Assembly (NCBI GenBank): GCA_902766745.1
Contig: CACXES010000141.1
Location: 1 to 64,000, forward strand
DNA length: 64,000 nt
Direction of reading: 5' to 3'
Source: an uncultured Ruminococcus sp.
Lineage (GTDB): Bacteria; Bacillota; Clostridia; Monoglobales; Monoglobaceae
Part shown: piece after piece, positions 1 to 64,000 of the stretch
Position numbering within the stretch: the stretch's first letter is position 1
How the letters are laid out: each line of letters starts with the position of its first letter
Notes under the pieces: generated by a model
Seen by the model: the letters and a program-made list of their open reading frames with translations, nothing else
Told to the model about the DNA's origin: nothing
The model's database searches: none
Program-made: the position numbers and the translations under genes

Positions 1-155
1 ACTGTATGGGCGCAGGGCAATTATTCAATAAAATTATTTCGGATTTATAATACGTTCAATGCTAATGTGTGGGGCAAACGGAGAAAATAAGCCATATAAA
101 ACATCAAAATATCCCTATTTTACTCGGTTTTTCGCATTTTGCAATTGGCAAAAAA
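1..155. repeat. Interspersed inverted-repeat element, copy A (cut by window edge)
   Basis: Positions 30-46 carry the 17-bp arm AAAATTATTTCGGATTT, preceded by GGGCAATTATTCAATA. Positions 1-46 match the right part of the element at about 50708-50754. The flank at 47-155 (CGGAGAAAATAAGCC, ATATCCCTATTTTAC, TTTTCGCATTTTGCAA) matches the reverse complement of 31837-31934. This is the right portion of a multi-copy element whose left portion lies outside the window. It occupies all of the space before rhaA. No gene is visible in it. Confidence 0.8.
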
Positions 156-182
156 TTAACATATATAAAGGAGTAAATGAAA

Positions 183-1430
183 ATGAGCAGATACGAAGAA
201 GCAAAAAAGAAATTCGCTGCACTCGGCGTGGACACCGATGCGGCTATGGAGAGGCTTAAGACTGCGCCTGTGTCAATTCACTGCTGGCAGGGCGACGATG
301 TTATCGGCTTTGACCATGACGGCCCTCTGACGGGCGGAATACAAACCACGGGTAACTACCCCGGAAAGGCAACCACGCCGGAGCAGCTGATGTCGGATTT
401 CGATAAGGCGATATCCTTCTGTCCCGGAGCAAAGAAGCTGAATCTTCACGCTTGCTATGCAATATTTGAGGACGGTGAGTTTGTCGACAGAGATAAAATA
501 GAGCCGAAGCATTTTGCAAAGTGGGTGGAGTTTGCAAAGGAGAGGGGCTTGGGACTTGATTTTAATCCAACCTTCTTCTCACACGATAAGGTCAAGGACG
601 GACTTACCCTGTCAAGCCCCGATGAGGAAACGAGAAAGTTCTGGATTGAGCACGGCAAGGCGTGCATAAGAATTTCGCAGTATTTTGCAGAGGAGACAGG
701 TGTTCCCTGTGTTATGAACATCTGGACAGGTGACGGCTACAAGGATATTCCCGCAGACAGAATGGGCCCGAGAATGAGATATAAGGAATCAATCGAAGAA
801 ATTCTTTCCGAGCCGTACGATAAGGATAAGGTTAAGCCCTGTGTCGAATCGAAGGTGTTCGGTATCGGCGTTGAGTCCTTCACCGCCGGAAGTGCGGAGT
901 TCTCGCTTACCTTTGCGGCGACCCATGATGGCTGCCTGCCGCTTATGGACAACGGTCACTACCACCCCACCGAGGTTGTATCGGATAAAATTCCGGCACT
1001 GTTGTGCTTCTTCCCGGAGATTGCACTGCATATCACAAGGGGCGTAAGATGGGATTCCGACCATGTTGTCCTCTATGATGATGAAACACGAGAGATGGCA
1101 AAGGAAATCGTTCGCTGTGACGCCCTTGACCGTGTGTATATGGCACTTGACTACTTTGATGCAAGCATTAACAGAGTTGCCGCATGGGTTGTGGGAGTAC
1201 GAAGCTGGCAGAGAGCGCTGCTCACCGCTATGTGTACCCCGAACGAGACGCTCAAAAAGCTTCAGGATGAGAACCGTCTGACAGAGCTTATGGTAAAGCA
1301 GGAGGAGGTAAAAATGCTTCCTTGGGGCGATATCTGGGACGAATACTGCGCACGCTGCGGCGTTGCCAAGGACGGCGAATGGTTCGACGAGGTTATGAAA
1401 TACGAAAAGGATGTACTTCTGAAAAGATAA
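183..1430 (+). CDS. rhaA: L-rhamnose isomerase
   Basis: Cytoplasmic metal-dependent (Mn) aldose-ketose isomerase that converts L-rhamnose to L-rhamnulose, the first step of rhamnose catabolism. At 415 aa it matches the RhaA family length (about 417-419) end to end, with the typical N-terminal stretch VSIHCWQGDDV and the GGIQTTGNYPG loop. The metal-site segments LDFNPTFFSH, FAATHDG and the WDSDHVV stretch are intact. ATG codons occur at 177 and 183. The Shine-Dalgarno AAAGGAG at 167-173 lies 3 nt from the first and 9 nt from the second, so 183 is preferred. No other rhamnose gene (kinase, aldolase, regulator) follows; any partners would lie to the left of the window. A strong terminator follows directly. 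Confidence 0.96.
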   Translation: MSRYEEAKKKFAALGVDTDAAMERLKTAPVSIHCWQGDDVIGFDHDGPLTGGIQTTGNYPGKATTPEQLMSDFDKAISFCPGAKKLNLHACYAIFEDGEFVDRDKIEPKHFAKWVEFAKERGLGLDFNPTFFSHDKVKDGLTLSSPDEETRKFWIEHGKACIRISQYFAEETGVPCVMNIWTGDGYKDIPADRMGPRMRYKESIEEILSEPYDKDKVKPCVESKVFGIGVESFTAGSAEFSLTFAATHDGCLPLMDNGHYHPTEVVSDKIPALLCFFPEIALHITRGVRWDSDHVVLYDDETREMAKEIVRCDALDRVYMALDYFDASINRVAAWVVGVRSWQRALLTAMCTPNETLKKLQDENRLTELMVKQEEVKMLPWGDIWDEYCARCGVAKDGEWFDEVMKYEKDVLLKR

Positions 1431-1436
1431 TGATAA

Positions 1437-1466
1437 AAGGCTCGGCACCGCATGGTGCCGAGCCTT
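1437..1466. terminator. Bidirectional intrinsic terminator between rhaA and typA
   Basis: Perfect 13-bp stem AAGGCTCGGCACC / GGTGCCGAGCCTT with a 4-nt loop GCAT. It lies between the convergent stops of rhaA (1430) and typA (1491) and is flanked by short T-rich and A-rich stretches, so it can serve both genes. Confidence 0.85.
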
Positions 1467-1490
1467 AACTGCTTTTGAAGCCTGACATTT

Positions 1491-3314
1491 TTATTTGTTA
1501 TTGTGTGCGTTTGCCTTGGCACGGAGCTGATTGTTCAAAATGCGCTTTCTCAGGCGCAGACTCTCCGGGGTTACCTCCAAAAGCTCATCGTCCGCCAGAA
1601 ATTCAAGACAACCCTCAAGGCTCAGTATCTGCGGCGGAATAAGCCTGAGCGCCTCGTCACTTCCCGAGGCACGGGTGTTCGTAAGCTGCTTCTTCTTGCA
1701 GACATTTACGTTTATATCCTCACCCTTGGGCGAAAAGCCTACGATCATACCCTCGTACACCTGTGTGCCCGGGGTTATAAACATTGTTCCGCGATCCTGA
1801 ATCTTAAATATTCCGTAGCCGACAGCTTCACCGGTATCGAAGGATACGAGTGATCCGGTGTGGCGGCGAGTTATCTCACCCTTGAACGGCTTATAGCTGT
1901 CAAAAACCGAATTCATTATTCCTTCGCCGCGGGTATCGGTCAAAAATTCACTTCTGTAGCCCAAAAGACCGCGGGCAGGTATCAGATATTCAAGCTTCAT
2001 ACGTCCGCCCTGAGGTGCCATGGAAATAAGGTCGCCCTTACGCTCGCCCATCTTCTCCATAACGGAACCCATGGATTCCTCCGGAACGTCAATATAAAGC
2101 CTTTCGATAGGCTCGCACCGCTGACCGTCTATTTCCTTATACAAAACCTTTGGAGTGCTGACCGAAAATTCATAGCCCTCGCGGCGCATGGTTTCAATCA
2201 GTATTGATATATGCATTTCGCCCCTGCCGGCAACGCGGAAGCTGTCGGTTGTCTCGCCCTCCTCAACTCGGAGCGAGACATCCTTTAAAAGCTCACGCAT
2301 TAAGCGGTCGCGAAGCTGACGGGAGGTGACAAACTTCCCCTCTCTGCCGGCAAACGGACTGTCGTTGACAGAGAAGGTCATTTCGATTGTCGGCTCGCTT
2401 ATCTTCACAAAGGGCAGCGGCTCGGGATGCTCAACATCGGTTATTGTGTCGCCGATAGTAATGTCGGGTACGCCCGAAAAGCATACAATATCGCCGACCG
2501 TTGCCTTGCTGACAGGAGTCTTGCCCAGACCGTCAATCTGATATATATTCACAATCTTGGACTTATACGGCTCGTGCTTGCCGTGGTAGTCGCATACCAT
2601 GATTTCGCTGTTTTTGTCAAGATTTCCGCGCTCTATTCTGCCTATGGCGATTCTGCCGACATAGTCGTTATAATCTATGGAAGACACAAGCATCTGGAGC
2701 GGTGCGGTCTCATCGCCCTCCGGCGCAGGAATATAATTCTTTATGGTCTCGAACAAAACCTTGAGATCCTTTGCGTCATCATATGGAGAAAGAGATGCGG
2801 TGCCCGACCTTCCGGAGCAGAATATAACCGGGCTTTCAAGCTGCTCGTCATTGGCATCAAGCTCAATGAGCAAATCGAGTATTTCGTCGGGAACCTCGTC
2901 AAGCCTTGCGTCGGGGCGGTCGATTTTGTTTACGACAATAATTACCCTGTGGCGCATCTCCAAAGCCTTCTGAAGTACAAATCTCGTCTGGGGCATAGGC
3001 CCCTCGGCGGCGTCAATCAGTAAAATAACGCCGTTCACCATTTTAAGGATACGCTCTACCTCACCGCTGAAGTCGGCGTGACCGGGTGTGTCTATGATAT
3101 TCATCTTTATATTTTCGTAATACACGGAGGTGTTCTTGGCGAGAATCGTAATTCCACGCTCACGCTCCAAGTCATTGTTGTCCATAACTCTCTCTTCGAC
3201 AACCTGATTTTCGCGGTAAACTCCGCCCTGCTTAAGCATTTCGTCGACCAGGGTGGTCTTTCCGTGGTCAACGTGGGCGATAATCGCAATGTTTCTCAAA
3301 TCTTCTCTTTTCAT
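1491..3314 (-). CDS. typA: Translational GTPase TypA/BipA
   Basis: Ribosome-associated elongation-factor-like GTPase implicated in ribosome assembly and stress or low-temperature growth. The 607-aa length is typical. The P-loop AHVDHGKTT is at residues 13-21, followed by the switch region RERGITI, then DTPGHADF and NKIDRPDA, the EF-G-like domains, and the BipA-specific C-terminal part (RGLLGYRSEFLTDTRGEG). Residues could be read further upstream from a TTG at 3398, but that segment holds the promoter. The ATG at 3314 has GAGG at good spacing and begins the conserved MKREDLRNIAI. Transcribed alone; it converges on rhaA. Confidence 0.97.
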   Translation of the reverse strand: MKREDLRNIAIIAHVDHGKTTLVDEMLKQGGVYRENQVVEERVMDNNDLERERGITILAKNTSVYYENIKMNIIDTPGHADFSGEVERILKMVNGVILLIDAAEGPMPQTRFVLQKALEMRHRVIIVVNKIDRPDARLDEVPDEILDLLIELDANDEQLESPVIFCSGRSGTASLSPYDDAKDLKVLFETIKNYIPAPEGDETAPLQMLVSSIDYNDYVGRIAIGRIERGNLDKNSEIMVCDYHGKHEPYKSKIVNIYQIDGLGKTPVSKATVGDIVCFSGVPDITIGDTITDVEHPEPLPFVKISEPTIEMTFSVNDSPFAGREGKFVTSRQLRDRLMRELLKDVSLRVEEGETTDSFRVAGRGEMHISILIETMRREGYEFSVSTPKVLYKEIDGQRCEPIERLYIDVPEESMGSVMEKMGERKGDLISMAPQGGRMKLEYLIPARGLLGYRSEFLTDTRGEGIMNSVFDSYKPFKGEITRRHTGSLVSFDTGEAVGYGIFKIQDRGTMFITPGTQVYEGMIVGFSPKGEDINVNVCKKKQLTNTRASGSDEALRLIPPQILSLEGCLEFLADDELLEVTPESLRLRKRILNNQLRAKANAHNNK

Positions 3315-3348
3315 ATTTAATACCTCATTCTGTTTAGTCAACTGATAA

Positions 3349-3377
3349 AGTATACCACAAAACATGATTCTTGTAAA
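3349..3377 (-). promoter_or_regulatory. Sigma-A type promoter of typA
   Basis: On the minus strand a TTTACA -35 box (3372-3377) is separated by 17 nt from a TATACT -10 box (3349-3354), about 35 nt upstream of the typA start codon. Confidence 0.65.
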
Positions 3378-3426
3378 GGTCAATATAACTAAAATCAACC
3401 GTGCTGCGGTCGGAATTTATACGTCA

Positions 3427-3501
3427 TTACAGCATAACGGCAAGGCTTGAGCCGACTTTTTCGTCGATTCTTAAGGAACAGCCGTAATGCTTGTGCAACA
3501 T
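3427..3501 (-). pseudogene. Short remnant resembling a histidine-kinase C-terminal tail
   Basis: A 24-codon minus-strand reading frame encodes LHKHYGCSLRIDEKVGSSL, ending at a stop at 3427-3429. It loosely resembles the G2-box end of sensor kinase ATPase domains (LHGGxLxIxSxxGxGTxF). An in-frame stop lies just upstream of the ATG and no kinase is encoded, so if it is real it is only a relic. Apart from this and two promoters, 3378-3747 is AT-rich and shows no gene. Confidence 0.2.
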
Positions 3502-3595
3502 TACAAGAAAATTTGATATTTTTCGGTAATATTATTCAAAAAAATCATAGCTATCTTATACAAAAAACGCGAGGTTATTTACCTTTTAATAGGTG

Positions 3596-3624
3596 TTTAC
3601 AGAGAATTAATGTAAGTTTATAAT
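3596..3624 (+). promoter_or_regulatory. Promoter upstream of the GT2 glycosyltransferase
   Basis: TTTACA (3596-3601), a 17-nt spacer, then a perfect TATAAT (3619-3624). The start codon of the next gene is at 3748, leaving an AT-rich leader of about 120 nt. Confidence 0.6.
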
Positions 3625-3747
3625 TTATTTATAAATTGTTTATATTATATTTATATTTTCAGTATATAAAGAGAATATATATGTTGTAAAATATTTCTCA
3701 AATAAAATATTTAAGGTTGGGCTGCACGTCAGTCAAGGGGAGAAGAT

Positions 3748-5013
3748 ATGAAAGCAATTATTATTTTTAACTGTGTTATTTCGGTTATCTTTACGTTGTG
3801 CTATGCGTATCAGTTTTTTTACATCTTTGTCGGGCTGCTGAAGAAGCCTCTGACATTTATTGCAAAGCGCAGGCATCGTTTCGCCGTGGTGATTTCCGCA
3901 CGAAACGAGAGTGGAGTTATAGGGAATCTGATTCAGAGCATCAGAGCGCAGAAGTATCCGAGTGAGCTTGTGGATATATTTGTTGTGGCTGATAACTGCA
4001 CAGATAATACGGCACAGGTCGCACGTGATGCAGGAGCCATAGTGTATGAGCGTTTTAACCGCGAGCAGGTCGGAAAGGGGTATGCTCTCGATTGGATGTT
4101 CAAGATTATAGAGGAAAAGCACGCCGATAAGAATTATGAGGGCTATATCATATTTGATGCGGATAACGTTCTGGATGAAAACTACATCGAAGAGATGAAC
4201 AAGGTTTTCGACAACGGCTATCGTATTATTACAAGCTACAGAAATTCCAAGAACTATGATACAAACTGGATTACGGCAGGATATTCACTGTGGTTTCTCC
4301 GTGAGGCAAGGTACTTAAACAATGCCAGGATGCAGCTCCATACAAGCTGTGCCATATCGGGGACTGGCTTTTTGGTCAGTGCCGAGGTAATCCGCGAAAA
4401 CGACGGCTGGATTCATCATCTTTTGACCGAGGATATTGAGTTCACTACGGACAGCATTATCCACGGCGAGAAAATCGGCTATTGTGCAAAGGCGATTTTG
4501 TATGATGAACAGCCGACAACCCTAAAACAGTCATATACACAAAGGCTCAGATGGGCGAAGGGCTTCTATCAGGTTTTCAGCAACTACGGCGGAAAGCTGT
4601 TTAAGGGCATATTAAAGGGAAGCTTTTCTTGCTATGATATGCTTATGACAATAATGCCGGCAATGCTTTTGACGCTGTGCAGCATTGCCATAAATGCGGT
4701 TGCGATACCCGTGGGACTTATAAACCATTCGCCGGAGCTTCCGACGCTTATTGTTACGCTTTTACAGACAATAGGAAACTTTTATGCGATGTTCTTCCTT
4801 TTGGGAGTTATAACGACAATTACGGAATGGGATCAGATTCACTGCAGCAAGCCGAAGAAGATACTTTATCTCTTCACGTTCCCGCTGTTTATGCTGACAT
4901 ATGTTCCGATTGCGGTTATTGCTCTCTTCCGTAAGATCGAATGGAAGCCGATAAATCATTCCGTTTCAAAGTCGGTAAGCGAAATCTGCGGCCATGCGGA
5001 GGTTAGCGAGTAG
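3748..5013 (+). CDS. Membrane-bound glycosyltransferase family 2 protein
   Basis: Processive-type GT2 enzyme expected to move sugar from a nucleotide donor on the cytoplasmic face of the membrane, for example for exopolysaccharide or envelope glycan. The 421-aa protein has an N-terminal membrane helix (residues about 5-30). The GT-A domain starts at FAVVISARNESGVI, with the metal-binding D137-A-D139, T227-E-D229 as catalytic-base region, and Q265-R-L-R-W269, the QxxRW acceptor motif. Two to four more helices follow (about residues 300-395). It lies near poly-N-acetylglucosamine or cellulose synthase-like enzymes, but no partner gene (deacetylase, BcsB, PilZ) is nearby, so the product is unknown. 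The SD is AGGGGAGAAG. It stands alone with its own promoter and terminator. Confidence 0.88.
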   Translation: MKAIIIFNCVISVIFTLCYAYQFFYIFVGLLKKPLTFIAKRRHRFAVVISARNESGVIGNLIQSIRAQKYPSELVDIFVVADNCTDNTAQVARDAGAIVYERFNREQVGKGYALDWMFKIIEEKHADKNYEGYIIFDADNVLDENYIEEMNKVFDNGYRIITSYRNSKNYDTNWITAGYSLWFLREARYLNNARMQLHTSCAISGTGFLVSAEVIRENDGWIHHLLTEDIEFTTDSIIHGEKIGYCAKAILYDEQPTTLKQSYTQRLRWAKGFYQVFSNYGGKLFKGILKGSFSCYDMLMTIMPAMLLTLCSIAINAVAIPVGLINHSPELPTLIVTLLQTIGNFYAMFFLLGVITTITEWDQIHCSKPKKILYLFTFPLFMLTYVPIAVIALFRKIEWKPINHSVSKSVSEICGHAEVSE

Positions 5014-5069
5014 ACCTTGCGGCAGTGCGGACTTTGGCGGTCTGTACATAAGTTAATACTGAACATAGG

Positions 5070-5105
5070 AAATCTTTCCTGCTGCGGCAGGAAAGATTTT
5101 TATTT
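5070..5105 (+). terminator. Intrinsic terminator after the GT2 gene
   Basis: Perfect 13-bp stem AAATCTTTCCTGC / GCAGGAAAGATTT (5070-5099) with a TGCG loop, followed by TTTATTT. Confidence 0.85.
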
Positions 5106-5173
5106 ATGCTCCTAACTACGCACATGTGACGGGAGAGCGTGCATATACTTTTTAAAGATAATTATTAAAACCT

Positions 5174-5203
5174 CTTGACAACTGTCCGTTCGGCAGGCAT
5201 AAT
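5174..5203 (+). promoter_or_regulatory. Promoter with dyad-symmetric spacer
   Basis: TTGACA is followed by a 17-nt spacer and CATAAT. The spacer holds an imperfect palindrome, CTGTCCGTTCGGCAG, of the kind bound by TetR-type repressors. No adjacent regulator gene is present, so operator function is inference. It reads toward the small ORF at 5210 and the membrane-protein gene at 5433. Confidence 0.5.
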
Positions 5204-5209
5204 TATTAT

Positions 5210-5347
5210 ATGATAATTGCGAGTCTGTTAAGGAGCGTGTTCGGTGTCCCCGTCGACCATTCCTTAACAGACATACTGAAAAGAGTTGATGAGCTATGGG
5301 TATCGGATCGGAAAGATTTCGATGAAAGAGAAGACGATTTTATTTGA
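5210..5347 (+). CDS. Possible 45-aa ORF of unknown function
   Basis: An uninterrupted frame from ATG 5210 to TGA 5345-5347 encodes a mixed hydrophobic then charged peptide beginning MIIASLLRSVFGV and ending REDDFI. The ATG would lie at or next to the predicted transcription start and no Shine-Dalgarno is visible, so translation would be leaderless. A 12-bp inverted repeat lies inside it. I do not recognise it; it could be the relic of a larger gene or chance. Confidence 0.2.
   Translation: MIIASLLRSVFGVPVDHSLTDILKRVDELWVSDRKDFDEREDDFI
5223..5272 (+). other. 12-bp perfect inverted repeat at the start of a transcript
   Basis: GTCTGTTAAGGA (5223-5234) and TCCTTAACAGAC (5261-5272) are exact reverse complements separated by 26 nt. 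The predicted RNA hairpin begins about 13 nt after the promoter's likely start site. No T-run follows, so it is not a terminator. Confidence 0.55.
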
Positions 5348-5432
5348 AAAGCCGGTTTGACGGATTTTGATGTAAAATTAAAATAAAAATTAAAATTAAA
5401 AAGAAAGTTAAAATGAAAAGGAAGGATTTTGT

Positions 5433-5654
5433 ATGATTACATTATTTATTATAGGTATGATTGTGTTTACGGTGAAGCTTGTTTGTTTCGCATTTAAAGC
5501 CGCATGGGGAATCACAAAAGTTGTGCTTTTTGTAATTGGGATTCCCGCACTGCTGGTTGTGTTGTTCATTGCCGGATTGGTATACCTTGCGATGCCCCTA
5601 TTAATCCTTGCGCTGTTGGCGGTGTTTCTTTGGTCGATTTTGAAAGGAAATTAA
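5433..5654 (+). CDS. Small hydrophobic membrane protein (73 aa)
   Basis: Almost entirely hydrophobic 73-aa product with two or three predicted membrane helices (residues about 3-20, 26-48, 50-70) and a short basic end KGN. A good Shine-Dalgarno (AAAAGGAAGG) precedes the ATG. I do not recognise a family. It lies upstream of a two-component system and small envelope proteins on the same strand, which suggests an envelope-related role, by position only. Confidence 0.6.
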   Translation: MITLFIIGMIVFTVKLVCFAFKAAWGITKVVLFVIGIPALLVVLFIAGLVYLAMPLLILALLAVFLWSILKGN

Positions 5655-5670
5655 GAATATAAGTGAATAA

Positions 5671-5766
5671 TACAAGCTTGCGCGGATTGATGCGGAAAAT
5701 AAAACCGTGTCGTTCCATGCAACTGACAACGGCAAAATAATTAGTGAAGCAGAACCTATAAAATAA
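5671..5766 (+). pseudogene. Gene fragment with coding-like frame
   Basis: The stretch between the 73-aa protein and the sensor kinase contains an open frame without a start codon. It reads KLARIDAENKTVSFHATDNG and ends EAEPIK before TAA at 5764. The composition looks like a real soluble domain end. It is bounded by an in-frame stop upstream (5668), so it is probably the 3' remnant of a deleted gene. Family not recognised. Confidence 0.25.
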
Positions 5767-5842
5767 ACACATTTGACTGCATTATTCGCCTGTTTTACAG
5801 AATCAATATCGTGTATCATATATGAAAAGGAAGTGAACGCAT

Positions 5843-7150
5843 ATGATGAGAATGGAAATAGCCTTGATTTTGGTTTTGGTTTTCGTCGCATTTATGTATT
5901 TTGGCGCAGACAGAAGAAATACCCCTCTGCACAAAACCTTTTCGGCACTGCTGATTATAACGCCGCTGCATCTTGCATTTGATGCCGCAACAGTTTATAC
6001 GGTAAATCACTTAGAAACTGTGCCGCCGTTTTTAAATGAAATTCTGCACAGGCTGTTTATCGGTACAATGGTGATTGTTGTATATTTATTTTACAGATAC
6101 ATTTCCATTTTGGTTGAGGAGGAAACAAAAAAGCCTGTACGCTTTCACCTTGCGGCAAGAATTTATTTGATTTTGGCAGAGCTTGAGACATTGCTTTTGC
6201 CCGTTCATTATGCGGTCACGGAAAAGGGAAATTATTCGGATGGTATTCATGTATCGGTCTGCTACATAAGCACTGCGTTTTATCTGTTTCTGTGCCTGTG
6301 GCTGCTGCTTAAAAACCGCAAGCAAATGGATAGGAAAAAGAAAGCGGCAATCGGTGTGGCACTCGTTATTGAGGGTATCGTTTCGGTTTTGCAGGCAATA
6401 AATCCCACCTGGCTGATTTCCGGAATGGGTATTACCCTGATGACGCTTGCCTTTTATTTAACTCTGGAAAATCCGGACATACTGCGTGCGGAGCTTACGG
6501 AACAGAAAATGTCCATGCTCTACTTAAAAAGTCAGGTAAATCCTCACTTTCTGTACAATACCCTTGATACAATCCGTATTCAGGCGCAGCTTAACGGCGA
6601 TAAAACAACGGCTGATTCACTTATGCGGTTATCCGACTTCTTTCGCCTTAGCATCAAGACGGACAAACAAATGACAGCCTTGGAGAATGAAACGGAGCTT
6701 TCGGATGCATACATGGAGCTGATGTGCTGCCGCTATCCCGAGCTTGAATACAGCTGTGACATTGATCCCGATTTGGGCGACGCATCGGTACCGAATTTTA
6801 TTCTTCAGCCGATTATCGAAAACAGCCTTCTTCATGGGCTTAAAAACAAAGGCTACCGTGGAAATATAACGGTAACGGCTGAAAGATCAAATCATAAACA
6901 AGACTGCATTGAAATTGAGGTATCGGATACCGGCAGCGGATTTGGCGAAGGCGTGAAAAGAAGGATTGACGAAATGCTCTTGAATTACGACAAGGAGAAA
7001 CCGAAGACAGAAAGCATAGGCATATTAAATGTTCAAAAGCGCATAAAGCTTTTGTGCGGCAAGGAGTTTGGTTTAAGCTACACAGAGAATACAGGCGGCG
7101 GTGTAACCGCTCATATACGGTTGCCGCTCGTGCGGGAGGAATATAAATGA
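5843..7150 (+). CDS. Sensor histidine kinase, LytS/YesM-type catalytic core
   Basis: Inner-membrane sensor kinase of a two-component system. The first 210 residues or so hold six or seven hydrophobic helices with no large extracellular loop, so the signal is probably sensed within or at the membrane. The His_kinase domain (Pfam His_kinase type, not HisKA) carries SQVNPHFLYNTLDTI with phospho-acceptor His235. The ATPase domain has the N-box QPIIENSLLHG and G-box SDTGSGFGEG. Its stop overlaps the start of the response regulator (ATGA at 7147-7150), so the pair is translationally coupled. A second ATG at 5846 is an equally possible start; AAGGAAG precedes both. Confidence 0.92.
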   Translation: MMRMEIALILVLVFVAFMYFGADRRNTPLHKTFSALLIITPLHLAFDAATVYTVNHLETVPPFLNEILHRLFIGTMVIVVYLFYRYISILVEEETKKPVRFHLAARIYLILAELETLLLPVHYAVTEKGNYSDGIHVSVCYISTAFYLFLCLWLLLKNRKQMDRKKKAAIGVALVIEGIVSVLQAINPTWLISGMGITLMTLAFYLTLENPDILRAELTEQKMSMLYLKSQVNPHFLYNTLDTIRIQAQLNGDKTTADSLMRLSDFFRLSIKTDKQMTALENETELSDAYMELMCCRYPELEYSCDIDPDLGDASVPNFILQPIIENSLLHGLKNKGYRGNITVTAERSNHKQDCIEIEVSDTGSGFGEGVKRRIDEMLLNYDKEKPKTESIGILNVQKRIKLLCGKEFGLSYTENTGGGVTAHIRLPLVREEYK

Positions 7151-7899
7151 GAATGCTCAAGGTACTTTTGGTTGACGATGAAATTATGATCAGAGAAGGC
7201 TTTAAGCACCTGTTCGATTGGGATAGTCATGGCTGTGAGGTTGTCGGCGAGGCTGCGGACGGAATGGAGGCGTTGGGGCAAATTGATGCGCTCCTTCCGG
7301 ATATTGTGATTATGGACATAAATATTCCGATTATGAACGGGTTAAAGGTTATTGAGGTAAGCCGCATCAAGCATCCGGAAATTGCTTATGTAATTGTATC
7401 GGGATATGATGACTTCGAATATTGCCGTCAGGCTCTGCGGCTGCAAATTACGGATTATATCCTAAAGCCCGTAAACTATGAGGAATTTGGCAGCTGCATC
7501 GACAATCTGAAAATATCCATGTACGAGAATAAGGCAAATGCGCAGGCGGACTCCGAAAACCGGGAGGAGCGCATTATTTCCTCTATCACGCGGTATATGC
7601 AGGAGCATTTGTCGGAGGAGATCAGCCTATCCGTTTTGGCGGATGAGTTTCACCTAAATCCACAGTATATCAGTCAGCTGTTTAAAACCGAAATCGGCGT
7701 GGGGTTTCTTGCCTATCTTACAAATATACGCATAGAAAAGGCAAAAAAGCTGCTGCTTTCCACAGCCCTTTCCGTAACCGAAATATCATCGCTCGCAGGC
7801 TACAGTGATTACAGAGTTTTTACAAAGGTGTTTAAAAAGACGGAGGGTGTTACACCGTCGAAGTTCAGGCGGGAGTTTCTGGACAGAGATAAACTATAA
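7147..7899 (+). CDS. Response regulator with receiver and AraC-type DNA-binding domain (YesN-like)
   Basis: Cytoplasmic transcription factor, partner of the kinase just upstream. The receiver (residues 4-122) has the acidic pair D10-D11, phospho-acceptor D57 in IVIMDINIP, the switch Ser in VIVSGYDD and the Lys in YILKPVNYE. A short linker is followed by two helix-turn-helix motifs of the AraC type (about residues 145-245: LSVLADEFHLNPQYISQLFK and VTEISSLAGYSDYRVFTKVFK). Its targets may be the small envelope genes that follow on the same strand, but no operator was identified. Confidence 0.93.
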   Translation: MRMLKVLLVDDEIMIREGFKHLFDWDSHGCEVVGEAADGMEALGQIDALLPDIVIMDINIPIMNGLKVIEVSRIKHPEIAYVIVSGYDDFEYCRQALRLQITDYILKPVNYEEFGSCIDNLKISMYENKANAQADSENREERIISSITRYMQEHLSEEISLSVLADEFHLNPQYISQLFKTEIGVGFLAYLTNIRIEKAKKLLLSTALSVTEISSLAGYSDYRVFTKVFKKTEGVTPSKFRREFLDRDKL

Positions 7900-7990
7900 T
7901 ACTGACACATTTTTCTGCAAAATCTGCCTATAAATCCTACGCTGTATGTAATAAAATGTAAGTACAGAGATAAAAAGGAGTGAAAACATT

Positions 7991-8128
7991 ATGGGGACGC
8001 TTGCGATAATCATTATGTATGCGGCAATTATCGGTGTGATTTCAGCGGTCTGTTACTTTGTTGTTAAATCGGCTGTAAAAGCCGCCATAAAGGAATTTGA
8101 GGAGGAGAATGGATATGAAAAGAATTAA
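7991..8128 (+). CDS. Small single-pass membrane protein (45 aa), DUF6019-like
   Basis: A 45-aa product with one membrane helix (about residues 3-25) and a charged cytoplasmic tail (KAAIKEFEEENGYEKN). AAAAGGAG at ideal spacing precedes the ATG at 7991. It overlaps the start of the next gene by 14 nt, typical of translational coupling. The pattern (helix, then KAAIKE-type tail) resembles DUF6019 proteins found near envelope-stress genes; that assignment is from memory of the family and is tentative. Confidence 0.6.
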   Translation: MGTLAIIIMYAAIIGVISAVCYFVVKSAVKAAIKEFEEENGYEKN

Positions 8129-8486
8129 CAGTATTGTATGGGGTTTGGCTTTGATTGCATTAAGTGCCGTGCTGATTCTCAACGCATTTGAAATAACAAG
8201 CATAGAGATATTTTTTGACGGCTGGTGGACGTTGTTTATTATTGTTCCGAGCCTCGTCGGGCTGTTTAACGGTCATGACAAAACCGCAAATATTATAGGA
8301 CTTTTGATAGGAACCTTCCTGCTTCTCTCGTGTCGGAATATTATTGACTTTGATATAATGTGGAAGCTTGCAGTGCCTGTGATAATTGCCGTAATCGGAA
8401 TTAAAATGATTTTCGGCGGCATCGGAAGAAACAAGCGGTTTATTAAAAACATTGAAGCAAACGGTGATTGGCGGAATCAAAAATAA
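8115..8486 (+). CDS. LiaI/LiaF-like transmembrane protein (DUF5668-type)
   Basis: A 123-aa membrane protein with four hydrophobic segments and the pattern GLALIALSAVLILNAF ... FFDGWWTLFIIVPSLVGLF, typical of the LiaF N-terminal transmembrane domain. The soluble C-terminal LiaF domain is absent. GGAGGAG lies 7 nt before ATG 8115. It follows a LytS/YesM-type kinase and regulator and the 45-aa membrane protein, suggesting a cell-envelope stress module. The exact role is unknown. Confidence 0.75.
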   Translation: MKRINSIVWGLALIALSAVLILNAFEITSIEIFFDGWWTLFIIVPSLVGLFNGHDKTANIIGLLIGTFLLLSCRNIIDFDIMWKLAVPVIIAVIGIKMIFGGIGRNKRFIKNIEANGDWRNQK

Positions 8487-8516
8487 ACGAAAAATCGGAA
8501 TTTGCGGAGGAAAACC

Positions 8517-9266
8517 ATGAATACAAAAAGAAAAAAGGCAATCTTATACACTGTTTTTGCTTTACTTCTCCTGCTCGTCATCGCCACAGTTTATTTTTTT
8601 CAATTCACTGCGGTCGGCTACCGAATGACGGTTCCTTACAGATCTTCATTTGAAGGAATCACGGATAACATTTATATCAACAGATATTATTTAGGAAACA
8701 GAGAAGAAACGATCCAACTGACCGACGGAGCAAAAAAACGTGTCGAAAAATTCTATGGCGATTTACGCTGTTTGGATAATACTGTCATTATCATCTGTGA
8801 CGATGACATTCTTCTCTCAAAGCTCGGCGGGGATCACGATACTATTACCATGATTTTCCCTTCTGAAAATAACTATATCTCGGTATCGGACGAGTATTTT
8901 AACATCGACATACTGGCGCATGAATTGACCCATGCCGAATTGCATGCCCGCCTTTCCAGATCAGCACTGCTAAAAATACCAAAATGGTTTGACGAAGGAA
9001 TCGCGCTGCAGAATGACAACCGTGAGCAATACAGCTTTGAAGAGTGGATTAAGCAGACCGATAGCGGTAGTCATACTGTCGCTCTCGAGGATATGGACGA
9101 AACGTCGGAGTTTTATGCCGGCACTATAGAAGACAGGCGTTTCCGCTATCTGAACGCCAAACATGAGGTCAGCATATGGATGGAAACGCATAAGCGCCAA
9201 GGATTGTTGGAACTGATCGGTAAACTGAATGATGGAGAGGAATTTAGTATCGCTTATAAAAGATAA
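8517..9266 (+). CDS. Membrane-anchored gluzincin-like (peptidase MA type) protein
   Basis: A 249-aa protein with an N-terminal signal anchor (residues about 8-30) and an extracytoplasmic domain. H135-E-L-T-H139 is the zinc-binding HExxH motif. The KWFDEG motif 20 residues later supplies E160 as the likely third ligand, the arrangement seen in peptidase-MA-like gluzincins. It is therefore probably an exported zinc metalloprotease; the substrate is unknown. GGAGG at 8506-8510 lies 6 nt from the chosen ATG; an upstream TTG at 8502 lies before this SD and is rejected. Codon use is more AT-rich than in the core operons. Confidence 0.75.
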   Translation: MNTKRKKAILYTVFALLLLLVIATVYFFQFTAVGYRMTVPYRSSFEGITDNIYINRYYLGNREETIQLTDGAKKRVEKFYGDLRCLDNTVIIICDDDILLSKLGGDHDTITMIFPSENNYISVSDEYFNIDILAHELTHAELHARLSRSALLKIPKWFDEGIALQNDNREQYSFEEWIKQTDSGSHTVALEDMDETSEFYAGTIEDRRFRYLNAKHEVSIWMETHKRQGLLELIGKLNDGEEFSIAYKR

Positions 9267-9343
9267 ATTCCGGTTTATCCATATGAACCGATTATACAGG
9301 CTGACATAATGAGCATAAATCGGCTTTGAAAGAGATGAATCTT

Positions 9344-9430
9344 ATGGAATATGGCGTAGTAGTGGCAGTTGTTTTTGTAATTGCAATCGGTATATATGCC
9401 GGTATAAGGGGAAAAAGAGGTAAAGAATGA
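9344..9430 (+). CDS. Possible tiny single-helix membrane protein (28 aa)
   Basis: ATG 9344 to TGA 9428-9430 encodes a hydrophobic helix (VVVAVVFVIAIGIYAGIRG) with a basic end KRGKE. The stop overlaps the ATG of the next gene in an ATGA, which is hard to explain by chance. The Shine-Dalgarno is weak; an in-frame ATG at 9335 is an alternative start. No family recognised. Confidence 0.4.
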   Translation: MEYGVVVAVVFVIAIGIYAGIRGKRGKE

Positions 9431-10023
9431 AACGTTTAGTCATATATGTACACGGCAAAGGCGGCAGTGCGGAGGAAGCAACGCATTATCAGCCTCTTTT
9501 TGCCGAAAGTGATGTTATTGGATTTGACTATAAATCACAAAATCCGTGGGAAGCGAAAAACGAGTTTTCTTGTTTTTATGATTTGCACAGCAAGGGATAT
9601 GATTCTGTTATTTTGATTGCAAACAGCATAGGCGCTTTTTTATCAATGAATGCCTTGCTCGATAAACGAATAGAGAAAGCATACTTTATTTCTCCCATTG
9701 TGAATATGGAAAAGCTGATTGCGGATATGTTGATGTGGTCAAATGTAACAGAAGATGAACTTTGTAGCAAAAAAGAAATTCAAACGGATTTTGGCGAGAC
9801 TCTTTCGTGGGAATATCTGTGCTATGTAAGAGAACACCCTATTGTATGGACGGTTCCCACTCACATTCTGTATGGAGAAAAAGACAACCTGACATCTTAT
9901 GAAATCATTTCTGAATTTGCACATCGAATCGGTGCAACTCTCACAGCAATGAAAAACGGAGAGCATTGGTTTCACACAAAAGAACAGATGAAATTCCTTG
10001 ATAACTGGATATGTAGTCTATAA
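9427..10023 (+). CDS. Small alpha/beta hydrolase
   Basis: A 198-aa cytoplasmic protein of the alpha/beta-hydrolase fold. The oxyanion region IYVHGKGGSAEEA lies at the N-terminus. The nucleophile elbow is ANSIGAF (Ser about residue 68), a variant of GxSxG. The acid is probably in YGEKDNLT and the His in NGEHWF near the C-terminus. The length fits RBBP9/YdeN-like or small serine hydrolases. Substrate unknown. AT-rich relative to the core operons. Confidence 0.8.
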   Translation: MKRLVIYVHGKGGSAEEATHYQPLFAESDVIGFDYKSQNPWEAKNEFSCFYDLHSKGYDSVILIANSIGAFLSMNALLDKRIEKAYFISPIVNMEKLIADMLMWSNVTEDELCSKKEIQTDFGETLSWEYLCYVREHPIVWTVPTHILYGEKDNLTSYEIISEFAHRIGATLTAMKNGEHWFHTKEQMKFLDNWICSL

Positions 10024-10056
10024 TAATATAAATCGGAAGTAAAAAGGGAAGGTTTT

Positions 10057-10764
10057 ATGAATATAACAGTAATTTATCCAAACAAAAGAAAAACAAAATC
10101 AGTTACATACGGAATTGCGCATTCAGTGATTGACAAGCTTCTGTGCGGCGATGAATTGTACGAATTTTATCTGCCTCAGGATATGCCTCATGTATGCGTC
10201 GGCTGCTATGCCTGTTTCGGAGGTCATCCCGAAAAATGCGGCGGATATGAATATATAAAAAAGATAATTGAAGCAATGGAAAAATCGGAGCTTGTTATTT
10301 TTTGTTCACCATCATATGTTTATCATACTCCCGGACAGATTAAAACACTTCTTGACCATTTCGGATACCGCTGGATTGTTCACAGTCCTGATTTATCCTT
10401 TATGAAAAAGCAGGCACTCATTGTTACAAGTGCTGCGGGCGGCGGTATGAAATCTACGGTTAAAGACATTAAGGACAGTATGAGTTACTGGGGAGTGGGA
10501 AGAACACACTATATCACACAGGGCGTATGGGGATATGACTGGAATAATATGCCCGACCGCTTTATGACAGAAATACGCAGAAAGGTTGACAGGACAGTCA
10601 ATAAAATACAAGGCTTAAGAGGAAATGTTACGCCGTCAATCAAGGTAAAGGCTGTATTTTATATTTATCGTCTGTTCCATAAGGGGAGAAAAATGGCAGA
10701 AGTTGATGATAACTATTGGTATAAAAAGGGATATGTAACCGGCAAACCGTGGAAAATTAAATAG
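10057..10764 (+). CDS. Flavodoxin-like NAD(P)H-dependent oxidoreductase
   Basis: A 235-aa flavodoxin-fold protein. The N-terminal phosphate loop follows the first strand (ITVIYPNKRKTKSVT), CVGCYACF resembles the Cys-rich turn of iron-sulfur flavoproteins, and SPSYVYHTPGQIKTLLD is the typical FMN-binding loop of NADPH-dependent FMN reductases. Likely a soluble electron-transfer or quinone/azo reductase; substrate not predictable. The SD AAAGGGAAGG precedes the ATG. Confidence 0.8.
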   Translation: MNITVIYPNKRKTKSVTYGIAHSVIDKLLCGDELYEFYLPQDMPHVCVGCYACFGGHPEKCGGYEYIKKIIEAMEKSELVIFCSPSYVYHTPGQIKTLLDHFGYRWIVHSPDLSFMKKQALIVTSAAGGGMKSTVKDIKDSMSYWGVGRTHYITQGVWGYDWNNMPDRFMTEIRRKVDRTVNKIQGLRGNVTPSIKVKAVFYIYRLFHKGRKMAEVDDNYWYKKGYVTGKPWKIK

Positions 10765-10868
10765 TAAGAATTTTATATTTTAACCAAATTGATAAATTCC
10801 GGTTTATTATATCGGCAGAGCGGTATAGTAACGGAAATAATATAAAACGAACAATCGGAGGGGTTATT

Positions 10869-11621
10869 ATGGAATTTATAAAATTAACGCACGAAAATTT
10901 AGAGCAGGAGCACATCTGTTGTGCCATTTCAAGCAATAAAGACCCACAGGTAGCGTCAAAAAAAGCATGGCTTAAGGAGCGAATAAGCGAGGGACTGGTA
11001 TTTTTAAAATCAACACAGCGTGGCAAGTGCTTTATCGAGTATATCCCTGCCGAGTATGCGTGGGTACCGATTGATGCGGACGGATATATGCACATTAACT
11101 GCTTTTGGGTGTCGGGCTCTTTAAAGGGACACGGATACTCCAACGAACTGCTTAAGGCTTGTATAAATGATGCGAAGGAAAAGGGGAAAAATGGTATTAC
11201 GGTGATTTCCTCGCCGAAGAAAAAGCCGTTCCTGTCAGATCCTAAATATCTTGCATATAAAGGATTTAAGGTGGCAGATACAGCAGACCCGTTTTTTACT
11301 CTGCTTTATTTGCCGTTTGATGAAAATGCGGATATTCCAAAATTTAAGGAGCAGGCGAAAAAGCCGCATATTTCGGAGCAAGGTTTTGTTCTGTACTACA
11401 CAGCCGGCTGTCCGTATACCGCAAAATATGCTCCGCTTATTGAGGAGTGTGCAAGGCAGAAGGCCATTCCGTTTAAAAGCATAGTGATTGACAGCCGTGA
11501 AAAAGCTAAAAACGCTCCTGCAGTATGGACAAATTATGCTCTGTTTTACAATGGTGAATATGTAACGAATGAAATACTAAGCGAAAAGAAGTTTTTGGCA
11601 CTTGCGGAGAGCTTAAAATAA
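10869..11621 (+). CDS. GNAT acetyltransferase with YoaP-like C-terminal domain
   Basis: A 250-aa protein with an N-terminal GNAT fold (acetyl-CoA loop near SGSLKGHGYSNELLKACI) and a C-terminal thioredoxin-like YoaP domain (from about residue 170) carrying YYTAGCPYTAKY. This matches the architecture of Bacillus subtilis YoaP. Substrate unknown. The SD GGAGGGG precedes the ATG. A terminal pair FYNGEYVTNEILSEKKF fits the end of the YoaP domain, so the gene looks complete. Confidence 0.85.
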   Translation: MEFIKLTHENLEQEHICCAISSNKDPQVASKKAWLKERISEGLVFLKSTQRGKCFIEYIPAEYAWVPIDADGYMHINCFWVSGSLKGHGYSNELLKACINDAKEKGKNGITVISSPKKKPFLSDPKYLAYKGFKVADTADPFFTLLYLPFDENADIPKFKEQAKKPHISEQGFVLYYTAGCPYTAKYAPLIEECARQKAIPFKSIVIDSREKAKNAPAVWTNYALFYNGEYVTNEILSEKKFLALAESLK

Positions 11622-11638
11622 CAAGGAGGCTTCAAACA

Positions 11639-11836
11639 ATGGATAAACGGCTTTATAAATCAAACGTGAACATAATGCTTGACGGTGTATGCGGCGGAAT
11701 CGCTGAATATTTCAATATAGACCCCACGCTTGTTCGTTTGGGCTGGGTTGCATTTTGCGCACTGGGCGGCAGCGGTATCATTGCGTATATTATAGCGGCA
11801 ATCATCATTCCGAGAAAGCCCTATATTGAGAAATAA
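11639..11836 (+). CDS. PspC domain protein
   Basis: A 65-aa membrane protein consisting of one PspC domain: LYKSNVNIMLDGVCGGIAEY, FNIDPTLVRLGWVAF, then a hydrophobic helix and a basic end. PspC proteins sense or relay membrane stress. It starts 18 nt after the acetyltransferase with the SD AAGGAGG, so it is probably cotranscribed with it. Confidence 0.9.
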   Translation: MDKRLYKSNVNIMLDGVCGGIAEYFNIDPTLVRLGWVAFCALGGSGIIAYIIAAIIIPRKPYIEK

Positions 11837-12037
11837 TAGAGTGAAGCATTTGCCGAGTTTGACTACACCTTCCGTCAGGAGTGTTTTCTTTGTTGCCTTT
11901 ATAAATGATACGGAAAAAGTAAAGGAATGGCTGATAAAGCCTTTGATATAAATGCGGGTGACGGTATGTATGTACCGGAGGATGAACGTGTGAAAATTTG
12001 GTAAGATGAGATTTTTAAATCAAAAGTGAAATCATGC
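11837..12037 (+). pseudogene. Decayed sequence with short coding fragments
   Basis: No intact gene. Short coding-like frames remain: AFAEFDYTFRQECFLCC ending near 11907, and a 25-codon frame 11927-12004 (MADKAFDINAGDGMYV ... VKIW) whose ATG has no usable ribosome site. They look like pieces of one or more lost genes; the family could not be recognised. Confidence 0.25.
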
Positions 12038-12068
12038 TTGACTCGTCCCTTAGGGGAGGTTATATAAT
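12038..12068 (+). promoter_or_regulatory. MerR-type promoter (19-bp spacer) of the ABC exporter operon
   Basis: TTGACT (12038-12043) and a perfect TATAAT (12063-12068) are separated by 19 nt, the overlong spacing typical of promoters activated by MerR-family DNA distortion. The spacer contains the dyad TCCC-TTAG-GGGA. A MerR protein is encoded as the third gene of the operon, so autoregulation is likely. Confidence 0.8.
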
Positions 12069-12096
12069 AGCCTTACAAACTAAAAGGAGGCTATGT

Positions 12097-12819
12097 ATGA
12101 GTACATGTATTGAAGTAAAAGACTTAACAAAATCATTTAACGGAAGAACAGTTGCAGATAAAATTTCCTTCCGTGTAGAGAAAGGAGAGGTTTTTGGACT
12201 TTTAGGTCATAACGGGGCGGGGAAGAGCACAATCATTGATTTGCTTCTCGGCCTCAAAAAGCCGGATTACGGCAGCGGAACAATATTTGGATTGGATCCG
12301 TCTGCGAATCGTAAGGCGGTATTTAAGCGGGTTGGTGTGCAGCTGCAATCCTCAAACTATCAAAACAATATTCGGGTGGATGAGCTGTGCAGGGAAATGT
12401 CAGCTTTACATGAAAAGTGCGAGGATTACCATAAGCTGATTAAGTTTTTTTCGTTGGAGAAGCTTGAAAAGTCAAAGGTAAACAAGCTGTCCGGAGGAGA
12501 AAGACAAAGATTATCTGTTGCATTGGCACTTATCAATAATCCGGAAATCGTGTTTTTGGATGAGTTGACAACGGGTCTGGATGCGGCGGCGAGAAGAGAG
12601 GTATGGGGACATTTAAAGGATTTAAAAAAGAAGGGGACTACCATTTTTCTCACCACACATTATATGGAAGAAGCAGAAAGCTTATGTGACCGCATTTTCC
12701 TTATCAAAGACGGCAGAAAGGTTACGGAAGGGACAGTAAAAAGTATTATTGAAAGCAGTCCTTATGAAAACTTAGAGGAAGCATATCTTTGGTATATGGG
12801 AGAGGAGGTTGCGCAATGA
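12097..12819 (+). CDS. ABC transporter ATP-binding protein
   Basis: A 240-aa nucleotide-binding subunit of an ABC-2 type exporter. Walker A is GHNGAGKST (about residues 37-45), the signature is LSGGERQRL, Walker B is EIVFLDELTTGLD, and the switch His lies in TTHYMEEAE. AAAGGAGG lies 6 nt before ATG 12097; upstream codons would include the promoter. It overlaps the permease gene by 4 nt. Together they resemble multidrug or antimicrobial-peptide exporters. Confidence 0.95.
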   Translation: MSTCIEVKDLTKSFNGRTVADKISFRVEKGEVFGLLGHNGAGKSTIIDLLLGLKKPDYGSGTIFGLDPSANRKAVFKRVGVQLQSSNYQNNIRVDELCREMSALHEKCEDYHKLIKFFSLEKLEKSKVNKLSGGERQRLSVALALINNPEIVFLDELTTGLDAAARREVWGHLKDLKKKGTTIFLTTHYMEEAESLCDRIFLIKDGRKVTEGTVKSIIESSPYENLEEAYLWYMGEEVAQ

Positions 12820-13553
12820 AACGATTTTTGAAATTATATAGAATCGAACAGAAATTAGCACTGCGTTCGGGCGATATGCTGATTTTTGGTGTGGCAATGC
12901 CTGTCGGAATTATGATACTTATAAATATGATTGCGGGATCCAAACAGGCGACAGAGGGATTTACCTATTTGCAAAGCTCCTTTGCTTCACTTATTGCGGT
13001 GGGTATTTGTGCGGCGGCATTTATGGGGATTCCTCTTACGATTGCCGAATATCGTGATAAGAAAATATTGAAGCATTTCTTTGCCACACCCTGCAGCCCC
13101 TTGTGGATTTTAGGCAGTGATGTGTTATGTGCGGGGGTAACGGCGCTTTTATCTGCTTTATCCGTAGCATTCGTTTCGATTGTATTCTTAGGATATGAAA
13201 TGAGGGGAAATGCTTTGGCGTTTATGGGCTCCTGGCTGCTTACGCTGGTGTCCATGTTCAGCATCGGACTATTAATGGCAAGCTTATGCAGGACGATAAA
13301 ATCAGTAAATGCGGTTACTACACTTGTGTATTTTCCGATGTTGTTTTTATCCGGTGCCACTATTCCGTATGAACTGTTTCCGAGCGGACTGCAAAAGCTT
13401 GCTGATGTGTTGCCGCTGACGCAGGGAATTAAGCTGATGAAAGCGGTTTCTATGGGGGCAGCGTTGGAAAATGTATGGGAAATTGTTGTGCTGCTTTTGG
13501 GTATTACTGCGATTTGTACAGGGATTTCTGTTAAGACCTTTCGCTGGGAATAG
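12816..13553 (+). CDS. ABC-2 type transporter permease
   Basis: A 245-aa integral membrane subunit with six predicted helices and the ABC-2 pattern ending in LSGATIPYELFPSGLQKLADVLP. The ATG overlaps the stop of the ATPase gene (ATGA at 12816-12819), indicating translational coupling. It is the partner of the ATPase; the substrate is probably a toxic or amphipathic compound, given the BmrR-like regulator in the same operon. Confidence 0.92.
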   Translation: MKRFLKLYRIEQKLALRSGDMLIFGVAMPVGIMILINMIAGSKQATEGFTYLQSSFASLIAVGICAAAFMGIPLTIAEYRDKKILKHFFATPCSPLWILGSDVLCAGVTALLSALSVAFVSIVFLGYEMRGNALAFMGSWLLTLVSMFSIGLLMASLCRTIKSVNAVTTLVYFPMLFLSGATIPYELFPSGLQKLADVLPLTQGIKLMKAVSMGAALENVWEIVVLLLGITAICTGISVKTFRWE

Positions 13554-13573
13554 CGTGAGAACAGGAGGCAAAT

Positions 13574-14428
13574 ATGAAAAAAATGAAAATGAATCAAAAG
13601 TATCCAAGCTGTAACCCCAAAGCAAAAGAGCAGTTATATAAGATTGGTATGTTTGCCAATATGAATCGTGTAACCATAAAGACGCTTCGCTATTACGATG
13701 AGCAGAAGCTGCTGGTTCCGGTATATGTGGACGAGGAGAACGGGTACCGCTATTATGCGGCAGGTCAGATGGCACAGTTACATAGAATTATCGCCTTAAA
13801 AAATATGGGATTTTCCATAGATGATATTCAAAAAATCTTGAACGGAGCAGAAGAAAAATCATTTTTGCTTGAGAAAAAACAGGAAATCTTAAAAGAGCTT
13901 GCGGCCCTGACCGAAAAGCTTTCTCAGGTTGAAGGTTATCTCGCAAAAGATAGTATGAAGTTGTCAGCTCCGGTTCTTATAAAAGAAATACCGCAAGCGA
14001 TTGTCTGCACCATGAAGCACAGAATTAAGTCATACGATGCACTGTTTGAACTAATGCCGCAAATGGGAGCACAGATGGAAATGTTAGATTGTAAGTGTGC
14101 TCAGCCGGCGTATTGCTTTACGCACTACTTAGAGCCCGGGTATAAGGAAGAGGACATATCGGTAGAAATCTGCGAGGCGGTCACAGAGAAAAAACAGGAT
14201 TCGGGGGATATAGTATTTAAAGTGCTTCCGAAAGTACCTACGGCGGCGTGTATTTTTCATAAAGGCTCTTATGACACCTTGCATAAATCCTATGCTATGC
14301 TGCTTCAATATATCGAAGAAAACGGATATGAGATTTGCGGAAATATCAGAGAGTCTTATATAGACGGCGTATGGAATAAAGAAACAGAAGAGGACTGGCT
14401 TACCGAAATTCAGATTCCGGTGAAGTAA
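13574..14428 (+). CDS. MerR family regulator with GyrI-like effector-binding domain
   Basis: A 284-aa transcription factor of BmrR-like architecture. The N-terminal winged HTH (LYKIGMFANMNRVTIKTLRYYDE, then GYRYYAAGQ) is followed by a dimerisation coiled coil (about residues 100-125) and a GyrI-like ligand-binding domain (about 135-284, with the conserved Glu-rich end NKETEEDWLTEIQIPV). The start has AGGAGG at 13563-13568. It lies 20 nt after the permease and very probably activates the operon from the 19-bp-spacer promoter in response to the exported compound. Confidence 0.92.
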   Translation: MKKMKMNQKYPSCNPKAKEQLYKIGMFANMNRVTIKTLRYYDEQKLLVPVYVDEENGYRYYAAGQMAQLHRIIALKNMGFSIDDIQKILNGAEEKSFLLEKKQEILKELAALTEKLSQVEGYLAKDSMKLSAPVLIKEIPQAIVCTMKHRIKSYDALFELMPQMGAQMEMLDCKCAQPAYCFTHYLEPGYKEEDISVEICEAVTEKKQDSGDIVFKVLPKVPTAACIFHKGSYDTLHKSYAMLLQYIEENGYEICGNIRESYIDGVWNKETEEDWLTEIQIPVK

Positions 14429-14484
14429 TTCGGATTATAATAGGAACACTTGTTAAATCTATTGATACGGAAGGAAAATGTAAA

Positions 14485-15552
14485 ATGCGAAAAACTTATA
14501 TTGATAATATACGCGCATCTATCGTCCTGATTGTTTTGATTTATCATGTTTGCTATATGTTCAACGGTGTGGGTGTTCCGGGTGGTATTCCAAATGCCGA
14601 AAATATTCCTGCATTTGATGCATTGGCATATGTTGTGTATCCGTGGTTTATGGTACTTCTGTTCGTGGTTTCGGGCATGAGTGCAAGATATTCGCTTCAA
14701 AAACGAACCATAAAGCAGTTTTTAAGAGAACGTGCCGTAAAGCTGCTTGTTCCCTCGACATTGGGCTTGTTTGCAATTCACTGGATTACGGGATATTTGA
14801 ATATAAAAATGGGTGGCGGCCTCCCATATATTCCTCCGGCTTTGGTTTATCCGATTTCCGCCGTAAGCGGAACCGGGCCTCTTTGGTTTATACAAATGCT
14901 GTTTATATTTTCATGCATTCTTGCACTGCTTAAAAAGACAGACAAAAATGACAGAGTGTGGAAAGCTTGTAAAAAGGCTAATCTGCCCATTATTTTATCG
15001 CTTTTTGTTGTGATATTTGGGGCGGCACAGATTTTGAATATGCCTGTTTTGACAACGTACCGTTTTGGAATTTATTGTGCGGCATTTCTCATCGGCTACT
15101 ATGTTTTCTCGCATGAGGAAGTGCAGGAAAAGATAGAAAGCGTTTGTATTCCCATGTTATGCCTTGCCGTAATAGGCACCGTATGCTATACTGCTTATTA
15201 TTTTGGAAGCAATTACACATCCCCGGAGTGCCTGCAAAGTTTTATAACCAATCTGTATTTATGGATTGTTGTACTTGCTGTCATCGGATGCGCAAAAAAA
15301 TATTGCGGCGGAGAAACGAATTTTACACGGTATATGGCAAAATCAAGCTTCGGATTTTATATCTTGCATTATCCGGTATTAACTGTCGTTTGTTACTTAT
15401 TGCATTACCGGTTTGATTTTCCTGCAATATGTAATTATACGATAGCTCTTGTTGCCGAATTGCTTATAACCTTCTTGCTGTACGAAGTGCTGAAAAAAGT
15501 ACCGATTGTGCGCTATTTGATTTTGGGAATAAAAAAGAAAAAAACTAATTGA
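14485..15552 (+). CDS. Acyltransferase family 3 membrane protein
   Basis: A 355-aa polytopic protein with about ten hydrophobic helices. The N-terminal pattern YIDNIRASIVLIVLIYHVCY contains the conserved catalytic-region His of acyltransferase-3 (OafA/NodX/glucan-succinyl) enzymes. GPLWFIQMLFIFS and SFGFYILHYPVL are typical later motifs. Likely O-acetylates or otherwise acylates a cell-surface sugar or lipid; the acceptor is unknown. Confidence 0.85.
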   Translation: MRKTYIDNIRASIVLIVLIYHVCYMFNGVGVPGGIPNAENIPAFDALAYVVYPWFMVLLFVVSGMSARYSLQKRTIKQFLRERAVKLLVPSTLGLFAIHWITGYLNIKMGGGLPYIPPALVYPISAVSGTGPLWFIQMLFIFSCILALLKKTDKNDRVWKACKKANLPIILSLFVVIFGAAQILNMPVLTTYRFGIYCAAFLIGYYVFSHEEVQEKIESVCIPMLCLAVIGTVCYTAYYFGSNYTSPECLQSFITNLYLWIVVLAVIGCAKKYCGGETNFTRYMAKSSFGFYILHYPVLTVVCYLLHYRFDFPAICNYTIALVAELLITFLLYEVLKKVPIVRYLILGIKKKKTN

Positions 15553-15584
15553 GTTTTATAAAATAGCGAATAGAGGAATAAATT

Positions 15585-16370
15585 ATGATATTTGAAACCA
15601 AAAGACTAATTCTGCGTCCCTGGAGGGAATCAGATGCAGGGGAATTATATAAATATGCAAAGAGTCCCGATGTAGGACCGATTGCAGGTTGGCCTATACA
15701 TACAAGTACCCAAAACAGCAAAGAGATAATAAAAAATGTATTGTCTGCCGATGGAACATTTGCAGTTGTACTCAAAGAAACCGGTTTGCCTGTCGGTAGC
15801 ATAGGAATTATGTACAATGTAAATATTCCTACTGCAGAAGGTGAATGTGAAATCGGATATTGGATTGGAAAACCGTATTGGGGGCAAGGCTTAATCCCGG
15901 AAGCGACAAATGAACTAATCAGATATTGCTTTGAAGAATTAAATATTCATTTAATCTGGTGCGGATATTATGACGGTAACGAAAAATCCAAACGGGTACA
16001 GGAAAAATGCGGTTTTACTTATCATCATACAAACTATGATGTGCCGTGCGTTCTTATGGGCGATGTAAGAGATGAACATATAACTTGCTTGAAAAAAGAG
16101 GTGTGGCAAAAGAAATACAGATATAAAGACTTAAAAACAATACCGGGCGTCGGCAAGGACATGGAACAACACTTTTTTGATGTGGGCATACATACAATAG
16201 ATGATTTAAAAGAAGCCGACCCTGAAGAGTTGTATGAAAGAGCTTGTATAATTAAAGGCTGTAACATTGATAAATGCGTTTTATATGTTTTTCGATTAGC
16301 GGTGTATTATGCAAATAATGAAGTCCATGAGCCTGAAAAACTTAAATGGTGGTACTGGAAAGACAAATAG
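15585..16370 (+). CDS. GNAT acetyltransferase fused to a Cdd1-like helix-hairpin-helix domain
   Basis: A 261-aa two-domain protein. Residues 1 to about 175 form a RimJ/RimL-like GNAT domain (TKRLILRPWRESDAGELY, EIGYWIGKPYWGQGLIPEA, VQEKCGFTYH). Residues about 180-261 match the small Cdd1 ('pathogenicity locus') helix-hairpin-helix protein, with IPGVGKDMEQHFFDVGIHT, CNIDKCVLYVFRLAVYY and the Trp-rich end LKWWYWKD. Cdd1 is normally encoded as a separate protein. The two parts are in one frame without any stop. Function of the combination is unknown. Confidence 0.82.
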   Translation: MIFETKRLILRPWRESDAGELYKYAKSPDVGPIAGWPIHTSTQNSKEIIKNVLSADGTFAVVLKETGLPVGSIGIMYNVNIPTAEGECEIGYWIGKPYWGQGLIPEATNELIRYCFEELNIHLIWCGYYDGNEKSKRVQEKCGFTYHHTNYDVPCVLMGDVRDEHITCLKKEVWQKKYRYKDLKTIPGVGKDMEQHFFDVGIHTIDDLKEADPEELYERACIIKGCNIDKCVLYVFRLAVYYANNEVHEPEKLKWWYWKDK

Positions 16371-16681
16371 GCAGATGAATACAGCGGAAATAAAACAATT
16401 TGCAGAAATGATTAAAAGACATTATTATAAAAGAAGGCTTTGGAAAAGTAATGAAATAATTATAACTTAAATGCAACTTTTCGGCTTTATAAATTGTATT
16501 ATATTTAGAGGGAAATTTTACCTTATATTGCCCGAAGAGAGAAACGCATATGTAAGCTTTATGAGCTGCTTTTTGCAAAAGTATTATTTGCAATCATTAT
16601 AAATTTATCCAATAAATATTATGGTAAATATAGATAAAAAGCTTACAATATAATATACGCTTAGGTTGTTGGTCGGATATG
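16371..16681. other. AT-rich stretch without a convincing gene
   Basis: About 310 nt between the last + strand gene and the terminator of the - strand fab operon. A 31-codon frame from ATG 16375 to TAA 16468 (MNTAEIKQFAEMIKRHYYKR...) has no ribosome site and is not claimed as a gene. The rest is strongly AT-rich and shows no clear structure. Confidence 0.5.
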
Positions 16682-16717
16682 AAAAATCGGCGTCTTTAGC
16701 CGCAGACGCCGATTTTT
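16682..16717 (-). terminator. Intrinsic terminator of the fab/acc operon, overlapping the accA stop
   Basis: Perfect 14-bp stem AAAAATCGGCGTCT (16682-16695) / AGACGCCGATTTTT (16704-16717) with an 8-nt loop. On the minus strand it ends in a T-run. The last codons of accA form one arm and its TAA stop (16696-16698) lies in the loop. Confidence 0.88.
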
Positions 16718-17490
16718 CTGAATTTTTTATAGCGAAGCTTGAGCAGGTCATCTGTCGGAAGCTTGCTTTTGTTTTCGATCTCTTCAATGATAAAGCTTTT
16801 TAAGTCGGAGCATATCTCCTCATTGGACTTGGAGCCTTCCTCGATAATTTTGTCTATTACCTTAAAGCGGTATAAATCCTGTGCGGTGAGGTGCAGAGCC
16901 TCTGCCGCCTCGGGAGCCTTTGAGGAATCCTTCCAAAGAATACTCGCACAGCCCTCCGGGGATATTACGGAGTAGACCGAGTTTTCGAGCATCACCGCTG
17001 TATCGCAGACACCGAGAGCAAGCGCTCCGCCGGAGCCGCCCTCACCCACGATTACCGAGATAATCGGGGTCTTAAGTCCCATCATTTCATACAGGTTTTC
17101 GGCGATTGCCTCGCCCTGACCGCGCTTTTCTGCATCAATGCCGCAGTAAGCGCCGGAGCTTCCGATAAAGCAAATAATCGGCCGCTTGAACTTCTCCGCC
17201 TCTTTCATAAGCCGCAGAGCCTTGCGATAGCCTTCGGGGGTGGGACAGCCGAAGTTGCGTCTCATGCGCTCCTCCATGGTGTCGCCCCTCTCCATGCCGA
17301 TTACGGTAACAGGCTTATTTCTTAAGAATCCGATACCGCCGATTATTGCCGCATCATCACCGAAGCGCCTGTCTCCGTGAAATTCGATAAAGTTATCTAT
17401 CATTCGATTGATGTAGTAGCCGCCCATGGGACGATGTCCGCCGCGTGCAGTCACTACCTTTTGGTATGCGCCTTCGCTTTTTGTGTTCAT
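16696..17490 (-). CDS. accA: Acetyl-CoA carboxylase carboxyltransferase subunit alpha
   Basis: With AccD it forms the carboxyltransferase that moves CO2 from carboxybiotin-BCCP to acetyl-CoA, giving malonyl-CoA for fatty-acid synthesis. The 264-aa protein carries the crotonase-like fold motifs FHGDRRFGDDAAIIGG, FIGSSGAYCGIDAEKRGQGEAI, GEGGSGGALALG and SVISPEGCASILWKD. It is shorter than the E. coli form (319 aa), lacking the N-terminal helices, as is usual in Clostridia. A clear AAAGGAG precedes ATG 17490. Last gene of the operon; its 3' end is embedded in the terminator. Confidence 0.94.
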   Translation of the reverse strand: MNTKSEGAYQKVVTARGGHRPMGGYYINRMIDNFIEFHGDRRFGDDAAIIGGIGFLRNKPVTVIGMERGDTMEERMRRNFGCPTPEGYRKALRLMKEAEKFKRPIICFIGSSGAYCGIDAEKRGQGEAIAENLYEMMGLKTPIISVIVGEGGSGGALALGVCDTAVMLENSVYSVISPEGCASILWKDSSKAPEAAEALHLTAQDLYRFKVIDKIIEEGSKSNEEICSDLKSFIIEEIENKSKLPTDDLLKLRYKKFRKIGVCG

Positions 17491-17538
17491 ATAATTTAAC
17501 TCCTTTCACAAAACAACCGTGCGGAAGAATAACAGTGC

Positions 17539-19224
17539 TTACAGCATACTTCTGATTACCTTGCCGCTGATTGTCTTGGGCAGCTCCTCCATAAAGCAAA
17601 CCTTTCTGGGGTACTTATACGGAGCGGTTTTAGACTTGACATAGCTCTGAATTTCGGTTTTAAGCTCCTCGGTGGGCTCTGTACCCTTGGTGAGAACTAT
17701 GCTGGCTTTTATGATTTGACCGCGAATCTCGTCTTTTTCACCGGATACGGCACATTCCACAACATACGGAAGCTCCATGATAACGTGTTCAACCTCAGCA
17801 GGACCGATTTTATAGCCGGAGGACTTGATAACGTCGTCACACCTGCCTATATACCAGAAATAGCCGTCCTCGTCGAACTTAGCTATATCACCGGTGTGAT
17901 AAACTCCGTCCTTCCATGCCGCCTCGGTCAAATCGTCGTTGTGATAGTATCTTTTGAACAGGCCGCAGGGACGGTTTTCGTCGGCACGGAGTATGATTTC
18001 GCCCTCTTCGCCTGCTTTGCATGGCTCGCCGTTATTGTTGATAAGTCCGACGTTAAAGGGCGGAGCAGGCTTGCCCATGGAGCCGGGCTTTGGTGTCATA
18101 CCTATTATTGTACCGATTATCAGAGGTGTTTCGGTTTGACCGAAGCCCTCCATAATCTCTATTCCTGTGGCCTCCTTGAAGAGTGTAAAGACCTCAGGAT
18201 TCAAGCATTCTCCGGCAGTGGTGGCACGTCTGATCGAGCTCAAGTCGTAGTTTTCGGGGTGCTCCTTTATCATCATTCTGTAAGCCGTAGGCGGCGCGCA
18301 GAAGGTGTTTATTTGGGCATCGGATATGGTTGACAGCATCTGAGTCGGTGAAAAGCGGTCAAAGTCGTATACACACAAAACCGCACCGCAGAGCCATTGA
18401 CCGTATAACATTCCCCATACTGCCTTGCCCCAGCCTGTGTCGGCTACGGTCATATGCATATCTCCCGGCTGAATACCGTGCCAGTATTTGGCGGTTACGA
18501 AATGCGAGAGACCGTATCTGAAGTCATGCTCTACGATTTTGGGATAGCCCGTCGTGCCGGACGTGAAGAACATCATCATTGAGTCTGAGCCGCAGGGACT
18601 GTCCGCAGATCTTTCGAATTTGTCGTCAAAGCTTGTATATTCCTCGTCAAAGCAGTGCCAGCCGTCGATTTTACCGCCGACTGAAACCTTTATCGAAGGG
18701 CCTTCTCCGTTTGCCGACGCCTCATCTGACTCGGCGGGGATATTGTCCTCGCAGGTAGATACAATGGCAGATATTCCGCCGAACTTAAAGCGATATTCCA
18801 GATCCGCCGTCTGAAGCTGACTTGTCGCCGGGATAGCAATTGCACCGATCTTGTGCAGTGCGAGAATTGATACCCAGAACTGATAATGCCGCTTTAGAAC
18901 AAGCATAACACGATCTCCGCGTTTGATTCCGAGATGGACGAAGTAGTTCGCCGCACGGCCTACCATGGACATCATTTCACCAAAGGTAAAGTATCTGTGC
19001 CCGCCGTTTTTGCTTATATAAAGCATAGCGGGATTTTCGCTGCATTTGGTGCCGAGTACATCCATTACATCAAACGAAAAGTTGAACTTGTCATCGTTTA
19101 TAAATCGAATTTCGTTCAGCAATCCGTTTTCGTCCACATCCGTGATAATAAATTTTTTGTATATTTCCTCTTCAAGTACACGGCGGAGCTGCGACACTTC
19201 TTCGAGGTCTGTTATGTTATCCAT
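17539..19224 (-). CDS. AMP-forming acyl-CoA synthetase (medium-chain type) inside the fab operon
   Basis: A 561-aa member of the adenylate-forming family. It activates a carboxylic acid to acyl-AMP and then acyl-CoA. The P-loop is MFFTSGTTGYPKIVEH, followed by GFGQTE, YHTGDIAKFDEDGYFWYIGR and the C-terminal hinge and catalytic Lys in LPKTISGKVIR. The organisation resembles medium-chain or acetate-type synthetases. It lies 7 nt after accD and about 50 nt before accA, so it is cotranscribed with both. Its place between accD and accA is unusual; it may feed exogenous or short acids into lipid synthesis. Acid specificity is not predictable from sequence alone. The ribosome site is weak, suggesting coupling to accD. 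Confidence 0.88.
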   Translation of the reverse strand: MDNITDLEEVSQLRRVLEEEIYKKFIITDVDENGLLNEIRFINDDKFNFSFDVMDVLGTKCSENPAMLYISKNGGHRYFTFGEMMSMVGRAANYFVHLGIKRGDRVMLVLKRHYQFWVSILALHKIGAIAIPATSQLQTADLEYRFKFGGISAIVSTCEDNIPAESDEASANGEGPSIKVSVGGKIDGWHCFDEEYTSFDDKFERSADSPCGSDSMMMFFTSGTTGYPKIVEHDFRYGLSHFVTAKYWHGIQPGDMHMTVADTGWGKAVWGMLYGQWLCGAVLCVYDFDRFSPTQMLSTISDAQINTFCAPPTAYRMMIKEHPENYDLSSIRRATTAGECLNPEVFTLFKEATGIEIMEGFGQTETPLIIGTIIGMTPKPGSMGKPAPPFNVGLINNNGEPCKAGEEGEIILRADENRPCGLFKRYYHNDDLTEAAWKDGVYHTGDIAKFDEDGYFWYIGRCDDVIKSSGYKIGPAEVEHVIMELPYVVECAVSGEKDEIRGQIIKASIVLTKGTEPTEELKTEIQSYVKSKTAPYKYPRKVCFMEELPKTISGKVIRSML

Positions 19225-19231
19225 GTTAATT

Positions 19232-20041
19232 TCACCAACCCTTAGTATGCAATTTTAATATGTTGGACAGCGTGTATTTCAAACGCCGTCTGTCTTCAAT
19301 CAAATCGATAAAGCCGTGCTCCAGCAGGAACTCTGCGCGCTGAAAGCCCTCGGGCAGCTTTTCACCGGTGGTCTGTTCGATAACTCTTGCGCCGGCAAAG
19401 CCGATAAGAGCGTTAGGTTCGGCAATTATTATATCGCCCTGCATGGCAAAGCTTGCGGTAATACCGCCCGTGGTCGGGTCGGTCAGGACGGCCGTGTACA
19501 GGTTCCCCGCATCGGCGTGCCGTCGAACCGCACCGCTTACCTTTGCCATCTGCATAAGGGAGTATATGCCCTCCTGCATCCTTGCGCCGCCCGAGGTGAT
19601 AAAACCTATAACGGGGAGCTTTGACTTTGTTGCACTTTCGAACAGGCGAGTGATTTTCTCGCCTACGGCACTGCCCATGCTTCCCATCATAAAGCCTGAA
19701 TCCATGGCGAATACGGCACATTTTATGCCATCTATTTTTGCCTCGCCGCAGACAACGCCCTCAATAAGTCCGCTGTTTTTCTTTGCGGCATCAAGCTTCT
19801 CGGCATAGCCGGGAAAGCTGAGCGGATCGACAGACTTGATATTTTTGTCAAGCTCCTTAAAGCTGCCCTTGTCGATTACCATGTTAAGGCGATCCTTTGC
19901 ACCCATTCTCATATATGCTCCGCATTCGGGGCATATCATAAGATTCTCGCGGAGAGCATCGGAGGGTGTTTCGGCACCGCATTTTTTGCAGGTGATATTT
20001 TCTATTTTATTTTCCTTGTCATTCTTAAACAAATTAAACAT
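19232..20041 (-). CDS. accD: Acetyl-CoA carboxylase carboxyltransferase subunit beta
   Basis: Partner of AccA in malonyl-CoA formation. The 269-aa protein starts with the AccD zinc ribbon (ITCKKCG ... MICPECG, residues about 15-40) followed by the carboxyltransferase domain (FITSGGARMQEGIYSLMQMAK, LTDPTTGGITASFAMQGD, GFAGARVIEQTTGE). ATG 20041 has AGGAT upstream and begins just after the fabZ stop at 20059. Longer upstream readings would overlap fabZ. The biotin carrier (accB) and biotin carboxylase (accC), usually adjacent, are not in this operon. Confidence 0.95.
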   Translation of the reverse strand: MFNLFKNDKENKIENITCKKCGAETPSDALRENLMICPECGAYMRMGAKDRLNMVIDKGSFKELDKNIKSVDPLSFPGYAEKLDAAKKNSGLIEGVVCGEAKIDGIKCAVFAMDSGFMMGSMGSAVGEKITRLFESATKSKLPVIGFITSGGARMQEGIYSLMQMAKVSGAVRRHADAGNLYTAVLTDPTTGGITASFAMQGDIIIAEPNALIGFAGARVIEQTTGEKLPEGFQRAEFLLEHGFIDLIEDRRRLKYTLSNILKLHTKGW

Positions 20042-20058
20042 TATCCTACCCCACATGT

Positions 20059-20478
20059 CTATGCCTTGTCTGCTAAGGCAAATGAAAATTCGGCACTTAC
20101 GCAAAGCTTGCCGTTGACTCTGCCTTCGCCCTTGGCAAAGCAGAAGGGTTCGCGCATCTTAACTATCTCGCACTTTGTCTCGAACAAGTCTCCGGGCTTG
20201 ACCGGAGTTCTGAATTTCACCTTGTCAAGCCCCGTGAAATACGGCAGAGTACCGTCCTTCATCTTGTCCTTTAGGCAGACGCAGACGGACTGCGCCAATA
20301 TTTCGCACAAAATAACGCCGGGAACCACGGGACTTCCGGGGAAATGTCCTTTTAAGAACCATTCGTCACCCGTGATGAGTTTCTTTCCGTATGCCGCACC
20401 GTCGATAAGCTCCGCTTCGTCAATGAGCAGCATATTATCCCTATGCGGCAGAATTTTCTTTATTTCTTCAATATTCAT
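20059..20478 (-). CDS. fabZ: 3-hydroxyacyl-ACP dehydratase
   Basis: Dehydrates 3-hydroxyacyl-ACP to trans-2-enoyl-ACP. The 139-aa hotdog-fold protein has the helix residues LPHRDNMLLID (His) and GHFPGSPVVPGVILCEILAQ (Glu), the FabZ active site. GGAG lies upstream of ATG 20478, which follows the fabF stop by 7 nt. That leaves no room for accB, which usually sits here. Confidence 0.95.
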   Translation of the reverse strand: MNIEEIKKILPHRDNMLLIDEAELIDGAAYGKKLITGDEWFLKGHFPGSPVVPGVILCEILAQSVCVCLKDKMKDGTLPYFTGLDKVKFRTPVKPGDLFETKCEIVKMREPFCFAKGEGRVNGKLCVSAEFSFALADKA

Positions 20479-20485
20479 ATTATTA

Positions 20486-21718
20486 TCACTCCATTGCAGC
20501 AAAGCCTATGCAGGCATTGTGTCCGCCAAAGCCCAGTGAGGACGAAAGGGCAACCTTGATTTCTGTTTGCACCGCCTTGTTCGGCGTGTAGTTCAGGTCA
20601 CATTCCTCGTCGGGTTCTTTAAATCCAATGGTAGGCGGAACCACGTTGTCGCAAATCGCCTTAATCGATGCAATTGCTTCAACCGCACCTGCCGCGCCGA
20701 GAAGGTGTCCCGTCATCGACTTGGTCGAGCTTATGTGAAGCTTATATGCGTCATCGCCGAAGGCGTTTTTGATTGCCTGTGTTTCGGTCTTGTCGTTAAG
20801 CGGTGTGCTTGTCCCGTGGGCGTTGAAATATATTTCCTCCGGGGAGACCTTTCCGAGATATGGCTTTATACAATCGTATATCGCCCTGCCGGATGCCTCG
20901 GCAGATGGGTCGGGAGCTGTGACGTGATGTGCGTCGCAGGTGCTTCCGTAGCCGATAACCTCGGCGTATATTTTTGCGCTTCTTGACACTGCGTGCTCAT
21001 ATTCCTCAAGAACCAGCGCACCGGCACCCTCGCCCATGACAAAGCCCGAACGGCGCTTGTCGAAGGGGATGGAGGCAGCATTTTTATCGGTGGACTCGGT
21101 CAGAGCCATACAGTTTGTAAACGCCGCAACGGAAAGGGGCGAAATTGCAGCGTCAACGCCGCCGGCAATAATCGCATCCGCAAAGCCGCCGGCTATTGCT
21201 CTGTAGGCTTCGCCGACAGCGGTGGTGCCTGTTGCACATGCCGTTGCAACAGAGATGCAGGGACCCTTTGCGTGGTGCTTTATGGCAATGCTTCCGGCAG
21301 CCATGTTAGGAATCATTTTTGGGATAAACAGCGGAGATACTCTCTGCGGTCCCCTTGCCAGCATGTTGTCATGCTCTGAGACAAAGGTGTCAAAGCCGCC
21401 TATCCCGGAGCCAAAGTAAACGCCGAAGCGTTCGCTTGCAACAGCACCCTCAATTCCGCTTTCATCTATCGCCTGCTTAGCCGCCGCCAAAGCGTATTGC
21501 ACAAAGCGGTCGTTTTTGCGTACATCGCCTTTTTCCATATATAAAAGGGGATCGAAGTCCTTGACCTCTGCCGCAAGCTTAACCTTGAAATCCGAGGTAT
21601 CAAACTTTGTTATGGCGTCAATCCCGCATTTTCCGTCTTTCAGATTGTTCCAAAGGGTGTCTGTATCACAGCCCAGAGGGGTGATGGCACCCATGCCTGT
21701 TATTACCACTCTATTCAT
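20486..21718 (-). CDS. fabF: Beta-ketoacyl-ACP synthase II
   Basis: Elongating condensing enzyme of type II fatty-acid synthesis. The 410-aa protein has the catalytic Cys in ISVATACATGTTAVGEA, His in NAHGTSTPLND and His in SMTGHLLGAAGAVEA, with the C-terminal SLGFGGHNACIGF. ATG 21718 has AAGGATG at 9 nt; a TTG two codons upstream lies too close to it. Confidence 0.96.
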   Translation of the reverse strand: MNRVVITGMGAITPLGCDTDTLWNNLKDGKCGIDAITKFDTSDFKVKLAAEVKDFDPLLYMEKGDVRKNDRFVQYALAAAKQAIDESGIEGAVASERFGVYFGSGIGGFDTFVSEHDNMLARGPQRVSPLFIPKMIPNMAAGSIAIKHHAKGPCISVATACATGTTAVGEAYRAIAGGFADAIIAGGVDAAISPLSVAAFTNCMALTESTDKNAASIPFDKRRSGFVMGEGAGALVLEEYEHAVSRSAKIYAEVIGYGSTCDAHHVTAPDPSAEASGRAIYDCIKPYLGKVSPEEIYFNAHGTSTPLNDKTETQAIKNAFGDDAYKLHISSTKSMTGHLLGAAGAVEAIASIKAICDNVVPPTIGFKEPDEECDLNYTPNKAVQTEIKVALSSSLGFGGHNACIGFAAME

Positions 21719-21772
21719 AATCAATCATCCTTTAACTTTTTGTAAATCCGCCTGATTCAGTGCAGCCGGTGG

Positions 21773-22516
21773 CTACATAGCCAGACCGCCGTCTATCCTG
21801 ATAACCTCTCCGGTTATGTAGTCGGACGCCGGTGACGCAAGAAACAGTGCGAGGTTTGCAACATCCTGCGGCTGACCGAGACGTCTAAGCGGAACGGTTT
21901 TTATAAAATCATCGCCGAGGTTTAAGTCTTTGGTCATGTCGGTTTCAATAAAGCCCGGTGCAATGGCGTTGCAGCAGATATTCTTTGAGCCCATTTCCTT
22001 TGCGCAGACCTTTGTCAGGGCGATGACCCCTGCCTTTGAAGCAGAGTAGTTTGCCTGACCCGCAATTCCGTGCAGCCCCGAAACCGAGGCAATATTTATA
22101 ATCTTTCCGTACTTTTTGCGGAGAAAGTTCTTTCCGCACGCCTTTATCATATTAAAAGCACCCTTAAGGTTTACGTCCACAACCGCCTCAAAGTCCTCCT
22201 CGGGCATTGTGAGAAGAAGATTGTCGCGTGTGATACCGGCATCGTTGACCAGAATGTCAACACCGCCGAAGTCCGAAATAATTGCGGCTACCGTTTCCTT
22301 GCACAGATTTCCGTCCGCAACATTGCAGGAGTAAACCTTGCAGCGAACGCCGTAGCTGCCTTCTATGCGCTGCTGAACATCAAGCGCCTCGGACTCAATG
22401 CCGTAATAAACAACGGCGATATCCGCACCGTTTTCGGCAAGCTTTTCCGCAATAGCTGCGCCGATTCCTCTGGACGCACCTGTTACAACCGCTGTCTTTC
22501 CTTTAAGCATTTTCAT
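21773..22516 (-). CDS. fabG: 3-oxoacyl-ACP reductase
   Basis: NADPH-dependent short-chain reductase of the elongation cycle. The 247-aa protein has TGASRGIG (cofactor loop), NDAGITRD, the catalytic Ser in IINIASVSG, YSASK (Tyr-x3-Lys) and the C-terminal ITGEVIRIDGGLAM. ATG 22516 overlaps the end of fabD by 14 nt; ATG 22510 is an alternative with a more normal distance (10 nt) to AAAGGAG. Confidence 0.95.
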   Translation of the reverse strand: MKMLKGKTAVVTGASRGIGAAIAEKLAENGADIAVVYYGIESEALDVQQRIEGSYGVRCKVYSCNVADGNLCKETVAAIISDFGGVDILVNDAGITRDNLLLTMPEEDFEAVVDVNLKGAFNMIKACGKNFLRKKYGKIINIASVSGLHGIAGQANYSASKAGVIALTKVCAKEMGSKNICCNAIAPGFIETDMTKDLNLGDDFIKTVPLRRLGQPQDVANLALFLASPASDYITGEVIRIDGGLAM

Positions 22517-23423
22517 CTATCTCCTTTACGGTTTTTAAAAGAGTGTCATAGTCCTCTGCGGAGTAAATGCCGACCTCCTTCGAGGTCTTTTTAATCAGAC
22601 CGCACAGGGTCTTGCCTATTCCGACCTCGATAAAATCAGTATATCCGTCCGCAATCATATTCTCGATTGTATCTCTCCATAAAACCGGATTTTTCATTTG
22701 TGTTTCAAGCCTTTCGGCTATTTTGTCGTCGTAGGGCTGAGCCGTCTGGTTGGAGTATACCGGGATTTTCGGTGCTGAAAATTCAAAGTCACGCAGCTCT
22801 TTGCCGAATTTCTTCGATGCCTCCTCCATGAACGGCGAATGGAACGCCGCACTTACCGCCAACGGAACGCAGCGGCCGCCAAGCTCGGCAACCTTCTTTT
22901 CAAAGTCGCCCATACTGCTTTTTAAGCCCGAAACCGCTGTTTGTCCGGGCGCATTGTAGTTTACTGCATACAAACCTTCAAATTCTGCCGCAGCCGCTTC
23001 AACGACAGAGGCATCAAGCTTTAAAACGGCACACATTGCCGTCTCTGCGACAGATGCCGCCTCGGCCATGCAGATGCCGCGCTTTGACGCAATCATAAAC
23101 CCATCCGAATCCGAGTACGCACCGGCGTATGCCAGGGCGGGAATTTCACCCAATGAAAAGCCTGCCACGCCGTCAGCGTATATTCCGTGTTCGTTCAGCA
23201 CCTTTGCCGCAGCAAGGTCTGCAAGATACAGACACGGCTGAGTGTTTTTTGTGTCGCGAAGCTCCTCGTCACTGCCCTCGAAGGACTGTTTTATTGTACC
23301 GCCGCGATACTGCTCTGCGGCATCATAGAGAGCCTTGGCGGCAGGGCTGTTGTCATAAAATGACTTGCCCATGCCGCTTCTCTGTGCTCCCTGTCCCGAA
23401 AAAACAAATGCTATTTTACCCAT
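22503..23423 (-). CDS. fabD: Malonyl-CoA:ACP transacylase
   Basis: Transfers malonyl from CoA to ACP. The 306-aa protein has VFSGQGAQRSGMG at the N-terminus, the nucleophile Ser in GFSLGE, the malonate-binding Arg in ASKRG and the catalytic His in AAFHSPFM. It overlaps fabK by 13 nt and fabG by 14 nt, so the whole block is translationally coupled. Confidence 0.95.
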   Translation of the reverse strand: MGKIAFVFSGQGAQRSGMGKSFYDNSPAAKALYDAAEQYRGGTIKQSFEGSDEELRDTKNTQPCLYLADLAAAKVLNEHGIYADGVAGFSLGEIPALAYAGAYSDSDGFMIASKRGICMAEAASVAETAMCAVLKLDASVVEAAAAEFEGLYAVNYNAPGQTAVSGLKSSMGDFEKKVAELGGRCVPLAVSAAFHSPFMEEASKKFGKELRDFEFSAPKIPVYSNQTAQPYDDKIAERLETQMKNPVLWRDTIENMIADGYTDFIEVGIGKTLCGLIKKTSKEVGIYSAEDYDTLLKTVKEIDENA

Positions 23424-24355
23424 TTTTCTGCTCCGTTTAATATATTTTCGGCTTCGGCAAAAACCTCGCCGATGATTTCCGCAGCGGTCTGCTCCCGATT
23501 TACCATTCCGGCAATCTGTCCGGCAAGGAAGCAGCCTTTCTTTTCGTCGCCGTCAACCACTGCTGCTCGCAGAGTTCCGACCGCCATATTTTCAAGGTCA
23601 TCGTTGCTGATTTGCGTGTATTCCGCTTTGGCATAGGCCCTTGAAAATGCCGTCTTTATGCTGCGAACAGGATGTCCGAGGCGCTTGCCCGTTACAATCG
23701 TGGAAGTATCCTTTGCGGCAAGAACCTTATCCTTATAGGCACGGCTGATATTGCACTCCTTTGCGGTCAGGAACCGTGTTCCCATCTGAACGCCCACAGC
23801 TCCCAGCATAAAAGCTGCGGCAACGCCGCGGCCGTCGGCAATTCCGCCTGCCGCAATAACGGGTATGTCAACCGCATCGCATACCTGCGGAACGAGAGCC
23901 ATGGTGGTAAGATCGCCGACGTGACCGCCGGATTCGCCGCCCTCTGCGATGATGGCATCCGCACCGCCTCTGGCGCAAAGCTTTGCCAAAGAGGCGGACG
24001 GAACAACGGGAATCACCGTTATGCCGGCTTCCTTCCACATGGGAATGTACCTTTCGGGATTGCCGGCACCCGTGGTGACCGCCGCAACTTTTTTCTTTGC
24101 AAGAAGTGCGGCGATCTCGTCCACATTTTGACCCATAAGCATAACATTGACGCCGAAGGGCTTATCCGTCAGAGTGCGTGCCTTGTCGATTTCTGCCTCA
24201 ATCTGCGCAATGTTTCCGCTTGCTGCGGATATAATACCGAGGCCGCCGGCGTTTGACACGGCGGCGGCAAGGGCTGCGTCGGAAATATGTGCCATGCCGC
24301 CCTGCAGCAGAGGATATTTGATTCCTGTCATTTCGCAAACAGATGTAGTAATCAC
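23411..24355 (-). CDS. fabK: Enoyl-ACP reductase II (FMN-dependent)
   Basis: Last reductive step of the elongation cycle, using an FMN TIM barrel related to 2-nitropropane dioxygenase rather than the FabI fold. The 314-aa protein has YPLLQGGMAHISDAALAAAVS, AEGGESGGHVG (phosphate loop region), IAAGGIADGRGVAAAFMLGA and QMGTRFL. The start is a GTG at 24355 with GGAGAGG upstream. No fabI or fabL is present in the window, so FabK is the enoyl reductase of this operon. Confidence 0.94.
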   Translation of the reverse strand: MITTSVCEMTGIKYPLLQGGMAHISDAALAAAVSNAGGLGIISAASGNIAQIEAEIDKARTLTDKPFGVNVMLMGQNVDEIAALLAKKKVAAVTTGAGNPERYIPMWKEAGITVIPVVPSASLAKLCARGGADAIIAEGGESGGHVGDLTTMALVPQVCDAVDIPVIAAGGIADGRGVAAAFMLGAVGVQMGTRFLTAKECNISRAYKDKVLAAKDTSTIVTGKRLGHPVRSIKTAFSRAYAKAEYTQISNDDLENMAVGTLRAAVVDGDEKKGCFLAGQIAGMVNREQTAAEIIGEVFAEAENILNGAEKWVK

Positions 24356-24372
24356 TTTATCTAAACCTCTCC

Positions 24373-24594
24373 TTACGCAAGCTTTGAATCAATGTATTCA
24401 ACAAGCTCTTTTACAGATTTACCTGCGTCTGCAGGGGTGATTTCGATACCGAATTCATCCTCTGTCTCCATCATGATTTCAACCGCATCGAGAGAATCTA
24501 TTCCGAGATCCTCAAAGGTGGAATCCTCTGTGATTTCGCTTTCGTCCATGTCCAAGTGCTCTGCTATTAATTTGATTACCTTTTCAATTGTCAT
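24373..24594 (-). CDS. acpP: Acyl carrier protein
   Basis: A 73-aa acidic four-helix carrier of the growing acyl chain. Ser in [13 protein letters not shown] is the 4'-phosphopantetheine site. ATG 24594 ([10 protein letters not shown]) has GGAGG 8 nt upstream; a further ATG at 24609 overlaps that SD and is rejected. A repeat element lies between acpP and fabH. Confidence 0.95.
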
Positions 24595-24682
24595 TTTTAA
24601 ATCCTCCATAATAATAAATATTTTTATTTTATAATTTTTTATTTTTTTCGTTTACCTCGCACGGCAGCACCGTACGAATTAT

Positions 24683-24779
24683 AAATCCGAAATAATTTTA
24701 TTGAATAATTGCCCGAAGCCCTGTTCCGACCTGCCGCTCCCGGTCGGCAATGTAAAAATTATTTCGCATTTTACAATCG
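24683..24779. repeat. Interspersed inverted-repeat element, copy B (deleted form)
   Basis: Left arm AAATCCGAAATAATTTT (24683-24699) and right arm AAAATTATTTCGCATTT (24755-24771, one mismatch), continuing into the outer end TTTTACAATCG. The centre contains GACCTGCCGCTCCCGGTCGG-type short pairing. Compared with copy C the right inner arm and outer end are fused, consistent with an internal deletion. It sits inside the fab operon, between fabH and acpP. Confidence 0.75.
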
Positions 24780-24831
24780 ACTGTAATATCTATAATATAT
24801 TTATGATAAAACATATTGCGAGCCGTATGCA

Positions 24832-25785
24832 TCAATATCTTACAACGCAGGCTGCGCTTGATAAGCCGCCTCCGAAAGCGGAAAGAACTATTGTATCTCC
24901 GCGCTTGAGTCTTCCGGAGTCCTCGAGCTCTGACAGAGCAATGGGGACGCTTGCCGCAGATGTGTTGCCGTATTTATCTATATTTATAAAGAACTTGTCA
25001 ATATCAATTTTAAGACGCTTTGATGCAAATTCGATAATCCTTATGTTTGCCTGGTGAGTTACAACATGATCTATTTGGTCAAGAGTAAGTCCGGCCTGTT
25101 CGACAACATACTTGATATCGTTGACGATTTTGTTGACGGCAAACTTAAATGTTTCCTGTCCGTCCATAAAGATCGTGGGTGCTTCTGCCACTCCCTCGTA
25201 AAAGGGTGAAACTCCGACGTAGGAAGGGATTTTTATCACATCCGAACCGCCCTGTGTGGAAAGATGCGAGGATAGGTAATTTTCCCCCGGTGCTATCAAT
25301 GCCGCACCGGCTCCGTCTCCGAAGATAACGCAGGTGGAGCGGTCATTCCAGTCCATAAGCTTGCTCAGGCGTTCTGCACCAATAACCAACGCATGTCTTA
25401 TTCCCCCGCGCTGCAGAAATGCCGCCGCCGTATCCAATGCAAATATAAAACCGCTGCAGGCGGAATTTATATCAAAGCAGGGACAGGAGGCACCTATTGC
25501 CTGCTCCACTGTTCCGGCAACTGTCGGACAAACAGTGTCCGAGGAGATTGTTGCCGCAACAATCAGATCTATCTCATCGGGTCTGACATCTGCCTTTTTG
25601 AGGGCGGATTCTGCTGCCTTTATTGCAAAGTCGGCAGCCGTTTCGTTAACCGATACGTGTCTTTCGCGTATCCCGACTCTTTGTACAATCCATTCGTCTG
25701 AGGTTTCTACCATTTTTGATAAGTCATCGTTGGTGATTACCTTTTCCGGTACATAAAATCCGGTACTGAGTATTTTTATCGCCAT
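24832..25785 (-). CDS. fabH: Beta-ketoacyl-ACP synthase III
   Basis: Initiates fatty-acid synthesis by condensing acyl-CoA with malonyl-ACP. The 317-aa protein has the catalytic Cys in INSACSGF, His in THQANIRI and Asn in YGNTSAAS. GGGAGGTG lies 6 nt before ATG 25785; longer readings run through the ribosome site. First gene of the fab operon, with a TetR operator about 40-60 nt upstream of its start. Confidence 0.96.
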   Translation of the reverse strand: MAIKILSTGFYVPEKVITNDDLSKMVETSDEWIVQRVGIRERHVSVNETAADFAIKAAESALKKADVRPDEIDLIVAATISSDTVCPTVAGTVEQAIGASCPCFDINSACSGFIFALDTAAAFLQRGGIRHALVIGAERLSKLMDWNDRSTCVIFGDGAGAALIAPGENYLSSHLSTQGGSDVIKIPSYVGVSPFYEGVAEAPTIFMDGQETFKFAVNKIVNDIKYVVEQAGLTLDQIDHVVTHQANIRIIEFASKRLKIDIDKFFINIDKYGNTSAASVPIALSELEDSGRLKRGDTIVLSAFGGGLSSAACVVRY

Positions 25786-25824
25786 TTCTTCACCTCCCTT
25801 CGCTGCCGCTCGGTGAGCAGACAA

Positions 25825-25845
25825 TTCAGCACACAGTGTGCTTTT
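25825..25845. promoter_or_regulatory. Predicted TetR-type operator in the fabH leader/promoter
   Basis: TTCAGCACA-CAG-TGTGCTTTT, a 9-3-9 dyad with 7 of 9 positions symmetrical. It is nearly the same as the perfect dyad at 26551-26571 in front of the TetR gene. An AT-rich TATAAA stretch lies just upstream on the minus strand; a -35 box is not clear. Confidence 0.75.
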
Positions 25846-25855
25846 ATATTTTTAA

Positions 25856-25874
25856 GGAAATACGAGGTATTTCC
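25856..25874. other. Short perfect hairpin between tetR and fabH
   Basis: GGAAATAC / GTATTTCC, 8 bp, with a 3-nt loop. On the minus strand it is followed by TTAAAAATAT rather than a T-run, so it is at best a weak terminator for the tetR transcript. Confidence 0.3.
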
Positions 25875-25900
25875 CAATCTTATTCGATTTTATATTTAAG

Positions 25901-26533
25901 CTACGCTATGATTCCGCGAAGCTCGCTGTCTCTGCGTTTAAGCTCTTCTATGGCATCAGCTGTGACAATGCCGCCGAACAGAGCACATACTCCGAACCGA
26001 AAATAATCTATGGCTTCCTCTTTGGAAAGACCACGGTTGACTGCATCGGCGTTAAAGCCTCTGAAAAAGCACCAGATGGTGTAGCTCAGCTTATCGGAGT
26101 CCGTGTTTTTAAGCTTGCCCATCTTTATGCCTATGTCAATTATCTCCTTTATCCTGTCTGTCCACCACCGGTGATTTGCTTCGGTGGTGGAGTCATATTC
26201 AAACATATACTGGTTGAATTCCTTTTTGACATCATAGGTGTTAAGTAAAATCTTGATTGTGATATCAGTTATATAGCCGAAAAAGTCCTCATGTATATCG
26301 TATTCTGAAAGTAAGCTTTCGTGCATTTTTAAAACCGTACGGCGATATACCTTTTCGAGAACCTCGTTTACGTTGGCGAAGCGGTTGTAAAACACACGGT
26401 TAGAGACGTCCATCTTTTGCAGAATCTTTCTGACGGTGACGTTCCGCGCTCCGTATTCCTTTGCGAGCTCACCTGCAACGGCTATGATTTCTTCAGAGAT
26501 TTCGTCCTTGATCAGCTTGTCGGAATCGGTCAT
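25901..26533 (-). CDS. TetR family regulator, probable repressor of the fab operon
   Basis: A 210-aa one-component regulator. The N-terminal TetR HTH spans about residues 12-60 (IIAVAGELAKEYGARNVTV ... VSNRVFYNRFANVNEVLEKVY). The C-terminal ligand domain is all-helical with no recognisable family signature. It lies directly upstream of fabH on the same strand. Identical dyads at its own start site and at fabH strongly suggest that it represses both. The ligand might be an acyl-CoA or acyl-ACP by analogy with lipid regulators; that is inference. The SD is GAGGAGG. Confidence 0.88.
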   Translation of the reverse strand: MTDSDKLIKDEISEEIIAVAGELAKEYGARNVTVRKILQKMDVSNRVFYNRFANVNEVLEKVYRRTVLKMHESLLSEYDIHEDFFGYITDITIKILLNTYDVKKEFNQYMFEYDSTTEANHRWWTDRIKEIIDIGIKMGKLKNTDSDKLSYTIWCFFRGFNADAVNRGLSKEEAIDYFRFGVCALFGGIVTADAIEELKRRDSELRGIIA

Positions 26534-26550
26534 AGTTCACAGCCTCCTCT

Positions 26551-26571
26551 TTCAGCACATACTGTGCTGAA
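26551..26571. promoter_or_regulatory. Perfect TetR-type operator at the tetR start site
   Basis: TTCAGCACA-TAC-TGTGCTGAA, a perfect 9-3-9 dyad. It lies immediately downstream of the tetR promoter -10 box and covers the expected transcription start, a position for steric repression. Confidence 0.82.
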
Positions 26572-26574
26572 AAA

Positions 26575-26603
26575 ATATTACCATAGATTAAATATTTTGT
26601 CAA
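26575..26603 (-). promoter_or_regulatory. Promoter of the TetR regulator gene
   Basis: On the minus strand a perfect TTGACA (26598-26603), a 17-nt spacer and TAATAT (26575-26580). The operator begins 4 nt downstream of the -10 box. Confidence 0.75.
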
Positions 26604-26702
26604 TACTTTTTTGTTGTTCTGATTGCTGATTTTTCGGATAAAAAATACGGAAAAGTGTGGCAATACGTCCAAGTTACTCGTGCGGCGTCCGTGGGTTAGA
26701 TA

Positions 26703-27410
26703 TCATTCCTTGCCGCGGCCGCTGCGGTGCTTTTCGCACAGGCGACGGTAGATAAGAACCCCTATGCCGCTGACGGCGAGGGTTATACCAAGCACCACCG
26801 CAGCGGTGAAATAGCTTTCGGTGCCGACGGCGTTGCCGGCGAGAACCGAGGATATGACCGACGGTATGCGCCCCACGGTGCAGATGAAAAGCCAAACGCT
26901 CGGACGCATTTCCGTTATGCCGGCAAAATAGCACAGCAAATCCTTGGGCGTTCCGGGAATGGCAAATATAATAAAGAAGATAATATCACGCTTAGGCGTT
27001 TCCCGGAGAAAGCGCAGCGAATGCAGCTTTTCCCGAGAGAAAAACACTTCAACCAGACGGATGCCGAACTTGCGTACCAGATAGAAGACAGCCATGCTTC
27101 CGATTACGGCGGCAAGAAGGCACAAAATCATACCCTGCACGGTGCCGAAGGCATAGCCTGCCGCAAGCTCCAGCGGTTCGCCCGGGATCACGGCGACTAT
27201 TATCTGGAGTATAACCATACCCATATACGCAAGCATGCCCGGTATTCCGCGGTCATCCACCCATGCCCGAAATTCGTCGGGACGGCCGGCGAGAGCGATC
27301 ATGGGCTTACCGACAAAGTATATAATAAGTGCCGATAAGGCAACGAAAATTGTTATGCCCAAGACGGCAAGCATTTTTTGCCTGTTCGTCGAAGTGTTAT
27401 TTTCTTTCAT
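26703..27410 (-). CDS. TVP38/TMEM64 (VTT domain) family membrane protein
   Basis: A 235-aa polytopic membrane protein with the VTT (SNARE-associated, DedA-related) domain: VIPGEPLELAAGYAFG, AVIGSMAVFYLVRKFG, FAIPGTPKDLLCYFAG. Proteins of this superfamily are linked to lipid scrambling or transport. The chosen ATG 27410 begins KENNTSTNRQ; the only upstream alternative is a TTG at 27473. It follows pyrI by 59 nt on the same strand and may be the last gene of the pyr operon. Confidence 0.85.
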   Translation of the reverse strand: MKENNTSTNRQKMLAVLGITIFVALSALIIYFVGKPMIALAGRPDEFRAWVDDRGIPGMLAYMGMVILQIIVAVIPGEPLELAAGYAFGTVQGMILCLLAAVIGSMAVFYLVRKFGIRLVEVFFSREKLHSLRFLRETPKRDIIFFIIFAIPGTPKDLLCYFAGITEMRPSVWLFICTVGRIPSVISSVLAGNAVGTESYFTAAVVLGITLAVSGIGVLIYRRLCEKHRSGRGKE

Positions 27411-27469
27411 AAATAAAGTCACGCCTTTTTTATTTATATATTTCCACACACCCTCCGTAAAATACAAAA

Positions 27470-27883
27470 TCAAAGCTTTGCATCGCAGTAAATACAGCGG
27501 TAAAGCTTTTGGCTTTGACTGGCAAGCTTAAATATATGGTCAATATCCTGTTCCGTTGAGGTTATGCATCTCGGGTTTTTGCATTTTACCACGTTTATAA
27601 GCCTTTCGGGCATGGGGATGGAAAGCTTTTCCGCAAGGCGTCCGTCCTTAATGATGTTCACCGTTGCGCCGGGGTCAATGAAGCCTATGACATCAAAGCT
27701 TACGGGGATATCGCTGTCTATCTTTATTATATCCTTTTTGCCAAGCTTACGGCTGGACGCATTTTTTATTATCGCAACCGAGCAGTCCAAATCATCCAGA
27801 CCCAAAAGTTTGTAAAGCTGCATACCGAGGCCTGCTTCTATATGATCGATAACTATTCCGTTTTTTATACTGTCAATTTTCAT
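27470..27883 (-). CDS. pyrI: Aspartate carbamoyltransferase regulatory subunit
   Basis: Regulatory chain of the PyrB-PyrI complex that binds nucleotide effectors and confers allosteric control. The 137-aa protein is slightly shorter than E. coli PyrI (153). The zinc domain is intact, with CKNPRC and CIYC at the C-terminus, and the allosteric domain motif [10 protein letters not shown] is at the N-terminus. Its ATG overlaps the pyrB stop (ATGA). Confidence 0.95.
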
Positions 27884-28797
27884 GCTGACACCTCCAGAAG
27901 CTTCATTATAAGTGCCATTCTGATATATCTGCCGAAATGCGCCTGTCGGAAGTAGCAGGCTCTCGGGTCGTTGTCGATCTCGGTGGAAATCTCATTGACT
28001 CTCGGCAGAGGGTGAAGGATACTAAGGCTTTCGCCGGCAGATTTAAGCTTGTCCGCCGTCAGAATGTAGCTGTCTTTAAGACGAAGATAGTCCTCCTCGT
28101 TGAAGAAGCGCTCACGCTGTACACGGGTCATGTAGAGTATGTCCAAATCGCCGATCACGTCTTCGAGAGAGGTGCATTGAGAATATTCTATTCCCTTATC
28201 CTTTATATACTCCTGCTTGACAAAGCTGGGAAGCTTAAGCTCCTCCGGGGAGATTAGAACGAATTTAACCCCCTTATAGCGGGACATTGCGCCGATCAGG
28301 GAATGAACGGTGCGCCCGAACTTGAGGTCACCGCATAGACCTATGGTCAGGTTCTCGAAGCCGCCCTTTTCGTGATAAATCGTCATAAGGTCAGTCAGGG
28401 TCTGAGTCGGGTGAAAATGTCCGCCGTCCCCTGCGTTGATAATAGGCACGCTTGTGTGGGATGACGCAACGATCGGTGCACCCTCCTTGGGATGCCGCAT
28501 AGCGATTATATCGGCATAGCCGCTGACAACCTCGATTGTGTCGGCAACGCTCTCGCCCTTGGCGGCGGAGCTGGAGTTTGCCTCGGAGAAGCCGAGAACG
28601 CTTCCGCCGAGAGAGAGCATTGCGGATTCAAAGCTCAGCCTTGTCCTTGTGGACGGCTCGAAAAACAGGGTCGCAAGAATCTTGTGCCTGCAAGCCTCGT
28701 TATAGCGATCGGGAGATTTTATTATATCGTTGGCAAGCTTAATCAGCTCATCTATCTCCTCCGCAGACAAGTCCATTATATTAATAAGATTCCTCAT
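27880..28797 (-). CDS. pyrB: Aspartate carbamoyltransferase catalytic subunit
   Basis: Condenses carbamoyl phosphate and aspartate to N-carbamoyl-aspartate. The 305-aa protein has [15 protein letters not shown] (carbamoyl phosphate loop), [13 protein letters not shown] (the mobile 80s loop with Ser and Lys), [11 protein letters not shown] and HPLPRVNEI. It overlaps pyrE upstream and pyrI downstream by 4 nt each. Confidence 0.97.
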
Positions 28798-29441
28798 TTA
28801 TTCGCTCCTATCCAGCTTTCGTCCGACGGATTGTTTCTGAAGGAAATCAGTCGCTGTATATCCTCGGGCTTAATGTAGCCCTCCTCTGCGGCAACCTCTG
28901 CGATTGCATCAAAGTCGGTAAGGCTTACGTTTTTCACATTTGCTGCGGCAAGACGGTCAAGCCCCTTCTGCATACCGTAGGTGAAAATGCTGACAATGCC
29001 CAGTACCTCGGCACCGACCTCCCGAAGGGCGTCAACAACCTCGATTACACTGCCGCCGGTGGAGATTAAATCCTCAACCACAACAACCTTCTGCCCTGCC
29101 TCAAGTCTGCCCTCTATTCGATTCTGACGGCCGTGGTCCTTTGCGCCGGAGCGAACATAGCCCATAGGCAGGTTCATAATATGACCGGTGATTGCCGCAT
29201 GGGCAATGCCTGCCGTTGAGGTACCCATAAGCACCTCCGCATCGGGATAATTTTCACGGATTGCATCCGCAAGTCCGTTTTCCACATCTGTGCGAACCGA
29301 AACATCGGTCAGTGTCAGACGATTGTCGCAGTAGACAGGGCTTTTGATGCCGCTTGCCCAGGTGAAGGGTTCGTCCGGACGGAAAAATACCGCCTTGATT
29401 TTAAGTAAGTCCTTTGCAATTTTTCTCTGAGTATCAGTCAT
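28794..29441 (-). CDS. pyrE: Orotate phosphoribosyltransferase
   Basis: Transfers ribose-5-phosphate from PRPP to orotate, giving OMP. The 215-aa type I PRTase has the PRPP-binding motif [14 protein letters not shown] and the flexible-loop segment [17 protein letters not shown]. It lies 30 nt after pyrF, with the SD AAGGAAAGG, and overlaps pyrB by 4 nt. Confidence 0.96.
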
Positions 29442-29471
29442 TTTGTAACCACCTTTCCTTGATTTTAAGTT

Positions 29472-30170
29472 TTAGTCAATAAATTCACACACGCATCTGT
29501 TGTATGCCGAAACGGGATCCTCCGCCGAGGTAATAGGTCTGCCCACAACGATATAGTCGGAGCCGATTTTCTTTGCCTCCGCAGGGGTCATAACCCTCTT
29601 TTGGTCGCCGCGGTCGCCGTCGGCAAAGCGCACGCCCGGGGTAACCGTCAGAAATCCGTCTCCGCAGACGGAGTGAACCTTCTCAGCCTCTAAGGGAGAG
29701 CATACAACGCCGTCAAGTCCCGCTTCCTTTGCACGGCTTGCGTAGTGCATAACAACATTCGCTATCGGCTCACGGATGAGCAGGTCACTCTCCATTGCGG
29801 CTTGATCCGTTGAGGTCAGCTGCGTAACCGCAATTAAAATCGGACGAGTGCCGTCCTCACGGGTCAAGCCCTCCAGTGCCGCCTTCATCATAGAAACAGT
29901 GCCGGCGGCGTGAAGATTGCACATATCCACGTCCAGCCGCGACAAAACCCTCATCGAACTTTTGACAGTGTTCGGAATATCATGCAGCTTTAGGTCCAGA
30001 AAAATCTTATGTCCTCTTGCCTTTATCTCCCGTACAATATCCGGACCCTCGGCATAGAAAAGCTCCATACCGATTTTTACAAACGGCTTTCTCTCTTTGA
30101 ATTTGTCGAGAAAGTCCATAACCTGCGCCTTGCTCGGAAAATCGCAGGCAACAATTACATCCTTACCCAT
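29472..30170 (-). CDS. pyrF: Orotidine 5'-phosphate decarboxylase
   Basis: Final step to UMP. The 232-aa TIM-barrel protein has the catalytic Asp-Lys-Asp region [13 protein letters not shown], the phosphate-binding end [16 protein letters not shown] and [12 protein letters not shown]. It overlaps pyrD by 8 nt. Confidence 0.97.
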
Positions 30171-31080
30171 TTAATGCTCCTCCTGTTATTTCGCTCAGCG
30201 AATTAATATTATATTTATCCATTACCGACGGCAGAGCGTCTATTATATCTCTGCAGGCGTAAGGGTTTACAAGGTTTGCGGCACCTACCTGAACGGCGGT
30301 TGCTCCGGCAAGCATCATTTCTATAACGTCCTCCGCAGAGGATACACCGCCCATGCCGACAACGGGAATATTGACTGCGCCTGCAACCTGATACACCATG
30401 CGCAGTGCCACGGGGAAAATTGCGCTCCCGGAAAATCCGCCCATCTTGTTGGCGATAACGGGACGGCGTGTCTTTAAATCTATTCTCATGCCGAGAAGGG
30501 TGTTTATAAGACTGATTCCGTCAGCGCCCGCCGCCTCGCACGCCTTGGCAATCTCGACAATGTCGGTGACGTTGGGCGAAAGCTTGATGATAACAGGCTT
30601 GTGAACGGCAGCCTTGACTGCGGCACAAACCTCCGCCGCAGCAGAGGGAGAGGTGCCGAAGCTCATGCCGCCGCCGTGGACGTTGGGACAGCTGACATTG
30701 ACCTCAAGCCAGCCGACCTGCTCGCAGGCGTCAAGCCTCTCGCAGGTGTAGACGTAATCCTCAACGGAAAAGCCGGACACGTTTGCCATTACCTTTTTGT
30801 CAAAGCATTTGGAGAGCTTTACAAGCTCCTCGGCTATAACCTTTTCAACGCCGGGATTCTGAAGTCCGACCGCATTTATCATTCCTGCCGTACATTCGGC
30901 AATCCTCGGTGTGGGGTTGCCGAAGCGAGGCTCCTTTGTGGTTCCCTTAAATGAAAAGGTGCCAAGTATGTTTATATCGTAAAGCTCGGCAAATTCGTAC
31001 CCGAAGCCGAAGGTTCCGCTTGCCGGAATTACGGGATTGTCAAGCTCGATACCGCACAGGTTTACATTCAGTTTTCCCAT
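30163..31080 (-). CDS. pyrD: Dihydroorotate dehydrogenase, type 1B catalytic subunit
   Basis: FMN subunit of the NAD-linked PyrD-PyrK heterotetramer, oxidising dihydroorotate to orotate. The 305-aa protein has the family 1B active-site Cys in [33 protein letters not shown] and [22 protein letters not shown] 31080 ([10 protein letters not shown]) has GGGAGG upstream and overlaps pyrK by 13 nt. Confidence 0.96.
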
Positions 31081-31805
31081 ATTATTTCCTCCCTTTCCAT
31101 TACCGGGCCTTCCTTGCATATGCGCTTGTTGCCCGTAAGTGTTTTGCAGGAGCAGCCCATACATGCGCCGAAGCCGCAGCCCATTCTCTCCTCAAAGCTG
31201 TATTCGCCGCCGCCTTTTGCAATCCGTTCTATGGCACGAAACATTGGCTCGGGACCGCAGGTGTAGAAAAAGGTGTAGTCGATATCGGGGAGAATGTCGG
31301 TCACAAAGCCGTGTGTTCCGACAGAACCGTCGGCGGTCGTAATATAGACCTTTGCGCCCAGTGCCGAAAATTCCTCCGCCCAAAAGACCTCGTCCGCTGA
31401 ATTAAAGCCAAGTATCACGGACGGCTCTTTCCCTTGGGCAAGCAGCTCTCTGCACAGGCGAAAGAGTGGCGGAACACCCACGCCGCCGCCGATTAAAACA
31501 GGTCTGTCTCCGCTTTTTCCGCAGTCAAAGCCGTTTCCCAGACCGATTAAGGTATCTATAGTATCTCCCGGCTTCATAAGGCTCATTGCCTCGGTGCCGC
31601 CGCCCACAACCTTATATATAACGGTCAGGGTTTCATCATTCCAATCACAGACCGATATGGGGCGGCGCAGAAAAAAGCCGTCAAGCTTGAAATTCACAAA
31701 CTGTCCCGGCTGAGTCAGGGCGGAGGTATCACCCTCAAGCACCATTTTATAGGTAGCTTTGGCAATCGGAACATTCTCCTTTATCTTTAAGTATACTTGT
31801 TTCAT
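31068..31805 (-). CDS. pyrK: Dihydroorotate dehydrogenase electron-transfer subunit
   Basis: FAD and [2Fe-2S] subunit that passes electrons from PyrD to NAD. The 245-aa protein has FLRRPISVCD (FAD), LIGGGVGVPPLF (NAD-binding) and the ferredoxin-like cluster site CGFGACMGCSCK ... RICKEGPV. The first gene after the repeat-containing gap behind pyrC. Confidence 0.96.
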   Translation of the reverse strand: MKQVYLKIKENVPIAKATYKMVLEGDTSALTQPGQFVNFKLDGFFLRRPISVCDWNDETLTVIYKVVGGGTEAMSLMKPGDTIDTLIGLGNGFDCGKSGDRPVLIGGGVGVPPLFRLCRELLAQGKEPSVILGFNSADEVFWAEEFSALGAKVYITTADGSVGTHGFVTDILPDIDYTFFYTCGPEPMFRAIERIAKGGGEYSFEERMGCGFGACMGCSCKTLTGNKRICKEGPVMEREEIIWEN

Positions 31806-31836
31806 CTCTGTCTCCTTACAATATAATTAATAGCCG

Positions 31837-32168
31837 TTTGCAAAATGCGAAAAGCTGTGTAAAATAGGGATATTTTGATTTTTATATGGCTTATTTTCTC
31901 CGTTCACTTTGCACAACATAATCGCACAAATTATCAATCCGAAATAATTTTATTGAATAATTGCCCAAAGCCCTCGTCACCACTTGCTGCGCTTGCTTGA
32001 TGCTCAAATAATCGCATCATCGCTTGCTCCGCCGTGGCTCCTCTTCCCAAAAAATCTCGAATCAATCCTCGATTTTTTGGGAGCCCTAACGCCCAACTGC
32101 AACGAAAAAATTATTTCGGATTTGGCGGAAAGTTATCCACAGTTTTGCGTTTTCACATTTTACAATCG
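31837..32168. repeat. Interspersed inverted-repeat element, copy C (most complete)
   Basis: About 330 bp filling the gap between pyrK and pyrC. The outer ends are imperfect inverted repeats: TTTGCAAAATGCGAAAA at 31837-31853 and TTTTCACATTTTACAA at 32150-32165. The inner arms are CAATCCGAAATAATTTT (31935-31951) and AAAATTATTTCGGATTT (32107-32123). The centre contains another stem, CCCAAAAAATC / GATTTTTTGGG. No protein is encoded and no target-site duplication is evident. Confidence 0.8.
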
Positions 32169-32188
32169 TCTTGTTATAATCAGTTATG

Positions 32189-33367
32189 TTATTCGGCGTT
32201 ATATACCGCTTTTCCGCCATAGACGGTCAGCCTGCACCGACCGTACAGGCTGTGACCCTCAAAGGGAGTTGCACGACCTTGGGTCTTGAACCTCGACGGG
32301 TCAACGGTGTACGGCTTTGATATATCGAATACGCAGAAGCCCGGGTCGGAGGTTATACCGAACCTCCTCCGCGGATTTATGCTCATTAATTCGATAAGCC
32401 TGTCGAGGGTGATGATACCGTACATTACAAGCTTCGTATACATAACGGAGAAGGCGGTTTCCAGACCGACAACACCCATTAGGCTCTTTTCGAGTCCTCT
32501 TGATTTTTCGTCTGCAGAGTGGGGCGCATGGTCGGTGGCTATCATATCTATTGTGCCGTCACAAATCCCCTCAATCAGGGCGTCCCTATCGCTTGCGTCA
32601 CGGAGCGGAGGGTTCATCTTGAAGCGTCCGTCCTCCTGTAAATCGCTGTCACAAAGCACAAGATAGTGCGGTGCCGTCTCGCAGGTAACATCAATTCCGC
32701 TGCGCTTTGCGTCTCGGATAAGCCGAACGCTCTCCTTTGTCGAAATATGGCACACGTGATATGCGCAGCCGGTATACTCGGCAAGCCGAAGGTCACGCTC
32801 AATTTGACGATATTCGCTCTCGCTCGAAATTCCGCGGTGATTGTGCTCTGCGGCGTATTTCCCGTCATGAATGTAGCCGCCGCGCAGTAAGCTGTTGTCC
32901 TCGCAGTGGGCGGCAATAACCTTGCCGAGCCGCTTTGCCTCTACCATGGCGGCACGCATCATATCCTCGTTCTGTACGCCTCTGCCGTCATCGGAGAAGG
33001 CGCAGACCGATGCCGCCATGCCATTCATGTCGGACAGGCACTCGCCTGCTTCTCCGACGGTGATTGCACCGTAGGGATAAACGCCTATCACCGAATCACG
33101 CTTAATTGCCGAAAGCTGCACATTTAGATTCTCACGGCTGTCGGGAACGGGTTTCAGGTTCGGCATGGTGCAGACCGCCGTATATCCGCCGGCGGCAGCG
33201 GCCTCAGAGCCGCTTTTGATCGTTTCTTTATATTCATAGCCGGGCTCTCTGAAATGTACGTGAACGTCGCACAGACCGGGAAGGATTACATAATCCTTTG
33301 ACAAAAATTCGGTCATATTGTTTTCTGTCAAAAATTCCTTTGCGTATTCGTTTGTGTTAAGATTCAT
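32189..33367 (-). CDS. pyrC: Dihydroorotase
   Basis: Zinc amidohydrolase closing carbamoyl-aspartate to dihydroorotate. The 392-aa protein has DVHVHFREPGYEYKE (metal His pair and substrate Arg), the metal-ligand His residues in AAHCEDN and CHISTK, NPPLRDASDRDAL and ATDHAPHS (catalytic Asp). The N-terminal beta-sandwich segment is shorter than in Bacillus PyrC (about 428 aa). GGAG precedes ATG 33367. First gene of the pyr operon. Confidence 0.95.
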   Translation of the reverse strand: MNLNTNEYAKEFLTENNMTEFLSKDYVILPGLCDVHVHFREPGYEYKETIKSGSEAAAAGGYTAVCTMPNLKPVPDSRENLNVQLSAIKRDSVIGVYPYGAITVGEAGECLSDMNGMAASVCAFSDDGRGVQNEDMMRAAMVEAKRLGKVIAAHCEDNSLLRGGYIHDGKYAAEHNHRGISSESEYRQIERDLRLAEYTGCAYHVCHISTKESVRLIRDAKRSGIDVTCETAPHYLVLCDSDLQEDGRFKMNPPLRDASDRDALIEGICDGTIDMIATDHAPHSADEKSRGLEKSLMGVVGLETAFSVMYTKLVMYGIITLDRLIELMSINPRRRFGITSDPGFCVFDISKPYTVDPSRFKTQGRATPFEGHSLYGRCRLTVYGGKAVYNAE

Positions 33368-33641
33368 GCTAAATTCTCCGTTTCGTGCCGTATTTGAGCA
33401 GAATAAAAAGCCTTACCTTAAGCGGCAAGACCCGAAATTTCCAAAACGGCGCTGAGACCGTGTAAATCCTGCCGATACTCAGCATTGGCTAAAAAGCCTG
33501 ATTTAGGTTATTAATACCATATCAAGAGAAAATCCGTTGGATTTTCTTATACCGAAGCAACGAAGCAGAGCAACGCCGCCGGGAAGTGTCATGATAAAGT
33601 GTTCTCTCAGGCGTCAAAATCTTTGATTTTGGTAACACTGT
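33368..33641 (-). other. Structured 5' leader of the pyr operon
   Basis: About 270 nt between the predicted start site and pyrC. Visible structures are CAAAATC-TTT-GATTTTG (33615-33631), AGAAAATCC-GTT-GGATTTTCT (33527-33547) and, close to pyrC, a weak CTTA-AGG-TAAG stem followed on the minus strand by CTTTTTATT (about 33409-33430), which could act as an attenuator. A GCCTGAGAGAAC stretch only loosely recalls PyrR-binding loops. No pyrR gene is in the window. Confidence 0.45.
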
Positions 33642-33647
33642 GAGGTT

Positions 33648-33676
33648 ATTATAACATATCAAATAACCACTGTCAA
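33648..33676 (-). promoter_or_regulatory. Consensus promoter of the pyr operon
   Basis: On the minus strand, TTGACA (33671-33676), exactly 17 nt, then TATAAT (33648-33653): a full sigma-A consensus about 280 nt upstream of pyrC. Confidence 0.85.
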
Positions 33677-33833
33677 CAAATTATTTTCGTTTGAGTTTCC
33701 CTAATTTTACGCAAATCATATTTTCTGAAATATTTATACCTTGCCGACCGGGCAAATAGGGTAAAAAACATTGGGTACAACCCTCCGTATTAATATTTTG
33801 TTAAAATTTTTACAAAAAAATTGAAAAAAGGGG

Positions 33834-33862
33834 TTGACAAATAAAAAAAATAGGTGTATAAT
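33834..33862 (+). promoter_or_regulatory. Consensus promoter of the glnN operon
   Basis: TTGACA (33834-33839), a 17-nt A-rich spacer and TATAAT (33857-33862). The expected start is near 33869, directly before a hexaloop hairpin and terminator. Confidence 0.88.
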
Positions 33863-33871
33863 GCTGTGCAT

Positions 33872-33926
33872 AAGGCAAGGATGCCTTGAGGAAGTATTTT
33901 CCTTTAAGCATCCTTGTCTTTTTTTT
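33872..33926 (+). promoter_or_regulatory. Hexaloop hairpin overlapping an attenuator terminator (glnN leader)
   Basis: AAGGC-AAGGAT-GCCTT (33872-33887) forms a hairpin with a six-base loop having A at position 1 and G at position 4, the ANTAR recognition pattern. The loop and stem bases CAAGGATGC (33876-33884) alternatively pair with GCATCCTTG (33908-33916), enclosing AGGAA/TTCCT and followed by TCTTTTTTTT, a strong intrinsic terminator. The two structures are mutually exclusive. The glnN start codon is 43 nt downstream. Confidence 0.75.
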
Positions 33927-33968
33927 ATTAAATTTTATTAATTTTAAATTAAAGAGAGGTTGATTAAA

Positions 33969-36062
33969 ATGGAAACAGTACCGGAGATGTTTGGCGCTAA
34001 CGTATTTGACGACAGACAAATGAAAGCAAGGCTTTCCGAAAAGGTGTATAATTCATTGAGACGCACCATAGACGAAGGAAAACAGCTTGATATTTCACTT
34101 GCAAATGCAGTAGCGCTCGCAATGAAAGACTGGGCTGTTGAAAAGGGAGCCACTCACTACACACATTGGTTCCAGCCTATGACAGGCGTAACCGCTGAAA
34201 AACATGACAGCTTTATTACACCGGCTCCCGACGGCGGCGTGATCATGGAGTTCTCGGGCAAGGAGCTGGTTAAGGGTGAGCCGGACGCATCCTCGTTCCC
34301 CTCGGGCGGACTGAGAGCTACCTTCGAGGCGAGAGGCTATACGGCGTGGGATCCCACCTCGTTTGCATTTATAAAGGATAAAACCCTTTGTATTCCTACG
34401 GCTTTCTGCTCTTATACAGGCGAAGCTTTGGATAAAAAGACACCGTTGCTGCGCTCTATGGCGGCACTTAACACCCAGGCACTCAGAATTTTAAAGCTTT
34501 TCGGAAACGACAGTGTACATATGGTAAGAACGTCTGTCGGCCCCGAGCAGGAGTATTTCTTGGTTGACAAGGAAATGTACGACAAGCGCCGTGACCTGAT
34601 TTTCACCGGCAGAACCCTGTTCGGAGCAAAGCCGCCCAAGGGTCAGGAAATGGACGATCACTACTTCGGAATCATCAAGCCGAGGGTTGCGGCATTCATG
34701 GCTGATTTGAATGATGAGCTGTGGAAGCTGGGCATTTTGGCAAAGACGGAGCATAATGAGGTTGCACCCGCACAGCATGAGCTGGCACCGATTTATTCCA
34801 CAACAAATATTGCGACGGATAACAACCAGCTTACAATGGAGATTATGCAGAAGGTTGCATCAAAGCACGGCTTGGTTTGCCTGCTCCACGAAAAACCCTT
34901 TGCGGGCGTAAACGGAAGCGGAAAGCACAACAACTGGTCAATCGGAACGGATACAGGGGTAAACCTCTTAACTCCCGGAGATACGCCGTATGAGAATGCG
35001 CAGTTCCTGCTGTTCTTGGTTGCCGTTATCAAGGCAGTTGACGAATATCAGGATTTGCTTCGCCTGTCCGTTGCAACAGCGGGCAACGACCACCGTCTCG
35101 GCGCAAACGAGGCACCGCCTGCGGTAATTTCAATCTTCCTCGGTGATGAGCTTGAGGCGGTTCTTGAAGCAATTGAGAACGACACGGCGTACAAGGGTGA
35201 AAAAACAGCGAAGATGCAGCTTGGCGTAGACATTCTTCCCGTGTTCAAAAAGGATACTACCGACAGAAACAGAACCTCGCCCTTTGCGTTTACGGGCAAC
35301 AAGTTCGAATTCAGAATGCTCGGTTCGTCCAACAGCATTGCCTGTGCAAACATCATGCTCAACAGTGCGGTGGCTGAGGTGCTTCAGGGCTTTGCAGATA
35401 AGCTTGAGGGTTCTTCGGACTTTGACAAGGAGCTGCATGAGCTGATCCGCGATACCATTAAGGAACATAAGCGCATTATCTTTAACGGAAACGGCTACGG
35501 CGACGAGTGGATGGCTGAGGCAGAGAAGAGAGGTCTTTCAAACTTAAAGACTACGCCGGATTGTATGCCGAAGCTTCTCGATAAGAAAAATGCTGATATG
35601 CTTATCTCTCAGAAGGTATATACCAAGGCAGAGCTTGAGTCAAGATGCGAGATTATGCTTGAAAACTATGTAAAGGCAGTAAATATTGAGGCACTCACAA
35701 TGTCCGATATGGCAAGAAAAGAAATTTTACCGGCTGTTGAGGCATATGCTTCGTCCCTTGCAGAGACAGCTCTGCGGAAGAAGGAGCTTGGCGCAGATAT
35801 TTCACAGAGATACGAAAAGAGCGTGGTTTCCAAGCTTTCATCCCTGGCGGATTTGATTTATGACAGGACGGACGTGCTCGATGAGGCAACGGCAAAGCTT
35901 AAGGACATAGAAAGTATAGAAGAGCAGGGCTACTTTATTCGTGACGAAATTCTGCCGAAGATGGCGGCGCTCAGAGTTGCGGCGGACGAGGCAGAGACAA
36001 TGACCGACAGAAAGTATTGGCCGTTCCCGACCTACGGAGATTTGCTTTTCGGTGTAAGATAA
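33969..36062 (+). CDS. glnN: Glutamine synthetase, class III
   Basis: ATP-dependent ligation of ammonia to glutamate. At 697 aa it has the length of GlnN-type enzymes, much longer than GlnA (about 450). Diagnostic segments include [35 protein letters not shown] and the active-site loop [18 protein letters not shown], plus the [16 protein letters not shown] end of the catalytic core. ATG 33969 has AGAGAGG upstream. First gene of the glnN-amtB-asnB operon, read through the leader attenuator. A second, GlnA-type enzyme lies at 46931. Confidence 0.96.
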
Positions 36063-36122
36063 TTCAAAACTGTAAAAAATAATATATGTATTCATATGCA
36101 AAAATAATTGGGAGTGATTAAA

Positions 36123-37853
36123 TTGACAGTTGAATTTTGGTTTTTGATAGGAGCTGCGCTTGTATTTTGGATGCAGGCAGGGTTTGCAATGGTAGAGACG
36201 GGATTTACCCGTGCGAAGAACGCAGGTAACATTATAATGAAGAACCTGATGGACTTCTGTATCGGAACAGTTGTATTCTCGCTTTTGGGTTATACACTGA
36301 TGATGGGCGAGGATGCTTTGTTCGGACTCATCGGTATTCCGAACATGGATTTGTGGGGTAACTTCAAGGACTTCATTGCAAGTCCGGAGGATGGTTCGTT
36401 CACCGGTGCATCGACGTTTGTATTTAACCTCGTATTCTGTGCGACAACGGCTACGATTGTTTCCGGTTCGATGGCAGAGCGTACAAAGTTCTCATCCTAC
36501 TGTATCTATTCGGCGGTAATTTCACTGGTTGTATATCCGATAGAGGCACACTGGATTTGGGGCGGCGGCTGGCTTTCACAGCTCGGCTTCCACGATTATG
36601 CAGGTTCATGTGCAATACATATGGTAGGCGGTATCGCAGCTTTGGTCGGCGCAATAATGCTTGGGCCGAGAATCGGTAAGTATGTAAAGGATAAGAGCGG
36701 TAAGGTAGTAAAGGTAAACGCTATCCCCGGTCACTCAATCACCCTGGGTGCTCTCGGTGTATTCATCCTGTGGCTCGGCTGGTACGGATTTAACGGTGCT
36801 GCCGCTACATCTCCGTCAGAGCTGGCATCTATATTCCTCACCACAACAATTGCTCCTTCGGTTGCGACTGTTGTAACGATGATTTTCACATGGGTAAAGA
36901 ACGGAAAGCCTGATGTTTCGATGTGTCTGAATGCCTCACTTGCAGGTCTTGTAGGTATTACCGCAGGCTGTGATGCCCTTGACGCAATCGGTGCTTCCGT
37001 TGTAGGTATTGTATCCGGTATACTGGTAGTGGTTGTTGTTGAATTTTTGGATATTAAGCTTCACATTGACGACCCTGTCGGTGCAGTAGGCGTACATATG
37101 GCAAACGGTGTTTGGGGTACAATAGCGGTTGGACTTTTGGCTACACCGTCGGCTCCGGCAGAACTTGAAGGATTGTTCTATACAGGCTCTGCTTCGCTTC
37201 TCGGTACACAGATACTCGGTGTTCTGACAGTCGGTATATATGCAGCGGTAATGATGGTTATTACATTTACAATTATAAAGAAGACAAATGGTCTGAGAAC
37301 CTCTGCGGAGGAGGAAATTGCAGGTCTCGACAGCACCGAGCATGGTCTGCCCAGCGCATATCCCGATTTCACACCTGCGGTTGACAAGTACAGCGAATAC
37401 GGTGACGAGCCGGTAGTTGTAACGGGTACGACACCTGTCAGCGAGGCTGTTAAGGTTGAGAAGGTTCCCTCATTTGAAAAGCCGAGTGTGGACGGCGTTA
37501 AGTTCACAAAGGTTGAAATCGTATGTAAGGAAGCTCGCTTTGACGCATTGAAGAATGCTATGATGGCACTTGGTATAACAGGTATGACAGTATCTCACGT
37601 TATGGGCTGCGGACAGCAGAAGGGTAAGCCGGAGTATTACAGAGGTGTTGCCGTTGAGACAAATCTGCTGCCTAAGGTTCAGGTTGACATCGTTGTAAGT
37701 AAGATTCCGGTTAGAGATGTTATCGAGACGGCTAAGAAGGTGCTTTACACCGGACATATCGGCGACGGTAAGATATTTGTATATGACGTAGAGAACGTAG
37801 TAAAGGTAAGAACGGGTGAAGAAGGCTATGACGCCCTTCAGGACGTAGAATAA
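36123..37853 (+). CDS. amtB: Ammonium transporter fused to a C-terminal PII signalling domain
   Basis: Membrane ammonium channel with its own regulator. Residues 1 to about 400 form the Amt domain with eleven hydrophobic segments and the twin pore histidines in CAIHMVGGIAALVG and VGVHMANGVWGT. A linker (about 400-455) leads to a complete PII domain (about 459-570): FTKVEIVCKEARFDAL, a T-loop with EYYRGV, and the nucleotide-binding B-loop TGHIGDGKIFVY. The start is TTG 36123, placed 8 nt after GGGAGTG. It lies between glnN and asnB and probably blocks or opens the pore according to ATP/2-oxoglutarate levels. Confidence 0.94.
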   Translation: MTVEFWFLIGAALVFWMQAGFAMVETGFTRAKNAGNIIMKNLMDFCIGTVVFSLLGYTLMMGEDALFGLIGIPNMDLWGNFKDFIASPEDGSFTGASTFVFNLVFCATTATIVSGSMAERTKFSSYCIYSAVISLVVYPIEAHWIWGGGWLSQLGFHDYAGSCAIHMVGGIAALVGAIMLGPRIGKYVKDKSGKVVKVNAIPGHSITLGALGVFILWLGWYGFNGAAATSPSELASIFLTTTIAPSVATVVTMIFTWVKNGKPDVSMCLNASLAGLVGITAGCDALDAIGASVVGIVSGILVVVVVEFLDIKLHIDDPVGAVGVHMANGVWGTIAVGLLATPSAPAELEGLFYTGSASLLGTQILGVLTVGIYAAVMMVITFTIIKKTNGLRTSAEEEIAGLDSTEHGLPSAYPDFTPAVDKYSEYGDEPVVVTGTTPVSEAVKVEKVPSFEKPSVDGVKFTKVEIVCKEARFDALKNAMMALGITGMTVSHVMGCGQQKGKPEYYRGVAVETNLLPKVQVDIVVSKIPVRDVIETAKKVLYTGHIGDGKIFVYDVENVVKVRTGEEGYDALQDVE

Positions 37854-37865
37854 GGCGGTGACAGT

Positions 37866-39443
37866 ATGTGTTCAATTATAGGCTGCTGCGGCAGCTGCCC
37901 GGACATTGAAAAGCTCAAAGAAGGATTTGACAGGACAATATCGAGAGGCCCCGACGATACGCGTATGGTTGAGGCAGGCAGCGGAGTTTTGGGTTTTCAC
38001 AGGCTTGCAATCATGGATTTGTGTGATACGGGAATGCAGCCGTTTGAGCTTGGCGGCAGTTATCTGGTTTGCAACGGCGAGATTTACGGGTTTAAGAAGC
38101 TAAAGGAGGAGCTTTCGTCAAAGTACAGCTTTACAAGTGATTCTGACTGCGAAATACTCCTGCCGATGTACAGAGAATACGGAACGGATATGTTTAAAAT
38201 GCTTGATGCGGAGTATGCGCTCATTATGTATGATGCGGAAACGGACGGCTTTATAGCCGCCCGTGATCCCATCGGGATCCGCCCAATGTACTACGGCTTC
38301 AATTCGGACGGCACCATAGTTTTTGCAAGCGAGCCGAAAAACCTTGTTTCCATATGCGATGAGATAATGCCGTTCCCTCCCGGATACTATTATAAGGACG
38401 GACAATTTATATGCTACCGTGATATGACGGAGGTAAAAGAGGTTTGCCGGGATGATTTGGACACAGTTTGCAAAAATATTCACGATAAGCTGATTTGCGG
38501 AATCGAGAAAAGGCTGGTAGCCGACGCTAAGGTCGGCTACCTCCTTTCGGGAGGATTGGATTCCTCCTTGGTTTGTGCCGTTGCGGCGAGATACAGCAGC
38601 GAGCCGATAAAAACCTTTGCGATAGGTATGAGTGAGGACGCAATCGACTTAAAATACGCAAAGCAGGTTGCTGATTATATAGGAAGCGAGCATACGGAGG
38701 TTATCATTACAAAGGATGATGTTATTTCATCTCTCGATACGGTAATCGAGCTTCTCGGAACATACGATATTACGACTATCCGCGCAAGCATGGGTATGTA
38801 TCTGCTTTGCAAGTATATACATGAGAACACGGATGTTCGAGTTTTGCTTACCGGTGAGATTTCGGATGAGCTTTTCGGATATAAGTACACGGATTTTGCC
38901 CCCTCGGCAGAGGAGTTTCAAAAGGAATCACAAAAGCGTGTGCGAGAGCTTCATATGTATGACGTGCTGCGTGCCGACAGATGTATATCAGTAAACTCCC
39001 TTGAGGCAAGAGTTCCCTTCGGTGATCTGGAATTTGTCGAATATGTGATGTCGATTGATCCGCAGATGAAAATGAACACCTATGGCAAGGGAAAATACCT
39101 GCTCCGTCATGCTTTTGAGGGCGACTATCTGCCCCACGATATACTATACCGTGAGAAGGCGGCGTTCTCCGATGCGGTCGGACATTCTATGGTGTGGTAC
39201 TTAAAGGATTATGCCGAAAAATATTATACCGATGAAGAGTTTGAAGAGAAGAAAAAGAAGTATGCTCATGCGGCACCTTTTACAAAGGAATCGCTTCTCT
39301 ACCGTGAGATTTTTGAGAGATATTATCCCGGCCAGAGCGAGATGATAAAGGACTTCTGGATGCCGAACAAGTCTTGGGAGGGCTGTGATGTGGACGATCC
39401 GTCCGCTCGTGTTCTTTCAAACTACGGCGCAAGCGGAATTTAA
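37866..39443 (+). CDS. asnB: Asparagine synthetase, glutamine-hydrolysing
   Basis: Makes asparagine from aspartate, ATP and glutamine. The 525-aa protein begins MCSIIG, with Cys2 as the glutaminase nucleophile; the N-terminal Ntn domain (NGEIYGF, RGPDDTR, FHRLAIMD) is followed by the synthetase domain with the PPi loop LLSGGLDSSLV. Last gene of the glnN operon, 12 nt after amtB. A 19-bp hairpin begins at its stop codon. Confidence 0.95.
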   Translation: MCSIIGCCGSCPDIEKLKEGFDRTISRGPDDTRMVEAGSGVLGFHRLAIMDLCDTGMQPFELGGSYLVCNGEIYGFKKLKEELSSKYSFTSDSDCEILLPMYREYGTDMFKMLDAEYALIMYDAETDGFIAARDPIGIRPMYYGFNSDGTIVFASEPKNLVSICDEIMPFPPGYYYKDGQFICYRDMTEVKEVCRDDLDTVCKNIHDKLICGIEKRLVADAKVGYLLSGGLDSSLVCAVAARYSSEPIKTFAIGMSEDAIDLKYAKQVADYIGSEHTEVIITKDDVISSLDTVIELLGTYDITTIRASMGMYLLCKYIHENTDVRVLLTGEISDELFGYKYTDFAPSAEEFQKESQKRVRELHMYDVLRADRCISVNSLEARVPFGDLEFVEYVMSIDPQMKMNTYGKGKYLLRHAFEGDYLPHDILYREKAAFSDAVGHSMVWYLKDYAEKYYTDEEFEEKKKKYAHAAPFTKESLLYREIFERYYPGQSEMIKDFWMPNKSWEGCDVDDPSARVLSNYGASGI

Positions 39444-39615
39444 CGGAGGGGATAATGTGAAAGCTCCTTTCGCATTATGCCTCCGTCGGATTTAATTGCC
39501 CGTGCGAAATTTTCTAAGGCTTTGCCTTAGAAACGCACATGGGCGTAATAATCTCTTGTCATTCCTTGCCCTGCGGATAAGAGAATTTTAATTACTATTT
39601 GTGCCGACGCAGGGC
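39443..39615 (+). other. Three strong hairpins between asnB and dapF
   Basis: Hairpin 1 (39443-39486): ACGGAGG/CCTCCGT plus a 12-bp inner stem, starting at the asnB stop. Hairpin 2 (39498-39544): GCCC/GGGC and GTGCG/CGCAC around a perfect 10-bp stem TTTCTAAGGC/GCCTTAGAAA. Hairpin 3: GCCCTGCG (39568-39575) with CGCAGGGC (39608-39615), closing over about 30 nt just before dapF. None is followed by a T-run, so they are not ordinary terminators. They may stabilise the upstream mRNA or regulate dapF. Not a lysine riboswitch that I can recognise. Confidence 0.6.
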
Positions 39616-39633
39616 GGCGGAATGGAGATTATT

Positions 39634-40485
39634 GTGACATTGAATTTTACAAAGATGCACGGCTGCGGCAATGATTATATTTATGTAAATGCTTTTCAGC
39701 AGCCGATAGATAATCCGAATGAACTGTCGGAGATACTCTCCGACAGGCATTTTTCCGTAGGGGGAGACGGGCTTATTCTCGTCTGCCCGTCTGATGTTGC
39801 GGACGTAAAAATGCGTATGTTTAACGCCGACGGAAGCGAGGGAAAAATGTGCGGAAACGGCGTCCGCTGCGTTGCAAAATTTGCCTATGACCACGGTCTG
39901 TCCAAGGCGAACCCTATGAGCGTTGAGACCCTGTCGGGGATAAAGACCATAAAGCTTGCCTTTGACGGAAATGAGGTTGTCGGAGCCTCGGTAGATATGG
40001 GATTTCCCATATTCGAGCCGGCGAAAATCCCGGTTGCGACAGAGGATGACACACCGGTTGTATCCCGTGAGGTTGTTCTCGGCGGAAAGCCGCAGACTGT
40101 GACCTGCGTCAGCATGGGAAATCCCCACTGCGTGATTTTTGTGCCGGAGGACTTTCCCCTTTGGGATTTTGATATTAAGGCGGAGGGCTCACCGATTGAA
40201 AATGACAGCTTTTTCCCGGAAAAGGTGAATGTGGAGTTCGTAAAGAAAATATCGGATACATATTTTGAAATGCGCGTATGGGAACGAGGCAGCGGTGAAA
40301 CCTTTGCCTGCGGCACGGGTGCCTGTGCGACGGTTGCCGCCGCATGCGAGACGGGCTTATGCGAGAAGGGTACGGACGTTACGGTAAAGCTCCGCGGCGG
40401 AGAGCTTAAAATCAACTGCGGCGAGAACGGAATCATTATGACCGGCGAAGCGGTAACGGCATTTTCCGGTACGGTTGAAGTTTAA
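39634..40485 (+). CDS. dapF: Diaminopimelate epimerase
   Basis: Converts LL- to meso-diaminopimelate for lysine and peptidoglycan. The 283-aa protein has KMHGCGNDYIYV, the first catalytic Cys in GKMCGNGVRC and the second in FACGTGACA. I place the start at GTG 39634, 6 nt after GGAG and four residues before FTKMHG, as in other DapF proteins; ATG 39622 is an alternative with a poorer site. It pairs with the downstream DapL. Confidence 0.94.
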   Translation: MTLNFTKMHGCGNDYIYVNAFQQPIDNPNELSEILSDRHFSVGGDGLILVCPSDVADVKMRMFNADGSEGKMCGNGVRCVAKFAYDHGLSKANPMSVETLSGIKTIKLAFDGNEVVGASVDMGFPIFEPAKIPVATEDDTPVVSREVVLGGKPQTVTCVSMGNPHCVIFVPEDFPLWDFDIKAEGSPIENDSFFPEKVNVEFVKKISDTYFEMRVWERGSGETFACGTGACATVAAACETGLCEKGTDVTVKLRGGELKINCGENGIIMTGEAVTAFSGTVEV

Positions 40486-40499
40486 TAACGGAGGAAAAC

Positions 40500-41690
40500 A
40501 TGAAAATAAATAAGAATTATCTGAATTTAAAGCCGTCATATCTCTTTAAGACCATCGGCGAGAGGTGTGCGGATTACAAGGCGAAGAATCCCGATGCGGA
40601 TATTATTTCAATGGGGATTGGCGATGTTACACTGCCGCTTTGCAGGACTGCCGCCGATGCAATGGTTGCCGCGGCGAAGGAAATGGGAAATATCGACACA
40701 TTTCACGGCTATCCCTCGAGCTACGGCGAGGATTTTTTGCTGTCTGCGATTTCGGCTCACTATAAAAACCATATCGGGATTGACGTTAAGACCTCCGATA
40801 TTGTTGTGACCTGCGGTGCAAAGGAGGATGTGGCGAATATCCTTGATATATTTGATGAGGATAATACGGTATTGATCCCCGATCCCGTATATCCTGTTTA
40901 TCTCGATACAAATATAATGGCGGGCAGGAAAATAAAGTTCATTTCGGCAAACGAAGAAAATAAAAACCTTCCCATGCCCGGAGAGAATGATGCAGCGGAT
41001 ATCATATACATCTGTTCGCCCAACAATCCCACGGGTGCGGCATATACCCGCAGTCAGCTTAAGACGTGGGTGGATTTTGCAACAGAAAACAATGCGGTAA
41101 TTCTCTATGATGCCGCATATGAGATGTTTATCACCGATCCCGACTGTCCGAGAAGCATATTCGAGATAGACGGGGCGGAAAAGTGTGCAATAGAGTTCTG
41201 CTCCTTCTCAAAGACGGCGGGCTTTACCGGTGTAAGATGCGGATATACGGTTGTTCCGTCAGAGCTGACGTTTGACGGCGTATCTCTGCTTGATTTGTGG
41301 AAGCGCAGACAATCGACCAAGTCCAACGGCGTATCCTATGTTGTTCAGAGAGCGGCGGCAGCCGCATTTTCCGAGCAGGGCTATGCCGAGATTTGCAGCA
41401 ATATAGACTACTATCGCAAAAATACGGCGAATATGATGGCGACGTTTGACGAGCTTGGTCTGACCTATTACGGCGGATGCAACAGTCCGTATATATGGCT
41501 TAAGTGCCCGAAGGGCATGAAAAGCTGGGACTTCTTTGACGTCATGCTTGAAAGGTGCAATGTAATCGGAACGCCCGGCTCCGGCTTCGGCGAGATGGGT
41601 GAGGGCTTTTTCCGTCTTTCCGGCTTCGGCGATAACGATAGATGCTCGGCTGCCCTGGAGCGAATAAAAAAGGTTATACCCACACTTTAA
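40500..41690 (+). CDS. dapL: LL-diaminopimelate aminotransferase
   Basis: PLP enzyme converting tetrahydrodipicolinate directly to LL-diaminopimelate, bypassing the acylated intermediates. The 396-aa class I aminotransferase has the DapL-type start YLNLKPSYLFKTIGER, ICSPNNPTGAAYT and the PLP Lys in SFSKTAGFTGVRCGY, with RLSGFGDN at the C-terminus. AGGAAAAC precedes the ATG, 14 nt after dapF. With dapF it completes the last two steps to meso-diaminopimelate. Confidence 0.94.
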   Translation: MKINKNYLNLKPSYLFKTIGERCADYKAKNPDADIISMGIGDVTLPLCRTAADAMVAAAKEMGNIDTFHGYPSSYGEDFLLSAISAHYKNHIGIDVKTSDIVVTCGAKEDVANILDIFDEDNTVLIPDPVYPVYLDTNIMAGRKIKFISANEENKNLPMPGENDAADIIYICSPNNPTGAAYTRSQLKTWVDFATENNAVILYDAAYEMFITDPDCPRSIFEIDGAEKCAIEFCSFSKTAGFTGVRCGYTVVPSELTFDGVSLLDLWKRRQSTKSNGVSYVVQRAAAAAFSEQGYAEICSNIDYYRKNTANMMATFDELGLTYYGGCNSPYIWLKCPKGMKSWDFFDVMLERCNVIGTPGSGFGEMGEGFFRLSGFGDNDRCSAALERIKKVIPTL

Positions 41691-41831
41691 GACAGTGCGT
41701 AAGGGCTTATAATCTTCTTTATATATGTGCTGCTATTGTGCTTCGGCACATTTGCGGTGGTGAAAATTCGGGATAAAAAAGAAATTTAAAAGATTTAGAG
41801 TGAGAAATACCGAAAAATTTGAAAAATAGTA

Positions 41832-41860
41832 TTGACAAACATCTAAAACAGTGATATAAT
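41832..41860 (+). promoter_or_regulatory. Consensus promoter of the glutamate synthase operon
   Basis: TTGACA (41832-41837), a 17-nt spacer and TATAAT (41855-41860). The expected start is about 41867, right at the hexaloop hairpin. The stretch from dapL to here (41691-41831) holds only a small TGTGC-TTCG-GCACA hairpin. Confidence 0.88.
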
Positions 41861-41868
41861 TTTTAAAG

Positions 41869-41926
41869 ATAGACAAAGATGTTTATTTTTAGGGATATTA
41901 TACCCTAAAAATGACATCTTTTTTTT
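41869..41926 (+). promoter_or_regulatory. Hexaloop hairpin overlapping an attenuator terminator (GOGAT leader)
   Basis: ATAGAC-AAAGAT-GTTTAT (41869-41886) is a 6-bp stem (one G-U) with a hexaloop having A1 and G4. The same bases, AAAGATGT, pair alternatively with ACATCTTT (41914-41921), enclosing TTTTTAGGG/CCCTAAAAA and ending in eight T residues: an intrinsic terminator. The layout matches the glnN leader base for base in concept. The GATase start codon follows at 41946. Confidence 0.75.
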
Positions 41927-41945
41927 ATGGAAAGGCAGATGTAAA

Positions 41946-43037
41946 ATGAAACTTAAAGAAGGTCAGATAAGAATACCGTCGGGCTGTGCAATATCGGCAG
42001 TTATCTCCCGTGAGGGAAAGAGGATGACGGGCGAGAAAATTATTGAGAGCATGAAGCCCATGCATGATCGTTCAAACGGCTTGGGCGGCGGCTTTGCGGC
42101 TTACGGGATATATCCCGAGTACAAGGAATTTTATGCTCTGCACATATTTTACGACGATAACACTTCAAGGCATACCTGTGAGCAGTTTTTGAAAGACGGC
42201 TTTGAAATAGTGCGTGCGGAGAACATTCCGACCCGAAAGCATAAAAACATTACCGATGAGCCTTTGATATGGAGATATTTTGTTGCGCCGCTGGCATCGG
42301 TTCTGGCGAGAATGCAGCTTGATGAAAAGGAGTATACCGCCAGAATTGTGATGAAGATAAACACTGAGATTGACGGTGCATACGTCTTTTCCAGCGGAAA
42401 GAATATGGGCGCATTCAAGGCGGTCGGCTACCCCGAGGACGTCGGCGAATTCTACCGTCTTGACGAATACGGCGCATATCTTTGGACTGCCCACGGAAGA
42501 TACCCGACCAACACCCCCGGCTGGTGGGGCGGTGCGCATCCCTTCGGACTTTTGGATTACACAATTGTGCATAACGGCGAGATTTCGTCCTATGACGCAA
42601 ACAGACGCTTCATCGAAATGTTCGGGTATAAGTGTACCCTTCAGACAGATACAGAGGTCATTACCTACATTGCCGATTACCTAATGAGAAAGCAGGGCTT
42701 GACCCTGGAGGAGACTGCGTCCGTTATTGCGGCACCGTTCTGGAGTACAATAGAGAACCGTGAGGACAAGGAGCTTCTTAAATACCTGCGCTGCACCTAC
42801 GGCGGCTTACTGATTACCGGGCCTTTCTCGATTATCCTCGGCTTTAACGGCGGACTTATGGCTCTTAACGACAGACTGAAGCTTCGCAGCATGGTTGTGG
42901 GCGAAAAGGACGATAAGATCTTTATCGCCAGCGAAGAGGCGGCTATCCGCACCATGGAGCCGGATGCAGAGAATATCTATTCACCCGCAGGCGGAGAGCC
43001 GGTTATTGTAAGGGTTAAGGAGGGCGTTGAATTATGA
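41946..43037 (+). CDS. Glutamate synthase glutaminase (class II amidotransferase) subunit
   Basis: Hydrolyses glutamine to supply ammonia to the synthase. The 363-aa protein corresponds to the N-terminal Ntn-amidotransferase domain of GltB as a separate chain. Cys14 in IPSGCAISAVI is the probable nucleophile, which would need removal of a 13-residue leader as in GltB; AHGRYPTNTPGWWGGAHPF and HNGEISSYDANR are the typical glutamine-site motifs. It overlaps the next gene by 4 nt. First of five genes that together rebuild a glutamate synthase. Confidence 0.9.
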   Translation: MKLKEGQIRIPSGCAISAVISREGKRMTGEKIIESMKPMHDRSNGLGGGFAAYGIYPEYKEFYALHIFYDDNTSRHTCEQFLKDGFEIVRAENIPTRKHKNITDEPLIWRYFVAPLASVLARMQLDEKEYTARIVMKINTEIDGAYVFSSGKNMGAFKAVGYPEDVGEFYRLDEYGAYLWTAHGRYPTNTPGWWGGAHPFGLLDYTIVHNGEISSYDANRRFIEMFGYKCTLQTDTEVITYIADYLMRKQGLTLEETASVIAAPFWSTIENREDKELLKYLRCTYGGLLITGPFSIILGFNGGLMALNDRLKLRSMVVGEKDDKIFIASEEAAIRTMEPDAENIYSPAGGEPVIVRVKEGVEL

Positions 43038-44539
43038 GTATAAATTACATATACCCGGAGTACGAGGTTGTCAGAAATGACGCAAGATGTATTAGGTGCC
43101 GCGTCTGTGAGCGGCAGTGTGCGAACGAGGTTCACAGCTATGACGAGGAGCGGAATTTGTTAATCAGCGACGAGGCGAAGTGCGTCAACTGCAAAAGATG
43201 CGTAACCCTCTGTCCCACACATGCTTTGAAGATAGTCAAGAGTGACTGCCGCTTTAAGGAAAACGCAAACTGGACGGACGATACCATTCGCGAGATATAC
43301 AAGCAGGCGGAAAGCGGCGGCGTACTGCTCTCGTCCATGGGTAACCCGAAGCCGCTTCCCGTTTACTGGGATAAGATTTTGATTAATGCGTCACAGGTTA
43401 CAAACCCGTCCATCGACCCCCTGCGTGAGCCGATGGAAACCAAGGTTTTCCTCGGGAAAAAGCCGGATAAAGTAAAGAGAGATGAAAACGGAAATATAAT
43501 ATGCAAGACATCGCCGCAGCTTGAGCTTTCGATACCGATTATGTTTTCGGCAATGAGCTACGGCTCGATTAGCTATAACGCCCACGCATCATTGGCGAGA
43601 GCGGCAACGGAGCTGGGCATTTACTACAATACCGGTGAGGGCGGACTCCACGAGGATTTCTATCAGTACGGTCCGAATACGATCGTACAGGTTGCATCGG
43701 GACGCTTTGGCGTACATAAGGATTACCTCGAAGCGGGAGCCGCAGTGGAGATTAAAATGGGACAGGGCGCAAAGCCCGGTATCGGCGGACATCTTCCGGG
43801 TGCGAAGATTGTCGGAGATGTATCGAGAACGAGAATGATCCCCGAAGGCTCCGATGCGATTTCACCGGCACCTCACCACGACATTTACTCAATCGAGGAT
43901 CTGCGTCAGCTTGTTTATTCATTAAAAGAGGCAACAGAGTATAAGAAGCCTGTTATCGTAAAGGTTGCGGCGGTGCATAATATTGCGGCGATTGCCAGCG
44001 GTATTGCACGAAGCGGTGCGGATATCATTGCCATAGACGGCTTCAGAGGCGGCACGGGAGCCGCACCCACCAGAATCCGTGACAATGTGGGAATCCCCAT
44101 AGAGTTAGCTTTGGCAAGTGTGGATCAGCGACTGCGCGATGAGGGAATAAGAAATAACGTGTCCCTTGTGGTCGGTGGAAGTATAAGGTGTGCCTCTGAT
44201 GTGGTAAAGGCAATCGCCCTCGGAGCGGATGCCTGCTATATCGCAACGGGTGCGCTGCTTGCCCTCGGATGTCACCTTTGCCGAAGCTGCCAGGGCGGCA
44301 AGTGCAACTGGGGTATTGCGACACAGAGACCGGAGCTTACAAAGAGATTGAATCCGGACATTGGCTCACAGAGACTTATAAACCTTATGACCGCATGGAA
44401 GCATGAGATAAAGGAGCTTATGGGCGGAATGGGTATAAACTCCATCGAAGCGTTAAGAGGTAACCGCTTAATGCTGAGAGGTGTAGGATTAAACGGAAAG
44501 GAGCTTGAGATATTAGGTATCTCACACGCAGGAGAATGA
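43034..44539 (+). CDS. Glutamate synthase FMN-binding subunit with ferredoxin domain
   Basis: Catalytic core that makes glutamate from 2-oxoglutarate and ammonia. Residues about 15-75 hold two [4Fe-4S] motifs (CIRCRVCERQC, CVNCKRCVTLCP). The rest is the GltB FMN barrel: FSAMSYGSISYNAHASLA, MGQGAKPGIGGHLPG, IDGFRGGTGAAPT, and the 3Fe-4S site CHLCRSCQGGKC. The 501-aa archaeal-type arrangement is common in anaerobes. Translationally coupled on both sides (ATGA). Confidence 0.93.
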   Translation: MSINYIYPEYEVVRNDARCIRCRVCERQCANEVHSYDEERNLLISDEAKCVNCKRCVTLCPTHALKIVKSDCRFKENANWTDDTIREIYKQAESGGVLLSSMGNPKPLPVYWDKILINASQVTNPSIDPLREPMETKVFLGKKPDKVKRDENGNIICKTSPQLELSIPIMFSAMSYGSISYNAHASLARAATELGIYYNTGEGGLHEDFYQYGPNTIVQVASGRFGVHKDYLEAGAAVEIKMGQGAKPGIGGHLPGAKIVGDVSRTRMIPEGSDAISPAPHHDIYSIEDLRQLVYSLKEATEYKKPVIVKVAAVHNIAAIASGIARSGADIIAIDGFRGGTGAAPTRIRDNVGIPIELALASVDQRLRDEGIRNNVSLVVGGSIRCASDVVKAIALGADACYIATGALLALGCHLCRSCQGGKCNWGIATQRPELTKRLNPDIGSQRLINLMTAWKHEIKELMGGMGINSIEALRGNRLMLRGVGLNGKELEILGISHAGE

Positions 44540-44967
44540 AAAAGATATATGTAAATGAAGAATGGTGCCTGGGATGTCATCTTTGCGAATATAACTGTGC
44601 GTTTGCGGCAACGGGAGATAAGTTTATGTCTCTGGCGCTTAAGGATAAGGAAATTCGTCCGAAAATTCATGTTGAGGACGACGGAAAGATTATGTATGCA
44701 GTATCGTGCAGACACTGCGAAGATGCAATTTGTGTAAAATCCTGCATATCGGGAGCGCTGTCCAAGGAGGACGGAATTGTTAAAATTGATAAGGACAAAT
44801 GCATCGGTTGTCTGACCTGTGTTTTGGTATGCCCCTACGGTGCGCTCGTGCCGAACGAGGGGAAGGCGGTTACAAAGTGCGAGCTTTGTACCGATAACAA
44901 ATGCGGAGAGCCGGCCTGTGTTAAAGGCTGTCCCAATAATGCGATATGCTTTGAGGAGAGAGGATAA
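44536..44967 (+). CDS. 4Fe-4S ferredoxin-type electron-transfer subunit
   Basis: A 143-aa polyferredoxin of the HycB/DmsB type with four cysteine clusters: CLGCHLCEYNC, CRHCEDAICVKSC, CIGCLTCVLVC and CELCTDNKCGEPACVKGC. It probably carries electrons between the FAD subunit encoded next and the FMN subunit before it. It overlaps the preceding gene by 4 nt and the following gene by 1 nt. Confidence 0.9.
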   Translation: MKKIYVNEEWCLGCHLCEYNCAFAATGDKFMSLALKDKEIRPKIHVEDDGKIMYAVSCRHCEDAICVKSCISGALSKEDGIVKIDKDKCIGCLTCVLVCPYGALVPNEGKAVTKCELCTDNKCGEPACVKGCPNNAICFEERG

Positions 44968-46193
44968 TGAAGAATTATGTTGTTGTCGGAGGGGGAATTG
45001 CCTCTCTCGGATGTATAGACGGTATTTTGGAGAACGACAGGGAGGGCAGAATAACGCTCATCTGCGGCGAGGACAGACTTCCCTATTCGCGGCCGCTGAT
45101 TTCGTACTATCTTGAGGAGAAGACAACCTTAGAGAAAATGCAGTACCGCAGCGAGGAATTTTTTAAGAATAATAATATAGAAGTAAAGCTCGGTGTTCAT
45201 GCCGAAAAAATAGAAGCTGATACAGTTGTTTGCGATAACGGCGAAAAGGTGGCATATGACAAGCTGCTGGTCGCAACCGGGTCATCGCCCTTCGTGCCGC
45301 CGATATCCGGTCTTGACAGCGTAGAAAAGAAATTCACGTTTATGACCGAGGCGGATGCACTTGCGCTTGAAGCGGCAATAGATAAGGATTCGAGGGTTTT
45401 GATTGTCGGTGCGGGCTTGATCGGCTTGAAGTGTGCCGAGGGTATTGCGGATAAGGTTTCTGAGATAACGGTCTGTGATTTGGCGGATAAGGTTTTGTCG
45501 AGCATTCTTGATAAGGATTGCGCAGATTTGGTAAAAGAGAAGATGGAGGAGCGCGGAATAAAATTCATGCTGTCGGACAGCGTTGAGAAATTCGATGGCG
45601 GAAGGGCGACCATGAAGAGCGGCGGTACGGTTGAATTTGACGTGCTTGTTATGGCTGTCGGAGTAAGACCGAATTTAACTCAGCTCAAAGAGACGGGTGC
45701 AGAGATCAACAGAGGCGTGCTGGTAAATGACAAGATGGAGACTTCGCTTTCAAATATTTATGCCGCAGGTGATTTGACCGAGGGTATGGATATTTCAAGC
45801 GGTACCGAGAAGGTTATGGCGATTCTTCCGAATGCATATATGCAGGGATTTTGCGCCGGTAAAAATATGTCGGGCGGTGACTGCGTGTTCGATAATCAGA
45901 TACCAATGAATTCAATAGGGTTTTTCGGCTATCATATTATGACCGCCGGCAGCTATGACGGAGAGCTGTACGAGGAAAAGTCGGGCGATTCCGTAAAGAA
46001 GCTTTATGTCAAGGACAACCGTCTTGTGGGTCTGATATTTTTGGGAAGTGTGGATAAGGTTGGAATTTATACCTCGCTTATCCGAAATAAAACGCCTCTC
46101 GACACCATAGATTTTGAGAAAATCAAAAAAAATCCGTCACTTTTGGCATTTTCTCAAAATTACCGTAGAAAAAATCTTGGAGGTGTGTTATAA
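44967..46193 (+). CDS. FAD/NAD(P)-dependent oxidoreductase subunit
   Basis: A 408-aa flavoprotein of the pyridine-nucleotide disulfide reductase-like family (NADH:rubredoxin reductase type). It has the N-terminal FAD site VVVGGGIASLGC, RPLISYYL, the NAD(P) site VLIVGAGLIGLKCAEG and the second FAD site IYAAGDLTEG. It likely takes electrons from NAD(P)H for the split glutamate synthase, replacing GltD. Joined to neighbours by TAATG junctions. Confidence 0.9.
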   Translation: MKNYVVVGGGIASLGCIDGILENDREGRITLICGEDRLPYSRPLISYYLEEKTTLEKMQYRSEEFFKNNNIEVKLGVHAEKIEADTVVCDNGEKVAYDKLLVATGSSPFVPPISGLDSVEKKFTFMTEADALALEAAIDKDSRVLIVGAGLIGLKCAEGIADKVSEITVCDLADKVLSSILDKDCADLVKEKMEERGIKFMLSDSVEKFDGGRATMKSGGTVEFDVLVMAVGVRPNLTQLKETGAEINRGVLVNDKMETSLSNIYAAGDLTEGMDISSGTEKVMAILPNAYMQGFCAGKNMSGGDCVFDNQIPMNSIGFFGYHIMTAGSYDGELYEEKSGDSVKKLYVKDNRLVGLIFLGSVDKVGIYTSLIRNKTPLDTIDFEKIKKNPSLLAFSQNYRRKNLGGVL

Positions 46194-46912
46194 TGCATAT
46201 AGATGCATCAAAGCTTGAGTTCGGAGAGCTTAACGAGATAATCAGAAATACCGAGGCGGACGTGGAAATCACGGGCTGTATGGGGCAGAGATTTATTGCG
46301 GCAGGACTCAGTGATCGGAAGATAAGCATTGAAGGCGTGCCGGGGAATGCTCTCGGTGCTTACCTCAACGGTGCAAAAATAACCGTTGGCGGAAATGCCC
46401 AGGATGCGGTCGGCGATACCATGAACGAGGGCGGAATCTATATCCGCGGAAGCGTAGGCGATGCGGCAGGCTACGCCATGCGCGGCGGAGAGATTTTTGT
46501 CAGAGGCAATGCCGGCTATCGTGCGGGAATCCACATGAAGGCGTACAAGGAAAAGCATCCCACCCTTGTCATAGGAGGCAGAGCAGGGAGCTTCCTCGGT
46601 GAGTATCAGGCGGGCGGAACCATTGTTGTGCTCGGATTGAATGAGGACGGAAAGAGCATTGTGGGCAACTTCCCCTGCACCGGTATGCACGGAGGAAAGA
46701 TGTTTCTGCGCGGCAGCTGTGAGGGGATAGCATTTCCGAAGCAGGTGACAACTCACCTTGCGGATGAGGCGGAAAAGGCAGAGCTTAGACCGTTGGCGGA
46801 GCGCTTCTGTGCCATGTTCGATTTAGATACCGATGAGATTATGAATGAGGACTTTACCGTTGTGCTTCCCGATACAAAGAACCCCTTCAAGCAGATGTAT
46901 GTTACCAATTAA
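46193..46912 (+). CDS. Glutamate synthase GXGXG-domain subunit
   Basis: A 239-aa right-handed beta-helix protein matching the C-terminal GltB domain, encoded separately. It has the repeated glycine pattern (GNALGAYLNGAKITVGGNAQ, GGIYIRGSVGDAAGYAMRGG, GGTIVVLGL, GMHGGKMFLRG). It completes the five-piece synthase. The start codon overlaps the stop of the oxidoreductase (TAATG). Confidence 0.92.
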   Translation: MHIDASKLEFGELNEIIRNTEADVEITGCMGQRFIAAGLSDRKISIEGVPGNALGAYLNGAKITVGGNAQDAVGDTMNEGGIYIRGSVGDAAGYAMRGGEIFVRGNAGYRAGIHMKAYKEKHPTLVIGGRAGSFLGEYQAGGTIVVLGLNEDGKSIVGNFPCTGMHGGKMFLRGSCEGIAFPKQVTTHLADEAEKAELRPLAERFCAMFDLDTDEIMNEDFTVVLPDTKNPFKQMYVTN

Positions 46913-46930
46913 CAGAGAGGTTGGAGGTTT

Positions 46931-48136
46931 ATGATTTATAGCAAGAAAGAGGTTATCCAGTATGTAAACGAGGAGGATGTCAAGTTCATCAGACTTGCTT
47001 TCTGCGACGCCTTTGGAAATCAGAAGAATATTTCCGTTATGCCGGATGAGCTTGAACGTGTCTTTGAGGACGGCGCAGGTATTGACGCTTCGGCAATTTT
47101 GGGATTTGGCGGCGAGGTGTTTTCGGATTTGTTTTTGTTCCCCGATCCGTCGACGCTTGTCGTTTTGCCATGGCGGCCGGAGCACGGAAGAGTTGTCAGA
47201 ATGTTCTGTAATATTATGCATTCAAACGGTAAGCCGTTTGAAGCGGACGGCAGAAGAATACTGCGCGAGGCTGTAAAGGCAGCCATGAGTGAGGGCTATA
47301 CCTTTCAGTTCGGTTCGGAGCTTGAATTTTATCTGTTCCACACGGATGAGGAGGGCAAGCCGACAAAAATTCCGTATGATAATGCCCGCTATATGGATAT
47401 TGCGCCAATGGATAAGGGCGAGAATGTCCGCCGTGAGATATGTCTTACGTTGGAGAGAATGGGCATAAAGCCGGAGAGCTCCCATCACGAGGAGGGCTTC
47501 GGTCAGAATGAGATTGACTTCAGGTTTTCTGATCCGCTGACTGCGGCGGATAATGCAATAACCTTTGTCTCGGTGGTCAGGACTATTGCGGCGCGGAACG
47601 GACTTTGTGCCGACTTTTCGCCGAAGCCCCTTGAAGACAACCCGGGTAACGGATTCCATATTAATTTGTCGGTTCAAAGCATAAATGCGGAAACGGATTT
47701 GTTCCCTTATGCGATTGCCGGAATTTTAAACAGGGTTCGTGATATGACTGCGTTTCTGAATCCGAGAGAGGAATCCTATGCACGGCTCGGAACGGACAAG
47801 GCACCGAAGTATATTACCTGGTCGCCGGAGAATAGGTCACAGCTTATCAGAATACCTGCCGCACGGGGAAATTATAAGAGAATAGAACTGCGCTCTCCTG
47901 ATCCCTGTGCAAATCCGTATCTTGCGTTTGCGCTTATTATCTATGCGGCACTTGACGGGCTTAAGAACAAGGAGCTTCCGCCGGCGGCTGTAAATGAGAA
48001 TTTGTATAAATCGGAGAATACCGAAGACTATGCAAGTCTTCCTGAAAATTTATGTGAGGCAAAGACTGCGGCGAAGAGCAGTGAGTTTATAGAGAATGCA
48101 CTGCCGTCGCGTATCGTTCGGACATACTGCGAATAG
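46931..48136 (+). CDS. glnA: Glutamine synthetase, GlnA-like (short type I)
   Basis: Second glutamine synthetase of the window. At 401 aa it is about 40 residues shorter than standard type I enzymes. It has the N-terminal beta-grasp start FIRLAFCDAFGNQKN, metal-binding FGSELEFYLF and GQNEIDFR, GNGFHINLSV (active-site His), ENRSQLIRIP and the substrate site RIELRSPDPCANPYLA. The Tyr-adenylylation segment of proteobacterial GlnA is not evident. It lies inside the GOGAT operon with the SD GAGAGGTTGGAGG, so both halves of the GS-GOGAT cycle are coexpressed. Confidence 0.92.
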   Translation: MIYSKKEVIQYVNEEDVKFIRLAFCDAFGNQKNISVMPDELERVFEDGAGIDASAILGFGGEVFSDLFLFPDPSTLVVLPWRPEHGRVVRMFCNIMHSNGKPFEADGRRILREAVKAAMSEGYTFQFGSELEFYLFHTDEEGKPTKIPYDNARYMDIAPMDKGENVRREICLTLERMGIKPESSHHEEGFGQNEIDFRFSDPLTAADNAITFVSVVRTIAARNGLCADFSPKPLEDNPGNGFHINLSVQSINAETDLFPYAIAGILNRVRDMTAFLNPREESYARLGTDKAPKYITWSPENRSQLIRIPAARGNYKRIELRSPDPCANPYLAFALIIYAALDGLKNKELPPAAVNENLYKSENTEDYASLPENLCEAKTAAKSSEFIENALPSRIVRTYCE

Positions 48137-48156
48137 TTTTTTGGAGGTAACTGAAT

Positions 48157-48744
48157 ATGCTGTTTAAGGAATACACATACAGCGTTTTGATTGTGTCATC
48201 CTCCGAAAAATTTGCCGCAAGTATAAAGTCCATGCTCCCCGAAAACGAGTTTGGACCTGTTAGATTTGCGAAAAATGAGGGCGAGGCGCGCAGAAAACTC
48301 GCTGATATGAATTTTGATACGGTTATTATTAATACGCCGCTTGTTGATGATTTCGGGACAGGGCTTGCGCTTGACGTTGCCGCCGATACCAGAAGCGGCG
48401 CATTGATGTTTGTAAAAGACGAATTATATGATGATGTAACCGACAGGGTTATCGACTATGGTGTGCTGACCATGTCAAAGCCCGTTTCGGCGTCAATGGT
48501 GCATCAGGTGTTTAAGATTATGTATGCAATGCAGGAGAGATTTCGCCGTATGGAGAAGAAGGCGGCAACTCTCGAGGAGAAAATGGAAGAGATAAGGCTG
48601 ATTAACCACGCCAAGTGGACTCTCATTCAGCACATGAAGCTGACCGAGGCGGAGGCGCATAAGCTGATAGAGAAGCAGGCGATGGATACAAGACGGACAA
48701 AGCGTGAGATTGCTGAGGGTATAATCAGAACCTACGGAAATTGA
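48157..48744 (+). CDS. ANTAR-domain RNA-binding antiterminator with degenerate receiver
   Basis: A 195-aa regulator. Residues about 8-120 have a receiver fold but lack the phosphorylation residues: the acidic pair is replaced by S14-S15-S16 (VLIVSSSEKF) and the phospho-acceptor Asp by N59 (TVIINTPLVDD); Lys108 in MSKPVS is kept. A coiled coil (about 122-145) leads to the ANTAR domain (about 133-190: HAKWTLIQHMKLTEAEAHKLI, MDTRRTKREIAEGII). ANTAR proteins bind hexaloop hairpins to prevent termination; both nitrogen operon leaders here carry such hairpins. It lies 20 nt after glnA, so it probably controls its own operon and glnN. Confidence 0.92.
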   Translation: MLFKEYTYSVLIVSSSEKFAASIKSMLPENEFGPVRFAKNEGEARRKLADMNFDTVIINTPLVDDFGTGLALDVAADTRSGALMFVKDELYDDVTDRVIDYGVLTMSKPVSASMVHQVFKIMYAMQERFRRMEKKAATLEEKMEEIRLINHAKWTLIQHMKLTEAEAHKLIEKQAMDTRRTKREIAEGIIRTYGN

Positions 48745-50382
<1,638 letters not shown>

Positions 50383-50386
50383 TTTT

Positions 50387-50425
50387 AAAACGAGCTCGCA
50401 TCAATCAAGCGCGGGCTCGTTTTTT
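50387..50425 (+). terminator. Intrinsic terminator after pyrG
   Basis: AAAACGAGC ... GCTCGTTTTTT stem with inner CGC/GCG pairing, followed by a T-run; it ends the long GOGAT-pyrG transcript. Confidence 0.82.
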
Positions 50426-50485
50426 AGATTGCAAACAATATTCATTAAAATGTATGAGATAATAAGATACGCACATCAAACGGAT

Positions 50486-50540
50486 ACTTACATCCGGTAA
50501 AATCCGATATTATTTCTTTCATAGCTTATTACTCATCTCC
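50486..50540 (-). repeat. 55-bp duplication of the barstar gene start
   Basis: Identical to 51037-51091 except at one position (50506). It contains the end of the toxin frame, the ribosome site and the first 11 or so codons of barstar (MKEIISDFTGCKY). The barstar frame then runs into unrelated sequence and stops. It is a truncated second copy of the immunity gene 5' end, or a duplication made when the repeat cluster arose. Confidence 0.75.
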
Positions 50541-50541
50541 C

Positions 50542-50790
50542 AAATCCGAAATAATTTTTCAAATCCGAAATAATTCTTTCATTGCAGTCGGGCTTTTCGG
50601 TACGATGTGGGCATCGTCCCCTACAAATGGGCTATGGGCAATTATTCAATAAAATTATTTCTCCGAGCAAAATCCGAAATAATTTTTTCTTTGCAGTTGG
50701 GCTTGGCAACTGTATGGGCGCAGGGCAATTACTCATTAAAATTATTTCGGATTTTATGATGTTATCCACATATTTATGATTTTACAATCG
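50542..50790. repeat. Interspersed inverted-repeat cluster, copy D
   Basis: Nested units of the repeat family. A left arm AAATCCGAAATAATTTTTC stands alone at 50542. Unit D1 runs from 50561 (AAATCCGAAATAATTCTTTC) to about 50661 (AATAAAATTATTTC). Unit D2 runs from 50670 (AAATCCGAAATAATTTT) to 50754 (AAAATTATTTCGGATTT). The outer end TTTTACAATCG follows at 50780-50790. D1 has a CGATG/CATCG hairpin in its centre; D2 has GGCTTGGCAACTGTATGGGC, as in copy A. No gene present. Confidence 0.78.
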
Positions 50791-50791
50791 C

Positions 50792-51073
50792 CTATGATAT
50801 GACTTCAAAATAAAACTGAGGGCTCTCCTTATGAACATCCGCAAATACAGCAATAACCTCGTTCATATAATTTTGTAAATCCTTTGGCATTGTTTTAATT
50901 CCTTTTATTTTTACAAAAGTAGGCGAGCAATCATAATAGTAATCACTCAAAAGATCCCATAGGGCGTCAAGGTTCCGCCCAAACCAGTCCGGAAAGCCGA
51001 AGCCCTCCTGAATTATGTCGTATAACCTCATAATATACTTACATCCGGTAAAATCCAATATTATTTCTTTCAT
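50792..51073 (-). CDS. Barstar family ribonuclease inhibitor
   Basis: A 93-aa intracellular immunity protein expected to bind and block a barnase-type RNase. It has the barstar start KEIILDFTGC, the helix and loop FGFPDWFGRNLDALWDLLSDYY (with Asp and Trp that contact the toxin) and the C-terminal VFADVHKESPQFYFEVI. It lies 6 nt after the stop of a decayed barnase-like frame in the usual toxin-then-immunity order. The ribosome site AAAGGAG is 14 nt upstream, inside the toxin end. Confidence 0.88.
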   Translation of the reverse strand: MKEIILDFTGCKYIMRLYDIIQEGFGFPDWFGRNLDALWDLLSDYYYDCSPTFVKIKGIKTMPKDLQNYMNEVIAVFADVHKESPQFYFEVIS

Positions 51074-51079
51074 AGCTTA

Positions 51080-51235
51080 TTACTCATCTCCTTTAATTTC
51101 TGCAAATGTTTCATAATGGTCATAGGTTACAAATACTAATCCATCATTGGAAAATAATAATCTTTGATCGTTTTCTTGAGAAGCATTCCTGACAGGTAGT
51201 AGGTTTTATGAATGCTCGCCATATTGCCCAATTTA
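51080..51235 (-). pseudogene. Decayed barnase-type ribonuclease, C-terminal remnant
   Basis: The frame 51080-51205 encodes RNASQENDQ, RLLFSNDGLVFVTYDHYETF and AEIKGDE, clearly the end of a barnase-family RNase: YDHYETF holds the catalytic His and RLL the active-site Arg. Upstream, matching pieces continue only after frame changes: YYLSG in a second frame and WRAFIK in a third, where intact enzymes read WxEADI..YxSG, so the catalytic Glu is lost. An in-frame stop lies at 51206. Two frameshifts make it a pseudogene. Further 5' (to about 51377) only a doubtful frame with a TTG start is seen. Confidence 0.65.
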
Positions 51236-51450
51236 CACTGTACTCCACTTTTTCATCCCCCCTTGATATATAAAATAGATTTTCTTTTTCGTCTACAATG
51301 TATATCAAATCAGGGTGACATAGAGTGCCATACTTCAATCTAAAATATATTATATATAAATACCGGATAATTTGCAAGCATTATAGATTTGGTTTTCAAA
51401 TTAAGATTGTAAACAATTTATTAAATATTTCCCGAGGACGCAAATAATAC

Positions 51451-51479
51451 TTGATAATTATCTTATAATGATGTAAAAT
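51451..51479 (+). promoter_or_regulatory. Probable promoter of the fmt operon
   Basis: TTGATA (51451-51456), a 17-nt spacer and TAAAAT (51474-51479) in AT-rich DNA, about 75 nt upstream of fmt. A TCCGC-TTCG-GCGGA hairpin lies between. Confidence 0.5.
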
Positions 51480-51555
51480 ATATAATGTATAAATATAACT
51501 GAAATATATTTCTTCTCCGCTTCGGCGGACGGAAATAGGGCTTGAGGAGACAGAT

Positions 51556-52479
51556 ATGAAGATTTTGTTTATGGGGACGCCTGACTTTGCGGTTCCGTGC
51601 ATGAGGGCATTAATTGACGCAGGCTTTGAGGTATGCGGAGCGGTTACGCAGCCCGATAAGCCCAAGGGACGAGGGCACAGGCTTATGCCGCCGCCCGTGA
51701 AGGTCTGCGCCGAGGAAAATAATATCCCGGTATTTCAGTCGGAAACCTTGAAGGACAAGGCTTTGCTGCCGGTGCTTGAGGAGCTTGAGCCGGACTTGAT
51801 TGCGGTTGTCGCCTACGGCAAGCTTCTGCCGGAGTATGTGCTTAATTTTCCGAAATACGGCTGTGTGAACGTGCACGGGTCACTGCTTCCGAAATACCGC
51901 GGTGCGGCACCGATACAGCGCTGTGTGATAGACGGCGAGAAGGTCACGGGAGTTACGACAATGTACATGGAAAAGGGACTCGATACCGGGGATATGATAT
52001 ACAAATCCGAGACGGAGATTAAGCCTGACGAAACCTGCGGCGAGCTTCATGACCGCCTCTCCAAAATGGGCGCTGAGTTGCTGGTCAAAACCATAAGGTC
52101 AATAGAGGACGGAAGTGCGCCGAGAGAAAAGCAGGATGATGACAAGGCGTGTTATGCCGCAATGATTTCAAAGGAGACGGGACATATCGACTGGAACCGT
52201 TCTGCGGAGGAGATATTAAACCTTATCAGAGGTACAAATCCGTGGCCGATAAGCTATACTATATATAATGAAGAAACACTGAAAATATATAGGGCAAGGC
52301 TCGGCGGCGACTGCTTCGGCGAGCCGGGGCGTTTTCGGATAAGGGGTAAGAAGCTGGAGATTTCCTGCGGAAGCGGCTGCATAGAGGCGGCCGAGATACA
52401 GCTCAAGGGCGGAAAGCGCATGACCGCCGAGAGCTTCTTAAACGGACACAGACTCGATGAAAATATCGTATTGAAATAA
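51556..52479 (+). CDS. fmt: Methionyl-tRNA formyltransferase
   Basis: Formylates initiator Met-tRNA using 10-formyl-tetrahydrofolate. The 307-aa protein has KILFMGTPDFAVPCM, the folate-enzyme signature NVHGSLLPKYRGAAPIQ with the catalytic Asn-His, and the C-terminal OB-like domain (GTNPWPISYT ... KGGKRMTAESFLNGHR). GAGGAGA precedes the ATG. First gene of the cluster; the often adjacent def and priA are not present. Confidence 0.96.
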   Translation: MKILFMGTPDFAVPCMRALIDAGFEVCGAVTQPDKPKGRGHRLMPPPVKVCAEENNIPVFQSETLKDKALLPVLEELEPDLIAVVAYGKLLPEYVLNFPKYGCVNVHGSLLPKYRGAAPIQRCVIDGEKVTGVTTMYMEKGLDTGDMIYKSETEIKPDETCGELHDRLSKMGAELLVKTIRSIEDGSAPREKQDDDKACYAAMISKETGHIDWNRSAEEILNLIRGTNPWPISYTIYNEETLKIYRARLGGDCFGEPGRFRIRGKKLEISCGSGCIEAAEIQLKGGKRMTAESFLNGHRLDENIVLK

Positions 52480-52505
52480 ATTTATATAATCAGGAGGAGA
52501 AAATT

Positions 52506-53204
52506 ATGCTGCCGTTTTTTTATTATGATCCAACTTGGATATTGCTTTTGCCTGCGATTATACTTTCGATATGGGCATCGGCAAGGGTAAATTCCACATT
52601 CAGAAAATATTCACAGGTTTATAACAGGTTTGGATTGACCGGCGCAGATGCCGCACGCAGAATCCTTGATATGAACGGACTGTACAATGTTCGCATTGAG
52701 AGGGTCAGCGGAGATCTGACGGATCATTATGACCCGAGATCAAATGTGGTAAGACTGTCTGACGCTACCTATTCAAGTCAATCGGTAGGAGCAATCGGCG
52801 TTGCCGCTCACGAGGTGGGACACGCCGTTCAGCACGCAACGGGATATGCACCCATAAAAATCAGAAACTCAATAGTTCCGGTTGTAAACATCTGTAATGT
52901 GCTGTCTATGCCGATAATCCTTTTGGGTGTAATTCTTTCGTACAATCAGACAATGGTCGATATAGGGATTATACTGTTTTCGGCAACGGTGCTGTTTCAG
53001 CTGATAACCCTGCCGGTGGAGTTTAACGCCAGCAGCCGTGCGCTGAACACGCTTGAGACGCAGAATATGCTGGCTTCCGATGAGCTTCAGGGGGCGAGGA
53101 AGGTTCTGCGTGCGGCGGCGATGACATATGTTGCGGCTGCGCTAAGCTCGTTTATGAGTCTGCTTCGACTTATACTCTTATTCGGCGGTAGAAACAGAGA
53201 TTAA
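52506..53204 (+). CDS. YugP-type zinc metallopeptidase, membrane protein
   Basis: A 232-aa integral membrane protein of the zinc-peptidase family represented by Bacillus YugP. HEVGHAVQH (about residues 102-110) is the HExxH motif with an extra His; Glu in LPVEFNASSRAL fits the third ligand. Four hydrophobic segments are predicted. Substrate unknown. It lies between fmt and rsmB in one operon, SD AGGAGGAG. Confidence 0.88.
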   Translation: MLPFFYYDPTWILLLPAIILSIWASARVNSTFRKYSQVYNRFGLTGADAARRILDMNGLYNVRIERVSGDLTDHYDPRSNVVRLSDATYSSQSVGAIGVAAHEVGHAVQHATGYAPIKIRNSIVPVVNICNVLSMPIILLGVILSYNQTMVDIGIILFSATVLFQLITLPVEFNASSRALNTLETQNMLASDELQGARKVLRAAAMTYVAAALSSFMSLLRLILLFGGRNRD

Positions 53205-53221
53205 CGTAAGGAGAGATACAG

Positions 53222-54508
53222 TTGACAAAAAATCCGAGAGCCGCAGCAGCGGAGGCACTTTACAATATCGAAAAAGAGGGCGAATACTCAAATCGTGCCA
53301 TGCTTGATGCGGCAAGGGGACTTGATGTGCGTGACACGGCACTTGCGACGGAAATAGTTATGGGTGTTCTGCGGAATAAGCTGTATATAGATTTTGTTAT
53401 ACAGTCATATTCAAAGATAAAGCTGAAAAAAATCAGTCCGTGGGTTTTGCAGATATTGCGCTGCGGGGTTTATCAGCTTGTGATGATGGATAAGATTCCT
53501 CCGTCTGCTGCATGCAATGAGGCGGTAAAGCTTGCCGCCGGCAAGTCGAACGGTGCGGCAAGAGGCTTTGTGAACGGCGTGCTTCGAACCGTTTCGAGGA
53601 ATATCGAAGCACTACCCATGCCGAACGGCAGCACAGAGGAGATACTGTCGGTCAAATATTCGTGTCCGCTTTGGATTGTTAAAAGGCTTTGTGAGCAATA
53701 CGGAACCGAGATGACGGAGTGTATATTAACAGACAGTCTTATTCCTCATTCCACAACGGTTCGGACAAATATATTGAAAACATCATCAGCGGAGCTTGTG
53801 AAGATTCTGGAGGAGGAAGGAATCTGTGCAGAGCAGAATACTGAGATACCGGAATGTATCAGAGTGTTCGGTGCCTTTGATATAAACCGTTCTGCGGCAT
53901 ACAGCGATGGACTTTACACAATTCAGAATATAAACTCCATGCGTGCCGGACTGCTGCTTGACCCGAGAGAGGGTGAGACGGTGCTTGATCTGTGCGCCGC
54001 ACCGGGGGGAAAGACAACTCACCTGGCGGAGCTTATGAAAAATAAGGGGAAGATAACCGCCTTTGATCTGCACCCCCACAAAGCCGAGCTTATAAATAAT
54101 GCGGCACGGAGACTCGGCATCGGTATTATCGAAGTGCGCACGGCGGACTGTACCGAATATATGCCTGAGCTTGACGGCTGTGCCGATCGGGTTTTGGCGG
54201 ATGTCCCCTGCTCGGGTATGGGGGTTATACATAAAAAGCCCGATATTAAGTACAACCGCCGCACGGAGGATGTTGAAACGCTTTGCTCCATTCAGGAGAA
54301 AATTATGAATAACGGTGCGAGATATTTAAAGCCCGGCGGCGTTATGGTATATTCGACCTGTACCATATTCAAGGAAGAAAACGAGAGACAGACTGAGCGG
54401 TTTTTAAATACTCACGATAACTTTGTCAAAGAGCATGAGAGGCTTTACACCGCTCACGAAACGGGCGGCAGCGGCTTCTATCTGTGCAGATTTAAGAAGG
54501 TTAGGTAA
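53222..54508 (+). CDS. rsmB: 16S rRNA (cytosine-967-C5) methyltransferase
   Basis: SAM-dependent methylation of 16S rRNA. The 428-aa protein has an N-terminal NusB-like RNA-binding domain (about 1-150), the SAM motif LDLCAAPGGKTTHLAEL and the two catalytic cysteines in ADVPCSGMGV and YSTCTIF. The start is TTG 53222 with AAGGAGAG upstream. Confidence 0.94.
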   Translation: MTKNPRAAAAEALYNIEKEGEYSNRAMLDAARGLDVRDTALATEIVMGVLRNKLYIDFVIQSYSKIKLKKISPWVLQILRCGVYQLVMMDKIPPSAACNEAVKLAAGKSNGAARGFVNGVLRTVSRNIEALPMPNGSTEEILSVKYSCPLWIVKRLCEQYGTEMTECILTDSLIPHSTTVRTNILKTSSAELVKILEEEGICAEQNTEIPECIRVFGAFDINRSAAYSDGLYTIQNINSMRAGLLLDPREGETVLDLCAAPGGKTTHLAELMKNKGKITAFDLHPHKAELINNAARRLGIGIIEVRTADCTEYMPELDGCADRVLADVPCSGMGVIHKKPDIKYNRRTEDVETLCSIQEKIMNNGARYLKPGGVMVYSTCTIFKEENERQTERFLNTHDNFVKEHERLYTAHETGGSGFYLCRFKKVR

Positions 54509-54521
54509 AACGGGTAAGAAT

Positions 54522-55553
54522 ATGAAAACAAATCTTAAGGACTATACAATACAAGAGCTTGCAGAGATAACGACCGGATTCGGGGAACCGAAATTCCGAG
54601 CAAAGCAGATTTTTGAGTGGTTGTATCGAGGCGTTCGCAGCTTTGACGAGATGACAAATCTGCCGAAGGCGTTTAGAGAACGGCTGAATGAAAAATTTTC
54701 CGTTTCAAGAGTGAAAATTGCAAAAAAATTTGTTTCATCTATTGACGAAACACGCAGATATCTGTTACAATTAGATGATGATAATTATATAGAGTCGGTT
54801 TTGATGAAATATCATCACGGATATACGATATGCGTTTCTACACAGGTGGGCTGCGCAATGGGCTGTGCCTTCTGTGCATCGACTCGCGGCGGAAAGGTCA
54901 GGAACCTGACCGCCGGTGAGATTATTGATCAGGTAATGACCGTGGGCGAGGATCTTGGTGACAGGATATCCAATATTGTGCTTATGGGCATGGGCGAGCC
55001 GCTTGATAATTTCGATAACGTCATGAGGTTTTTGGAGAATGTCAACAGTCCGCACGGACTAAGCGTTGGACAGCGGCACATAACCCTGTCTACCTGCGGC
55101 CTGGCGGATCGAATTTACGAGCTTGCCGACAGGCAGCTTCAGATTACGCTGTCTGTATCCCTCCATGCGCCCAATGATGAAAAGCGGTCGGATATTATGC
55201 CGGTAAACCGTAGGTATAACATCGAAAAGCTAATGGCGGCGTGCCGATATTACATTGAAAAGACGAACAGACGCATATCCTTTGAATATACGCTGATAAG
55301 CGGTGTAAACGATACCGAGACGGAGGCGAGAGAGCTTTTAAAGCTGATTTCGCCCATGCTGTGTCATGTGAATCTTATTCCTGTAAACAGGGTTCGGGAG
55401 ACCGGCTTTTCGGCGTCGGGAGCTGCGGCGGTTGAGAGATTCAGAGGAATATTGGAGAAGGGCGGCATTTCGGCAACGGTGCGCAGGGAAATGGGTGCGG
55501 ATATAAGCGCGGCCTGCGGACAGCTGAGAGCGGCTGCCGAAAATTTGGCATAA
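54522..55553 (+). CDS. rlmN: Dual-specificity rRNA/tRNA adenine-C2 methyltransferase
   Basis: Radical-SAM enzyme that methylates A2503 of 23S rRNA and A37 of tRNA. The 343-aa protein has the cluster motif CAMGCAFC, VLMGMGEPLDNFDNV, LSVSLHAPND and the C-terminal methyl-carrying Cys near ISAACGQL. ATG 54522 follows rsmB by 13 nt; the ribosome site is weak, so translation may be coupled. A small CTCCCG/CGGGAG hairpin follows. Confidence 0.95.
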   Translation: MKTNLKDYTIQELAEITTGFGEPKFRAKQIFEWLYRGVRSFDEMTNLPKAFRERLNEKFSVSRVKIAKKFVSSIDETRRYLLQLDDDNYIESVLMKYHHGYTICVSTQVGCAMGCAFCASTRGGKVRNLTAGEIIDQVMTVGEDLGDRISNIVLMGMGEPLDNFDNVMRFLENVNSPHGLSVGQRHITLSTCGLADRIYELADRQLQITLSVSLHAPNDEKRSDIMPVNRRYNIEKLMAACRYYIEKTNRRISFEYTLISGVNDTETEARELLKLISPMLCHVNLIPVNRVRETGFSASGAAAVERFRGILEKGGISATVRREMGADISAACGQLRAAAENLA

Positions 55554-55632
55554 AGGCGGCTCCCGTTTACGGGAGGCGCAGAGTATTTTTTAACCTGCGA
55601 ACCGAGGCTCGCAGATGAAGGGGGTGTGCTGA

Positions 55633-56367
55633 TTGGTTGAAGCATATGGAATCAGCGATGTCGGATGCATAAGAGAATTGAATGAGGACTGCTTCTGTAT
55701 ACACGGCTTTGATGAGGGTGCAGAGCGCGGATTCTGCATACTGGCCGACGGAATGGGCGGTCACAACGCCGGAGAGGTTGCCAGCCAAAGCGCAGTGAAC
55801 TTTCTTGCGGACGAGATGAACAAGCTTTTGATCTCCGGCTCGGGAGAGATACCGGGACGGCTTAACGAGGCGGTTGCCATGGCGAATGCAAAGGTTTATA
55901 CCATGGCGGAGGAAAACCCGATACATCGAGGCATGGGAACAACGGCTGTGGCTGTATTTATAGATAACGGCTCGGCGTACATTGCCAATGTCGGCGACAG
56001 CCGAGCGTATGCAATACGCGGAGATGAGATAGTACAGATTACGACTGACCATTCTATGGTTGCGGAGCTTGTTATGCGTGGTACGATAACACGTGAGGAG
56101 GCAAGGCTTCATCCGCAGAAGAATATTATAACAAGAGCGGTCGGAACCGATAAAACGGTCAGACCGGATATATTCGAATATAATTATCTGAAGGGTGATG
56201 TAATGATCATGTGCAGTGACGGTCTTTCCACCATGCTCGAGGATGAGCGTATTCTGGAAATTGTGAAGGCAGAAAAAACGCCGAAGGATACCGCAGAGGC
56301 TCTGGCTGCGGAGGCAAAGGAAAGCGGCGGATTTGATAATATAACGGTAATTTGTATTCGGTTTTGA
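55633..56367 (+). CDS. prpC: PP2C-family Ser/Thr protein phosphatase (Stp/PrpC)
   Basis: Mn/Mg-dependent phosphatase that reverses the action of the adjacent PASTA kinase. The 244-aa protein has the metal-binding motifs DVGCIRELNEDCF, ILADGMGGHNAGEVAS, GDSRAYAIRGD, CSDGLSTML and GGFDNITVI. The start is TTG 55633, with AAGGGGGTG 7 nt upstream. The gene order phosphatase then kinase is the standard pair. Confidence 0.94.
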   Translation: MVEAYGISDVGCIRELNEDCFCIHGFDEGAERGFCILADGMGGHNAGEVASQSAVNFLADEMNKLLISGSGEIPGRLNEAVAMANAKVYTMAEENPIHRGMGTTAVAVFIDNGSAYIANVGDSRAYAIRGDEIVQITTDHSMVAELVMRGTITREEARLHPQKNIITRAVGTDKTVRPDIFEYNYLKGDVMIMCSDGLSTMLEDERILEIVKAEKTPKDTAEALAAEAKESGGFDNITVICIRF

Positions 56368-56426
56368 TACTCTGCAGGTGAGGAACCGAAACGGGAATAT
56401 ACTTTATATGTAGGAGGTAAATATTC

Positions 56427-58331
56427 ATGGAGTTAGTAGGTAAAATGCTTGCGGGCCGCTATGAGATTTTAGAGGAAGTCGGTAAGGGCGGCATGGCGTA
56501 TGTATATAAGGCACGATGCCATTATCTTAACAGGCTGGTCGCAATAAAGGTTCTAAAGGAGGAGCTGAGCGACGACAAGGAGTTTGTGCATAGATTCAAT
56601 ACCGAGGCACAGGCGGCGGCACGTATTTCAAATCCTCATGTTGTGTCGATCTATGATGTCGGATTTGAAAACGGATTGTATTATATTGTAATGGAGTATG
56701 TGGACGGAATAACATTAAAGGAGTACATCTCCGAAAAGCATGTGCTTCCCTGGAAGCAGGCGGCGGAGTTTGCGGCTCAGATATGCGAGGGATTGTCTGC
56801 CGCACATAAGCAGTCGGTTATACACAGGGACATTAAGCCTCAGAACATAATCATGACCGACAAGGAGGTGCTTAAGGTCACCGACTTCGGCATAGCAAGG
56901 GCCACAACACAGGCGACAACCACCTCGGCAACATCCACAATCGGGACGGTTCATTACCTTTCGCCCGAACAGGCGCGCGGCGGCTATACCAACGAAAAAA
57001 CGGATATATATTCCCTCGGTGTGGTTTTGTACGAAATGCTGACAGGGAGACTTCCGTTCGACGATAATACGGCGGTTGCCATTGCAATCAAGCATATCCA
57101 GGAAAAACCGGTTCTGCCGCGGATTTTAAACAACGATATTCCGCAGGCGATGGAAGATATTGTTATGAAGGCGCTTAATAAGGAGCAGAATTTGAGATAT
57201 GCAAGCGCAGACGCATTCCTCGCCGATTTGAGAAAGGTAATTAAAAATCCGAATATCGCACTTGGAGCAAGTGCGGATATGGCGGATGCCACCGTGAAGA
57301 GAACTCCGGTCGGAGATGACGATATAGACAGATACGAGAGGGCACGTCGGGCATCAAACGAGGAATATAACCGATACGCCGAGGATATAGATCGGGATGT
57401 GGAGGAGAACAGAAGAAAGTATATGGAAAGACAAAGAGCAGTTAAGGCACAGAAGAAGAAGGAGAAGCGCATTACCATTGCGGCAATTGCAGCGGCGATT
57501 GTTGTTTTGGCAGGACTTTTTCTTGTGGTAAAGGGACCGCTTGCCGATATATTCGGCACAGGTGACAAGGTTGAAATTCCGAATCTAATCGACATGAAGC
57601 TGACTGACGCACAGAATCAGTATAAGCAGCAGGGCTTCAGTATTGTGAAAAACGGTGAACGCGCAAGCGATAAGGAGGCAGGAGTTATCCTCGAACAGGA
57701 TAAGGCGGCAGGAACCAAGGTATCGGGCAAGGATGTAAGGATTTTTGTTGTTGTCAGCAGCGGTTCGGCTTCGGCTGCGGCAGATAAAACGATCGGCGAT
57801 TATACAAAGCTGAAGGTCGATGAGGCAAAGAAAAAGATTGCGGCAGACGGCTTCAGAGTAAATGTTATAGAAGAAAACAGCGATGATGTTGCCAAGGATC
57901 TGGTAATTCGCCAGGAGCCGGCAGCGAACAGCAAGGCGGCGAGCGGAAGCCTTATTACCTTGTATGTAAGCAAGGGAAAGAGCAGTGAGGCAAACGACAG
58001 CACAAACAGCACCAATAGCACTAATAATACAAATAACGGCAATACGACGAATCAGAATAACACGACGAATCAAAACAACACAAACAATCAAAACAATAAT
58101 CAGACAAATCAGAATACGACGGGTACCTCGGGCAATAACGGTTCGACAGGCAGCGGAAGCTCCTCGGGAACGGGCGGCGGAAGCTCTTCGGGTTCAAGCT
58201 CCGGTGCTGCCTCCGGCAGCGGCACGGGCGGAGCGTCAGGCGGCGGAACGGGCGGAACCTCGGGCGGAGCATCAGGCGGCAGCGGAAGCTCCTCGACCGA
58301 GACTCAGGCACCCCCGGCAATTTCAAACTGA
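56427..58331 (+). CDS. prkC: PASTA-domain Ser/Thr protein kinase (PrkC/Stk)
   Basis: Membrane eukaryotic-type kinase sensing muropeptides or lipid II. The 634-aa protein has the kinase domain (about 10-275: GKGGMAYVY, AIKVLKEE, HRDIKPQNI, TDFGIA), an activation loop rich in Thr (ATTQATTTSATST), one membrane helix (about 348-369) and two extracellular PASTA repeats (about 381-446 and 447-514). The last 120 residues are low-complexity Asn/Thr then Gly/Ser (NSTNNTNNGNTTNQNN, GSGTGGASGGG), unusual for PrkC and perhaps a wall-spanning spacer. Two PASTA repeats is fewer than the usual three. Confidence 0.95.
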   Translation: MELVGKMLAGRYEILEEVGKGGMAYVYKARCHYLNRLVAIKVLKEELSDDKEFVHRFNTEAQAAARISNPHVVSIYDVGFENGLYYIVMEYVDGITLKEYISEKHVLPWKQAAEFAAQICEGLSAAHKQSVIHRDIKPQNIIMTDKEVLKVTDFGIARATTQATTTSATSTIGTVHYLSPEQARGGYTNEKTDIYSLGVVLYEMLTGRLPFDDNTAVAIAIKHIQEKPVLPRILNNDIPQAMEDIVMKALNKEQNLRYASADAFLADLRKVIKNPNIALGASADMADATVKRTPVGDDDIDRYERARRASNEEYNRYAEDIDRDVEENRRKYMERQRAVKAQKKKEKRITIAAIAAAIVVLAGLFLVVKGPLADIFGTGDKVEIPNLIDMKLTDAQNQYKQQGFSIVKNGERASDKEAGVILEQDKAAGTKVSGKDVRIFVVVSSGSASAAADKTIGDYTKLKVDEAKKKIAADGFRVNVIEENSDDVAKDLVIRQEPAANSKAASGSLITLYVSKGKSSEANDSTNSTNSTNNTNNGNTTNQNNTTNQNNTNNQNNNQTNQNTTGTSGNNGSTGSGSSSGTGGGSSSGSSSGAASGSGTGGASGGGTGGTSGGASGGSGSSSTETQAPPAISN

Positions 58332-58348
58332 TGCAGGGCGGTTAGGAC

Positions 58349-59239
58349 ATGAATTCCGAGCTTAAAACAGAGGGAACTATTGTAAAAGGTATTGGGGGCT
58401 TCTACTATGTGGATGCCCCCGAGGGATATTTTGAGTGCCGTGCCAGAGGGAGCTTCCGAAAGGACGGAATAACGCCTCTTGTAGGTGACAGAGCGGTTAT
58501 ATCGGTGAACATGGACAGCAAGATCGGCTCTGTGGACGAGATACTTCCACGGAAAAACTTTCTGCTGAGGCCGCCTGTTGCCAATGTGACGCAAATGGCG
58601 GTGGTAATTGCGGCGGCTAATCCGCGGCCGAATTTGTACCTGACGGACAAGCTGCTTGCCTCTGCGGAGCTGGCGGAAATCGACGCTGTTATCTGTGTAA
58701 ACAAGACGGATGTCGGTGATGCGGAGGAGCTTTGTCGAATCTACCGTTCGGCAGGGTATTGCGTCATACCGACCTGTGCGGCGGACGGTACAAATATTGA
58801 TTTGCTTAAGGAAAAGCTCTGCGGAGCGGTTACGGTTTTCGCCGGGAATTCCGGCGTGGGCAAGTCGAGTATACTCAACTGTGTTACGGAGAGCGGCAGC
58901 TTTGAAACGGGCGAGGTCAGCGAAAAGGCAGAGCGAGGACGGCATACAACACGGCACACCGAGCTGGTGCGGCTGGATTTCGGCGGATATATTATTGATA
59001 CGCCGGGCTTCGGGGTAATTGATGTGGCGAGCCTTAAGCCGGAGAACTGCGCAGAGCTGTTTCGGGAAATGGCACCTCTTGCGGACGGCTGCCGCTTTGG
59101 CGACTGCCGCCATCGGTCGGAGCCGGGGTGCAAGGTGCTTGATGCCGTGAAATGCGGCAGTATTGCACCGTCGAGGCATGAAAGCTATATCAGACTGCTT
59201 GGCGAGATTGAGGCCGCAGAGCGGCGTCGGACAAAATAA
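58349..59239 (+). CDS. rsgA: Ribosome small-subunit GTPase A
   Basis: Late 30S assembly GTPase. The 296-aa protein has an N-terminal OB fold, a circularly permuted GTPase domain (NKTD at about 117 before the P-loop GNSGVGKSS at about 170 and DTPGF) and a C-terminal zinc motif CRFGDCRHRSEPGC. Conserved neighbour of prkC. Confidence 0.95.
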   Translation: MNSELKTEGTIVKGIGGFYYVDAPEGYFECRARGSFRKDGITPLVGDRAVISVNMDSKIGSVDEILPRKNFLLRPPVANVTQMAVVIAAANPRPNLYLTDKLLASAELAEIDAVICVNKTDVGDAEELCRIYRSAGYCVIPTCAADGTNIDLLKEKLCGAVTVFAGNSGVGKSSILNCVTESGSFETGEVSEKAERGRHTTRHTELVRLDFGGYIIDTPGFGVIDVASLKPENCAELFREMAPLADGCRFGDCRHRSEPGCKVLDAVKCGSIAPSRHESYIRLLGEIEAAERRRTK

Positions 59240-59264
59240 TTTATATATAATTCGGAGGGTACTT

Positions 59265-59960
59265 GTGAGTTGCGAAATTAAAATTGCGCCGTCAATTCTT
59301 GCGGCAGATGCCGCAAGGCTGGCGGAGGAGGTAAAAAAGGTTGAGGAAGCGGGAGCCGAGTGGCTTCATATCGATATAATGGACGGTCACTTTGTGCCGA
59401 ACCTGAGCTATTCCGCACAGGTGGTTTCGGCACTTAGGCCGTTGTCGAAGCTGTTCTTTGACGTGCATCTGATGATTTCCGAGCCGGTAAAATATATGGA
59501 CGATTTTGCGGATGCCGGTGCGGATATCATCACTGTTCATAAGGAGGCCTGCAGCGATGCGGAGCTTAAGGAGATTGCCGCACATCTGCACGGCAGAGGA
59601 GTGAAGGCGGGAATTTCGGTTAAGCCGAATACACCGGCGGAGAGCCTTGAACCGCTTCTCGATGATTTTGATATGATTTTGATTATGACGGTTGAGCCGG
59701 GCTTCGGCGGACAGTCGTACATTCACGAGATGGATTCAAAAATCGCATGGGCGGCGAGGGCTGCTGAAAATCATCCCGGCTTGATTGTCGAGGTTGACGG
59801 CGGTGTCGGAGAAAAGACCGCTGCGGAGGCTGCGGCGAGCGGGGCGAAGGTTCTGGTTGCCGGCTCTGCCGTGTTCGGTGCGGAGGATGCCGAGGCGGCA
59901 GTGAGAAGCCTTCGGAGGATTGCCGAGTCCGCATGCTGTGCAGAGGAAAAACAGCAATGA
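59265..59960 (+). CDS. rpe: Ribulose-phosphate 3-epimerase
   Basis: Interconverts ribulose-5-phosphate and xylulose-5-phosphate. The 231-aa TIM barrel has IAPSILAAD, LHIDIMDGHFVPNLS, VHLMISEP, MTVEPGFGGQSYI and EVDGGVGEKT. The start is GTG 59265 with GGAGG 6 nt upstream; readings from further upstream would overlap rsgA. Its stop overlaps thiN (ATGA). Confidence 0.96.
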   Translation: MSCEIKIAPSILAADAARLAEEVKKVEEAGAEWLHIDIMDGHFVPNLSYSAQVVSALRPLSKLFFDVHLMISEPVKYMDDFADAGADIITVHKEACSDAELKEIAAHLHGRGVKAGISVKPNTPAESLEPLLDDFDMILIMTVEPGFGGQSYIHEMDSKIAWAARAAENHPGLIVEVDGGVGEKTAAEAAASGAKVLVAGSAVFGAEDAEAAVRSLRRIAESACCAEEKQQ

Positions 59961-60580
59961 CGGCCGTAATTTTCAGCGGCGGAGATATAGAAAATTATTC
60001 CGCTCTGCCGTATGTGAATTATGATGAAGTATATATCCTGTGTGCCGATTCGGGTGTGAGACACGCAGTTGCACTGGGGCTTGAGCCGAATGTGATAGTG
60101 GGCGACCACGATTCATGGAAAGAGGAATATCCCAACGCCGACAAGGTCATAGTTTGTCCCCCCGAAAAGGATTTCACCGATACCGCCCTTTGCGTGGATA
60201 CAGCTATCGAATACGGCTGTAGTGAAATTCTGCTTTTCGGCGGCACGGGAGGCAGGCTCGACCACGAGTTTTCGCATTTTTGCCTTATGGCTCATGCGCT
60301 GGAGCATGGAGTGAGGCTTAGGCTTATAAACGAAAAGAATGAGATATGGATGGAGAATAAGCCGTTTTTGTTGAAAAGGGGCAAAAGAAGATATGTGTCA
60401 TTTTTCCCGTATGGGGGCGATGTGACGGATTTCACGGTTAAGGGACTTTTGTACACGGCGGACAATATGTATATGTCCTGCAGCGAGGCGGCGGCGTCCA
60501 GCAATGAGTTTGACAGCTGTGATACGGCAGAGATTTCGTTTTCGGGCGGCACTCTCCTGGTAATGCTGTGCGACGATTAA
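59957..60580 (+). CDS. thiN: Thiamine pyrophosphokinase
   Basis: Converts thiamine to thiamine diphosphate. The 207-aa protein has CADSGVRHAVALG, VGDHDS, KDFTDTALCVDTA and LFGGTGGRLDHEFS, the catalytic signature. ATG 59957 overlaps the rpe stop. Confidence 0.94.
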   Translation: MTAVIFSGGDIENYSALPYVNYDEVYILCADSGVRHAVALGLEPNVIVGDHDSWKEEYPNADKVIVCPPEKDFTDTALCVDTAIEYGCSEILLFGGTGGRLDHEFSHFCLMAHALEHGVRLRLINEKNEIWMENKPFLLKRGKRRYVSFFPYGGDVTDFTVKGLLYTADNMYMSCSEAAASSNEFDSCDTAEISFSGGTLLVMLCDD

Positions 60581-60609
60581 ATGCCGAAGGGATTTGAGGG
60601 GTGATGAAA

Positions 60610-61209
60610 ATGAAGCATATCACAAAATTAATGATGGTTGTATTGCTTTTGCCGATTTTGGCAATAAGCGGCTGCTCTGAAAGCGAGAGCGAGGCTGTCT
60701 CTGCCTTTGAGCAGACGATGAGTGCGTTCAAAAGCGGCGTCGGAGATGAGATAGATAAGTATTACAGCTTTGACAGAGTGACTGCATACATAGACAAAGC
60801 GGACGGTGAGGAGCTCTGCGATACGGTGCTGTCTACGCTGAATGCGATGGACTATAAGATTAACTCGTCAAAGACTGTGAACAGTGAATCCGTTATTTTG
60901 AATGTGACCTTTGAAACGGCGGACTTCTCGAAGATTGTCAGCTCGTTTATTGATGAGGCGGTAAAGCTGACCGAGAGCAGTGAATATAAGAAAAAGCTCT
61001 CTGCAATGTCGGATGAGGAATACAACCGCATTATGACCGAAACAATGAAAAAATGCATTAAAGACGGAGTCGGTGAGAAGAGAACGCAGACTGCCGATGT
61101 CACCATGATTAAGGATTCGGCAGGAAAATGGATAATCGGCGGCAACTCCGAGGAGGTTCTCGGGATACTGTTTGCCGATTTGAGCGAGGCGCTTGACTAT
61201 CTTACTTGA
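60610..61209 (+). CDS. Predicted lipoprotein of unknown function
   Basis: A 199-aa exported protein. A signal peptide with lipobox AISGC lies near residue 20, so it should be acylated and membrane-anchored. The mature part is acidic and helical (ESEAVSAFEQTMSAFKSG ...) and ends in a beta segment (TMIKDSAGKWIIGGN), as in several small DUF4878/Hypothetical lipoproteins of Clostridia; that comparison is loose. ATG codons at 60604 and 60610 both fit; GAGGG at 60596-60600 gives 9 nt to 60610. Follows thiN by 29 nt. Confidence 0.75.
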   Translation: MKHITKLMMVVLLLPILAISGCSESESEAVSAFEQTMSAFKSGVGDEIDKYYSFDRVTAYIDKADGEELCDTVLSTLNAMDYKINSSKTVNSESVILNVTFETADFSKIVSSFIDEAVKLTESSEYKKKLSAMSDEEYNRIMTETMKKCIKDGVGEKRTQTADVTMIKDSAGKWIIGGNSEEVLGILFADLSEALDYLT

Positions 61210-61238
61210 TATCCACGGTCTATGGGAATATTTGAATG

Positions 61239-61273
61239 CTCCGCAGCATAAGTATACTGCGGGGTGTTTTTTT
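61239..61273 (+). terminator. Intrinsic terminator that also carries the tspO ribosome site
   Basis: CTCCGCAG / CTGCGGGG stem (one G-T) with a 10-nt loop, then TG and seven T. The GGGGTG in the 3' arm (61261-61266) lies 7 nt before the tspO ATG at 61274, so hairpin formation would hide the tspO ribosome site. Confidence 0.75.
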
Positions 61274-61750
61274 ATGATTCGAACATTTAATTTGAGAAAA
61301 TTTTTAACAAGCCTTGCACTGACGCTTGGGGCCGGATTTTTTGCCGCTTTTTTAACGAACGGAACATATGAGGTGTACGAAACCTTGAATAAGCCGCCGC
61401 TGTCGCCGCCGGGATGGGTGTTTGCGGTTGTGTGGAGCATTCTTTACATAATGATGGGAATAGCACTTTATGCAGTCAGGGAAAGCAGCGGACGCGGAGG
61501 CTTGAAGGCGGATGCGTACCGTGTGTTTGCGGTGCAGCTTATCCTGAATATCGGATGGCCGATAGTGTTCTTTGTGTTCCGGGCATATCTGATTTCCGTT
61601 ATATGGCTGTGCGTGCTGATTGGATTTGTTTTTGCAGTGACAAGGCTGTTTTGGACAATAAACAAGTGCGGCGGCTGCCTGCTTGTACCATATCTTATCT
61701 GGTGCCTGTACGCATTGTATCTCAATGTGGGAATATACATTCTGAATTAA
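61274..61750 (+). CDS. tspO: TspO/MBR family membrane protein
   Basis: A 158-aa five-helix tryptophan-rich sensory protein. It has LNKPPLSPPGWVFAVVWSIL, the family signature in the loop and second helix, then LQLILNIGWPIVFF-like and WLCVLIGFVFAVTRLFW helices and the end PYLIWCLYALYLNVGIY. TspO proteins bind porphyrins and similar ligands. The start is taken at 61274, directly after the T-run of the terminator; no alternative in-frame ATG with a better site is seen. Confidence 0.9.
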   Translation: MIRTFNLRKFLTSLALTLGAGFFAAFLTNGTYEVYETLNKPPLSPPGWVFAVVWSILYIMMGIALYAVRESSGRGGLKADAYRVFAVQLILNIGWPIVFFVFRAYLISVIWLCVLIGFVFAVTRLFWTINKCGGCLLVPYLIWCLYALYLNVGIYILN

Positions 61751-61753
61751 CTC

Positions 61754-61777
61754 ATTCTGAAATTCTGAAATTCTGAA
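61754..61777 (+). repeat. Short tandem repeat ATTCTGAA x3
   Basis: Three exact copies of the octamer ATTCTGAA just after tspO, with a further partial copy at its stop. Probably slippage; no role seen. Confidence 0.6.
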
Positions 61778-61803
61778 ATTATAAAATAAATTTGGAAAAA
61801 GGA

Positions 61804-61832
61804 TTGACAAAAGTCTTAAAGTGTGATATCAT
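61804..61832 (+). promoter_or_regulatory. Promoter of the rplU operon
   Basis: TTGACA (61804-61809), a 17-nt spacer and TATCAT (61827-61832), immediately before the L21 leader. Confidence 0.8.
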
Positions 61833-61837
61833 ATATC

Positions 61838-61905
61838 GGTAACCGCGCAGAAGGGGTATGATTTAAGTGCATTTGCCGCCCCAATGGCGAGTCTTGGGTA
61901 ATAGG
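61838..61905 (+). ncRNA. L21 leader (ribosomal protein mRNA leader)
   Basis: The segment with AACCGCGCAGAAGGGG, GCCGCCCCAATGGCGAG and TCTTGGGTAAT before AGGAGG matches what I know of the Firmicutes L21 leader motif, a cis-acting structure thought to bind L21. It sits between the promoter and rplU. Confidence 0.8.
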
Positions 61906-61917
61906 AGGTATTACGAT

Positions 61918-62226
61918 ATGTACGCAGTGATTGAAACGGGCGGAAAGCAGTATAAGGTTGAGCAGGGTGATGTTGTTTTCATCGAAAAGCTCGGCGCGGC
62001 TGAAGGCGAAACCGTTACATTTGACAAGGTCTTGATTGTCGGCGGTGACGAGGTTAAGGTCGGCGCACCCTACGTTGACGGTGCATCGGTTGAAGCTTCT
62101 GTTTTAAAGAACGGCAAGGATAAGAAGATTATTGTCTACAAGTATAAGCCCAAAAAGGGCTACCACAAAAAGCAGGGTCACAGACAGCCCTACACAAAGG
62201 TTGAAATTAAAGCTATCAATGCGTAA
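61918..62226 (+). CDS. rplU: 50S ribosomal protein L21
   Basis: A 102-aa large-subunit protein with the typical [18 protein letters not shown] start and the basic [18 protein letters not shown] end that contacts 23S rRNA. ATG 61918 has AGGAGG 7 nt upstream. Followed directly by rpmA; the protease gene prp that often lies between is absent. Confidence 0.97.
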
Positions 62227-62276
62227 GCGTTGTACGGCTTAAGCTTTTTACTTGAGTTTAAAAGGAGTGATATAAC

Positions 62277-62537
62277 ATGGCTCATAAGAAAGGTATGGGA
62301 AGCACCAAGAACGGCAGAGATTCCGAGTCCAAACGTCTCGGCGTGAAGAAGGGCGACGGTCAGCACGTTCTGGCAGGCAACATTATAGTTCGTCAGAGAG
62401 GAACAAAAATTCATCCCGGAATCAATGTGGGAAAGGGCAGTGACGATACTCTCTTTGCATTGGTAAACGGTAAGGTTAAGTTTGAGCGTAAGGGCAAGAG
62501 CCGCAAGCAGGTTTCTGTTTATGACATCGCTCAGTAA
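62277..62537 (+). CDS. rpmA: 50S ribosomal protein L27
   Basis: An 86-aa protein near the peptidyl-transferase centre. It begins [16 protein letters not shown], that is, already in the mature form, without the cleavable N-terminal extension (xLxxFFA-type) present in many Firmicutes. The SD is AAAAGGAGTG. Confidence 0.97.
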
Positions 62538-62549
62538 TTATGACATATC

Positions 62550-62577
62550 GGACGGACATTAATTGTCCGTCCTTTTT
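62550..62577 (+). terminator. Intrinsic terminator after rpmA
   Basis: Perfect 9-bp stem GGACGGACA / TGTCCGTCC with a 5-nt loop, followed by TTTTT. It separates rplU-rpmA from obgE. Confidence 0.85.
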
Positions 62578-62653
62578 ACTATACGGGATTTTTTGCTTCT
62601 AAGTATGCGAAGGCGGCATAGGCGGCTTTCGCTGAGTAGAAAGGGGGAGGCTT

Positions 62654-63925
62654 ATGTTTTCGGATGTTGCGAAAATATTTGTAAAGGCCGGTGACGGCGG
62701 AAACGGTGCAGTGACGTTCCACAGGGAAAAATATGTGGCGGCAGGCGGCCCTGACGGCGGCGACGGCGGCAGAGGCGGCGATGTGGTTTTGGTTGCGGAT
62801 AAGGGAGTGAACACTCTTATAGATTTCAGATATAAGCGGAAGTATGCTGCGGAAAACGGCGGCGGCGGCAGAGACGGCAACCGCAACGGAAAATGCGGCG
62901 AGAATCTTGAGATAAAGGTTCCTGTGGGCACGCTTGTGCGTGACTTGGAGTCGGGGCGCATAATATGCGACCTGAAGGAGGAGGGTCAGCGCACTGTGGT
63001 TGCCAGGGGCGGCATAGGCGGCTGGGGCAACGTTCATTTTGCCAATTCCACAAGACAGACGCCGAAGTTTGCAAAGCCGGGCGCACCGGGTGACGAGAGG
63101 GAGCTGGAGCTGGAGCTGAAGCTTATTGCCGACGTAGGGCTTTTGGGCTTTCCGAATGTTGGAAAGTCCACGTTTTTGTCAATGGTGAGCGATGCGAGAC
63201 CCAAAATCGCAAATTATCATTTTACTACCCTTGAGCCGAACCTCGGTGTGGTAAATATGGGTGACGGCGGCGGATTTGTTATCGCCGACATTCCCGGAAT
63301 AATCGAAGGTGCCCACGAGGGTATCGGTCTGGGTCACGAATTTCTGCGCCATGTGGAGCGCACACGGCTTCTGCTGCACTTTGTGGATGTGTCGGGCATA
63401 GAGGGCAGAGATCCCATAGAGGACTTTGACACGATTAACAATGAACTTAAATTGTACAGCGAGAGGCTGGCGGAAAAGCCGCAGATTGTCATTGCGAACA
63501 AGGCGGATATTCCGCAGTTTGACGATAATTTTGAGGCGTTCCGCAATGAGATGGAAAGCAGAGGCTATAAGGTGTTTAAAATTTCTGCCGCTACGAAGCA
63601 GGGCGTGCGCGAGGTGCTGAACTACACTCTCGAGCAGCTGTCGATTCTGCCCGAGGACGAGGAGGAGTATGAGCTTCTCGATATAGACGAGCTGAAGCGC
63701 AGCGGAGAGGAAATGCGGGTGGAGATTGAGGACGGTGTGTATTATGTCACGGGAGGACGTGTCAAGAGAATTGTCGGTTCAACGAACTTTGATGATTATG
63801 AGTCGCTGCAGTATTTCCAGAGGGCGCTTATCAAATGCGGAGCAATCAAAATGCTTGAGGATGCAGGAATAAAGGAAGGCGATACCGTCCATATCTACGG
63901 CGCGGAGTTCGACTTTGTAAAATAA
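62654..63925 (+). CDS. obgE: GTPase ObgE/CgtA
   Basis: Essential ribosome-assembly and stress GTPase. The 423-aa protein has the glycine-rich Obg fold (about 1-157: GGNGAVTFHREKYVAAGGPD, GGRGGDVVLVAD), the G domain with P-loop GFPNVGKST, DIPGIIEGAHEGIGLGHEFL and NKAD, and the C-terminal OCT domain (VYYVTGGRVKRIV ... GDTVHIYGAEFDF). GGGGGAGG precedes the ATG. Usual neighbour of L21/L27. Confidence 0.97.
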   Translation: MFSDVAKIFVKAGDGGNGAVTFHREKYVAAGGPDGGDGGRGGDVVLVADKGVNTLIDFRYKRKYAAENGGGGRDGNRNGKCGENLEIKVPVGTLVRDLESGRIICDLKEEGQRTVVARGGIGGWGNVHFANSTRQTPKFAKPGAPGDERELELELKLIADVGLLGFPNVGKSTFLSMVSDARPKIANYHFTTLEPNLGVVNMGDGGGFVIADIPGIIEGAHEGIGLGHEFLRHVERTRLLLHFVDVSGIEGRDPIEDFDTINNELKLYSERLAEKPQIVIANKADIPQFDDNFEAFRNEMESRGYKVFKISAATKQGVREVLNYTLEQLSILPEDEEEYELLDIDELKRSGEEMRVEIEDGVYYVTGGRVKRIVGSTNFDDYESLQYFQRALIKCGAIKMLEDAGIKEGDTVHIYGAEFDFVK

Positions 63926-63930
63926 AATAA

Positions 63931-63965
63931 AAAACAGGCTTGCGGATTTTTCGCAGGCCTGTTTG
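63931..63965 (+). terminator. Probable terminator after obgE
   Basis: AAACAGGC(T)TGCG / CGCA(G)GCCTGTTT stem with a GATTTTT loop region, followed by a short T-rich stretch. Confidence 0.65.
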
Positions 63966-64000
63966 AGTTTCAGTGAATCGTCATTTTCGGATTTTTAGCT

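Follow-up and report, generated by a model that had tools for sequence, protein, structure and literature searches.

According to a 2016 review, the global repressors that act on lipid synthesis genes of Gram-positive bacteria are FapR and FabT (PMC5052256). In the window analysed here, i. e., the whole 64,000-nt stretch of DNA, the genes for fatty acid biosynthesis are preceded by a gene for a TetR-family regulator, and similar palindromes lie in front of tetR and of fabH. An earlier note took these palindromes for operators at two promoters, through which the TetR protein would repress the fab operon as well as itself. The locus raises the question of whether this regulator fills the place of FapR and FabT, and at which step of transcription each palindrome would act.

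The regulator, its operon, and two palindromes

All genes concerned are encoded on the minus strand. Behind tetR (25901..26533), sequence models identify fabH (24832..25785, with ATG 25785 as the likely start), acpP for the acyl carrier protein (24373..24609), fabD (22503..23423), fabG (21773..22516), fabF (20486..21724), fabZ (20059..20502), and accD (19232..20104), with fabK for an enoyl-ACP reductase (23411..24355; 420.5 bits, slightly below the cut-off of 453.1) located between acpP and fabD. Sequence models also support an AMP-binding acyl-CoA synthetase gene (17539..19224) between accD and the last member of the gene string, an accA-like gene for carboxyltransferase alpha (16696..17490), the homologue of which follows accD in a related locus (L011). 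The synthetase gene is missing between accD and accA in L011, L055, L062, and L156. Like the relatives viewed, the window operon (16696-25785) comprises accD and accA without adjacent accB or accC.

The tetR product (210 aa) was assigned to the TetR family based on Pfam, on homologues retrieved with a dedicated profile (A1, see below), and on a kept recognition segment. It passes the threshold of PF00440 (TetR_N; 24.6 bits, cut-off 24) and matches this domain only; a comparison with NCBIfam models gave no match, and the winged-helix signature of the MarR family, which would be expected for FabT, was not found in the protein. An AlphaFold2 model contains ten helices (pLDDT 78.7, moderate confidence) and has TetR regulators as its top Foldseek matches in the PDB, which points, at the same moderate confidence, to the all-helical TetR fold. 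The recognition segment reads SNRVFYNRF, and 28 of the 29 TetR copies translated carry [TSA]NRVFYNR[FY], the 29th (L099) having been left out of the judgement on this segment. A search of the window genome for FabT homologues (E≤1e-8) returned none, and the FapR model NF003359 exceeded its cut-off in none of the 38 genomes of the family to which the window genome belongs, the window genome included. Among structure-solved lipid regulators, FadR (3whb) alone is matched, and weakly so, over the N-terminal residues 17-96 (E 1e-4); FabR, DesT, and FasR are absent among the profile matches, and full-length kinship to B. subtilis FadR, FabR, DesT, or FasR is not apparent from the sequence.

Upstream of tetR, a promoter scan revealed the -35 hexamer TTGACA (26598..26603, minus strand) and, after a spacer of 17 bp, the -10 hexamer TAATAT with TG in front (26575..26580, minus strand). 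The palindrome O1 (26551..26571), a perfect 9-3-9 dyad with 0 mismatches (TTCAGCACA-TAC-TGTGCTGAA), begins 3 bp past the -10 and stops 17 bp before the ATG (26533), and both motif search and promoter comparison place it over the predicted +1. The dyad had been said to cover the tetR start site, which holds for this predicted transcription start, but not for the start codon. O1 would hence be a palindromic operator at the regulator's own promoter, a feature by which TetR-family members are recognised and which nearly all homologues examined share. The matching dyad in front of fabH was recovered as well (O2, 25825..25845; TTCAGCACA-CAG-TGTGCTTTT). It is placed in the tetR-fabH gap, roughly 40 bp ahead of the probable ATG of fabH, and its three mismatches all fall within one outer arm, so that one half matches completely and the other in its inner part. 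Around O2, however, no sigma-70-type promoter was found. Of the operators proposed at the tetR and fabH promoters, the former thus stands, whereas the latter, as is true of nearly all homologous sites, lies behind a predicted RNA hairpin (GGAAATAC-CTC-GTATTTCC; 25856..25874, minus strand), separated from the O2 core by a 12-nt A/T linker (TTAAAAATATAA; 25844..25855, minus strand). That the window holds no other copy was borne out (none with up to three mismatches, 0.03 expected by chance), and a scan of the 2.85-Mb genome returned O1 and O2 as the sole sites whose 14-base core, CAGCACA-N3-TGTGCTG, shows no more than one mismatch. The one extra match, weak and on a different contig (TTCAGAAAAGGTTCTGCTGAA; G000 C67), has three mismatches and was taken as chance.

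Distribution across Clostridia and further candidate targets

Comparing the TetR sequence alone with the named genomes yielded two loci only, and a class-wide profile search was needed, for which profile A1 was built from eight TetR sequences and run against 391 Clostridia genomes (most of them drafts, the named ones metagenome bins). The regulator was found in 28 of these (about 7 %), belonging to 20 genera and scattered over many families. Any dyad site was present in 25 of the 28 TetR genomes as compared to 83 of the 363 others (Fisher p 2e-12), and at least two sites in 19 as compared to 11 (Fisher p 3e-18), p-values that overstate independence because related genomes share ancestry. The dyads of TetR-bearing genomes mostly lie upstream of tetR and fabH. 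Among relatives in which the two genes are neighbours, G023, G026, G037, and L011 carry one to three copies upstream of fabH; G037 has three perfect sites in this leader and none at the tetR promoter. Hardly any variation is seen in the operator core GCAC...GTGC across 74 sites, although the mismatch limit applied at collection favours this outcome. TetR is present without a site at up to one mismatch in G059, G062, and G413, and the tetR-fabH pairs of L081, L100, L101, and L102 have degenerate or no leader sites. Two kinds of candidates were set aside, namely a core-like site at the same place within fabF of G023 (L055:6560-6580) and G026 (L056:5097-5117), which is probably a coding coincidence, and a site of G156 (C214) inside a long ORF without a linked lipid gene.

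G361 has its tetR on a different contig from the fab operon, and the unlinked fabH carries the perfect 21-mer at its promoter, which supports control of fab genes by TetR. Candidate targets elsewhere, i. e., DegV/FakB-type genes, acyl-CoA synthetases, and an alcohol dehydrogenase (Fe-ADH) with an aldehyde dehydrogenase, each of the three kinds being marked by the dyad in genomes with unlinked tetR as well, lend support to a control of lipid genes in general. In G124, whose tetR is on a separate contig, two sites precede a gene with a start that, as judged by its translation alone, resembles DegV/FakB. A Pfam DegV gene with an upstream site adjoins tetR in G279, and G151 has a DegV gene behind tetR and its promoter site. 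Fatty acid binding by these DegV proteins is plausible by analogy with the FakB literature. AMP-binding enzymes adjoin TetR or its site outside the window, too: G154 shows the order dyad-tetR-AMP-binding enzyme, and G038, with no site at tetR, has one site upstream of such an enzyme and two upstream of Fe-ADH, which is followed by aldehyde dehydrogenase. A site also lies upstream of a similar Fe-ADH in G381. In L072 (8545-8611), an Fe-ADH/aldehyde dehydrogenase pair is preceded by two operators, of which the second follows a hairpin (GCGGA..TCCGC). In both G381 and G262, tetR has a patatin-like phospholipase gene as its neighbour on the other strand (L095:478-1329, L097:2262-3131, L165:2728-3579). 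In G021 (L060:5034-11200) and G020 (L061:443-6592), the dyad and tetR head a string that reads, by gene names taken from translations, recA-recX-rimO-pgsA-plsX-fabH, and recA is thus found downstream of a lipid-type regulator.

Other regulators were encountered in the place of tetR. Immediately ahead of fabH, G032 encodes a MarR protein with FabT as its best solved relative (6jbx, E 5e-23), and G034 has a different MarR-type gene (Pfam MarR_2); G035 and G036 are almost identical to G034 in this upstream DNA. The dyad was absent from the fabH upstream regions of all four genomes. Mutual exclusion of FabT and TetR in genus g8 had been considered as a sign of replacement, an argument that was dropped because seven FabT-bearing genomes have no fabH match and carry a MarR gene that is not part of any fab operon. 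In these seven g8 genomes (L171-L177), the FabT homologue has a relative of the acyl-CoA synthetase genes as its neighbour.

Comparative genomics lends strong support to the earlier proposal that TetR regulates both its own gene and the fab operon, given the conserved dyad, its co-occurrence with the regulator, the conserved recognition helix, and the unlinked perfect dyad of G361. Judged from these sequence patterns, there is little reason to doubt that the window TetR binds both dyads and controls the fab genes, and it very likely acts as a repressor.

Promoter sites, leader sites, and competing readings

The 74 sites fall into a promoter class (n=30; tetR promoters, unlinked fabH, and first sites of other targets) and a leader class (n=44; operators inside transcripts, window O2 among them), both of which were defined after the pattern had been seen and on the same genomes. 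All 30 promoter-class sites lie just downstream of -35/-10 elements matching at least 10 of 12 consensus bases. For the 44 leader-class sites, no promoter rose above shuffled background (best 9 of 12 consensus bases), and extended -10 elements were absent outside L086 and L088. A GC-closed hairpin lies upstream of 32 of the 44 leader sites (0.8 expected from dinucleotide shuffles) as compared to 0 of the 30 promoter sites; 12 leader sites have none. The distance from hairpin end to operator core is 10-13 nt in 25 leader sites and 17-18 nt in seven, six of the latter being tandem sites of L086 and L088, where one dyad serves as the hairpin of the next. A stricter hairpin rule retains 24 of the 44 leader sites, with a distance of 11.75 ± 0.92 nt and linkers in which 273 of 282 positions are A/T. 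In accordance with these counts, the 45 nt upstream of 42 leader sites have a median folding-energy z of -2.8, as compared to 0 for 25 promoter sites. As hairpins were selected for pairing, pairing alone is no evidence, and the case for a hairpin module is built on the comparison with shuffled sequence, the difference between leader and promoter sites, and the constancy of the distance. The hairpins at the third leader site of L089 (CAGGGATTGCAAATCCCTG) and L091 (CAGGAAAGCAGACGCTTTCCTG) differ in sequence while pairing is kept, and operator spacing is identical in both loci (62 and 65 bp). Since the linkers are mostly A-rich rather than U-rich, the leader hairpins are not standard intrinsic terminators, and an Rfam search of the loci tested matched tRNAs alone. 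The fabH leaders of L086 and L088 contain four tandem operators at an exact 34-bp spacing with TTGAC-like motifs nearby, and a hidden promoter may therefore exist there.

Ordinary repression at two promoters would make O2 a normal operator of a fabH promoter that the scan missed and the hairpin a terminator of tetR. In favour of this reading, the promoter of the unlinked fabH in G361 is near consensus and has the operator at its +1, and the first hairpin past tetR is often terminator-like (CAGAG..CTCTG, then T4-6). A tetR terminator, however, does not explain why second and third leader sites also lie behind hairpins, nor why the same is true of second sites before DegV (context of L157 and L161) and Fe-ADH; with leader -35/-10 scores no better than shuffled (apart from the extended -10 of L086/L088), we consider this reading rather unlikely. 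Less still is to be expected from DNA looping, in which the repressor would bridge O1 and O2 over about 640-730 bp and thereby strengthen repression of the tetR promoter. Although most linked loci do combine one promoter site with at least one leader site 636-812 bp away, the O1-O2 distance follows the length of tetR and varies, G037 has leader sites only, and the fixed-distance hairpins would be left unexplained. TetR-family proteins, moreover, are usually dimers that do not bridge.

Whether the regulator could be an activator deserves mention, since mycobacterial FasR and MabR activate fatty acid synthase genes (PMC5541348). The promoter-class operators, however, sit just past the -10, where a bound protein would block, and their promoters come close to consensus as they are, which renders activation very improbable. 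Hardly credible is, finally, that the dyads are not protein sites but RNA hairpins, for example, antisense terminators with a T-rich tract on the opposite strand. While the plus strand of O2 followed by TTTATATTTT does score terminator-like, RNA pairing would survive in only 8 of the 28 deviating pairs of the leader dyads, the dyad co-occurs with TetR, and O1 is placed at the transcription start; an RNA nature of the dyad was rejected because most deviations break pairing.

Proposed mechanism and relation to known systems

Under the repressor model, which appears probable as a whole, the tetR product would be a dedicated repressor of membrane-lipid genes that binds the dyad as a dimer, with O1 serving to block initiation, O2 to control read-through, and a ligand reporting acyl-chain supply (acyl-ACP, acyl-CoA, or fatty acid) setting DNA binding. 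At O1, the repressor would cover the +1 of the tetR promoter and thus exert autorepression. As no recognisable promoter precedes fabH, the fab operon is probably transcribed by read-through from the tetR promoter, and O2 would probably control this read-through and not a fabH promoter, since leader sites lack promoters and mostly follow hairpins. The promoterless O2, the perfect leader-only sites of G037, and the fixed hairpin geometry all fit such a control. Provided that transcription is driven from upstream, as we infer, the 44 leader sites lie within transcribed regions and away from promoters, as is typical of roadblocks. Repressor bound at O2 would stall elongating RNA polymerase just beyond the hairpin that ends 12 nt upstream, and read-through into fabH...accA would be cut off until the repressor leaves; the hairpin may promote release of the polymerase or prevent its backtracking. 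On balance, the arrangement speaks somewhat in favour of leader operators acting on elongating polymerase. More tentatively, the leader may be read as a repressor-gated terminator, that is, a hairpin without U-tract and a TetR operator about 12 nt on that would terminate only when repressor-bound. Stacked one to three times before fabH, such gated terminators could conceivably set the read-through from the autorepressed tetR promoter into the complete operon for fatty acid synthesis.

The closest parallel in gene order is FabT (MarR family; streptococci and enterococci), a repressor whose gene likewise stands immediately ahead of fabH and which binds to a palindrome at its own and the fab promoters (PMC9083066), and a FabT homologue occupies the slot of tetR before fabH in G032. 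Protein family and fold are unrelated, however, the palindrome is another, and hairpin-operator leaders are not described for FabT. FapR (Bacillus, Staphylococcus, Listeria, and C. difficile) is likewise an autoregulated global repressor of fatty acid and phospholipid synthesis (PMC5052256), but possesses a hot-dog ligand domain and binds malonyl-CoA/ACP. Control of fatty acid genes by TetR-family proteins is known from FabR (E. coli), DesT (Pseudomonas), FadR (B. subtilis), and FasR (mycobacteria), with ligands of the acyl-CoA or acyl-ACP type where known (PMC5052256, PMC5541348). The window TetR differs from these in its operator and its putative regulon (the whole fabH-accA operon), and leader modules have not been reported for them. 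In the open-licence literature, no prior description of the dyad motif or of a TetR regulator with fab genes in Clostridia was found, although an earlier one may exist elsewhere. An unrelated type of repressor would fill the place of FapR and FabT in many Clostridia, and its dyad is sharp enough for target prediction in draft genomes, including likely genes for fatty acid uptake and activation.

With regard to elongation, roadblocks by LacI (experimental) as well as by CodY and CcpA, with a role of Mfd, are established (PMC4132739, PMC10310618). The proposed action of O2 resembles these in that a DNA-bound regulator in a transcribed region would halt elongating polymerase (PMC4132739, PMC10310618). 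In descriptions of the LacI, CodY, and CcpA cases, in contrast, it is Mfd that removes the stalled polymerase, and no roadblock with an RNA hairpin at constant spacing ahead of it was found described in the open-licence literature. The fixed module of hairpin, 12 nt, and operator suggests a way in which a repressor on the DNA could be coupled to RNA structure while the polymerase is elongating.

Follow-up and report, generated by a model that had tools for sequence, protein, structure and literature searches.

How is an ANTAR antitermination protein controlled when its receiver domain lacks the residues that normally take up phosphate? The question is raised by a gene of an uncultured Ruminococcus sp., located at 48157–48744 (+, ATG start) of contig CACXES010000141.1; the first 64,000 nt of this contig, the whole stretch of DNA analysed, are referred to as the window. 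The gene encodes a protein of 195 aa comprising a pseudo-receiver, a coiled coil and an ANTAR domain (48568–48726, +). It is the single ANTAR gene found in the genome, a 2.85-Mb draft that is 93% complete.

Structure of the ANTAR protein and its pseudo-receiver

Membership of the ANTAR family is clear from Pfam, where PF03861 matches residues 138–190 with an E-value of 5.5e-16 and 58.5 bits against a curated cut-off of 27.3. The Response_reg model aligns with residues 10–116 at 17.2 bits, below its 30.2-bit cut-off, and no NCBIfam model matched the protein in a meaningful way. AlphaFold predicts the structure with confidence (pLDDT 91.2, pTM 0.69), and the model matches EutV over the whole length, with 188–190 residues aligned and Z of 17.4–17.7. 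Since this confident model aligns with EutV, the positions discussed below can be taken as the true active-site positions.

In a profile alignment to EutV (6wsh), the VDD of EutV falls on V13–S14–S15 and D54 falls on N59. The preliminary description of this DNA had placed an SSS at residues 14–16 where the acidic pair is expected, an Asn at the phospho-acceptor position, N59, and a retained lysine at K108. Sequence and EutV alignment agree with it, with one refinement: the pair itself corresponds to S14–S15 (codons 48196–48201, +), and S16 stands in for the Glu that follows the acidic pair of EutV. The N59 codon is at 48331–48333 (+) and that of K108, the conserved receiver lysine, at 48478–48480 (+); the homologue alignment supports all these assignments. 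Of the features of a phospho-activated regulator of the EutV type, the protein retains the conserved lysine and lacks the acceptor Asp and the acidic pair. Nor does a cognate histidine kinase gene adjoin the ANTAR gene, as had been stated earlier: the only histidine kinase found in the 64-kb window (5843–7150) lies 41 kb away and has its own AraC-type regulator. Together (5843–7899), they form a complete classical two-component pair of a YesM-like kinase and an AraC-type regulator with a full receiver.

A class-wide profile search, with an alignment of relatives as the query, gave matches in 245 of 393 genomes. The matches fall into two score groups, at least 148 bits and at most 117 bits; the high-scoring clade is present in 117 genomes. 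Conservation was assessed in 124 unique clade sequences taken from the family, the order and the class. Position 59 is N in 107 of these, D in seven, H in five, S in four and V in one, and an acidic residue is absent at positions 14–16 in 121. Other positions are kept: P61 in 123 sequences, L62 in 118, K108 in 110 and K/R87 in 109. N59 also occurs in 73 of 79 named loci, a biased sample, as part of it was retrieved with an N-containing pattern. Homologues with an intact Asp, which the preliminary description would have counted against itself if found in the same gene context, do exist in part; there are seven with D59, six of which nonetheless have no acidic residue at 14–16 and so no metal site.

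Judged from these alignments, the receiver cannot take up phosphate in the usual way, and this holds across the clade. The loss of the site is, by the same evidence, old and maintained, since N59, P61 and L62 are conserved and the acidic pair is missing across the clade sequences; it goes with a new conserved motif, N-x-P-L-x-D. Because the acidic pair that binds metal and the phospho-acceptor have both been lost clade-wide, it is well supported by sequence that activity is set otherwise than by the usual Asp phosphorylation, as had been proposed. ANTAR domains are enriched among Asp-less receivers (PMC4395418, in part).

Covalent control of another kind, for example, Ser/Thr phosphorylation by a PASTA kinase, is very improbable. 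Such a kinase (56427–58331) and a PP2C phosphatase are encoded 7–8 kb downstream of the ANTAR gene, and Streptomyces GlnR is under control of this type (PMC12632262, in part), but no other sign connects the kinase with the ANTAR gene.

M176, a presumed hexaloop contact, is found in 203 of 203 ANTAR sequences; H168, found in 198 of 203, aligns with Tyr164 of EutV, which stacks on G4 of the hexaloop, and AmiR likewise has His here. The roles of the EutV contact residues are taken from PMC8934654 (in part).

Nitrogen operons of the window

The ANTAR gene lies in a forward-strand operon that starts with five split glutamate synthase genes (amidotransferase, FMN, Fe–S, oxidoreductase and GXGXG; 41946–46912, +), followed by glnA (46931–48136, +), the ANTAR gene itself and, probably, pyrG; the gap between glnA and the ANTAR gene is 20 nt. 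A second nitrogen operon, 12 kb upstream of the ANTAR gene, contains glnN, encoding a type III glutamine synthetase (GSIII; 33960–36062, +), a gene for an ammonium transporter (amt) fused to a C-terminal PII domain (36108–37853, +) and the asparagine synthase gene asnB (37866–39443, +), all three being predicted targets of the ANTAR protein; dapF and dapL, named by eye, come next. Another type III glutamine synthetase is encoded elsewhere in the genome (G000 contig 123, 51055–53133), and no hexaloop leader is found upstream of it.

The presence of amt-PII in the glnN operon brings PII control to mind. This reading, too, has very little probability: amt is nearby in only 20 of the 117 class loci, and the PII domain here is tethered to a membrane protein.

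Architecture of the leader RNA

Both operons begin with the same arrangement. A predicted consensus promoter, recognised by eye, is followed after 9 nt (glnN) or 10 nt (gltB) by a hairpin whose loop of six bases has A at the first and G at the fourth position. For glnN, the promoter (33834–33862, +) consists of TTGACA at 33834–33839 and TATAAT at 33857–33862, and the hairpin is AAGGC[AAGGAT]GCCTT (33872–33887, +). For gltB, the promoter (41832–41860, +) consists of TTGACA at 41832–41837 and TATAAT at 41855–41860, and the hairpin is AGAC[AAAGAT]GTTT (41871–41884, +). In each case, the loop and 3′ arm of the hairpin double as the 5′ arm of an intrinsic terminator; the glnN terminator (33872–33926, +) has arms at 33872–33884 and 33908–33920, then a T run, and the gltB terminator (41875–41926, +) has arms at 41875–41883 and 41913–41921 and a T run at 41919–41926. 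The RNA elements before glnN and gltB go beyond the preliminary description. In the four leaders of this genome, the first 18–20 nt alone fold with −2.8 to −7.3 kcal/mol and the full leaders with −20 to −27 kcal/mol.

A strict scan of 2.92 Mb of loci returned 242 sites, 229 of them distinct, versus two in a dinucleotide-shuffled copy. The 5′ arm of the hairpin begins a median of 9 nt past the −10 box. With regard to the dual-hexaloop targets of other ANTAR proteins, an A1/G4 hexaloop competing with a terminator is present and the second, upstream hexaloop is not: another A..G.. hairpin occurs within 60 nt upstream in 13 of 229 sites, a stretch that is mostly promoter, and within the terminator loop in three of 229. 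As a control, ten eutB loci were scanned under loose settings, which yielded 18 rows, five with an upstream hexaloop; all three eut leaders judged true by eye (two in L329, one in L338) have the expected pair of hexaloops. Covariation is seen in the P1 stem, where five of six pairs change on both sides, and in the terminator stem, where seven of ten do, in rows picked by a scan that itself requires pairing. Rfam at gathering scores gave no match in the window and only the lysine riboswitch in seven leader-bearing loci, so the leader belongs to no described family in the loci searched. In one case (L351, complement; genome G086), two full hexaloop–terminator units stand in tandem (163, 253) before a single glnN; no ANTAR gene was found there.

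Predicted regulon

The strict sites precede glnN (94), the gltB amidotransferase gene (52), glnA (26), pyrG (9), asnB (9), amt (4) and gltFMN (1), with 25 unassigned and nine without an ORF. Eight of the unassigned targets were named by NCBIfam as glmS, guaA, gdhA (three), purA, asnA and a non-discriminating aspS; visual inspection of the rest suggests that a few are spurious. A scan with a five-T requirement misses leaders with shorter T runs, and the counts given here come from the scans that replaced it. A search of the window's own genome revealed further leaders before purF (an NCBIfam name) and a gene for a circularly permuted ATP-grasp protein. The latter (L288, 156–1478, −) is an unexpected target with the same leader type.

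The ANTAR operon has this leader as well, so self-control of the ANTAR gene is expected. This could suggest that the protein is always active, the pseudo-receiver being a locked dimer, and that only its amount is controlled, via the leader of its own operon. Such an arrangement is improbable, as positive feedback by itself supplies no nitrogen signal, and NitR, another ANTAR protein encoded beside glnA, acts upon nitrogen limitation (PMC6316151, in part).

Distribution of the leader and the ANTAR gene

ANTAR presence in the order, called by PF03861, was established for 27 of 51 genomes. Where the start of the main glnN gene was readable, the glnN hexaloop leader was found in 20 of 22 ANTAR-plus genomes of the order versus two of 18 ANTAR-minus genomes; these numbers exclude G050, whose ANTAR frame is truncated, three loci in which the glnN start could not be read, and four second glnN copies. 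The four second copies, including that of the window's genome, have no hexaloop, and several ANTAR-minus genomes retain, as judged by eye, the promoter and a hairpin without the hexaloop. In G002 and G003 the ANTAR gene is present, the glnN leader is absent and an aspS leader is present.

Across the class, the covariance model R1 matched 75 of 117 clade genomes versus 46 of 276 others at E ≤ 0.01 (p 1e-19), missing 42 of the 117. The model was built on the terminator form, scores weakly and also matches ordinary terminators, so more weight is given to the strict scan and the glnN leaders. Among 12 non-clade R1 matches at E ≤ 3e-4, nine genomes have a weaker ANTAR-profile match and three (G082, G086 and G387) have none; in G387, an R1 match was obtained and ANTAR was not detected. 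Leaders without a detected ANTAR gene occur in G043, G044, G082 and G086, where gene loss and an assembly gap look alike because all four are drafts. Comparative sequence evidence shows both the RNA switch, a bistable leader with a single hexaloop, and its association with the ANTAR protein.

The proposed GlnA-like partner

In 97 of 117 loci of the class sample and in 70 of 80 named loci, glnA immediately precedes the ANTAR gene. The two are also gained and lost together: among the 51 genomes of the order, 26 have both the ANTAR gene and a GlnA-like gene, one has the former alone, one the latter alone and 23 have neither (p 2.8e-12). GlnA-like genes were called here at E ≤ 1e-80; three weak matches near 1e-31 (G023, G031 and G044) were not counted, as they share about 30% identity and score far lower than the others. 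ORFs fetched for the analysis were searched for ANTAR–GlnA fusions and none was found.

The GlnA of the window, a 401-aa degraded type I glutamine synthetase, scores 328.9 bits and does not pass the GlnA equivalog model (cut-off 429.15). In Salmonella/Bacillus numbering, it carries the substitutions S53A, R62G, N264P and E327K, the last at K290 (codon 47798–47800, +), in place of the flap glutamate. S53 and Arg62 have roles in the feedback of Bacillus glutamine synthetase (GS). All six metal ligands and D50 are retained in the window's protein. According to PMC6529630 (in part), the metal ligands of GS are E129, E131, E212, E220, H269 and E357; glutamate is bound by E131, N264, R321 and R359, and E327 and D50 are essential for glutamine synthesis.

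Degradation varies among the 106 clade-linked GlnA proteins: 32 are intact at all 12 checked residues, 32 carry a substitution in one or more metal ligands and 49 retain Glu327. None of the GlnA proteins of 69 named loci is intact at the 12 residues, and nine have a changed metal ligand. Beside other ANTAR proteins (n = 14), 13 GlnA proteins are intact and none has a metal ligand changed. The losses differ by lineage, and mapping the metal-ligand state onto a tree of 203 GlnA sequences gives a minimum of 15 changes; the state of the most recent common ancestor was not used, as the rooting leaves it uninformative. R321 and R359 are invariant in all 203. The most degraded partners, L022 and L023 (G003 and G002), carry E129D, H269S, E327N, R339S, R344K and E357M; their genomes have the leader before a tRNA-Asn-type aspS, not before glnN.

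GSIII is encoded in 115 of 117 clade genomes versus 136 of 276 others (p 3.6e-25). This is the pattern expected if GSIII did the chemistry and the GlnA-like protein served as a regulatory partner. Some clade-linked GlnA proteins, possibly including that of the window, may nevertheless be working or altered enzymes, since the window's protein keeps its metal site and D50 and 32 of 106 are intact; the adjacency of glnA and the ANTAR gene might then reflect co-expression only. GS relatives with altered substrates, such as PauA7 and GlnA4, have been described (PMC6529630, in part). GSIII was also considered as the partner and rejected: in the order, 24 genomes have both glnN and the ANTAR gene, 19 glnN only, three the ANTAR gene only and five neither (p 0.45).

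Among the inputs suggested in the preliminary description, linkage and degradation thus favour the neighbouring GlnA, while GlnN and PII are less likely, because the link between GlnN and ANTAR is absent and amt is near in so few loci. A small molecule (glutamine, 2-oxoglutarate or another anion) bound in the old phospho-pocket, with GlnA as a merely co-regulated neighbour, is an unlikely alternative, though a better one than the others weighed here. The pocket residues N59, K/R87 (109/124) and K108 (110/124) are retained though phosphate chemistry is lost, and pseudo-receivers that bind ligands are known (PMC12632262, in part), but a ligand in the pocket would leave both the joint gain and loss of the two genes and the degradation of GlnA unexplained.

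Proposed mechanism

The ANTAR protein is probably a NitR-like, kinase-free antiterminator with the GlnA-like partner as its likely input. Its ANTAR domain would bind a single hexaloop hairpin, C[AANGRY]G, at the 5′ terminus of mRNAs for enzymes of ammonia and glutamine metabolism; this hairpin would be the first structure to form during transcription. The hairpin so held would block the terminator, which needs the same bases, and allow RNA polymerase to read through. When nitrogen is ample, the GlnA-like protein may bind glutamine or a related ligand and keep the ANTAR protein inactive, as AmiC does with AmiR; GlnN (GSIII) would be left to make glutamine. Targets in the window's genome would be the glnN operon, the gltB–glnA–ANTAR operon (self-control), purF and the circularly permuted ATP-grasp gene. 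The direction of control, with activity when nitrogen is short, is suggested by analogy with NitR (PMC6316151, in part), and contact between the GlnA-like and ANTAR proteins by analogy with AmiC–AmiR, NasS–NasT and GS–TnrA; we infer the dimer state and the ligand of the ANTAR system.

A bolder form of this proposal, that two retired halves work together, has a little less than an even chance of being right. Here, a pseudoenzyme GS would sense nitrogen and directly control a pseudo-receiver ANTAR protein, which would govern a regulon via single-hexaloop antiterminators at the message start (+1), without a kinase or a second hexaloop. If true, a sensor derived from glutamine synthetase would act on RNA throughout the class Clostridia. 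The mechanism predicts that many ‘glutamine synthetases’ of Clostridia, including gut species, act as regulators, glutamine synthesis being left to GSIII.

Comparison with known systems

Pseudo-receiver ANTAR proteins (AmiR) and the location of NitR beside glnA are already known. NitR of Clostridium saccharobutylicum, which is reported to antiterminate GS/GOGAT genes when nitrogen is limiting (PMC6316151, in part), is among the closest known systems: the ANTAR gene directly follows glnA, the receiver is a pseudo-receiver and a single hexaloop starts the glnA leader, as here. However, the NitR of G190, presumably this species, belongs to another subfamily by sequence, with 67.9 bits to the clade profile compared with at least 148, and has Gly rather than Asn at position 59. 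The GlnA of G190 retains the residues compared (E131, E220, H269, flap E327, R359 and R62), whereas that of the window has K for E327.

EutV and Rv1626 share the order of receiver, coiled coil and ANTAR domain and an A1/G4 hexaloop that overlaps a terminator (PMC3369931 and PMC8934654, both in part). EutV, unlike the window's system, is phosphorylated at Asp54 by EutW and requires two hexaloops. Kinase-free ANTAR proteins restrained by a nutrient-sensing partner are exemplified by AmiR–AmiC (PMC8934654, in part) and NasT–NasS (PMC3795266, in part); AmiC binds amides and NasS responds to nitrate/nitrite, whereas the partner here would be a GS relative. The use of GS as a sensor acting on a regulator resembles Bacillus GS–TnrA (PMC6316151, in part), but Bacillus GS is active and TnrA binds DNA, while the GS-like protein is often degraded here and its predicted target binds RNA.

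What is new, as far as the searches reach, is the N-x-P-L-x-D clade, the wide spread of leaders with one hexaloop at +1, together with the regulon downstream of them, and the degraded synthetase as candidate partner. No published account of single-hexaloop ANTAR antiterminators or of a pseudo-GS partner was found in the open-access literature, which does not include the original NitR paper (Stutz 2007). Walshe et al. 2022 (PMC8934654, in part) raise the question of how widely ANTAR proteins make use of single hexaloops, two being needed by EutV in their view; the hundreds of natural one-hexaloop leaders at the message start make this question testable. Similarly, a 2025 review (PMC12632262, in part) calls the activation and inactivation of bacterial pseudo-receivers still a mystery, and the present clade, with a single strongly linked candidate partner, makes the question of their input testable.

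Region downstream of the ANTAR gene

The ANTAR gene is followed on its 3′ side by pyrG (CTP synthase; 48748–50382, +), which is probably co-transcribed with it; the same gene order is seen in 18 of 117 class loci. Between pyrG and fmt, a small ORF on the opposite strand (50792–51073, −) encodes a 93-aa protein, presumably barstar-like, as judged by eye.
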